NCBI GenBank assembly: GCA_903902325.1
Contig: CAIUUO010000099.1
Span: 1-38,502, forward strand
Direction of reading: 5' to 3'
Length of the DNA stretch: 38,502 bases
Source of the DNA: an uncultured Bacteroidia bacterium
Lineage (GTDB): Bacteria; Bacteroidota; Bacteroidia; Bacteroidales; Prolixibacteraceae
The position numbers and the translations under genes were made by a program. Below the pieces are notes generated by a model that was not told the DNA's origin, did not search any database, and saw only the letters and a program-made list of their open reading frames with translations. Positions 1 to 38,502 of the stretch are shown piece by piece. Numbering within the stretch: position 1 is the stretch's first letter; each line of letters starts with the position of its first letter.

Positions 1-41
1 AATTAGTCAGCGGGTGACTTGGAGTCACCCGCTGACTAATT
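1..41. repeat. Palindromic element, copy 1
   Basis: A perfect inverted repeat: 19-bp arms at 1-19 and 23-41 around a 3-nt TGG loop. The core GGGTGACT-TGG-AGTCACCC recurs at 1184-1216, 6314-6346, 26051-26085 (degenerate) and 26831-26863. No T-tract follows, so it is not a classical terminator. It may mark the end of another insertion lying upstream of the window. Confidence 0.9.
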
Positions 42-59
42 AGATTAATATGGTCAAAC

Positions 60-101
60 AAAGAGCCCCTTGATCCAACGGTCAAAGGGCTCTTTTCTGC
101 G
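60..101 (+). terminator. Intrinsic terminator-like hairpin
   Basis: The arms AAAGAGCCC (60-68) and GGGCTCTTT (87-95) pair perfectly around an 18-nt loop, followed by a T-rich stretch. It would end transcription of a plus-strand gene left of the window. The flanking A and T tracts also permit activity on the minus strand, for the gene at 335-1066. Confidence 0.55.
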
Positions 102-142
102 TTTTACATCTGTTTGAAGCCCTATGTAACCCTTACAAAGAG

Positions 143-310
143 CTTAGTAACGATTTGGGTATCCTAAGTAACGGTTTGGAGACGATTAGTAGCGATTTTG
201 ATAAGGTTAGTAACGGTTCCAAAGCAGTAAGTAACGGTTAGGAGACCCTAAGTAACAGTTCCGGAAGGCTTAGTAGGGGTTAGAAAGAGGTAATAAGCCG
301 TTTTTAAGGG
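143..310. repeat. Eight degenerate 21-bp tandem repeats
   Basis: Units begin at 143, 164, 185, 206, 227, 248, 269 and 290, an exact 21-bp period. The consensus is about CTTAGTAACGGTTTGGAGAC, with the TTAGTAACGGTT core best kept and the last unit most diverged. In one plus frame the first units read as a heptapeptide (L/V-S-N-G-x-x-x), but that frame has no start codon and stops near 241. It therefore looks non-coding or relic. The repeats lie just 3' of the minus-strand gene at 335-1066. Confidence 0.8.
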
Positions 311-334
311 CAAGGTAACAGGCAGAAAGAGTTT

Positions 335-1066
335 TCAGGCGGGTACGGCAGCTGCTTTTTTTGCCGGAGCGGGCTTGACACTTCTGGCGACTTGTTTCAT
401 CATCTGCGAAACCGTGTAATCATTCAGTTTGGCATGATCGGTTTGCTTGTAGAGGATTTTACCGATTTTGCAGATTTCCGATAACTGGTCGTTCAGATCG
501 TTGAGCAGACCCATGTTGTTTTGCACCATGGCCGCCCTGGATGAAATTAGGGCGAATCTTTTGTTCTTACAGTCTGCAAGCGAAATGGAAGCATCCGTAA
601 ACTTCGCCGCAAGCGCATCGGTTAAACCCTTCGCCATAAGCGCATCCCTGAATTTTTTGATGTTCTCGCCAACACGCTGCAGCAGGGTCAGCGCGTTTTC
701 CACATCGCGCGACCGGATGCTTTTGCGTAGTTGCACAAGACCAAAATCGGCAGAAGAAATAGGTACCTGGTTCCCTGCCAGTTTGAGATAACCTTCCAGA
801 AAGTTAATTGGCGAAATTAAGTCATCCAGAATTTTGTACATACGGTCAGTGATTACCTTGTGCTCGACAGTTTCCGATTTGGGTTCCACCAACTCCTGGA
901 CGACTCCGATTTTAGCATTAAAGGCAGCCAGGTAAGAAGCATCGAACATCGGTGAATAGGAAGCGAAATCGCTTAGGTCGCGTGCCAGGCTAATGGCAAC
1001 AAACCCGCATACAACGGGCAATTCTTCGTTTTTGCAGCCGAAACTGCGGTTCAGGTTCAATTTCAT
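335..1066 (-). CDS. Hypothetical protein, about 243 aa
   Basis: I do not recognise a functional family. The protein has no signal peptide or membrane segment. Its composition suggests mostly helices, and it ends in a low-complexity Lys/Ala/Pro tail (PAPAKKAAAVPA). It opens with a Cys-containing segment (SFGCKNEELPVVCGF). An intact 243-codon frame with an ATG start and ordinary codon use supports it as a real gene. It stands alone: upstream lies an AT-rich region ending in palindrome copy 2, downstream the 21-bp tandem repeats. It is probably a lineage-specific cytoplasmic protein, and no function can be inferred from the neighbours. Confidence 0.7.
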   Translation of the reverse strand: MKLNLNRSFGCKNEELPVVCGFVAISLARDLSDFASYSPMFDASYLAAFNAKIGVVQELVEPKSETVEHKVITDRMYKILDDLISPINFLEGYLKLAGNQVPISSADFGLVQLRKSIRSRDVENALTLLQRVGENIKKFRDALMAKGLTDALAAKFTDASISLADCKNKRFALISSRAAMVQNNMGLLNDLNDQLSEICKIGKILYKQTDHAKLNDYTVSQMMKQVARSVKPAPAKKAAAVPA

Positions 1067-1183
1067 TTAAATTAATTTAAGGGGTTAATAATAAATGTAT
1101 GAGAACTTTAGGTATATAAACGTACAAAATTTTATCCGGAAAACCTAATTTTTGGGAAGATATTTTGGGTGGAGTTAGCTGCC

Positions 1184-1216
1184 AGTCAACGGGTGACTCC
1201 AAGTCACCCGCTGTCT
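1184..1216. repeat. Palindromic element, copy 2 (left edge of island 1)
   Basis: Arms at 1184-1198 and 1202-1216 surround a CCA loop, so this copy is in the opposite orientation to copies 1, 3 and 5, whose loop is TGG. The arms have two mismatches. It separates the hypothetical gene at 335-1066 from the accessory island and pairs with copy 3 at 6314-6346. Confidence 0.85.
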
Positions 1217-1344
1217 TCGACCCACGGTCTTGCTTTTATTGTTGAAATTTGCAACAAATTGGTTCAGTTAAAACAACTGAGAACTACGCATATTAAGGTG
1301 CATAAGTTTTGCAATTAATTTGCAGTTTTTTGCCTCTGAATAAA

Positions 1345-1437
1345 TGAAAGATGATTACTTTTAGAGAACTAAATCTGATATCCAAATGCTCTGACAATCA
1401 ATTTTCGATAGTTTGAACTGTTATCGTCAGATGTATG
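1345..1437 (+). repeat. Island leader, shared with 26150-26245
   Basis: This AT-rich non-coding stretch aligns by eye with 26150-26245. Both contain TTTTAGA-AACTAAATCTG, followed by TTTTC-ATA-TTTG-ACTG and TCGTCA. In both places it lies between a palindrome copy and the first plus-strand gene of an insertion. It could be a promoter/leader or a recombination-associated region. The rest of 1217-1344 shows nothing recognisable beyond short weak inverted repeats. Confidence 0.7.
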
Positions 1438-1470
1438 TACAAGTTATGTAGCATAATAAAACAAACAGAT

Positions 1471-1959
1471 ATGGCAACAGATTGGAACTTAATTATTCAA
1501 GGAAATATTAGTTTGCTTTGGATTCAGGAATGCTTAAATCCTGTTAATAAAAAGAAAACGGTTGAAGAACTAATATTTGAATTCAGGTCAAGTAATCTAA
1601 ATTGCGAGATTCTCAATCCTGGCACTCTGTTTATGGCAACATTTTTATTATTTCTATATCCTAAAGAGGTAGAATTTAATAATTGTAATAAATCAAAAAT
1701 AAGTACTGACAAATTTAAATTATTAGCAAATGAAAATGTTAAAAACAAGATTGTTGACAATTCCTACATAGTTGAGAGAATAAGAAATTCCCTTGCTCAT
1801 GGGCATTTTACTGTTGAAAGAAGTGAGTTAATATTTGAAGATTGGGTTCCCAATAGCAATGGATTAAAACAAAACTACTTTAAATCAAAAATTGGGATTG
1901 GTGAATTTGGTGAATTTATTAATGAATTTATGTTTGAAATAAAGGCACAGAAACTTTAA
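1471..1959 (+). CDS. HEPN-like protein (putative ribonuclease)
   Basis: The frame opens at 1435, but ATG 1471 (MATDWN) is the better start because a GTTATG motif resembling the end of a cassette junction lies at 1443-1448. From this start the protein is 162 aa. Its C-terminal half carries R105-N-S-L-A-H110, the Rx4H signature of HEPN domains, whose members are often RNA-cutting toxins or defence effectors. That assignment rests on the one motif plus a helical context. The gene is strongly AT-rich compared with the PUL genes, and no partner such as an MNT nucleotidyltransferase is adjacent. It is first in an island of nuclease-like genes, followed by an attC-like hairpin at 1971-2098. An intoxication or defence role is inference. 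Confidence 0.55.
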   Translation: MATDWNLIIQGNISLLWIQECLNPVNKKKTVEELIFEFRSSNLNCEILNPGTLFMATFLLFLYPKEVEFNNCNKSKISTDKFKLLANENVKNKIVDNSYIVERIRNSLAHGHFTVERSELIFEDWVPNSNGLKQNYFKSKIGIGEFGEFINEFMFEIKAQKL

Positions 1960-1970
1960 TATTACACAAT

Positions 1971-2098
1971 ATAACACGGGTTTTGTGTCATGCGGGCAGA
2001 CGTGCAAACTTGGAGCTTTGTGCTTCTAATCAAGTTCAATGCTTATTGACAGTCTTGTACTCCGAAACCTGCCCGAACGCAAAGCCCAAAACAGTTAT
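1971..2098 (+). other. attC-like imperfect hairpin between two orphan genes
   Basis: The outer ATAAC (1971-1975) pairs with GTTAT (2094-2098). Inside, GGGTTTTG pairs with CAAAGCCC, then CGGGCAG (1993-1999) with CTGCCCG (2069-2075). Unpaired bases occur on one side and a loop of about 70 nt closes it. Two paired boxes, TAAC/GTTA termini, a length near 128 bp and a position just after a stop codon match the layout of integron attC sites. The terminal heptamers do not fully match the RYYYAAC/GTTRRRY consensus, and no integrase is in the window. Confidence 0.45.
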
Positions 2099-2120
2099 GG
2101 GCCACTAAAAAACACAACAC

Positions 2121-2852
2121 ATGAGAGGAAGTCAGAAACATTTATTAGATTTTATAGATTCGGCAAACTGGATCAGTATATTAAACGAAACATTTGCTGA
2201 TTTAGGATTGTTCATTGATCCAATGATTGATGAATGGATGCCTAAAGGGATTGACAATCCAAAAGAAGCCCAACTTGTTGATTTTTTAAAAAAGATTGAC
2301 AATAATCTATCTACTGACATTCGAAACTGGTGGTTGGCTTCTGACAGAAAAGCAAATACTCCAAATTGGGATTTCCTTTCTACTTGCAAGATTAATGGTG
2401 CAAATGGACTTCTTTTAGTCGAAGCAAAAGCCCATAAAAATGAGTTGAGTATTAATGGTAAAAAACTTGATAAAGATTCTTCTAAAGATTCAATTGCCAA
2501 TCATAAAAGGATTACAGATGCTATAAATGAATCATGTGTAGCTTTAAAAAATCAACATCACAGAATCAACATTTCGGTGGAAAGATGTTATCAACTTTCG
2601 AATAGGATAGCTTATTCATGGTGGCTGGCTAAACATCAAATCCCCGTTATTCTTGTATATATTGGATTTTTAAATGCGGAGGACGTCAATGATATTGGAG
2701 AACCTTTTAAGACAAACGATGATTGGACTTTAAGTTTCATTAATTACGCTAAAATAGTGGGAGTTGATAGTATTATAAACAAAAGGATCGATTGTAACAA
2801 TTCTTATTTTTGGGTTAAACCGCTTGCGATTGATACAAAGAAAAGAAATTAG
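2121..2852 (+). CDS. PD-(D/E)XK-like nuclease-fold protein
   Basis: A 243-aa protein that I do not recognise as a named family. The stretch D84 (PNWDF) to E101-A-K103 (LLLVEAKAH) has the D-x(n)-E-x-K spacing and a hydrophobic strand before the E, typical of the PD-(D/E)XK restriction-endonuclease fold. It has no signal peptide or membrane segment. Its base composition is AT-rich like the genes either side, unlike the window average. It lies between an attC-like hairpin (1971-2098) and a collapsed TAAC/GTTA junction (2859-2872), suggesting a single-gene cassette. A role in DNA cleavage or defence is plausible but rests only on the motif. Confidence 0.5.
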   Translation: MRGSQKHLLDFIDSANWISILNETFADLGLFIDPMIDEWMPKGIDNPKEAQLVDFLKKIDNNLSTDIRNWWLASDRKANTPNWDFLSTCKINGANGLLLVEAKAHKNELSINGKKLDKDSSKDSIANHKRITDAINESCVALKNQHHRINISVERCYQLSNRIAYSWWLAKHQIPVILVYIGFLNAEDVNDIGEPFKTNDDWTLSFINYAKIVGVDSIINKRIDCNNSYFWVKPLAIDTKKRN

Positions 2853-2858
2853 CAGTCC

Positions 2859-2872
2859 ATAACAAACGTTAG
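2859..2872 (+). other. Collapsed TAAC...GTTA junction
   Basis: ATAAC at 2859-2863 and GTTAG at 2868-2872 are separated by only four bases and sit 7 bp after a stop codon and 27 bp before the next ATG. It looks like the outer ends of an attC-type site with the interior deleted. Chance is possible given the short length. Confidence 0.25.
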
Positions 2873-2898
2873 AACCAATAATCAAGTAGCAAGCAACT

Positions 2899-3762
2899 AT
2901 GGAGAATAGAATACTGTTAAAGGACATTTTACCACTTGATGATCTTAAGAAACAAGGGAAAGTACTTTTGGTAAGGCATTACCACGAGAGAATCAAGGTG
3001 ATGACAGAAAATAACCTTATTGAAGAATACCAAAGTTTTCAAGACAAGAGGGCATTCTTCGACTGTAAATACATTGTTTCCTTTATCGCGGGAGAAAAAA
3101 ATAGTGGGATTTTTTATGGAGTATTTGAAGTTATTGGGAGACTCAAAAAAGAAAATCTTCCAAGATATTCAAAGGAACTTGAGAAATATTGTGATGAGCA
3201 GGACTACAACAAAGACATATTTCTAAATTTGGAGAGAATTCCAAAGTTTGACATTTATAGAAATAGGTTGGTAATTAATTGGATTGTACCTCGAGGTTGG
3301 TATAACACTTACGGAGAGGTAAAAGACAAAGAAGTAATTAAAATTTTGCCAAACAACTTCGTTGACGATTTCCCTGGATTAATGAATGTGATGGTTTCAT
3401 ATCTGGATTTAAAAAAAATTATTACAAATCCCGATTCACATTCGGTATGGTTTGAATCATTGAAAAGTCTTCAAGCAATTTATCTGATACTCGACAAAAA
3501 AAGTGGCAATAAATATATTGGGACCACCTATGGAGAGAATGGTTTATGGCAGCGATGGGAAACCTACGTTAAAGGTGACGGAACTGGAAATAACAAGGAA
3601 TTAAAAGTACTTAAGGAAAAAGATCCTGACTTTTATTTGAATTTTCAGTTTTCAATTTTAGAGGTTCTTTCAAAAACTGCAGATCAAAAATACTGTACAC
3701 AAAAAGAGTCGATTTGGAAAGAAAAGCTTGGATCAAGAGCCTTTGGATTAAATAGAAACTAA
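2899..3762 (+). CDS. GIY-YIG endonuclease family protein
   Basis: The 287-aa protein has a C-terminal GIY-YIG nuclease domain from about residue 190. It shows I194-Y195 in the first motif, Y-I-G at 206-208, R219 (LWQRW) as the expected catalytic arginine, E270 (QKESIW) as the metal-binding glutamate, and the typical ending KLGSRAFGLNRN. The N-terminal 180 residues match nothing I know and could bind or select DNA. GIY-YIG enzymes include restriction and homing endonucleases, so a conflict role is likely. The gene is AT-rich and lies between the PD-(D/E)XK-like gene and the methyltransferase. The 62-bp gap to the methyltransferase contains no promoter I can recognise, so co-transcription with it is possible. 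Confidence 0.75.
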   Translation: MENRILLKDILPLDDLKKQGKVLLVRHYHERIKVMTENNLIEEYQSFQDKRAFFDCKYIVSFIAGEKNSGIFYGVFEVIGRLKKENLPRYSKELEKYCDEQDYNKDIFLNLERIPKFDIYRNRLVINWIVPRGWYNTYGEVKDKEVIKILPNNFVDDFPGLMNVMVSYLDLKKIITNPDSHSVWFESLKSLQAIYLILDKKSGNKYIGTTYGENGLWQRWETYVKGDGTGNNKELKVLKEKDPDFYLNFQFSILEVLSKTADQKYCTQKESIWKEKLGSRAFGLNRN

Positions 3763-3824
3763 ATATTATTGCTGCTAACTTCTACCACCAACCCACACAT
3801 TCATAAAACCACGAACCCCCAAAT

Positions 3825-4943
3825 ATGGCCACCAGCAATCTTACCAACGCAAAAAATGCAAAAAACGACGAGTTTTACACCCAGTACCACGATATAGAAA
3901 AAGAGATCAATGCATATTTGGAATACAACTCTGATGTGTTTCGGGACAAGACGGTGCTGTTGCCTTGCGATGATCCGGAATGGAGCAACTTTACCAAGTT
4001 TTTCGCGCAAAATTTTGAGCGGTTCGGCCTGAAAAAGCTGATAAGTACAAGCTACGCCGCCGACAGCAAAAAATATAAAACCGGATACCAGCCTACCCTG
4101 TTCGAAGTAAACGACCCTCAATTCGATTACAACAAAACTACCAAAAACGGCAAAATATTTACCCTCACACACGACAAGTCTGGTGATGGCAAGATCGATG
4201 TAAACGACCTGGAATGGCATTACCTGGCAGGAGACGGCGACTTTAATAGTAAAGAGATCAAAAAACTGCGCGACGAAGCCGATATCATCATAACGAACCC
4301 GCCTTTCTCATTGTTTCGTGATTTTTTGGCATGGATTGTTGAGGCGGATAAACAGTTTTTGATTATTGGCAATATGAACGCCATCACCTACAAAGAAGTT
4401 TTCCCACTGATTAAGGAACTTAAAATGTGGTTTGGACCAAGTATTAAGAGTGGTGACCGGGAATTCCAGGTGCCTGATAACTATCCTATAGAAGCTGCCG
4501 GCTGGAGAATCGATGTTGAAGGCCGAAAGTTTTTGCGGATAAAAGGTGTTCGATGGTTTACAAATCTTGATCACGGGCTTCGCCACCAGGCACTACCGCT
4601 TATGACAATGCAGGACAACCTGAAATACAGTAAGCACAAAGAAATAAAAGGGAAAGAATCGTATGATCGCTATGACAACTATGATGCCATTGAAGTGCCG
4701 TTTACCGATGCTATTCCGAGCGATTATGAGGGTGCGATGGGTGTACCAATAAGTTTTCTTGATAAATATTCCCCTGAACAATTTGAGATTATCGGGACAA
4801 GCCTGGAATTGGGAGTTTCTATGTCAAAATTGGCTGAGAAAGGCACTTACGTTCAAGGCGGCCCGCGTTTTTATTTATCTAACGGAGATGGTACACATAG
4901 AAGGATGTATGACCGTATAGTCATTAAAAAGAGGACATTATGA
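3825..4943 (+). CDS. EcoRI-type adenine-specific DNA methyltransferase
   Basis: The 372-aa protein resembles the EcoRI modification methylase family. It has the N-terminal block DEFYTQ, the segment CDDPEWSNF, and the catalytic N158-P-P-F161 motif of N6-adenine methyltransferases. It should transfer a methyl group from AdoMet to adenine in a specific DNA site. Its stop codon overlaps the first copy of the downstream nuclease start codon in an ATGA (4940-4943), implying translational coupling in an ancestral operon. GC content is higher than in the three genes to its left, so it may have arrived separately. The neighbouring DUF262-HNH gene is the likely nuclease partner. No separate EcoRI-like endonuclease is present. 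Confidence 0.88.
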   Translation: MATSNLTNAKNAKNDEFYTQYHDIEKEINAYLEYNSDVFRDKTVLLPCDDPEWSNFTKFFAQNFERFGLKKLISTSYAADSKKYKTGYQPTLFEVNDPQFDYNKTTKNGKIFTLTHDKSGDGKIDVNDLEWHYLAGDGDFNSKEIKKLRDEADIIITNPPFSLFRDFLAWIVEADKQFLIIGNMNAITYKEVFPLIKELKMWFGPSIKSGDREFQVPDNYPIEAAGWRIDVEGRKFLRIKGVRWFTNLDHGLRHQALPLMTMQDNLKYSKHKEIKGKESYDRYDNYDAIEVPFTDAIPSDYEGAMGVPISFLDKYSPEQFEIIGTSLELGVSMSKLAEKGTYVQGGPRFYLSNGDGTHRRMYDRIVIKKRTL

Positions 4944-4996
4944 AAACAACACTCAAAACCGATATCACCGTCGCAGCCATTTGTGAAGGATTTGTC
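4940..4996 (+). repeat. 57-bp direct repeat, copy A (duplicated gene start)
   Basis: Identical to 5124-5180. Both copies begin exactly at an ATG and cover the first 19 codons of the DUF262-HNH gene. They are 184 bp apart start to start, which leaves 127 bp of unrelated sequence between them. Confidence 0.97.
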
Positions 4997-5044
4997 ACTT
5001 CCGAATCAGGAAGCTACAACCTCGAAGAGGTCATATTTTCATAA
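4940..5044 (+). CDS. 34-aa truncated duplicate of the DUF262 N-terminus
   Basis: This frame starts in the ATGA overlap with the methyltransferase stop. It encodes the same first 19 residues as the downstream nuclease, then 15 unrelated residues, then TAA at 5042-5044. It could be the broken start left after an insertion or duplication, or a translated leader peptide controlling the nuclease. Because it overlaps the methyltransferase stop, ribosomes finishing that gene could re-initiate here rather than at the real nuclease start at 5124. Translation through it would disrupt the stem-loops at 4998-5031. There is no homology evidence for an independent function. Confidence 0.5.
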   Translation: MKTTLKTDITVAAICEGFVTSESGSYNLEEVIFS

Positions 5045-5103
5045 CCGAAAGGTCAACGACCTTCGGCTAAAAGCGAAATAATAAACATCTGCCTGGAAGG
5101 CAG
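4998..5103 (+). promoter_or_regulatory. Four consecutive stem-loops in the nuclease leader
   Basis: Stem 1 is CTTCC/GGAAG (4998-5013). Stem 2 is ACCTC-GAA-GAGGT (5019-5031). Stem 3 is CCGAA-a-GGTC/GACC-TTCGG with a 3-nt loop (5045-5066). Stem 4 is CTGCCT-GGA-AGGCAG (5089-5103). All lie in the 127 bp between the duplicated gene starts. Nothing longer than the 34-aa frame is encoded here. This density of perfect short stems suggests a structured RNA that could time nuclease expression after methylation; that role is inference. Confidence 0.6.
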
Positions 5104-5123
5104 GACATCAAGTTAACCAAGAA

Positions 5124-5180
5124 ATGAAAACAACACTCAAAACCGATATCACCGTCGCAGCCATTTGTGAAGGATTTGTC
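5124..5180 (+). repeat. 57-bp direct repeat, copy B (functional gene start)
   Basis: Identical to 4940-4996. This copy continues into the full DUF262-HNH frame. Recombination between the copies would delete 184 bp and restore direct ATGA coupling to the methyltransferase. Confidence 0.97.
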
Positions 5181-6287
5181 TATAACGAACTCGAAGGCAA
5201 GGGTTTGTTTGGCTTGTCGGGTCAATTGACCATCCAGCCGGAGTACCAGCGGAACTACATTTATGCCGACGGGAAGAAAGATGTGGCCGTGATCGAATCT
5301 ATCCTCAAGGGCTATCCGCTTGGCTTAATTTACTTTGTGAAAGTAAATGACCATCAATTTGAAGTACTGGACGGGCAGCAACGTATTACCAGTTTTGGGC
5401 GGTTCGTCACCAACAAATTTGCCTTGAAGGACGAAAACGGCATGGAGCAATATTTCAGCGGTATTGCCGCAGACAAGCAGTCCAGGATACTGGAAACACA
5501 ACTTACCATTTACGAATGTGAAGGCAGCGAAAGTGAGATCAAGCAGTGGTTTAAGACCATCAACATTGCAGGTATTCCGCTCAACGAACAGGAGTTGCTC
5601 AACGCCATCTTCTCCGGGCCATTTGTAACTTTAGGCAAAGAGGAGTTCAGCAACAGCCAGAACTCCAACATCCAAAAATGGAGCGCCTATGTATCCGGCA
5701 GCGCCAACCGGCAGGAGTTTCTGGAATGTGCGCTCGATTGGGTGAGCAAGGGCAGCATCAGCGATTACATGAGCCGGCACCGCTTTGATACGAACATCAA
5801 GGAATTGAAAACCTATTTCAACAGTGTCATCGAATGGGTTTCAGGCGTTTTTAAAGATGTAGAGAATGAGATGCGCGGGCTGGAGTGGGGGCGCTTGTAT
5901 GAAGCGTATCACAAGAAAGCATACAACCCGGCAAAGGTGTCGGAAGAGTTGCAAAAGCTGATGGGTGACTCCTATGTCAAAAACCGGAAGGGTATTTTTG
6001 AGTATATTCTTGGTGGTTCAGTCGACACAAAATTGTTGGATATCCGGGTCTTTGACGAGGCCACCAAAAAATCAATTTACTCGGTACAGACTGCAGAAGC
6101 TGAATTAAAGAAAGAATCGAACTGTCCGCTTTGCATTTTTGGACACGATGCCAACAAAATTAAGATCTGGAAGTTGGCCGAAATGGATGCCGACCATGTG
6201 GCAGCCTGGAGCAAGGGTGGAGGAACAGTTGCCGGGAACTGTCAGATGTTGTGCAAGACGCACAACCGGGCAAAAGGGAACAAATAG
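5124..6287 (+). CDS. DUF262-HNH nuclease, predicted partner of the methyltransferase
   Basis: The 387-aa protein begins with a DUF262 (GmrS/ParB-like) domain. It shows the QPEYQRNY segment and D83-G-Q-Q-R87, the conserved DGQQR motif used for nucleotide binding or hydrolysis in this superfamily. The C-terminus (about 330-387) is an HNH nuclease: CPLC, D357-H358, N372 and H380 near a second Cys pair. Characterised DUF262 proteins (GmrSD, SspE, BrxU) restrict DNA in ways that depend on modification. Pairing with an EcoRI-type adenine methylase suggests a two-gene restriction-modification system. Whether it cuts unmethylated or modified DNA cannot be read from sequence. ATG 5124 is chosen because copy A at 4940 stops after 34 codons. 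Palindrome copy 3 follows the stop. Confidence 0.82.
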
Positions 6288-6313
6288 CAGAACCCCACGC
6301 TGGCGCCTGGATC

Positions 6314-6346
6314 AGTCAGCAGGTGACTTGGAGTCACCCGCTGACT
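6314..6346. repeat. Palindromic element, copy 3 (right edge of island 1)
   Basis: Arms at 6314-6328 and 6332-6346 around TGG, with a single mismatch. It lies 27 bp after the nuclease stop codon and ends the island that begins at copy 2 (1184-1216). Confidence 0.9.
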
Positions 6347-6425
6347 TCTTAAAACGGAAAGAAAATTAAAAAAAGACAAAATAATATTTTACTTATAACT
6401 AAATTGTTTACTTTTACGCCACACA

Positions 6426-6686
6426 ATGAAATTTGAAGTAGTCAGACTTTCTCAATTCAGTGGAAACAAGGCTGGTATATATTCCGTATGCCTTAATGAT
6501 GAACAAATAACCCTGTTCGAATGTTTCCTGAGAGAAAATATGACCGCATTTAAAAGTGAAATTATTGACATCAACAAGCGTATTATTGCGATTAATACCA
6601 AAACGGGGGCAAGGGAGGTATTCAAATGTATAAGCAACCAAAGAATTACGAAAGCGATTTATTGTCCGGACTTCTATCGGAAATAA
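6426..6686 (+). pseudogene. Truncated toxin of a toxin-antitoxin-chaperone locus
   Basis: The 86-aa frame begins MKFEVVRLSQFSG and runs normally to about residue 67 (NTKTGAREVF). It then enters the antitoxin gene in another frame and stops at 6686, overlapping the antitoxin by 61 bp. From memory, toxins of this Bacteroidetes family continue after the TGARE-F motif with a further conserved C-terminal half containing a LRLYCIRYG-like segment, which is missing. The natural reading is a deletion that removed the toxin C-terminus and left the antitoxin start intact. It could instead be a naturally short toxin. A TACTTTTA box at 6409-6416 resembles the Bacteroidetes -7 element just upstream, although that spacing would place the transcript start at about the start codon. 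Confidence 0.5.
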
Positions 6687-7045
6687 CTCCTGAAGAACAG
6701 GAAAAAACAAACAAGCGGATGCAGCTCGCCGCCAGGATCGACAAGGCGAGGGAAAATATGGGTTGGAGCAGGAAGAAACTGGCGGAGAAACTTGGGAAGC
6801 GTCCGTCGGAAGTATCCAAATGGCTGAGTGGTACTCACAATTTCACCACGGATACACTTTTCGATTTGGAATATATCCTGGAAGCCAGGTTCGTGCATAC
6901 CGGTGAAAAACCAAAAGTGCAAATCATACGATATCATGCAACTGTTACCGAGCCTGTAATGGCAGAAAATTGTCAGGAACCGACAATCGTGATGAATCAA
7001 TCGGATCGCTACGAACCTTGGGCTAAAACCACATTTCAATGCTAA
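6626..7045 (+). CDS. XRE-family HTH antitoxin
   Basis: The 139-aa protein has a Cro/CI-type helix-turn-helix at about residues 36-90 (ARIDKARENMGWSRKKL..., then RPSEVSKWLSGTHNF). This is preceded by a short acidic segment (ITPEEQEKT) typical of HigA-like antitoxins encoded after their toxin. It should bind and neutralise the upstream toxin and repress the operon. The C-terminal 50 residues look disordered and may be the chaperone-addiction region that makes the antitoxin depend on the SecB-like protein, as in known toxin-antitoxin-chaperone systems. Its stop overlaps an upstream in-frame ATG of the next gene. With the toxin truncated, it may now act only as a repressor. Confidence 0.8.
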   Translation: MYKQPKNYESDLLSGLLSEITPEEQEKTNKRMQLAARIDKARENMGWSRKKLAEKLGKRPSEVSKWLSGTHNFTTDTLFDLEYILEARFVHTGEKPKVQIIRYHATVTEPVMAENCQEPTIVMNQSDRYEPWAKTTFQC

Positions 7046-7056
7046 AAAGAACATCC

Positions 7057-7491
7057 ATGGACTCCAAAAATATCAACTTTAAGTTAAAGGGGATTGAATT
7101 GGTCTCTTTTACGTTAAATCAGAAACAGACTCAATTAAACCAGGAGAGGGTCTACAATTTTGAAATTAGTATAGAGCACAGGATCAGTCTTGATGAAAAA
7201 CTTGTCAATGTGGTTGTATCGATTGATTTGATATATGATGCGGACAAGCAATGTCATGCCTCCATCAAAACAAGTTGCATTTTCGAGATTGAGAATTTAT
7301 CGGACTTAAAATCACCAACCACCAATCTTGTCGAATTGCCTGAACCATTTATTATCACCCTAAATTCAATTTCACTTTCAACTAGCCGAGGTATGATGTA
7401 TTCACAGTTTAAAGGGACCTACATGTATCCTGCCATTCTTCCCATCGTGAATCCGGCATCATTCAATACGCAAAGAATAGGCGCTGAATAG
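7057..7491 (+). CDS. SecB-like chaperone of the toxin-antitoxin locus
   Basis: About 144 aa from ATG 7057 (MDSKNINFKLKG); an ATG at 7039 overlapping the antitoxin stop would give 150 aa. The C-terminal part, LNSISLSTSRGMMYS then FKGTYMYPAILPIVNP, resembles the conserved SecB fold end (S-L-STSRG...ILP-V-P). The middle has alternating beta-strand composition. In tripartite toxin-antitoxin-chaperone systems such as HigBA-Rv1957, this protein protects the antitoxin. The gene order toxin, antitoxin, SecB matches. It is unlikely to be the general SecB, because Bacteroidetes usually lack one and the gene is coupled to the antitoxin. Confidence in the fold is good; the role comes from context. Confidence 0.7.
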   Translation: MDSKNINFKLKGIELVSFTLNQKQTQLNQERVYNFEISIEHRISLDEKLVNVVVSIDLIYDADKQCHASIKTSCIFEIENLSDLKSPTTNLVELPEPFIITLNSISLSTSRGMMYSQFKGTYMYPAILPIVNPASFNTQRIGAE

Positions 7492-7526
7492 GGATCATTA
7501 TCGGCGCCAGCAATAGGAACAGGTTT

Positions 7527-7756
7527 TTATTCTCTCAGTTTTCCCGAGAAAAGCATTGGATTTCTGGATTTGTATTCCATATACGACTCCCCAAACCGAA
7601 TCTCCAGTTCACGTTCTTCGTAAACCTTTACAAAGAAAAGCAAGGCAGGGGAGAACCGGAAAAGTGCCCAGAGGATAAACAAACCACCCAAATCCAGATC
7701 AGCCAGATGAGCAGCAACAGGATCATCCTTTCAAATAATCCTAATATGTATTTCAT
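7527..7756 (-). pseudogene. Remnant of a membrane methyltransferase (ICMT/PEMT-like)
   Basis: The ATG at 7756 overlaps the CE15 stop (ATGA), and the first 18 codons encode a membrane segment (MKYILGLFERMILLLLIW). The frame then shifts. In the next frame a second membrane segment runs into VKVYEERELEIRFGESYMEY and stops at 7527-7529. That ending (E-E-x-E-L-x-x-R-F-G-x-x-Y-x-x-Y) is the hallmark C-terminus of isoprenylcysteine carboxyl methyltransferase-like proteins. The total length is far too short for the family, so the gene has lost its middle and is frameshifted. It was probably the last gene of the PUL transcript. The rest of 7492-7526 is empty. Confidence 0.6.
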
Positions 7757-9300
7757 TGGTTCGTTGTTTTGCTGTATTTCAATAGTTTATTTGCCCAGGG
7801 AATAAAAAACTGAAAGTTTGGTGCGTCCGTGTGTCCGCCATCATGTTGCCGCCACGCTAGTTCACCGTCCAGCAAACCCGAAAGTACTGGTGGCATTTTC
7901 TCTTTCACATAGTCGTTGGAGAGTCCTATATCTCTTGCTCCCAATAGTTTGAAAACTGAACCTGCGGCAACAGTAGCCATAAAACTACCTTGATGGTCCA
8001 ACCATTTGGAATCGCCTTTCTCTGGGATCCCATAACTGATAAATGTAAGCCTGGGGGCGCATAATGCGATGAGTTCATGCGAATCCACAGTTAAATCGCA
8101 TCCTGTTTTGCTTCCAAAAGTTGCTTCGGATGCGGCATACTTCAAATAGTTGCCTGCCATCCAGTGATATTCGCCGGTGCCGGCAAGGCTTTCTACCGCT
8201 TCCCCGAAGACACGACGTTCCAGAGTCGCACCACCTTTACCGGATGAACCAATCAGACCAACCGCAAACCGGGGCTCAAAGGCAAGGGTAACCAGAGCCG
8301 CCTTTCCATACCTTGAAACACCTTCAATGCCTACTTTTTTCGCGTCCACCATGGGGTCAGTCTCCAGATAATCCAATACGCGGGCGGCACCCCACGACCA
8401 TGCCCTAAGGGCTCCCCAGTCGTCGGGCTTGCGCGGTTGACCGTTGTTCACCAACCCAATGATACCTTTTGTGAGACCGGCCCCGTTGTCTGCCTGAATG
8501 CTTGAAGGATCAAGTGTAACATATCCCCAGCCGGCTGCAAGCAATTGCTCCGTTGGAGGGGAATCACCATTGGTGGCCGGTGCAAACCAATTTGGACCAG
8601 GCAACCTTGTCACAGGCGAATAGGCCGGATATTTATCAAAGATTGCCTTCATTTCAGGATCACTTTTAATCATCATCTCCTTGAATGCCGCATTGATTTT
8701 TTCCATGTCAGCGGGGGAGGGCTGGGCAGGAGAAGGCAAGGCAGGGAAACCGAACATGATCAGGACCGGAACCGGTCCCTTTACATTGGTTGGCAGCACC
8801 TCCACCATGTTAATGTCGACATTGATCAAAGGATAGACGCTATTGTCAACTTGTCCGACCAATTGTCTGGCAAGTACAGGTGTGCGTCCAACGAATTCCC
8901 TGTCTGCAATTTTTACTTTCCAGGATACGTTGGGTGTGACCTTAGGAAGCTTACCATACATTTGATTTTCAAGATCTTCGATGATTTCCGGTCTGCGTTG
9001 TTTCCACCACATATCGGATGTCGTCACCTTCTTTCCGTTGTTTAAGGTAAGGGCATCCGGCAACTGTATACAAGGGTTCGCCAGCGATTCATCATAATTT
9101 GCATGATTGGGCGCACTTTCATTGCCATTCGGTCCGGGCCGCAAGCTATTTATGCCCAATTGTTTCAGCATATTGTCATGATCCTGCTGGGCACTGAATA
9201 TTACTGGTTTGGGATATTTTGTACTGTCTATCGGTATGTTTTGAGAATAGGATGATACACCAAATTTCAAAATCAATAGGATAAAAATAAGTCGCTTCAT
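7753..9300 (-). CDS. CE15 glucuronoyl esterase
   Basis: The 515-aa alpha/beta hydrolase has an N-terminal signal peptide (cleaved near SYSQ-N). The nucleophile elbow G327-V-S329-R-Y-G is the bacterial variant of the CE15 G-C/V-S-R-x-G motif, and H490 (DGGHTDAP) is the likely catalytic histidine. The segment DDWGALRAWSWGAARVLDYL matches CE15 proteins. The enzyme should cleave the ester between lignin alcohols and 4-O-methyl-glucuronic acid on xylan, outside the cytoplasm. Many databases label such proteins acetylxylan esterase. It sits in a minus-strand run 63 bp after the DUF2264 gene, in keeping with a glucuronoxylan locus. Specificity toward lignin-carbohydrate esters is family knowledge, not seen directly. 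Confidence 0.85.
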   Translation of the reverse strand: MKRLIFILLILKFGVSSYSQNIPIDSTKYPKPVIFSAQQDHDNMLKQLGINSLRPGPNGNESAPNHANYDESLANPCIQLPDALTLNNGKKVTTSDMWWKQRRPEIIEDLENQMYGKLPKVTPNVSWKVKIADREFVGRTPVLARQLVGQVDNSVYPLINVDINMVEVLPTNVKGPVPVLIMFGFPALPSPAQPSPADMEKINAAFKEMMIKSDPEMKAIFDKYPAYSPVTRLPGPNWFAPATNGDSPPTEQLLAAGWGYVTLDPSSIQADNGAGLTKGIIGLVNNGQPRKPDDWGALRAWSWGAARVLDYLETDPMVDAKKVGIEGVSRYGKAALVTLAFEPRFAVGLIGSSGKGGATLERRVFGEAVESLAGTGEYHWMAGNYLKYAASEATFGSKTGCDLTVDSHELIALCAPRLTFISYGIPEKGDSKWLDHQGSFMATVAAGSVFKLLGARDIGLSNDYVKEKMPPVLSGLLDGELAWRQHDGGHTDAPNFQFFIPWANKLLKYSKTTNQ

Positions 9301-9363
9301 GGCTTCAATTATAAATTTCGATACAAATCAGACCTTGTTTTAGATTTTCAACTTCACTACATT

Positions 9364-11418
9364 TCAGCAAGACCTCTTCCCGTCAATATCTTTAAAATCT
9401 ATATCATAAACTTCACCATTTTGAAGTGTAATTGTTGCTCCCAAAGCCGAAAAGGTAGGTGTAACCTCACTGATCTCAATGTGCTTTATCGGTGAAAGTT
9501 CCTCCGGAGTCCATTCGCTGTTATCCATTTTGTGAAGCATGACGGTAATCATCAACTCCATGGCGGGGTTTTTTGCCAGTCGTTTCAGGTGGGCAAAGAC
9601 CACTGTGCTTTCGTCTGCCTCAGCATTCCTGTTTTCATGAACAAGGCTATCGAGGCAATCCCAGCCACGGTAAGCAATCAAGGCCACTTGTCTGCCCGGA
9701 ATGGACGCGGTGATCACTTTCCTGTCGGCATTTTCGTATTGCCTGATGACTGCCTTTTTCCCGTCAATATGTGGCATGCCGAAATGTCCCAGGGTTAGTT
9801 CATGTTCAAAGGCAAGGCGGGTTCTGTCGACCCTGATCACGCCTCCCGGGATGGTTATTTCTGCAAGGTCGATGATGTAGCCTACCCCATTGTTGGGTGG
9901 TTTCCGCATAATGGCCTGCCTGTAGAGAACCTCTTTGCGGACTCCGTTGTAAAGCATGCTCTGGGAGGTCGTATAAATGCTGTTTTTATCTGAATCATTT
10001 TCAATCTTCTGTCCGGTGAGGTAGAAATTTACATCATCCCCTCTCAAATCCCTGGGATCGAGGCTGCGGAAACTATATTCCATGGAGGTTCCACCCTGCG
10101 GATTATGGTCTTCCCAGGGGAAATGGGTATTGTAAACCAATTTGGAATAGTTTGGATCATCGTAATAAACCTTTCCGGGGATGATTTCGGAGGTGCCCGT
10201 TTTGCCATGATTCACAAGAACAAGACCGGGGTTTTCAAGTATGATCTTGTTGGAATTGTCTCCCAGATTGTCCCAAATTCCTTCGTTTTCCCTGGCAGTC
10301 CAGAAGGGAGAGTCATCCGGCAAGGCAAGGCAGATAAATGGCAGGAACATCAGGAATGGACTGCCGGCACAACTGTAGTTTTGAATCATGTATTCCTTGC
10401 GGCCATAAAATCCGAGACTGGGAATATCATTGTAATAAAACTCTTCCCTGGTGACAAACTGCAGGAGAGATCCTGAGCACAACCTTCTGGCCCAACCGGC
10501 ATCCAGAGTGGTTTTTTCCTTTAGCATAAAAGCTACAGGGAAGGCCCCAGATACCCATGTTCTGTAACAGATACTCCTCGACCACATGTTGATGTAACCG
10601 TCGCGGGCAAAAAAGCCTGTCACGGATTCCATCAGCTTTACGGCAGATTTTTCGATGATCTCTGCAATTTCGGGGTAGTATTCGTCTCCGAATGTGCGGT
10701 TCCAGATGGTGGTGTAAACGATGAAAAGGCTGATCGAGTAATAATTATAGGTTTGTTCGAGATACCAGCCGTCGCCGGAATGGTAGGATACTACCCACAG
10801 GAGATGGCTTTTCAATAATTCATCATCAATCGGGTATCCGTTCTTTTTCAGGAAGGATAGGGCACAAATGTTAAAAATCCGCCAGTTGTTCTGGGTTGTT
10901 CTGTGGTGGGCCCATTTTGAAATGGTAACGACCATCTCCTCTTTCTGCTTTTCAGTGTATCGTGTCCAGATGGTATCCGGCAATAAGAGCAAAGTTTTAA
11001 ATAAACCTCCGAACTCGCAGGTGAACTGGTAATTGGAATCCGGCAACTCTTCAGGCAGTGGCAATGAATTCGGATGCCCCGGGGTGAAGGCATTGTAAAA
11101 CTGCAGACTGTAATATTCCCTCAGGTTGATGTTGTTGATGGTCGTTTCAGGATCTATGTGGATTAAAGGTCCCGCCAGGGTAAAGGTTCTTTCCAGGGCT
11201 TCAAATTCCGCAGAACGGTAGCGCCATTCCGGGGCATCCGGTTGGGGATAGGTTTTACCCGGAACAACGGGGAATGTCAGTGGAGTTTCAACGGATTCAA
11301 TGTGCTTCAAGGCCCTTTCCAGCAAGTATTTTGCCAGTTCAATGTAATGTTTCTTCGACATCCCGGTGAACGGACTCAAATTCAAATCGGGATTTTTAAC
11401 TTCAAAAGCGTTGTTCAT
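9364..11418 (-). CDS. DUF2264 protein, putative glycoside hydrolase
   Basis: The 684-aa protein matches DUF2264: a helical N-terminal toroid with many Trp/Tyr residues (SLQFYNAFTPGHPNSLP, GDGWYLEQTYNYYS), then a beta-rich C-terminal half. I recall DUF2264 members being grouped as a glycoside hydrolase family with beta-glucuronidase activity (GH154), which would fit glucuronoxylan; this is not certain. No signal peptide is visible (MNNAFEVKNPDLN), so it probably acts in the cytoplasm on imported uronic-acid oligosaccharides. It stands between the GH2-like relic and CE15. No alpha-glucuronidase of family GH67 or GH115 is in the window, so this is a candidate for uronic acid removal. Confidence 0.72.
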   Translation of the reverse strand: MNNAFEVKNPDLNLSPFTGMSKKHYIELAKYLLERALKHIESVETPLTFPVVPGKTYPQPDAPEWRYRSAEFEALERTFTLAGPLIHIDPETTINNINLREYYSLQFYNAFTPGHPNSLPLPEELPDSNYQFTCEFGGLFKTLLLLPDTIWTRYTEKQKEEMVVTISKWAHHRTTQNNWRIFNICALSFLKKNGYPIDDELLKSHLLWVVSYHSGDGWYLEQTYNYYSISLFIVYTTIWNRTFGDEYYPEIAEIIEKSAVKLMESVTGFFARDGYINMWSRSICYRTWVSGAFPVAFMLKEKTTLDAGWARRLCSGSLLQFVTREEFYYNDIPSLGFYGRKEYMIQNYSCAGSPFLMFLPFICLALPDDSPFWTARENEGIWDNLGDNSNKIILENPGLVLVNHGKTGTSEIIPGKVYYDDPNYSKLVYNTHFPWEDHNPQGGTSMEYSFRSLDPRDLRGDDVNFYLTGQKIENDSDKNSIYTTSQSMLYNGVRKEVLYRQAIMRKPPNNGVGYIIDLAEITIPGGVIRVDRTRLAFEHELTLGHFGMPHIDGKKAVIRQYENADRKVITASIPGRQVALIAYRGWDCLDSLVHENRNAEADESTVVFAHLKRLAKNPAMELMITVMLHKMDNSEWTPEELSPIKHIEISEVTPTFSALGATITLQNGEVYDIDFKDIDGKRSC

Positions 11419-11575
11419 TTTTTATGTTTCCTCCAGTTTCATTTTTCTCCCTCGATTCGGATTCTTTAAAGTCCGAACTCATACGTCGATTTAAATTCTT
11501 TATCTCATTTATATATTGCCGGATACCTTTGATATGACATCAATTAATCTAAATTACAAATAATTTTTTACATGC

Positions 11576-11713
11576 CTATATAGTATTCGAGCCATCATTC
11601 AAGGAAATGATCTGTCTTGAGCTACTTCCGATTTCTGACTTCCTGGTTTGTGCCAACAAATGTAAGTCACTGAAAAGTATGAGGCAGCCAATCAAAACGA
11701 GAAAATTCTTCAT
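11576..11713 (-). pseudogene. N-terminal relic of a GH2-like secreted enzyme
   Basis: This 45-codon frame has a clear signal peptide (MKNFLVLIGCLILF...LLAQ) followed by SSSRQIISLNDGSN and a stop. The segment R-x-I-S-L-N-D-G resembles the start of the sugar-binding domain in GH2 beta-galactosidase/glucuronidase-type proteins (usually DGW). It lies directly after the GH43 gene on the same strand. I read it as a gene that lost everything after the first 40 codons. It could also be an intact small secreted peptide. The remaining 11419-11575 is AT-rich and holds only the leader of the DUF2264 gene. Confidence 0.4.
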
Positions 11714-11726
11714 ATTGGGCCTAATT

Positions 11727-13076
11727 TTAATTTTTAAATATCACCCAGTCTATTTCAACCGGAGTGTCTTTCAGTACAACAAAAAGGTTGTGCAAACCTT
11801 TTGGAACCCTGGTTACCTTTGCATCAATTAATTTCCAGTCAATCCCTTTGGGGATGCAGATTTCGGCAACTACCGGGCCATCGATTTTATCCAAGTGCAA
11901 CTGAACAGTGCCATTATTTTCAGATTTGGCTCTTACTTCGACCGATTTAATTTTTTTGTTCCCAAAATCAACATTGTTATAGTTCACCCATGCGCCTTTG
12001 GTTACTAGAGTTGTCTTCCAACCATTGAATGCATTCAGTGAATCCAGAAAAGCGATGGATGTGCCGGTATTGCTTTTACTGCTAAATCTGTCAATTTCAA
12101 TTTTATTATTTGCGCTTGTTATCCCAACTCCACGCAAAGTGGGTTTAACTTTTTGTATTGTGCCGTCGGCATGGAAGAATAGGCTATCAATGCAAACTGA
12201 CCGGTTTTTATCGAATTTTGGAGAATAGGCATCCTGATGATAGAACAAGTACCATTGGTCGTTGTACTGAACAAACGACTGGTGGTTGGTCCAGCAGTTC
12301 ATTGGTGATTCGTCCATAATGACTCCTGCCATTTTAAATGGTCCCATCGGGTTATTGCCTATAGCATATTCAAGTCGTTCTATTTTGTTTTCAACATGCG
12401 GGAAAGTCAAATAATATATTCCTTTTCGTTCAAGTAAGAATGGTCCTTCTATCAAACCTTTTTGAGGCAAGTTTGCAATAACCTGAGGTTCTGATGCCAG
12501 TTCAGTCATATTATCCTTAAGTTTTGCAACAAAAATATTTCCCATTGCCCAATATAAATAGTTTTGGCCGTCTTTGTCAATGAACAGGTTTGGATCGATG
12601 CCGTTCACACCCTTGATCGGATCGGGTAGAGGAATGTACGGTCCTTCAGGCTTGTCTGCAATTGCAACTCCGATGCCGAACCCTTTTCTTCCGTTCGAAT
12701 CTGCCACTTTTCTATTTGCCGGAAAGAAGAAGTAATACTTTCCGTTTCGATCTATGCAGTCAGGCGCCCACATGCTGTAGGAGGTTGAATCGACCCAACT
12801 AGTTTTATTCTGACTAATGATAATTCCATGATCAGTCCAGTCAGACAGGTTTTCGGATGAAAACACATGATAATCTGCCATACAGAACCAGTCTTTTCTA
12901 CCCGGTTTCTCAGGTGGTGTAGGAATGTCGTGCGAGGGGAATAGGTATACTTTGCCATTAAAAACCCTTGCAGTGGGATCTGCAGAAAACTGATTGCGGA
13001 TGATTGGATTCTGCCCGGTTGCCAGGTACGAAACAATCATCAGCAGGCTAAAGATGAGTGATTTGAAGTTGCTCAT
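11727..13076 (-). CDS. GH43 enzyme with C-terminal CBM6-like domain
   Basis: The 449-aa secreted protein has a signal peptide cleaved near LATGQ. The five-blade propeller of GH43 covers about 25-330: D33 (SADPTARVF) as base, the GIDPNLF aspartate as pKa modulator, and the IEGPF glutamate as acid. Residues about 335-449 form a beta-sandwich (GAWVNYNNVDFGNKKIKSVE ... VEIDWVIFK) typical of CBM6 modules that bind xylan. It should release arabinose or xylose from xylan side chains or ends; sequence alone does not separate these. Its start overlaps the stop of the upstream GH43 (ATGA at 13073-13076), so the two are translationally coupled. Confidence 0.88.
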   Translation of the reverse strand: MSNFKSLIFSLLMIVSYLATGQNPIIRNQFSADPTARVFNGKVYLFPSHDIPTPPEKPGRKDWFCMADYHVFSSENLSDWTDHGIIISQNKTSWVDSTSYSMWAPDCIDRNGKYYFFFPANRKVADSNGRKGFGIGVAIADKPEGPYIPLPDPIKGVNGIDPNLFIDKDGQNYLYWAMGNIFVAKLKDNMTELASEPQVIANLPQKGLIEGPFLLERKGIYYLTFPHVENKIERLEYAIGNNPMGPFKMAGVIMDESPMNCWTNHQSFVQYNDQWYLFYHQDAYSPKFDKNRSVCIDSLFFHADGTIQKVKPTLRGVGITSANNKIEIDRFSSKSNTGTSIAFLDSLNAFNGWKTTLVTKGAWVNYNNVDFGNKKIKSVEVRAKSENNGTVQLHLDKIDGPVVAEICIPKGIDWKLIDAKVTRVPKGLHNLFVVLKDTPVEIDWVIFKN

Positions 13077-14662
13077 TTTTTTATAGGATTAGAATTCATG
13101 TCCGAGATTTGGTCGTTTATGTGAAAATAATCAAAATCGACGAATCCACCTGGATTTTTTGTGGAATAGTTGAACAACCCAAAACGGTAACCCATAAAGT
13201 GAGGCAGTGAATATTCCATCTTCAATTGAGACCCGATTGCTTTCCAGGATTTGCCGTCCAAACTGAAGAAGAAACGGGCAAGATCTTGTTTGTCAGTAAA
13301 ATTGCATTCTGCTTTCAGGAATACGGTTTGTTGGTTAAGTGGCACACTGTCGACCTCTGCAGGATATGGATTTGCACCATTGATCATGACGATTGTTTTT
13401 ACTCCTTTGCTGCATTTTACCCCGACTTGTCCAAATTTCCGCTGCAGTAAGGCCAGGCCTGCAACATCGCCATCTTTCATATTTGTAACATCCATGCTGG
13501 CAGAACCTGAAGAAACTGGTCCAAAGGTGCGTTGTGTCAGGGTATTTCTTGCCATTACAAACTGCGAATCAATCCGCCCGGTTGTAAGTCGCAGGTAACC
13601 TTTTCTCTGATTGACGGACCAAAGATTGTTGTCAGGATTATGGTTCCACTGCCAAACCAGCGGCAGTAACCTGTCTTTTTTCCGGCGTGAGAAATCGTCG
13701 TTGGCTACCAATCCGGGAATTAATCCCATGCCTGCAGGCAGATCGAGGATCTCAGAAGTTTTGCCATTTTCACCTATTACCGGCCAACCGTCTTCCCATT
13801 TCACGGGAACAAGGTAAGGGATACGACCAACTGAACCGGAATCACGAAATAAATAGGCAAACCATCGGCCGTCGGGCGCATCAATAATTCCTCCCTGGGC
13901 CACTCCTAAATCGCGGAAAGCAAGTTTGCCTTCGTACGGCCCGGTAATCTTATCGGCCCTATGCACAATCACCGTTCGCATTCCTCCTTTGGGCCAGACA
14001 ATGTTGAAAAGATAATATTTACCATTTACTTTAAACAGTTGTGAGCCTTCGGCTGCAAGCATTATTTGATTTCCTGCCGGGGCACTTGCATTTTCAATAA
14101 GTACCTGTTCCGTCCCTTCCTTTATGCCTGAAAGGTTTTCCTTCAATTCAAGGATCCTGAGTTTGCCCGCACCATAAACGATATAAATGTGCTCATCCTC
14201 ATCAAAGAAGATGGAATGGTCATGCAAAGCCGGTTTAAATGAATGCTCTACCCAAGGTCCTTTTTCAAGGTCCTTTGTTGTGTAGATATATGTTTTTCCG
14301 GTAGTCTGGGCAAAGGTGGAAACATAGAATATACCCTTGTGATAGCGTAAGCAACTGGCCCATGATCCTTTCCCATAGGTATTTTTGCCGTTGACAAGAT
14401 TCATAGCATCAACATTAGCAAGGGTATCATAGGCATAGCTGATGATTTTCCAATTGACTAAATCTTTCGATTTCATGATTGGTAAACCTGGACTCATGTG
14501 CATAGTGGTACTCGACATGTAATAGTTGTTGCCCACACGAATCATCGACATATCCGGAACGTCGGCCCAAATAACCGGATTCCGGGCAGACCTTATTTGA
14601 GCCGATGCCGTGCTGAGGCATAAAATGACCATTACTATTAAACCCACGCTACGCACATCCAT
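13073..14662 (-). CDS. GH43 (subfamily 12-like) beta-xylosidase/arabinofuranosidase
   Basis: The 529-aa secreted protein (signal peptide ending STASAQ) has a GH43 propeller beginning NPVIWADVPDMSMIR with D37 as likely base. HDHSIFFDED follows as the modulator region and AAEGSQLFK carries the acid. The C-terminal domain (about 340-520: GYLRLTTGRIDSQFVMARNT, ASMDVTNMKDGDVAGLAL) is the concanavalin-like module found in xylosidase GH43 subfamilies 11, 12 and others. It should trim xylo-oligosaccharides or arabinosyl side chains in the periplasm. It sits 22 bp after the CE20/GH8 fusion and overlaps the next GH43 by 4 bp, consistent with one operon. The subfamily assignment is from recall. Confidence 0.87.
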   Translation of the reverse strand: MDVRSVGLIVMVILCLSTASAQIRSARNPVIWADVPDMSMIRVGNNYYMSSTTMHMSPGLPIMKSKDLVNWKIISYAYDTLANVDAMNLVNGKNTYGKGSWASCLRYHKGIFYVSTFAQTTGKTYIYTTKDLEKGPWVEHSFKPALHDHSIFFDEDEHIYIVYGAGKLRILELKENLSGIKEGTEQVLIENASAPAGNQIMLAAEGSQLFKVNGKYYLFNIVWPKGGMRTVIVHRADKITGPYEGKLAFRDLGVAQGGIIDAPDGRWFAYLFRDSGSVGRIPYLVPVKWEDGWPVIGENGKTSEILDLPAGMGLIPGLVANDDFSRRKKDRLLPLVWQWNHNPDNNLWSVNQRKGYLRLTTGRIDSQFVMARNTLTQRTFGPVSSGSASMDVTNMKDGDVAGLALLQRKFGQVGVKCSKGVKTIVMINGANPYPAEVDSVPLNQQTVFLKAECNFTDKQDLARFFFSLDGKSWKAIGSQLKMEYSLPHFMGYRFGLFNYSTKNPGGFVDFDYFHINDQISDMNSNPIKK

Positions 14663-14684
14663 GTATTTTCAGTATTGAACCAGG

Positions 14685-17600
14685 TTAATGATTTCCGGGA
14701 GTTATGATCCTGTATTGTCCGCTCAGATGCAGCAAGCTGAACAAATACAGTAATCCGTCGTAATAAGGATCAAAATAGCCGTCTTCATAGGGCGCCAGCT
14801 GCGATTCCCAGAGCCCACGCATGAAATCCAGGCTCTTTTCATTCCTGCCAATCAGCGATGTGGTGGCCGCTGTAGAAACCAGTCCCAAAGAGTGCCTGAG
14901 TTTCCTGAATCCGCCAGCCTGAAGAATGAACGCTGGCTTTGACCCGTCCAGATTGAATTGATCATCGAATGTATTGATTCCTTTCGATCTCAGGAAATTT
15001 TGCAACCGGGTTGCATACTCTTCCTGCCAGTTTTTGTCTTTACCATACCAAACATAATCGATGGCAATGTTCATGGGCACCCGCCACGAGTCGTAGCGAA
15101 AACCTTCGGGCATCCAGGGTGTCGGATGAGGTTTCCCGCTAAACTCTGAATAATCCGAATTCAATCCTGTAACCGGATGGCATGCCCGATGAAGAAAAAG
15201 CCGCGAAGTATCCGCGCAATCGCGGTAAAACTGTTCGTGACCATCTTTGGCATACTCTGCCCATATTTCGTAAAATGCAGGTAAATGGTAGGAGGGATCA
15301 GTCCAGTTGTAATTATTGCCTTCAGGCACAAAAGTGATCTGTTTGTGCTCCACATTGATCAGGTTGAATAATTTATTGGTCCCATCTTTTTTCCACATGG
15401 CATCCAGGATCCTGCGGGCTTCAGCATAATAGTCGATTCCGGTTTTATTTCCCCATCTGTTGGAGGCAAAAAGCAGATCGGTGATGAAATAGAGCTCTCC
15501 ATCTGAAGCAGAACCTTCCGAATTGCGTTTCATGGATTCGGGATTGATGCTCCAGGCAAAAAATCCTTCCCTTGAACCATCCTGATGCTGCAGGTACTTT
15601 TTAGTCCATCGCCAGATACGGTCAAAAACCTCCTTTTTATTCAGCTGGACGGCTATCATCATGCCGTAGGAGAGACCTTCCGTTCGCGCATCCTTGTTTT
15701 TGATATCCGAAACATAAGCCATCGAATCGCCTACCGCAAAATAAATAGGATTTGGACCTTCAAAAAGATCGTAGTAAGTCTTTTCAATTTTTTTGTCGAT
15801 GTCTGTCTGACTGTATCCGGCTTCGAGAAACAGATTCCGGTAGGAGCCTGTGTGATAGGCAGATTTCTTTGAGTTATTGCCTGTAGATTTTAATCTGACG
15901 GACAGATTCTGCCCTTTTGCTTCCGGGCTCATTTCGCCGGTATCAAACGGGGTTGCCGGCAAACCTTCTTTGTTAAACAGATTTGCCCCAGCCGGATTGT
16001 CAGCCCAGGCGTAACGTACAGAAACAGGACCGGGAATAGCATCGTTCCAGACAACCACTTTTTTCCCTTCGATTTTGGCTTGTGCCCAGACAAACTTTCC
16101 GTCTGTCCCGGCAATGGCAAACTGATTCAGGGATTTGCCATCTTTGGTTACCAGTCCGCTGCCACAATAGTTAAAACTGAGTACAATTTTATGGCCTATT
16201 ATTTTGAACGATTGAAAGACCGGACCCGAGGTAACTGCTTTTTTCTCATGGTAGGCTATCCTTTCAGCTGCCAATGCCAGTCGCCCGCCGACGGCTTCCT
16301 TGTTCTGTGGGTGGATATCGTTCCAGTCACCTAAATCGATATTGACAGTGATTGCAGTGTTTTCGACGAAAAGTGAGGTCTTCAGTTGCACACTGCGGAA
16401 CATGGCCCAATTGCTTTCCGAAGGCTGCTCTTTTGACTCCATAAAATTGGGAAGCTGCGCGATGATGAAAGGGAAATTTCCCTGATTGTGTTTCAACCGC
16501 CAGTCGGCTATCAAGGCAGTCAATAGTTTTTGGTATTCCTGGTATCGTTCGGCATTCGATTCACCCTGATACCAAACTGCGCCCTTGATGGCATACTTGT
16601 TCGCAGGAGCCAGCATGCCATTGTACAGTCCGGTAGGTTTCCAGTTTACGAAGGTTTGTCCGGGAGTTGGACTCATGGTACAACCCAACTGATACTGCCA
16701 GTTCCCGCTCAATTGAATGGTATCCGTTTCGTTAAAAAGCTGGTAAGGTTTGTCTTTGATGAAGCCGCCTCGACCGGAGTTGTTGATGACGCGAACTACG
16801 ATCGTATTTTTACCGGATTGAAGTAACCCGGCAGGTACAGCATATTTACGCTGCGGATACTGATAACTAGTCGTTCCTACGAATTTTCCGTTGATGAAAA
16901 CCGAATCTGCATCTACGATACGCCCCATCCTGATCCAGACCTTTTTCCCTGCCAGGGAATTGGGAACATCCATCTCTTTTCTGAACCAAACCACGCCATT
17001 CACTTCCCCCAAACCATGATCGGCCCAAAAGGATGGGACAGGCATTGTTGGCCATGAAGATGCGTCGAAAGCCGGCTCTTTCCAGGTTGGATGTGTTGCC
17101 AGACCTTTATCTGTCTGGTTTAGCCTTGCGTACCAGGCGTTTGTTGCTTTCCGCTCACCCGACTGGATTTGATTTACGAAAGACTGGTTTTTGAACTTTT
17201 CGGCTTCGGCCAGATAGGCCGGAAAATCTTTCAATGCATCAACACTCATCCACGCTTCTGCGGGCGAACCGCCCACGCTGGCATTGATAATCCCGATAGG
17301 TACATGATATTTTTGGTACAAATTCCGCGCGAAAAAATAGGCTACCGCCGAATAATCGAGTATCGTTTTCGGATTGACGGCCATCCAGTTTCCGGATGGA
17401 TAATCATCCTTTGGTGAGTTGAAGTCAAATACCTGAGTCACTTTGAACTGACGAATGAACTTGTTTTCGCACTGTTCGATTTCTTTGGCATACCGATCCG
17501 TCAGCCGGTTCATGGGGTATTCCATGTTCGACTGTCCCGAGCAAACCCATACATCGCCGAACAGAATGTCTTTCAGTTCGATGCGATTGCTTCCAGCGAT

Positions 17601-17909
17601 TTCCATGGTGAAAGGACCGCCGGCTTTTTGCCCCGGAAGGGAGATTTGCCACTTCCCGTTTTCTCCCGTTGTAGTTTTGAAAGAATGGCCGTTGAAATGA
17701 AGTGTCACTGTTTCTCCAAATGATGCCCAGCCCCAGATTTTCACAGGGGTTTCCCGCTGCAGGATCATCCCATCCTGAATAAGTCGCGGTAGTTTTATTT
17801 GCCCAAAAGAGGGCATCGAAAGGAGCAAAAGAAACGTGAAAAGAATCGAGATTTGTTGATTCAGATTTCTTAAACGCAATTTCTTTTCAGGTTTTGACTT
17901 GGATTGCAT
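14685..17909 (-). CDS. Fusion: SGNH acetyl esterase (CE20-like) plus GH8 xylanase
   Basis: This 1074-aa two-enzyme protein starts with a signal peptide or anchor after a basic leader (ISILFTFLLLLSMPSFGQ). Residues about 40-660 form a sialate O-acetylesterase-type SGNH hydrolase. The nucleophile is S127 in GQSNM, with the WYQGESNA block near 446-453 and D-x-H at about 531-533. A galactose-binding jelly roll is inserted at about 265-420, an arrangement known for CE20 xylan acetylesterases. Residues about 690-1070 are a GH8 (alpha/alpha)6 barrel: E744 (TEGLSYGMM) as acid, and SASDGELYF. GH8 members in xylan loci include reducing-end xylose-releasing oligoxylanases. The fusion would deacetylate and shorten xylo-oligosaccharides. 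The long single frame argues against an assembly artefact. Confidence 0.88.
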   Translation of the reverse strand: MQSKSKPEKKLRLRNLNQQISILFTFLLLLSMPSFGQIKLPRLIQDGMILQRETPVKIWGWASFGETVTLHFNGHSFKTTTGENGKWQISLPGQKAGGPFTMEIAGSNRIELKDILFGDVWVCSGQSNMEYPMNRLTDRYAKEIEQCENKFIRQFKVTQVFDFNSPKDDYPSGNWMAVNPKTILDYSAVAYFFARNLYQKYHVPIGIINASVGGSPAEAWMSVDALKDFPAYLAEAEKFKNQSFVNQIQSGERKATNAWYARLNQTDKGLATHPTWKEPAFDASSWPTMPVPSFWADHGLGEVNGVVWFRKEMDVPNSLAGKKVWIRMGRIVDADSVFINGKFVGTTSYQYPQRKYAVPAGLLQSGKNTIVVRVINNSGRGGFIKDKPYQLFNETDTIQLSGNWQYQLGCTMSPTPGQTFVNWKPTGLYNGMLAPANKYAIKGAVWYQGESNAERYQEYQKLLTALIADWRLKHNQGNFPFIIAQLPNFMESKEQPSESNWAMFRSVQLKTSLFVENTAITVNIDLGDWNDIHPQNKEAVGGRLALAAERIAYHEKKAVTSGPVFQSFKIIGHKIVLSFNYCGSGLVTKDGKSLNQFAIAGTDGKFVWAQAKIEGKKVVVWNDAIPGPVSVRYAWADNPAGANLFNKEGLPATPFDTGEMSPEAKGQNLSVRLKSTGNNSKKSAYHTGSYRNLFLEAGYSQTDIDKKIEKTYYDLFEGPNPIYFAVGDSMAYVSDIKNKDARTEGLSYGMMIAVQLNKKEVFDRIWRWTKKYLQHQDGSREGFFAWSINPESMKRNSEGSASDGELYFITDLLFASNRWGNKTGIDYYAEARRILDAMWKKDGTNKLFNLINVEHKQITFVPEGNNYNWTDPSYHLPAFYEIWAEYAKDGHEQFYRDCADTSRLFLHRACHPVTGLNSDYSEFSGKPHPTPWMPEGFRYDSWRVPMNIAIDYVWYGKDKNWQEEYATRLQNFLRSKGINTFDDQFNLDGSKPAFILQAGGFRKLRHSLGLVSTAATTSLIGRNEKSLDFMRGLWESQLAPYEDGYFDPYYDGLLYLFSLLHLSGQYRIITPGNH

Positions 17910-17978
17910 GCGTATATTATTTGTTTTTAAAAGTCGTATGGAATACCTATCCGACGGTCGGCGTACTTGGGCATTTTA

Positions 17979-19031
17979 TTATTCTGCGCCTTCCATTGTT
18001 TGTATGGTTCCATCTGCATTGTAATGCAGTTCAACCACTTTGACGCTTCGCAACCATGTTTTGCCCCCGGATGGTTTGCTGTCATGAAAAAACAGGTACC
18101 ACTTTCCCTTGAATTCAACAATGGAATGATGTGAAGTCCAACCAACGACAGGCGTCAGAATCACTCCCCGGTAGGTAAAGGGACCATAAGGACTTTCTCC
18201 TGTGGCATAACACAACCTGTGGGTATCGCCAGTTGAATAGGAAAAATAATATTTGCCTCTGAATTTGTGCATCCAGGAGGCTTCAAAAAAGCGTCTGTCA
18301 TGATCCTGTGATTTGAATGCTTTCCCATCCGGCCCAAGGATCTCAATATTTTTCGCACTTTCAGCAAACTGCAGCATATCTTTGCTCATCATGGCTACCT
18401 GGGGGCTTAGGGCCTGCTGATCGGCAGCGGGCTGTGCTCCGCATTCGATGGCTTTTCCATTGCGGTAACGCTGCAATTGTCCGCCCCAGATTCCACCAAA
18501 ATACATGTAGCTTTTCCCGTCTGTATCTGTAAAAACAGCCGGATCGATGCTGAAGCTTCCGATGATCGGATTATTCTCGGGTTTAAACGGACCTTCGGGT
18601 GCATTACCGACAGCGACGCCAATCCTGAAAACATCCGTTTTATCCTTTGCCGGAAAATAAAGGTAATATTTTCCGTTTTTATAGGCAACATCGGGCGCCC
18701 ACATTTGCCTTCCTGCCCATGGTACCTGTTTTACATCAAGAGCCACGCCGTGATCAGTAACCTTGCCATCCATACTTTCCATCGAAAATACATGATAATC
18801 GCGCATATCGAAATGGTCGCCATTGTCATTTTCGGCAATTCCAGCCTCAACATCGTGCGAAGGATAAACGTAGATTTTTCCGTTAAAGACATGGGCGGAA
18901 GGATCTGCAATATAAATGTCTTTCACCAGATACCTCGATTTCTCTTTTAACTGGGCATTTGCGGTTGAATATGCAATTGCCATCATGACAAGGACCATGA
19001 GATTCATTCGGTTTAATAGATATCTTTTCAT
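17979..19031 (-). CDS. GH43 (subfamily 1-like) beta-xylosidase
   Basis: The 350-aa secreted GH43 has a signal peptide ending STANAQ. The catalytic base is D43 (YIADPSAHVF), followed by MWAPDVAYKNGKYYLYFPA, SIDPAVF as modulator and FFEASWMHK carrying the acid. The single-domain length is normal for subfamily 1, which is mostly beta-xylosidase active on xylo-oligosaccharides. It follows GH30 by 11 bp and precedes the fusion enzyme by about 69 bp, within the same minus-strand operon. The stop follows the usual GH43_1 C-terminus (GTIQTMEGAE). Confidence 0.88.
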   Translation of the reverse strand: MKRYLLNRMNLMVLVMMAIAYSTANAQLKEKSRYLVKDIYIADPSAHVFNGKIYVYPSHDVEAGIAENDNGDHFDMRDYHVFSMESMDGKVTDHGVALDVKQVPWAGRQMWAPDVAYKNGKYYLYFPAKDKTDVFRIGVAVGNAPEGPFKPENNPIIGSFSIDPAVFTDTDGKSYMYFGGIWGGQLQRYRNGKAIECGAQPAADQQALSPQVAMMSKDMLQFAESAKNIEILGPDGKAFKSQDHDRRFFEASWMHKFRGKYYFSYSTGDTHRLCYATGESPYGPFTYRGVILTPVVGWTSHHSIVEFKGKWYLFFHDSKPSGGKTWLRSVKVVELHYNADGTIQTMEGAE

Positions 19032-19042
19032 TGTATTTAGGT

Positions 19043-20359
19043 TTATTGATTAATGATGACCGTTGTAACGCTATTTGCCTGCAAATTGACCGGCACTTTG
19101 CCACTTGCAGGAGTCAGAACAGCAGTTTCCCTTGTTTTGGATGATGAGGTGGTATAAGCAATCGCGGATGATATGGCTCCTGAAGTAATGATATTTAATT
19201 TAGGCGTTACCACATCAGATGGGTTTATTATGATGACAACCATTTTATTGTCACCCTTATAGGCTGTCATCTTCAATCCGGTTGAAGATGTTTCCTCCTG
19301 AATTTTTACCCGGAGATAACCTGGTCTGACAAATTTTGAGAAATGGGAAATTGCATATCCTCTTTTCAGGATTTGCCCACGGGACGTGCCTTTTTCCCCA
19401 TCACCCAGGAAGGAATAGTACCTTCTGATATACCACCAAACGTAAGCATTCCAGTTGTTGCTCATGGCGGAATGAATTTCCTGCAGCAAATCCATCGTCT
19501 CAAGCCAGATCGTTTTTGGATCGGTGGTCGCAGTCCAGTTTTCCGGTTTGTTTCCACTATCCAGATTAAGCAGATGTTCTGTCATCCAGATCTCTTTTCC
19601 TTTTTGTTCAGCCAATGGATAAGCAGCCATCCCCGAGCCATACAAGTGACCTGCAATCATGCCGATATTGCTGGCTGCATTGGCATCATTCAAAATGTTG
19701 TCGGTATAGGCATGATTGAAATTCATCGATTCAGCGGCAAGGACTTTGGATCCCCGAATGGAACCGGCATAGTTCTTTACAAAGTTAAAAATTTGATCCG
19801 CAGAGTACTCACAGCCCTCGTAGGAAGCTTTCCAATCCGGTTCATTTTGGATGGAAACCACATCGACAGTGGCCGCTTGAGATTTCATGTACGCAATAAA
19901 CTCATTGATATAGCCGGCAAAATCAGCATAATGGCTTTCCAGTAAATAGCCTCCCCCAACCACATCGTTGTTGCTTTTATATTGTGAAGGAGGAGACCAA
20001 GGGGTAGCCAACACCTTCACTTTATAACTATTGGCACCCTGAATTGTGCCTGCCAAACCGGCCCAGTCACTTTTAAGAGAAGGCAAACGAACCCTTAATA
20101 TGGAGAGTCCAAGGCCTTCGTCTCCTGTGCCAAAAGCCAGGGACATTTCTGCCGGACTAAGATTGTCTGTTCCCCAAATGGTATTTGCTCCGCCAAAACC
20201 TGAAATGGTCTGATAAGTTGTGTTGGTATCGATGGTTACATTATAAGTCACAACCTGAGCTGGGACCTCGATAACATCTTTTGAATCCTTGCTACATGAC
20301 TGCAATAGCAATAGAAGCAATGAAAAGGTCAACAACAAATATAGACGACAAATTTTCAT
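19043..20359 (-). CDS. GH30 subfamily 8-like glucuronoxylanase, lipoprotein
   Basis: The 438-aa protein has a lipoprotein signal (LLLLLLQSC22), so it is probably surface-anchored. GH30 features: ISGFGGANT at the N-terminus, TPWSPP, acid/base E173 (SIQNEPDW) and nucleophile E261 (EIWMTEHLL). Y-I-R312-R313 lies in the beta8-alpha8 region followed by RGYAISHFSKFVRPGYLR. That arginine recognises 4-O-methyl-glucuronic acid in the bacterial glucuronoxylanase XynC, so the enzyme should cut the xylan backbone relative to glucuronic acid branches. A C-terminal beta-sandwich follows, normal for the family. It is the first enzyme after SusD and defines the locus substrate best. Confidence 0.92.
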   Translation of the reverse strand: MKICRLYLLLTFSLLLLLLQSCSKDSKDVIEVPAQVVTYNVTIDTNTTYQTISGFGGANTIWGTDNLSPAEMSLAFGTGDEGLGLSILRVRLPSLKSDWAGLAGTIQGANSYKVKVLATPWSPPSQYKSNNDVVGGGYLLESHYADFAGYINEFIAYMKSQAATVDVVSIQNEPDWKASYEGCEYSADQIFNFVKNYAGSIRGSKVLAAESMNFNHAYTDNILNDANAASNIGMIAGHLYGSGMAAYPLAEQKGKEIWMTEHLLNLDSGNKPENWTATTDPKTIWLETMDLLQEIHSAMSNNWNAYVWWYIRRYYSFLGDGEKGTSRGQILKRGYAISHFSKFVRPGYLRVKIQEETSSTGLKMTAYKGDNKMVVIIINPSDVVTPKLNIITSGAISSAIAYTTSSSKTRETAVLTPASGKVPVNLQANSVTTVIINQ

Positions 20360-20424
20360 GATAAGTTGGCTTATTATTCTCCCTTAGGCCATTAAGATTA
20401 TTTTATGGAAGTTGATACCCTTTC

Positions 20425-20542
20425 CACTTTGAGACCTTTGTGAGTACTTTTGTGTCTTTACCCAAAAAATCGGGACAAGTCGTATTGGAATTGAATTTTT
20501 AACCACAAAGGACACGAAGTAAACTCCCAAGGAACACAAAGT
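20425..20542. repeat. Inverted short-word repeat (ACAAAG family)
   Basis: The arm at 20425-20460 (CACTTTGAGACCTTTGTGAG...) is complementary, with mismatches, to 20502-20542 (CACAAAGGACACGAAGT...). The SusD-GH30 gap of 327 bp thus holds this imperfect inverted repeat plus the terminator at 20605-20653, and no gene. Confidence 0.6.
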
Positions 20543-20604
20543 AATCAGGTAACTTTAAGGCATGGTCTTTTACGGCAGAATTTTGCCCTTCAATGATGAT
20601 GTCG

Positions 20605-20653
20605 GAAAAAACACCAACTTCCCTGCATGATGATCCACCGCTGAGAAGTTGGT
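20605..20653 (-). terminator. Terminator after susD
   Basis: On the minus strand the stem ACCAACTTC/GAAGTTGGT (arms 20645-20653 and 20613-20621) is followed by TGTTTTTTCC. This is an intrinsic terminator 34 bp after the SusD stop. It would let susCD be transcribed more than the enzymes downstream. Confidence 0.75.
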
Positions 20654-20686
20654 ATAATTTAGAATTAGAAAACTGATATTAAAGTC

Positions 20687-22666
20687 TTAATAACCAGGAT
20701 TTTGATAGGTTGCCTTGTCGGCAGTGCTGCCATCCATTCCATCAAGCTGGCCTTGCGGAATAGGGCGCAAATAGTAATTGTTCGGAATTGAACGGGTTAC
20801 TGTTACCGCATTATGGTCTCCATTGGCTGTTCCGCAAATTTGATAGGTTCCGGCAATTGCTGCCCAGGTTTGTGTGCGTACCAAATCGAACCAGCGATAA
20901 CCTTCGCCATAAAATTCACGCGAACGTTCTGCTAAAATGTAGTTAATGTCTATAGTTGCCGGTGTGGCAGCAATCATGGCAGCGCTGTTGTCTGCAACTT
21001 TAGCAACGTTTCCGTTGTTGTTAAAGCGCCATTTCCCTGCACGTGCACGAATCACATTAATCAATCCTCTGGCAGTTCCATCATTTGCATATGTTCCTGT
21101 TACAGCTGTTGTAGTTGCCCCCTTCACAGCTGCTTCGGCAGCAACAAAGAATAGCTCGGAGAATTTTGCAATAGGGAATGGTCGGGTACTACCGGCGTTC
21201 GGTTGTCCCAATCCGCTACCATTGTCGGTTCGGTATGGTCCAAGCTTCCAAAGCCCCGGATACACCAATCGGCTTATGCCGCTTGGCCCTACTACATAAT
21301 CGGCTCTTCCTGGTAAAATGCCAGCGCCGATATTACTTATACCGGCAGAACCTAAAGCAGGATAAGTAATAGATGGATTATCAGTGTCCAGGAAAGACAG
21401 TACTGCATCACCTGGGACAATCGGCATACTATTTGCATTAACCAATGAAGTTTGAGTAAGTCCACCTAAATTCCAGTTGGCACGGTAAACAGTTGTAAAA
21501 GTACCATCATAACGCGAATCATTGGTCTTGTCGGCGAATGTATTTGTAAATACACCGATAGGAGAAGCCATCCGGGTCCAAGGGCGTCCCAGGGCTTGTA
21601 CAGCCGCACGCTGAACCGAACTTACACCTGAACTTCTGATGTTTGTATAGTTCCAGGTAAACATCCAACCGGCAAAGTTATCCGGGGCACCACCACCACC
21701 ATAAGTAAGGCTACTTACATTATAATATTCGCTTGCCTGTGTATGGTCGGCGTACAGCAGCATTTCACTGTTGTAGTCGTTCGATCCCAGATTCACATCA
21801 TAATACGTTGCCTGTAACTTAAAAGGTCCCGGATTGGCGATAGCAGTTGCAGCCATATCGTATGCCATCTGAAAATACTGCGCGGCAGTTTTCCCATTAG
21901 GGTCGATCCGGTCAGAGGTTGGAAATGTAGGAATGTTGTTTGGGTTTTGAAGCCACCATCCGTAGGTCAAGTAAGCTTTGGCTAAATGTAAGCGGGCAAC
22001 CGTTTTGGTCAAACAACCGGTCAGACGTCCGGTCGTCGGCAACTTGGCAATGGCGGTCAACAAATCCGGAAATATCGCTTTCGTATAAACCTGAGGGACT
22101 GTAACGCGTGTGGAGGTTCTGATGGGAGCAGTGTTAAACTTCAATTCCCCTGCGCCTAAATCCAAAGGCACGCCACCGAAAGTTTGAACCAGCAAAAAGT
22201 AATCAAATGCACGAAAAAATTGAGCCTCAGCAATCAACGAACCCGCAATGGTATCCTTTGTTCCTACCTTTGCAACATTTACTGCGATAGCATTTTCGAT
22301 GATACCGCTGGCGGTGTTGATGTTAGGGAATACTGTAGTCCACAATACGTCGCTACGCATACTCGTGGAAGAAACTGTCCCCACACCTGAAAGGTCCGCG
22401 TCCTTAAAGTTTGCATCGGCACTTTGAGCATAGGTAGCTTCATCGGTACCTGTTTCCAGCGAGTTATAGTAGTAGGCCTGTCCGTACATGTTACGAAGGT
22501 TGGCATACAGCGATGTTAGCCCTCCCATAACACCAGCTTGAGTTTTGAAATATTCAGGTGTAAAAATGCTGCGTGGCTGTTCATCCAGAATACTTTTGGA
22601 GCACGCCATCAGGAACAACGTCATCAACATTGACCCTATAATAGTTTTTATATTTATTTGTCTCAT
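20687..22666 (-). CDS. susD: SusD-like outer-membrane glycan-binding lipoprotein
   Basis: The 659-aa protein has a lipobox LFLMAC22 and the SusD/RagB layout. The N-terminal helical TPR-like part (DEQPRSIFTPEYF, QFFRAFDYFLLVQTFGGVPL) contains the RA-x-x-Y/F-x-L-V-x-x-F-GG-VPL signature, and the C-terminus has INVIRARAG and ILAERSREFYGEGYRWFDLVRT. It forms the surface lid on the SusC pore and captures oligosaccharides. It follows SusC by 23 bp and ends at a strong terminator. The length is slightly above the family's usual 500-600 residues. The ligand is inferred as glucuronoxylan oligosaccharides from the downstream enzymes. Confidence 0.95.
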   Translation of the reverse strand: MRQINIKTIIGSMLMTLFLMACSKSILDEQPRSIFTPEYFKTQAGVMGGLTSLYANLRNMYGQAYYYNSLETGTDEATYAQSADANFKDADLSGVGTVSSTSMRSDVLWTTVFPNINTASGIIENAIAVNVAKVGTKDTIAGSLIAEAQFFRAFDYFLLVQTFGGVPLDLGAGELKFNTAPIRTSTRVTVPQVYTKAIFPDLLTAIAKLPTTGRLTGCLTKTVARLHLAKAYLTYGWWLQNPNNIPTFPTSDRIDPNGKTAAQYFQMAYDMAATAIANPGPFKLQATYYDVNLGSNDYNSEMLLYADHTQASEYYNVSSLTYGGGGAPDNFAGWMFTWNYTNIRSSGVSSVQRAAVQALGRPWTRMASPIGVFTNTFADKTNDSRYDGTFTTVYRANWNLGGLTQTSLVNANSMPIVPGDAVLSFLDTDNPSITYPALGSAGISNIGAGILPGRADYVVGPSGISRLVYPGLWKLGPYRTDNGSGLGQPNAGSTRPFPIAKFSELFFVAAEAAVKGATTTAVTGTYANDGTARGLINVIRARAGKWRFNNNGNVAKVADNSAAMIAATPATIDINYILAERSREFYGEGYRWFDLVRTQTWAAIAGTYQICGTANGDHNAVTVTRSIPNNYYLRPIPQGQLDGMDGSTADKATYQNPGY

Positions 22667-22689
22667 GATTATGTTTTTTAATTGTGTTT

Positions 22690-25600
22690 TTAAAATGACA
22701 TATTAAGACCAATCAAGTAGTTATGAGTTGAAGGCGTGTTATAGCCTACAGTCAGTATACGATGGTTGAAACTAGCTACAGCCGAATTTCCATCACCATA
22801 TGAGTTGGTTTCCGGATCCAGACCTGATTGACTGTGGTAAGCTGAAAATAATGTCAATGGGTTCGTTACGGTGCCATAAATCCGCAATTTAGAAAGACCT
22901 GCTTTTTTAATCCAATTTTGTTTGATCTCATATCCAAGTGTAATGGTGCGTATTTTCGCAAAAGTTCCATTGAAATAACTCAGATCCTGAGCATACTTTG
23001 GATTGTCACCGCTTAAAGGACCGGCTGGATTTGGATAACTGGCACCAGTATTTGTTGCTGTCCAGTAGTCAACCTGTATATTTCCCCTGCGGCCGGTCAG
23101 CAAGTTGAGGTAGCCAGCTGAACCGTAAAGGGTACTGATGAGGGTGCCACCGTATTGAAAGCCACCGACTATGCTCAGATCAAATTCTTTATAAGCTACG
23201 CGAGTGTTGAATCCACCCTGGAAATCAGGATCCAGATCCATCACTTGCCGGTCGGCTGCAGAAATGGCCCTGGTTGGTGAACCATCAGCGTTGTAAGTGC
23301 CTGTGTACTCTACTTTAATCATTCCTGCCTTTCCTCCCGGTTCCAATGTTTGCAGATATTTATAGTCTGCATCCGTTGTATTCCAGAGTCCAATTTTCTT
23401 GTAATCGTAAACATTATTCAGCGAATGGCCTACGAACCATGAGTTGCCCACATCTTGCGTTTGTCCGGAAGTAAGGGCTACTACCTTGTTTTTATTCGTG
23501 TACACATTGATACCAGCTTCCCAAGTCCAACCATTATAGTTTTTCAAAATCGTGCCGTTCAATGAAAATTCAAAACCTTTGTTTTGGGTGGAACCTACGT
23601 TGGCCGTGTAGCTACTGACCCCCGAAGTAGAGGGAAGATTAACACTCATCAGAAGATCTTTGGTATCTGTGATATAGTACTCTGCAGTACCGCTTAGACG
23701 ATTTTTCAAAATAGAAAAGTCTATTCCAAGATTCTTTGTGATGGAGTATTCCCATCCTAAACCGGGATTTGGAAGTGTGGATACATAGTAACCTGTGGCA
23801 TAGGTAGTGCCATAATTGTAGGGTGATGTCTTTAAAGATCCAAGTGTCGAGTATGGCGAAACAGCCTGGTTCGATGTTTGTCCGTATCCAGCACGTAATT
23901 TCAAATCATTGATCACTGTGATACTTTTCATAAACGATTCTTTCATGATATTCCATCCGACAGAAACTGCAGGATAGCTATGCCACTGATGTCCTGGTGC
24001 AAGCCTGGAGGAGGCATCCGCGCGGAAGGTGGCACTAATCATATAGCGGTCATCGTAAGAATACATTACACGTCCCATCCATGACATCAAACCACTTTCT
24101 GAAAATCCCTGGTAATTTGGATTAACCGTAATATCAGCTGCGGCAGATTGGCCCAGATTATAGAATTGGAAAGCGTCGGCAGGGATATTTTTGGCCGAAA
24201 CATATGAATTATTAGACTTGGATTGCTCAGCAGAATACATTGCTACTGCGTTCACTTTATGTTTCTGGGCAAATGTACGATCATAGCTCAGTAAGTGTTC
24301 AACAGTCCAGTGGGTTGCAATTGAATTGCTGATACTGGCAGTTGAAGGGTTATCAGGGGTTGAACTGAAGACTCCTACGCCTGTGTAATTGCCACCATTA
24401 CTCATACGGAAGTCCAAACCAACATTGATGCGATATTTTAAGCCCTCAACGCCTGGAATTTTTAATTCACCGTAAAAAGAGTTATAGGAAGCAAATGCTT
24501 TGGATTGGTCTTTCCATTTATCTCCCAAACCATCTATAACACTTTTTGCATAAACCCATTGTTTATCTAACGGCATCTGAACAGTTGTTTTCAAGGAGCC
24601 ATCCGTATTATACGGATTGGCAATTGGCGACATACTTAAAACGCCATACATCCCTAACCCGGCACCATCCGTAATGCTATAGATGTTGTTTGTAGTGGCG
24701 CCAACGTGTAAATATTTCCCTATTTCCTGGTCAACAGAACCGCGGATAGAATATCGGATGTAGTCAGAACCGGGTATTACTGCCTGATCTGAAAAGTAAC
24801 CCACACCGAACTTGTAGCTGCCTTTTTGGGTACCTCCAGTAACGTTAATATCGTGGTTTGTCTGAATCCCGGTTCTGTAAAACATTGACTGCCAATCGGT
24901 ATTCATCGAATTGTCTTCATCCGTTCCATTGGTCGTATAAATATTGGCTGCTTTGCGAAGCGCAATAAAATCGGTTCCGTTCATCATTGGGTAATCAATC
25001 GCATTTTTTACACCATAGTACGAATTGTAACTAATATGTGCATTATCGCCTTTAGTCCCTTTATTGGATGTTATCAGAATAACTCCATTGGCACCACGAG
25101 AGCCGTAAATGGCGGTCGCTGAAGCATCCTTCAGGATGTCAATACTCTTGATATCATCTGAGCTGAGGTCGCTGATAGAGCCGGCAAAGGGGATACCATC
25201 GAGCACCACCAACGGATCATTGCTGGCAGTCAATGAACGTGTACCGCGAATACGGATTTGTAATGTGGAACCCGGCTTGGAATCGGTTTGCTGCATATCT
25301 ACACCGGCAACACGGCCTTGCATCGATTGCGTGATATTAGCCGATGGCATTTCGCGTAACACATCTCCTTTCATTGAAGCAACCGAACCTGTTACAGATT
25401 CTTTCCGTTGCGTACCATATCCAACCACCACAACCTCATCCACCTGTAAATTGTCGGGTAGAAGTTGAATGCTGATATCCTTTTGGTTGGCCACAAGAAT
25501 TTCCCTGGTTTTATACCCAATGGACGAGAAAGACAGGGTTGATTTAGCATCGGCATCAATCTGAAACTTCCCATAGGCATCTGTTACAACGCCTGTTGTC

Positions 25601-25755
25601 GTTCCCTTGATTACCACATTTGCTCCCGGCATCGGGTTTTTGCCCTCGTCGGTTATTGTACCTTTTACCCGTACGGATTGGGCATAGGTCAAAAGCGACA
25701 ACAGCAAGATGGGCAGCATCATAATTGCAACCCGTACTAATCTGTTTTTTTTCAT
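22690..25755 (-). CDS. susC: SusC-like TonB-dependent outer-membrane transporter
   Basis: The 1021-aa protein has a signal peptide (IMMLPILLLSLLTYAQS) and an N-terminal carboxypeptidase-D-like regulatory domain (VKGTITDEGKNPMPGANVVI). It then has the TonB-box-like DEVVVVGYGTQRKE, the plug (IRIRGTRSLTASNDPLVVLD, DILKDASATAIYGSRGANGV) and a 22-strand barrel ending in the aromatic C-terminus NYLIGLNMSF. It imports oligosaccharides into the periplasm with energy from TonB. It is first in the operon with SusD. No N-terminal STN domain is seen, so anti-sigma signalling is unlikely, in line with regulation by the HTCS at 26877-30770. Confidence 0.95.
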   Translation of the reverse strand: MKKNRLVRVAIMMLPILLLSLLTYAQSVRVKGTITDEGKNPMPGANVVIKGTTTGVVTDAYGKFQIDADAKSTLSFSSIGYKTREILVANQKDISIQLLPDNLQVDEVVVVGYGTQRKESVTGSVASMKGDVLREMPSANITQSMQGRVAGVDMQQTDSKPGSTLQIRIRGTRSLTASNDPLVVLDGIPFAGSISDLSSDDIKSIDILKDASATAIYGSRGANGVILITSNKGTKGDNAHISYNSYYGVKNAIDYPMMNGTDFIALRKAANIYTTNGTDEDNSMNTDWQSMFYRTGIQTNHDINVTGGTQKGSYKFGVGYFSDQAVIPGSDYIRYSIRGSVDQEIGKYLHVGATTNNIYSITDGAGLGMYGVLSMSPIANPYNTDGSLKTTVQMPLDKQWVYAKSVIDGLGDKWKDQSKAFASYNSFYGELKIPGVEGLKYRINVGLDFRMSNGGNYTGVGVFSSTPDNPSTASISNSIATHWTVEHLLSYDRTFAQKHKVNAVAMYSAEQSKSNNSYVSAKNIPADAFQFYNLGQSAAADITVNPNYQGFSESGLMSWMGRVMYSYDDRYMISATFRADASSRLAPGHQWHSYPAVSVGWNIMKESFMKSITVINDLKLRAGYGQTSNQAVSPYSTLGSLKTSPYNYGTTYATGYYVSTLPNPGLGWEYSITKNLGIDFSILKNRLSGTAEYYITDTKDLLMSVNLPSTSGVSSYTANVGSTQNKGFEFSLNGTILKNYNGWTWEAGINVYTNKNKVVALTSGQTQDVGNSWFVGHSLNNVYDYKKIGLWNTTDADYKYLQTLEPGGKAGMIKVEYTGTYNADGSPTRAISAADRQVMDLDPDFQGGFNTRVAYKEFDLSIVGGFQYGGTLISTLYGSAGYLNLLTGRRGNIQVDYWTATNTGASYPNPAGPLSGDNPKYAQDLSYFNGTFAKIRTITLGYEIKQNWIKKAGLSKLRIYGTVTNPLTLFSAYHSQSGLDPETNSYGDGNSAVASFNHRILTVGYNTPSTHNYLIGLNMSF

Positions 25756-25913
25756 TGATTTAGTTTTAATAATTAAGAAAATTAAGTAAAGTTCTCATCG
25801 GTCATTTCTTCCGATAATGATCTGCTTTTGGTTAATCAGACCTACTGGTGATTTTGAATTTTTATTTTTTCATATATAGTTTTAGTTATCATTCAAATCT
25901 TACTTTGACATTT

Positions 25914-25975
25914 GAGTACAAGCATACTCTCTTGTATCCATACAGATTTATCATTTCTTTTCACGGGTAAAAGTA
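25914..25975 (-). promoter_or_regulatory. Candidate susC leader: -7 box and inverted repeat
   Basis: On the minus strand TACTTTTA (25975-25968) matches the Bacteroidetes -7 consensus TAnnTTTG except in the last base. Between it and susC is an inverted repeat TACAAG-n8-CTTGTA (25917-25936) that could be an RNA hairpin or a protein site. No -33 box with good spacing is visible. The remaining 25756-26050 is AT-rich leader. Confidence 0.25.
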
Positions 25976-26050
25976 GGAAGGGTCGGAGCGACGCACTTCC
26001 AATAATAGATATTTGATTGTTGATTTTGGATAAATTAATCGGACCTTTAA

Positions 26051-26085
26051 GCCAACTGGTGACCCGGAGTCACCCATTAACTGGC
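26051..26085. repeat. Palindromic element, copy 4 (degenerate; left edge of insertion 2)
   Basis: It keeps the core ...GGTGACC-CGG-AGTCACCC... and the outer GCCA/TGGC pair, but the left arm lacks four bases and has mismatches. It is the left boundary of the second insertion, matching copy 2 in position. Confidence 0.6.
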
Positions 26086-26091
26086 GGCCGG

Positions 26092-26297
26092 CTAACTGCA
26101 TGCGGCCGAAAAAGAGTTGCAGTTAATTTATGGTCAATTTGTTTCACAATTAAGGAAAGATTATTTTTAGAAAACTAAATCTGGTCTCTGTCAGCCTCAG
26201 CCACAAAATTTTCAATATTTTGGACTGAAGTCGTCATGTGTATTTAGATAGCGAAGTGTTCCGAAACCCGCCGCATGCTCACAACGTAAACCTTTAC
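26092..26297 (+). other. attC-like paired boxes in the leader of insertion 2
   Basis: GCATGCGGC (26098-26106), shortly after CTAAC, pairs perfectly with GCCGCATGC (26270-26278), which is followed by ACAGTTTATGC. The 3' part shares TCCGAAACC-GCC and ACAGTT-ATG with the hairpin at 1971-2098. The span of about 205 bp is longer than usual for attC, and the terminal boxes match weakly. Confidence 0.3.
26150..26245 (+). repeat. Leader shared with island 1 (1345-1437)
   Basis: It aligns by eye with 1345-1437 across GAAAGAT-ATT, TTTTAGA-AACTAAATCTG, TTTTC-ATA-TTTG-ACTG and TCGTCA. It lies between palindrome copy 4 and the single gene of this insertion. The stretch 26298-26381 shows nothing else recognisable. 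Confidence 0.7.
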
Positions 26298-26381
26298 AGT
26301 TTATGCTACGACGTCAACAGTTTCTACTAATTTTAATTTGGTTCATAAAACCATATTATTAACTCTTAAAATAGACTTGGA

Positions 26382-26831
26382 ATGAAATACAAAATCGGAA
26401 CAAAGGAAAGCCCAATGGCATTAAAGACACCACCATTAACGAGCGAATACACTATGCATGTTGACGAAAAAGATGGAAAAGAAGTTTTAGTATGCACCGT
26501 TGGCAAAACGGTATTGCATTACGACATCCGCTGTCTGGATGACCTTCATTCTATGCTCAAAAAGCACGGCGAGTGGATGGAACTTGGTAGTGCTGATGAG
26601 CAGAAACCAGCAAAGGAAGGAACCGTAGAAGCCTGGGGTCGTTCCGGGGAAAATCCGGTTAAAGGATGGTATGGTTTAAAGAAAGGACTTCGCGGACGAT
26701 TTGGAATGTATATTCCGCCCTTAATGGAAGAACTTGGACTTGCAGAAGTAACACACGAGGCAAAGGGAAACAAAATGAAAGCGAAGGACGAAGGACAAGG
26801 AAAGTCACCGATAGCAAAAGAATCTCGTTAA
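26382..26831 (+). CDS. Conserved-looking small protein of unknown function
   Basis: The 149-aa protein begins MKYKIGTKESPMALKTPP. Its central block EGTVEAWGRSGENPVKGWYG then LKKGLRGRFGMYIPPLMEEL looks strongly conserved in character (Gly, Trp, aromatic residues). The C-terminal 25 residues are Lys/Glu/Gly-rich and probably disordered. There is no signal peptide. I do not recognise a function; it may belong to one of the small DUF families. It is the only plus-strand gene inside the PUL. It is bracketed by palindrome copies 4 and 5 and preceded by the leader shared with island 1, so it is most likely cargo of an insertion. Its stop codon ends on the first base of copy 5. Confidence 0.8.
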   Translation: MKYKIGTKESPMALKTPPLTSEYTMHVDEKDGKEVLVCTVGKTVLHYDIRCLDDLHSMLKKHGEWMELGSADEQKPAKEGTVEAWGRSGENPVKGWYGLKKGLRGRFGMYIPPLMEELGLAEVTHEAKGNKMKAKDEGQGKSPIAKESR

Positions 26832-26863
26832 GTCATCGGGTGTCTTGGAGTCACCCGATGACT
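26831..26863. repeat. Palindromic element, copy 5 (right edge of insertion 2)
   Basis: Arms at 26831-26845 and 26849-26863 around TGG, with one mismatch. Compared with copy 1, the sixth stem pair is T-A instead of G-C, changed on both arms. It lies between the convergent stop codons of the unknown gene and the HTCS. Confidence 0.9.
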
Positions 26864-26876
26864 CACGATCATCTGC

Positions 26877-30770
<3,894 letters not shown>

Positions 30771-30904
30771 ATGAAACCTTTGAACTCAAAAGTAATAAAA
30801 GTTATGAATCAATTTTGCTTATACAAGACCAATTGGAGCAGCTTCAGCAAACTGACGGATTTGGTAATAGTAAACCTTTACAACATCGCGATATCAGGGA
30901 TGGC

Positions 30905-32071
<1,167 letters not shown>

Positions 32072-32089
32072 TCACTCCTTCATCAATTA

Positions 32090-32184
32090 GCCGGTAACAG
32101 GTTGCAAGTTACAGGTTTCAAGTTACAGGAAAATTTTGATAGAAACGTTCTTCACTTTTTCCTTTATCCTTTATCCTTTTTCCT
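32090..32184. repeat. Composite short-word repeat, left inverted copy
   Basis: GTAACAGGTTGCAAGTTAC-type words (32091-32129) are followed by CCTTTATCC-type words (32159-32184) directly after the carB stop. The whole stretch aligns with the reverse complement of 37546-37636, including the middle AAAA-TTGAT part. Confidence 0.65.
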
Positions 32185-35100
32185 TCACTTGTATTCATCC
32201 CACGATTTGATGCTGATATCATCCATCTCCAGTTTGCAGATGGCATAGATAAACGCACTGGCAACGCGTGCATTGGTAATCAGCGGAATGTTGAAGTCAA
32301 TGGCATTCCGGCGGATGCGGTAACCATTCGACAACTCCCTGTTGGTATGGTCCTTCGGAATGTTGATGACCATTTCGATCTTGCGTTCCTTGATGAGTTC
32401 CAGGGTATTTGGCGACATGTCCTCCTCGTCGGGCCAATATACCTTTTCGGTTTCTATGCCATTGTCCTGGAAGAAATGGTGTGTACCGCCAGTGGCGTAG
32501 ATCGTGAAGCCTCTCTCTTTGAGCATTTTGGCGCTTGCAAGCAACTCTATTTTTCCCCTTGCAGGTCCTGATGAGATCAGGATGGTTTTCTTCGGAATGC
32601 GGTAACCCACAGAAAGCATTGATTTCAGCAATGCCTCGTAGAAGTTTTCGCCGATACAACCAACTTCTCCCGTTGAGGCCATGTCGACACCTGAAACCGG
32701 GTCGGCATTCAGCAACCTGTGGAAGGAGAACTGAGCGGCTTTTACTCCGACGTAATCGAGTTCAAAAAGGGACTTGTCCGGTTTCTCGAAAGGTACGTCA
32801 AGCATAGCCTTGGTGGCAATCTCGATCAGGTTGGTCTTCAATACCTTGGAGACGAACGGAAATGACCTGGAAGCACGCAGGTTGCATTCTATAACCTTGA
32901 TGTCATTGTCCTTGGCCAGGTACTGAATGTTGAATGGTCCGGTGATTTCAAGCGCCTTGGCAATTTTACGCGAAATTTTCTTGATCCTGCGAATCGTTTC
33001 CACATACAGTTTCTGAGGTGGAAAGACGATGGTTGCATCACCTGAGTGTACTCCTGCAAACTCAACGTGCTCGGAGAGGGCATAAGCTACGATTTCGCCG
33101 TTTTTGGCGACGGCGTCGACCTCTATTTCCTTGGCATTCTCTATGAATTCTGATACAACTACCGGATGTTCCTTGGAAACGTGTGTTGCAAGTGCAAGGA
33201 AATGTTCCAGCTGATCGCGGTTAGAAACCACGTTCATGGCGGCACCCGACAAAACATAGGAGGGTCGGATAAGTACCGGAAATCCTACTTCATCTACAAA
33301 TTTAAAGATTTCTTCGATGGTGGTAAGTTGGCTCCAGCGAGGCTGGTCGACTTCCAGTTTGTCGAGCATGGCCGAGAACTTGTTGCGGTCTTCGGCATTG
33401 TCGATTTTTTCGGCCGTCGTACCCAGGATCGGCACATTCTGGGCATGCAACTTCATGGCCAGGTTATTAGGGATCTGACCTCCCATCGACAGCACGGTAC
33501 CTTTGGGTTCTTCCAGATCACAGATATCCAACACCCTTTCCAGGGAAAGTTCATCAAAATAGAGCCTGTCGCAGTTGTCGTAGTCTGTAGAAACTGTTTC
33601 AGGGTTGTAGTTGATCATGATGGCACGGAATCCCTCCTTGCGGATGGTGTTCACGGCATTTACCGAACACCAGTCAAACTCGACGGAGGAGCCGATGCGG
33701 TAGGCACCGGATCCCAGAACGATGATCGATTTGTTGTCGTGCTCAAAGGTGACATCATGTTCCGATCCGTTGTAGGTCACGTAGAGATAATTGGTCTGGG
33801 CGGGATACTCTCCGGCAAGGGTATCTATCTGCTTGATAAAAGGCAAAATACCCAGTTTCTTCCTGTATTCTCTCACCTTCAGGCTCTCCACATTCATGTC
33901 CTTCACTCCGGATTTCAATACCAGCCTGGCTATCTGGAAGTCTGAAAATCCCAGCTTTTTAGCATCACGCAGAAGTTCAGCAGGCAACTTCTCGAGGGAG
34001 CCAAATTCAATCAGGCGGTTTCTTAGCAGGTAAATATTCTGCAGGCGCATCAGGAACCACTTGTCAATCCTTGTGATCTCCCAGATATTGTCGACTGAAT
34101 ATCCTTTGTGGAAAGCCTCTGCGATGGCAAAAATCCTTCTGTCGGTTGGGTTGACCAGTTCCTCATCGATGTCAATGATCTCCATGTCGCCACGGTTGCC
34201 GACAAAGCCGTGCATGCCGATTCCGATCATGCGGAGTCCTTTCTGGATCGCTTCCTCGAAGTTGCGACCAATTGCCATGATTTCGCCCACAGACTTCATG
34301 CTTGAGCCGAGATTCTTGGATACTCCTACAAACTTGCCAAGATCCCAGCGCGGGATCTTCACGACGCAATAGTCGAGTGCAGGTTCGAAGCAGGCAGTGG
34401 TCACCTTGGTCACTGAATTCTTCAGTTCATGAAGCCCGTAACCCAATCCGAGTTTGGCCGCCACGAATGCCAGCGGATAACCCGTTGCCTTGGATGCCAG
34501 TGCGGAAGACCTGGAAAGACGGGCATTGACTTCGATAACCCGGTAGTCTTCGGAGTTTGGATCGAGTGCAAACTGGACATTACATTCTCCGATCACACCG
34601 ATCTTGCGTATGATTTTGATTGAAAGTGCACGGAGCATATGGTATTCTGAATTGGAAAGGGTCTGGGAAGGAGCGACAACGATCGACTCTCCGGTATGGA
34701 TGCCAAGCGGGTCGAAATTCTCCATGTTACAAACCGTGATGCAATTGTCATACTGGTCGCGGACAACTTCATACTCCACCTCTTTCCAGCCCTTAATGGA
34801 CTCTTCCACGAGTATCTGTCCGGAATAGGAGAAGGCATTGTCGGCCAGTTTGTTAAGTTCCGTTTCGTTGGAACAGAAACCTGAACCGAGGCCACCCAAG
34901 GTATAAGCAGCCCGGATAATCAGCGGATAGCCCAGGGTATTTGCGGCTTGTCTGGCTTGTTCGATAGAGGTGCAGGCTATGCTTCTTGGTGTCAGTACAT
35001 CAATTTCATGGAGAATGCCGGAGAATATTTCGCGGTCCTCGGTGTTGATGATCGACTGAACGGGTGTTCCGACCACTTTCAGATTATATTTTTCAAGGAT

Positions 35101-35415
35101 TCCCTGACGGAAGAGATCCACACCGCAATTGAGTGCAGTTTGTCCGCCGAAAGCCAGCAGGATGCCGTCGGGCTTTTCTTTCTGGATGACTTTTTCCACA
35201 AAATAGGCCGTAACCGGAAGAAAATATATTTTATCGGCAATCTCTTCGGAAGTCTGGATGGTCGCGATGTTGGGATTGATCAGGATGGTATACACGCCCT
35301 CTTCCTTCAGGGCCTTCAGCGCCTGTGAACCCGAATAGTCAAACTCACCCGCTTCACCAATTTTCAGTGCGCCGGAACCCAGGACGATGACTTTTTTGAT
35401 ATTTGTGTTGAGCAT
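32185..35415 (-). CDS. carB: Carbamoyl-phosphate synthase large subunit
   Basis: The 1076-aa protein has the usual length and layout. The first ATP-grasp half carries VLGSGALKIGEAGEFDYSGS, and the central oligomerisation domain follows. The second ATP-grasp half has VLGSGAYRIGSSVEFDWCSV and RPSYVLSG. The C-terminal MGS-like allosteric domain is KTILISSGPARGKIELLASA onward. It makes carbamoyl phosphate from bicarbonate, ATP and ammonia delivered by CarA, feeding both arginine and pyrimidine synthesis. It follows carA after 112 bp of short-word repeats on the same strand. The KIGEAGEFDYSG form is the one common in Bacteroidetes. Its stop is followed immediately by the AAAGGATAAAGG-type tract. 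Confidence 0.97.
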   Translation of the reverse strand: MLNTNIKKVIVLGSGALKIGEAGEFDYSGSQALKALKEEGVYTILINPNIATIQTSEEIADKIYFLPVTAYFVEKVIQKEKPDGILLAFGGQTALNCGVDLFRQGILEKYNLKVVGTPVQSIINTEDREIFSGILHEIDVLTPRSIACTSIEQARQAANTLGYPLIIRAAYTLGGLGSGFCSNETELNKLADNAFSYSGQILVEESIKGWKEVEYEVVRDQYDNCITVCNMENFDPLGIHTGESIVVAPSQTLSNSEYHMLRALSIKIIRKIGVIGECNVQFALDPNSEDYRVIEVNARLSRSSALASKATGYPLAFVAAKLGLGYGLHELKNSVTKVTTACFEPALDYCVVKIPRWDLGKFVGVSKNLGSSMKSVGEIMAIGRNFEEAIQKGLRMIGIGMHGFVGNRGDMEIIDIDEELVNPTDRRIFAIAEAFHKGYSVDNIWEITRIDKWFLMRLQNIYLLRNRLIEFGSLEKLPAELLRDAKKLGFSDFQIARLVLKSGVKDMNVESLKVREYRKKLGILPFIKQIDTLAGEYPAQTNYLYVTYNGSEHDVTFEHDNKSIIVLGSGAYRIGSSVEFDWCSVNAVNTIRKEGFRAIMINYNPETVSTDYDNCDRLYFDELSLERVLDICDLEEPKGTVLSMGGQIPNNLAMKLHAQNVPILGTTAEKIDNAEDRNKFSAMLDKLEVDQPRWSQLTTIEEIFKFVDEVGFPVLIRPSYVLSGAAMNVVSNRDQLEHFLALATHVSKEHPVVVSEFIENAKEIEVDAVAKNGEIVAYALSEHVEFAGVHSGDATIVFPPQKLYVETIRRIKKISRKIAKALEITGPFNIQYLAKDNDIKVIECNLRASRSFPFVSKVLKTNLIEIATKAMLDVPFEKPDKSLFELDYVGVKAAQFSFHRLLNADPVSGVDMASTGEVGCIGENFYEALLKSMLSVGYRIPKKTILISSGPARGKIELLASAKMLKERGFTIYATGGTHHFFQDNGIETEKVYWPDEEDMSPNTLELIKERKIEMVINIPKDHTNRELSNGYRIRRNAIDFNIPLITNARVASAFIYAICKLEMDDISIKSWDEYK

Positions 35416-35430
35416 ATGTTTTTATTTTTG

Positions 35431-35551
35431 AGTGCCTAAAGTATTTTAAAGTGCCTAGAGTGCCTAAAGTACTTGCGCCAAATGAAATATTTGTTTGGAG
35501 TCCAAAACTTTAGGCATTTTAGTCACTTTAGTGCACTTTAGGCACTTTTTT
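35431..35551. repeat. Inverted short-word repeat (CCTAAAGTG family)
   Basis: Words AGTGCCTAAAGT (35431-35472) face ACTTTAGGCACT (35508-35551), giving an imperfect hairpin between carA and carB. The right arm runs into the last codons of carA. It may attenuate carB relative to carA, or act as an RNA-stability hairpin. Confidence 0.75.
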
Positions 35552-36607
35552 AATGTTTGCAATAAAATCATCAAATAAGAACTCAGTATCCACCGGACCG
35601 GAAGAAGCTTCCGGGTGAAACTGTGTGGAGAAGAATGGCTTGGTTTTGTGCCTGATTCCTTCGTTGGTCTCATCGTTGACATTGTAGAACAGGGTCTCCC
35701 AGTCGGCAGGTAAAGATTTCTGGTCGATGGCATAACCGTGGTTCTGGGAAGTAATGTAGCATTTGTTGGTACCGGTCAGCAGAACCGGCTGGTTGTGGCT
35801 TCGATGGCCATACTTCAGCTTGTAGGTTTTGCAACCGGCTGCCAGTCCCAGCAGCTGGTTTCCCAGACAGATGCCCATGATGGGTTTCTCCTGCAGGATG
35901 GCGGTTTTGATATGTTTTACCGTGATGTCGCACATGGTTGGATCGCCGGGTCCGTTGGTCAGAAAGAGACCATCATAATCGAGGGTGGTAAAATCATAAT
36001 CCCATGGAACCCTGATCACCCTGACTCCGCGTTTGATGAGGCATCTGATGATGTTGTTCTTCACACCGCAATCGACCAAAACGACTGTTTTATCTCCCTC
36101 CCCGTAGGTTTCTACTTTGTCGGTACTGGCTTTAGCCACCAGGTTCATCAGGTTGGGGTCGACCATTTCAATCGGTTCGCCTTCAAATTCTATTTTCCCG
36201 ATCATCGAACCCTTTTCCCTAAGAATCTTGGTCAGCGCGCGGGTGTCTATGCCGTAAATTCCGGGAATCTGTTGCGAAATCATCCAGTCGGCAAGGCTGG
36301 ACTGTGCATTCCAGTGGCTGTAACCGAATGAATAATCTTCAACAACCAATCCGGTAATATGGATTTTATCCGATTCGAAATAACTGTGCAGTCCGTCTAC
36401 CTTTTTATCTATGGGCACTCCATAATTCCCGATCATCGGATAGGTGGATACAAGGATCTGACCGGTATAGGAAGGATCCGTCAGACTCTCGGGATAGCCT
36501 GTCATGGCGGTGTAGAACACCACCTCTCCGGTCACCGATTTTTCATAACCGATAGATTTCCCCTCAAATGAGGTTCCGTCTTCAAGTACCAACTTTACTT
36601 TTCGCAT
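35528..36607 (-). CDS. carA: Carbamoyl-phosphate synthase small subunit
   Basis: The 359-aa glutaminase subunit has the N-terminal CPSase small domain (LVLEDGTSFEGKSIGY, AMTGYPESLTDPSYTGQILV). Its C-terminal class I glutamine amidotransferase domain has C247 (MGICLGNQ), H331 and E333 (QFHPEAS). It hydrolyses glutamine and passes ammonia to CarB. The family length is normal. The last codons (KVPKVH) are encoded by the short-word repeat described at 35431-35551, so the repeat has grown into the gene end. The gene is transcribed divergently from argR, with a leader of about 260 nt that contains a candidate attenuator. Confidence 0.97.
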   Translation of the reverse strand: MRKVKLVLEDGTSFEGKSIGYEKSVTGEVVFYTAMTGYPESLTDPSYTGQILVSTYPMIGNYGVPIDKKVDGLHSYFESDKIHITGLVVEDYSFGYSHWNAQSSLADWMISQQIPGIYGIDTRALTKILREKGSMIGKIEFEGEPIEMVDPNLMNLVAKASTDKVETYGEGDKTVVLVDCGVKNNIIRCLIKRGVRVIRVPWDYDFTTLDYDGLFLTNGPGDPTMCDITVKHIKTAILQEKPIMGICLGNQLLGLAAGCKTYKLKYGHRSHNQPVLLTGTNKCYITSQNHGYAIDQKSLPADWETLFYNVNDETNEGIRHKTKPFFSTQFHPEASSGPVDTEFLFDDFIANIKKVPKVH

Positions 36608-36638
36608 ATATTTATTTGTTTGTCTATCCTTTTTAAAA

Positions 36639-36751
36639 AGCTATTAGCAGTTAGCTATTGGCTTTTAGCCTTGTGTTGGTGCGTTCCGCAATCAACCCTT
36701 TGGTTTCCAAATTTCGGCAGGAGACTAAATCCTAAATCCAAAATCGAAAAT
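36639..36751. repeat. Low-complexity word repeats in carA leader
   Basis: Two word clusters: AGCTATTAGCAGTTAGCTATTGG-type at 36639-36669 (GCTATTAGC/GTTAGCTATTGGC) and CTAAATCCTAAATCC at 36725-36739. Both resemble the other intergenic word repeats of this window. No gene lies here. Confidence 0.45.
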
Positions 36752-36783
36752 TGCTTTTTCAGAATTACCATTCCTCAATAAAG

Positions 36784-36836
36784 AAAAAATGCGTTTCCAC
36801 TACTTTTGTTCAGCAGTAAAAACGCATTTTTTGCGT
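36784..36836 (-). promoter_or_regulatory. Candidate transcription attenuator upstream of carA
   Basis: Read on the minus strand, a 13-bp perfect stem (plus 36820-36832 with 36784-36796) ends in a U6 run, forming an intrinsic terminator about 30-50 nt into the predicted transcript. A short hairpin ACGCA-n5-TGCGT (plus 36832-36836 with 36822-36826) uses the same left arm, so it could act as antiterminator. The two structures exclude each other. The controlling signal (arginine, pyrimidine or protein) is unknown. Confidence 0.55.
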
Positions 36837-36874
36837 TAACAAGATCGATATATCCGGATGTTGTCGCACGGAGG

Positions 36875-36906
36875 CAAAAGTAGGTTAAAACTTCCAATAT
36901 CACAAA
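36875..36906 (-). promoter_or_regulatory. Predicted carAB promoter
   Basis: On the minus strand, TTTG (36906-36903) and TACTTTTG (36882-36875, exact TAnnTTTG) are separated by 20 bp, matching the Bacteroidetes -33/-7 promoter. Transcription would start near 36868. Confidence 0.65.
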
Positions 36907-36925
36907 AGGAACCATGTATTTTTAT

Positions 36926-36943
36926 AAATATTCATAAATATTT
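36926..36943. promoter_or_regulatory. Candidate ArgR operator
   Basis: AAATATT-CATA-AATATTT is a perfect 18-bp palindrome of ARG-box length, lying about 20 bp upstream of the carAB -33 element in the carA-argR gap. A second dyad AATTAT-ACA-ATAATT is at 37029-37043 just before argR. The region is very AT-rich, so chance dyads are likely. Confidence 0.3.
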
Positions 36944-37005
36944 AACATTTAACGCAAATATCATATAAATATACAAAATATGCTCTATAATATGCATTTT
37001 GTAAT

Positions 37006-37013
37006 TATCTTTG
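37006..37013 (+). promoter_or_regulatory. Predicted argR -7 box
   Basis: TATCTTTG is an exact TAnnTTTG match 38 bp before the argR start codon. No good -33 element is seen. It lies between direct repeats TGCATTTT at 36993-37000 and 37012-37019. Confidence 0.35.
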
Positions 37014-37051
37014 CATTTTAATACAAATAATTATACAATAATTGAATTGTT

Positions 37052-37540
37052 TTGAAAAATAAAGTTGAACGTTTCGAACTGATCAAGAAGATTATCTCCA
37101 GCGAAGTAATCAGCAACCAGGATGACCTGCAACTGCGGCTGCTTTCGATGGGGATGGAAGTGACGCAGGCAACGTTGTCGCGCGACCTCAAGTCTTTGCA
37201 GGTCATTAAGGTAAGTGACGCCAAAGTTGGATACATCTACAGGTTGCCTTCCTACGAAATGCTTCATCCTCACGAGCATGAAGCCAATGCCTCCAGGATG
37301 GGCTTTCTGGCTGACGGAGTGCTTGGCATGGAATTTTCGGGCAACCTTGGCGTGATAAAAACCTTGCCGGGATTCGCACCCAGCACGGCTCTGGCCATTG
37401 ACGAATCGGGATGCAAGGAGATTTTAGGTACGATTGCGGGGGACGATACCATTCTCGTTGTCATGCGGGATGGTGTTGGAAGGAACGATGTGATCAGGGC
37501 GCTGGTGGGAATCATGCCAAACCTGGAAAGCAAGCTTTAA
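37052..37540 (+). CDS. argR: Arginine repressor
   Basis: The 162-aa protein starts at TTG 37052. It has an N-terminal winged helix (ERFELIKKIISSEVISNQDD, then QATLSRDLKSLQVIKV, the ArgR recognition helix SRDL). Its C-terminal arginine-binding hexamerisation domain has LPGFAPSTALAID and ILGTIAGDDTILVVMRD with the GDDT motif. It represses arginine synthesis when arginine is high. The TTG start is chosen because the family N-terminus begins a few residues before the helix and no nearby upstream ATG is in frame. It is divergent from carAB and probably regulates both sides through AT-rich dyads in the 444-bp gap. Confidence 0.95.
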   Translation: MKNKVERFELIKKIISSEVISNQDDLQLRLLSMGMEVTQATLSRDLKSLQVIKVSDAKVGYIYRLPSYEMLHPHEHEANASRMGFLADGVLGMEFSGNLGVIKTLPGFAPSTALAIDESGCKEILGTIAGDDTILVVMRDGVGRNDVIRALVGIMPNLESKL

Positions 37541-37545
37541 CAGAA

Positions 37546-37636
37546 GGCTAAAGGATAAAGGCTAAAGGAAAAAGGAAAGAAAGCTACATCAATATTTTTT
37601 CAGGTAACCTGCAACTTGTAACCTGTAACCCGTAAT
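37546..37636. repeat. Composite short-word repeat, right inverted copy
   Basis: AAGGCTAAAGGATAAAGGC-type words (37546-37578), a short AT-rich middle, and GGTAACCTGCAACTTGTAACC-type words (37603-37636) directly after the argR stop. It is the inverted counterpart of 32090-32184, so the carB-carA-argR block is flanked by the two. Confidence 0.65.
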
Positions 37637-37691
37637 AATTTGAAAGGCTAATAATTACAAGCCAGAACAAAATTTGAAAAATGAATCAACA

Positions 37692-38336
37692 ATGATTTTC
37701 AGAAAAAAAGATAAGGAAGAGCAAAAACCGGAGATCAGGGTACTGCAAGCCGGTGAGGAGCATCTTAAATATGTAGACGAAATCAACGATACCATTGAGA
37801 AGGCCTCCAAGGAGCGAGGGACCGGTATCGCAAGGCGAACCTACGAATATATTGCGGGAAAGATCACGGAAGGGAAAGCGATTATAGCCCTCGATGGGGA
37901 CAAATTCGCCGGGTTTTGCTACATTGAGTCGTGGAGTGACGAAAAATATGTGGCCAACTCCGGTCTGATCGTCCACTGGGATTACCGCGGACATGGTCTG
38001 GCCCGTAAAATCAAGCACAAGGCCTTTGAAATTTCCAGAAAACGGTTCCCTGAAGCCAAACTGTTTGGATTAACAACGGGTCTCGCAGTGATGAAAATCA
38101 ACTCTGAACTGGGCTACCGCCCCGTTACTTTTTCCGAACTGACGGATGACGAACAGTTTTGGAAAGGATGCCAGAGTTGTGTCAACTACGACATCCTGCT
38201 GAGGATGAAACATTCCAAATGCCTGTGCACCGGAATGTTGTATGATCCGGCCTGGCAAAAGGAGAAGCGCAAGATGAACATGCCTTTCGAGATGTTCCAG
38301 GAATGGCTGGAAAAGAAGAAAAAGGAAAAAGGATAA
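37692..38336 (+). CDS. GNAT acyltransferase, probable first enzyme of arginine synthesis
   Basis: About 214 aa from ATG 37692 (MIFRKKDKEEQ); a TTG at 37674 would add six residues. GNAT fold: the N-terminal strand IRVLQAGEEHLKYV, GKAIIALDGDKFAGFCYIES, and the acyl-CoA loop VHWDYRGHGLARKIKHKAFE with the R/Q-x-x-G-x-G/A pattern. An extra C-terminal part has several Cys (CQSCVNY, CLCTGM). Directly after argR, this position in Bacteroidetes usually holds the acyltransferase that acylates glutamate; Bacteroides use succinyl rather than acetyl intermediates. Acting as N-acetyl- or N-succinylglutamate synthase is therefore an inference from position. The Lys-rich end EKKKKEKG and the stop codon are made by the AAAGGATAAAGG-type repeat at 38318-38354. 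Confidence 0.82.
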   Translation: MIFRKKDKEEQKPEIRVLQAGEEHLKYVDEINDTIEKASKERGTGIARRTYEYIAGKITEGKAIIALDGDKFAGFCYIESWSDEKYVANSGLIVHWDYRGHGLARKIKHKAFEISRKRFPEAKLFGLTTGLAVMKINSELGYRPVTFSELTDDEQFWKGCQSCVNYDILLRMKHSKCLCTGMLYDPAWQKEKRKMNMPFEMFQEWLEKKKKEKG

Positions 38337-38354
38337 AGGCGAAAGGAAAAAGTA
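38318..38354. repeat. AAAGGATAAAGG-type tract at the gene end
   Basis: A third copy of the AAAGGA/TAAAGG word tract also seen after carB and argR. Here it supplies the last codons and the TAA stop of the acyltransferase gene. Confidence 0.65.
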
Positions 38355-38383
38355 GGCATTGGTGTGGGTCGAAGATATGAGAC

Positions 38384-38502
38384 ATGAGATATAAGACATG
38401 AGATATAAGACATGAGATATAAGACATGAGATATAAGACATGAGATATAAGACATGAGATATAAGACATGAGATATAAGACATGAGATATAAGACATGAG
38501 AT
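38384..38502. repeat. 14-bp tandem repeat (7-bp subunits), runs off the window
   Basis: About 8.5 near-perfect copies of ATGAGATATAAGAC, itself two related heptamers (ATGAGAT and ATAAGAC). Leading diverged heptamers occur from about 38376. The frames over it have no coding character beyond the repeat. The right end lies outside the window. Confidence 0.95.

Follow-up and report, generated by a model that had tools for sequence, protein, structure and literature searches.

A REP-like hairpin repeat between two copies of a restriction nuclease start: probable left end of a Y1-transposase element

In the locus considered here an adenine methyltransferase gene is followed by a restriction nuclease gene whose first 57 bp occur twice, on either side of a 127-bp spacer, and the question raised by this arrangement is what the spacer is and how it came to lie between two copies of the same gene start. 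We address it from the window, by which we mean the whole stretch of 38.5 kb that was analysed, and from related loci in other genomes. Our answer is that the insert is very probably the left end of an IS200-like Y1-transposase element, lodged in the junction by a long target duplication, whose transposase was then lost.

The repeated nuclease start and its surroundings

The preliminary description had reported an exact 57-bp duplication with both copies beginning at an ATG, a first copy that overlaps the methylase stop and yields only a short peptide, and a second copy that starts the real nuclease, and all three points hold (Table 1). The copies agree at 57 of 57 positions and lie 184 bp apart from start to start; they were detected as a 66-nt pair at 94% identity, exact over the first 57. 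A survey of the 38.5-kb window (direct-repeat families of at least 26 nt, 16-base seed) gave three families, of which this is one. The methylase end and the first ATG form a 4-nt ATGA overlap, copy 1 opens the 34-aa ORF, and the second copy opens the 387-aa nuclease frame. The methyltransferase gene, upstream partner of the nuclease gene, also matches PADLOC MTase_II (E 8.2e-94).

The four short hairpins claimed for the spacer are likewise recovered as four separate stems that occupy the same positions under DNA and RNA energies, the stem at 5045-5066 being of 9 bp with a one-base bulge. The DNA fold of the spacer has a z of -4.18 (0 of 200 shuffles equally stable) and its RNA fold a z of -2.75 (1 of 200); the longer stretch 4940-5200 (261 nt) exceeds its shuffles in structure only slightly (z -1.85, 9 of 200).

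Table 1. Features of the methylase-nuclease junction, in window positions
Feature	Position	Strand	Remark
Adenine methyltransferase gene (Pfam EcoRI_methylase)	3825..4943	+	PF13651 E 7.8e-130
34-aa ORF from copy 1 into the insert	4940..5044	+	34 codons, TAA at 5042-5044
Copy 1 of the nuclease start	4940..4996	+	ATG overlaps methylase stop (ATGA), like insert-free orthologues
Junction segment ACTTCCGAATCAGG...	4997..5017	+	holds stem 4998-5013; in all three G727 units; decayed in G539
Spacer stems	4998-5013; 5019-5031; 5045-5066; 5089-5103		DNA and RNA folding
REP-like three-hairpin element, probable left end of the Y1-transposase element family	5018..5106	+	model R2 match
Third hairpin and transposase leader	5088..5118	+	30/31 against G727 unit 2 before the transposase ATG
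AAGAA before the second ATG	5119..5123	+	as in the G539 nuclease-side leader
Copy 2 of the nuclease start, opening the full-length gene	5124..5180	+	exact repeat
GmrSD_N (DUF262) and HNH restriction nuclease, 387 aa	5124..6287	+	frame open throughout

Some further features of the window may be recorded. A GIY-YIG protein (2899-3762; PADLOC UzuA match, E 1.2e-75) is encoded directly 5' of the methylase, and a 243-aa ORF at 2121-2852, for which Pfam, PADLOC and NCBIfam gave no match, contains a VEAKAH that we take to be reminiscent of PD-(D/E)XK nucleases. A palindromic 41-nt repeat of the GTCAGCGGGTGACTTGGAGTCACCCGCTGAC type occurs in five copies (2-42, 1181-1221, 6311-6351, 26047-26087 and 26828-26868), the other four being 63-90% identical to the first; two copies flank the defence genes at 1435-6287. 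A 14-bp tandem repeat occupies 38345-38502, up to the contig end.

The hairpin family and its Y1 transposase

The preliminary description also suggested looking for the spacer elsewhere, and this search led to a dispersed family in Bacteroidota records. By BLAST at E 1e-4 over 149 genomes of the order, the spacer was found only in the window's genome, where matches outside the locus are at chance level, and in G053, where a 125-aa Y1 transposase is enclosed by hairpin arrays that share 76-85% identity with parts of 5030-5107. A central-hairpin pattern, run over the genome contigs in one full scan, hit 28 sites in 23 stretches, all in Bacteroidota-titled records, and most of these consist of hairpin 1, the conserved flank TTTCATAACC, hairpin 2, 19-25 nt and CTGCCTGAAAGGCAGGAC or a near-match; the script did not locate hairpin 3 in 6 of the 28, including the site in L050, which looks like a chance match from its flanks. 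In the covariance model R2, built from 15 copies with the window left out, hairpin 1 covaries (4 of 6 pairs changed on both sides) and hairpins 2 and 3 are nearly invariant, the low variation of hairpin 2 being due in part to the search pattern, which fixed it. The model scores 91.2 bits (E 6.9e-19; next-best window match 12.3 bits) over window positions 5018-5106, an element made up of the last three stems of Table 1 and then GAC. With this covariance-model support, the spacer is a member of a REP-like three-hairpin repeat family.

At E 0.001 seven genomes hold at least 22, 43, 15, 9, 15, 8 and 6 R2 copies, 150 of 1514-4157 candidates having been scored in each, so that absences are not firm; the window's own genome has the spacer once among the candidates scored. 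Across the order at least 21 of 393 genomes, the window's included, matched at E 1e-6, with 11 candidates per genome scored and absences again not firm. Neighbouring copies within 400 bp of each other are converging in 18 cases, diverging in 20 and in the same direction in 13 (110 of 115 R2 matches, five weak or truncated ones being omitted), and inverted pairing of the BIME/REPIN kind is therefore present in the family; the window copy is single. An earlier model, R1, was abandoned: over 295 genomes of the class it gave, beyond the window, weak matches in G263 that belong by eye to a different palindrome family. Viral contigs yielded no match to any of three DNA patterns and no relative of the transposase, plasmids yielded no match, and among phages only the nuclease start was matched, in one Flavobacterium phage (two records). 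As a separate observation, G714 (L180, 1114-1408) carries a tandem 190-bp unit made of hairpin element and a 105-bp stretch of other DNA that is 99% identical.

These results bear on the preliminary proposals that the spacer is a structured regulatory RNA or an inserted small RNA element. An Rfam scan of 4600-5500 gave two sub-threshold matches, neither in the spacer, and the stems belong to the dispersed Y1-linked family; the regulatory RNA is not upheld, and of the second proposal the inserted element stands, whereas its being an RNA element is not supported. Once transcribed, the hairpins may nevertheless have a role.

A Y1 transposase lies behind the left end of the element in G053 (L064) and at L053, L058, L061 and L070, whose transposases are 80-83% identical to the G053 protein, that of L058 with an internal stop; the Pfam run, which covered three of these five loci, gave the Y1_Tnp domain. 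Repeats flank the transposase at all five loci and in the orthologous loci of G539 and G727 described below; the window locus has no such transposase. Related transposases were found at E 1e-35 in 48 of 393 genomes of the order, and the window's genome has none of this kind at that threshold. It does encode another Y1 transposase (L034, 1498-1965), 33% identical to that of G053 and set between palindromes of the GGTGCAGCGCACC type, which form a different hairpin family.

Orthologous junctions and the proposed history of the insert

Comparison of orthologous loci, also suggested beforehand, was carried out on two sets. Among the first 42 loci (L010, L011 and L072-L111, four without a visible methylase) a transposase was in view only in G539, and a second set of 15 (L227-L241, some contigs repeated) added G727; over the 57 loci R2 matched the junction only in these two genomes, a weak match in G722 falling behind its nuclease. 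Their nucleases are 84% (G539) and 85% (G727) identical to that of the window. In G005, which belongs to the window's genus, in G722, from the genus of G539 and G727, and in L241, methylase and nuclease meet in the ATGA overlap and there is no insert. The distant orthologues L080 and L081, with 386-387 bp from methylase match to nuclease, were considered and set aside, as they hold other sequence and no repeated start.

In G727 the methylase is followed by unit 1, unit 2 leading into the transposase, the right end, unit 3 and the nuclease. Each unit consists of a nuclease start and hairpins and is followed by an ATG; the start of unit 3 is decayed and the transposase is intact. Compared with the window, the insert portion shows 83% identity in unit 1, 87% in unit 2 and 83% in unit 3. 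Window positions 5088-5118 correspond to the run into the G727 transposase, and 5101-5125 match the transposase leader of unit 2 better than any of 3000 shuffles. Among 273 loci ACTTNCGAATCAGGA occurs only in the window-locus stretches, in G727 (three times) and in G033 (once); the 19-nt exact left-junction match in G033 sits in a histidine-kinase-like ORF and was dismissed as chance.

G539 has an intact transposase and a hairpin array between methylase and nuclease, and the sequence after its methylase stop aligns with window copy 1 and continues into the insert. This left junction scored 46.5 against a maximum of 45.5 in dinucleotide shuffles (0 of 3000 as good); 1 of 500 plain shuffles equalled the window score, and the match is therefore good, not extreme. 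Against the nuclease start of G539 itself the remnant shows no significant resemblance, 315 of 3000 shuffles doing as well, and the right junction scored 41.5 against a maximum of 39.0 (0 of 3000). The junctions are thus common to three genomes, two of which retain the transposase.

The same junctions weigh on two simpler accounts. A duplication by chance, tandem or through template switching, that was confined to the window lineage and copied hairpin sequence would agree with the single spacer among the candidates scored in the window's genome and with the lack there of such a transposase at E 1e-35; that the left junction recurs in every one of the three G727 units and, in decayed form, in G539 refutes it unless such junctions arose several times, and we regard it as very unlikely. 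The preliminary description had taken absence of the spacer from all relatives, with no stable fold, as the mark of a one-off duplication, and the spacer is found in G727 and, decayed, in G539. An assembly artefact of mixed strains is scarcely credible: the assembly of the window's genome is split into 304 contigs, short reads cope poorly with 57-bp repeats and the G727 contig is just 4.1 kb long, but both junctions recur in other assemblies, and in G539 the contig concerned is 263 kb long. Every carrier genome is a draft assembly of many contigs, in which tandem copy number may be collapsed.

Copies of the other nuclease end were also seen. Behind a second, different Y1 transposase, which is accompanied by GCCCGTAGGGC repeats, G722 (L227, 439-485 and 1500-1546) repeats 47 bp of the nuclease 3' end at 91% identity. 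G727 (L242, 677-766 and 1379-1468) repeats the nuclease 3' end, as a 139-column copy, behind a 151-aa ORF that neither Pfam nor NCBIfam matched, and a similar-looking ORF lies upstream of the G539 methylase (L221, 7520-8011). The window, G005 and G539 have no such 3' copy.

In a nuclease tree of 28 rows the three carriers fall into a supported clade of seven (100/99) with G005, G722, L241 and L093, the last of which is on a contig that begins at the nuclease, so that its junction is out of view. The carriers do not form one clade, at least two changes being required, and loss, transfer or repeated gain is therefore needed: the tree is compatible with a single gain followed by losses via recombination at the 57-bp repeats, with transfer, and with gain on several occasions.

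We propose the following history for the window. An element with the hairpin set and the transposase leader as its left end would have entered the methylase-nuclease junction within the initial 57 bp of the nuclease gene, and its insertion would have duplicated these 57 bp or brought a copy of them, so that the downstream copy kept the nuclease whole and the one upstream continued to overlap the methylase stop. Units of start fragment and hairpin would then have multiplied in tandem around the transposase, as in G727, and the window lineage would have been left with one unit after deletion of the transposase from before its ATG to before the nuclease ATG. At its end the window insert carries the transposase leader, matched at 30 of 31 bases, which makes it a transposase-less derivative in our reading, and this loss is supported by the bases before the second ATG, which read GACATCAAGTTAACC, as in the transposase leader, and then AAGAA, which matches the nuclease-side leader of G539. 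The deletion joint would lie at the left edge of AAGAA, as suggested by two partial matches, five bases being few. A joint exactly at the transposase ATG was dropped because hairpin 3 stands 20 nt from the ATG in the window versus 14-16 nt before transposase starts, and because the last five bases match the nuclease-side leader.

The identity of the two starts requires one more step. The window and G727 nucleases differ with a pS of 0.65, although copy 1 equals copy 2 in the window (56 of 56 columns; in G727, unit 1 agrees with its own nuclease at 53 of 56), and recent exchange must therefore be added to the history. At an insert-like divergence of 13-17% the probability of no difference in 57 bp would be 4e-4 to 2e-5 with all sites free, a range that overstates the improbability because part of the start is under coding constraint; exchange between the start copies, or a recent event, is implied by this comparison.

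Continuing exchange is also what a phase switch would entail, in which recombination between the 57-bp repeats drops the unit and recouples the genes, unequal exchange multiplies it, and cells differ within a population. The 57/57 identity despite old divergence, the three units of G727 against one in the window, and the clean ATGA loci without insert in the same two genera (G005, G722) speak for it. The preliminary description had predicted that loss of the 184-bp unit couples the genes, and the product of such loss is indeed the ATGA junction seen in orthologues; its reversible switch does not follow, as deletion is one-way, leaves a single copy and cannot reverse itself, and the locus without insert could be the ancestral one. 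Genomes do differ in whether they carry the unit, and a switch of this kind seems to us possible but doubtful. By the transposon history that we prefer, a mobile hairpin has lodged where methylase and nuclease are otherwise coupled via the ATGA overlap.

Nuclease expression and known systems

Loss of the ATGA overlap should uncouple translation of the nuclease from that of the methylase. Ribosomes leaving the methylase would translate the 34-aa decoy and the nuclease would be started anew behind a hairpin leader, and would therefore probably be made later or less. Whether selection has kept this arrangement is a further matter: an adopted leader, in which the hairpin 5' region and the decoy ORF are maintained to delay the nuclease after the methylase, would be consistent with an ORF whose length and stop codon are shared by the window and two units of G727, with pN below pS over the whole ORF (0.10-0.11 against 0.25-0.34, the window being compared with the units), with the stable spacer stems and with the ATG after each unit. 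However, the constraint lies in the nuclease-derived part, no selection being evident in the 15-codon tail (pN 0.17; pS 0.20 for unit 1 and 0.29 for unit 2, on about 10 synonymous sites); near relatives do without the insert, G539 and unit 3 of G727 have decayed starts, and the plus strand of 3701-5200 has no TAnnTTTG motif. We hold such adoption to be unlikely.

Long flanking duplications are not a rule of the family. In a survey of 59 clusters, the window counted and 10 clusters having a flank shortened by the contig end or the stretch fetched, flanking repeats of at least 20 bp were absent from 58, the window being the one exception, which does not bear out a family-wide rule at cluster level. 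Repeats of non-element DNA across a hairpin occurred in 5 of 51 sources, the window included and that of L149 being partly element sequence, and elsewhere in 2 of 51; in a second set 9 of 29 loci had a direct repeat across a hairpin and 12 of 29 one without a hairpin between. For 13 of 30 further transposases a direct repeat of at least 24 bp spans the gene, many of these repeats being palindromic arrays. It is a tentative idea at most that long target duplications are a by-product of the way in which Y1 transposases of this subclass mobilise their hairpin elements, by replication or break repair, and that insertion into gene ends, which are recreated in the process, would place removable hairpin leaders between restriction-modification genes and set nuclease timing, with recombination between the repeats as the way out; the duplications that could be cited for it are the 57 bp of the window and the 47 bp at the other gene end in G722, around a different Y1 transposase.

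How REP sequences spread is described as poorly understood and mechanistically open in the accessible text of PMC8266576. The present locus bears on both insertion and loss, since it exists with the transposase (G539, G727), after its loss (window) and free of insert (G005, G722), with readable junctions. Like REP/REPIN sequences with their RAYT (TnpA_REP), the family consists of dispersed multi-copy short hairpins (6-43 copies in the seven genomes), often in inverted pairs, beside a Y1 HuH transposase, and the tandem clusters that take in flanking DNA have their counterpart in REPIN clusters, ordered and including flanking sequence (PMC3116915, as far as accessible), and in REP clusters reiterated together with flanking DNA (PMC3733652, likewise). 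Here, in contrast, there are three hairpins per set, the transposase has the subclass 1.2 Y motif, and the flank that has been duplicated belongs to a restriction nuclease gene, of which it is the beginning. REP sequences carry a GTAG or GTGG tetranucleotide 5' of the hairpin; the conserved flank in this family reads TTTCATAACC.

TnpAY1 subclass 1.2 is characterised, in the accessible part of PMC6006769, by the motif YIKNQKEHH, low copy number and no REP, and is said there to be generally without typical terminal IS200 structures. The transposases studied here resemble it in the Y motif (YIKNQKEHH in G539 and G727, YIMNQKEHH in G053, all three agreeing with the signature Y---Q--HH), in DHIH or NHIH, in a length of 124-149 aa and in their occurrence in Bacteroidota. 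They differ in the W motif, which is WA (GWAVSF or GWAISF) and not WQ, and in being accompanied by a hairpin family of up to 43 copies, which ties such a family to a subclass tabulated without REP in the accessible part of that source.

With IS200/IS605 elements they share the Y1_Tnp domain, and the G727 protein is NCBIfam transpos_IS200. IS200/IS605 elements are not known to duplicate their target on insertion; 57-bp repeats flank the insert here.

We found no literature combining tandem flanking repeats of REP/RAYT type with restriction-modification, most subscription journals lying outside our coverage. The closest parallel for the duplication comes from restriction-modification insertions with long, variable target duplications (Nobusato 2000, as cited in the accessible part of PMC3031569), which resemble the present case in long variable direct repeats that are open to unequal exchange; the restriction-modification genes are the insert there, whereas here they are the target.
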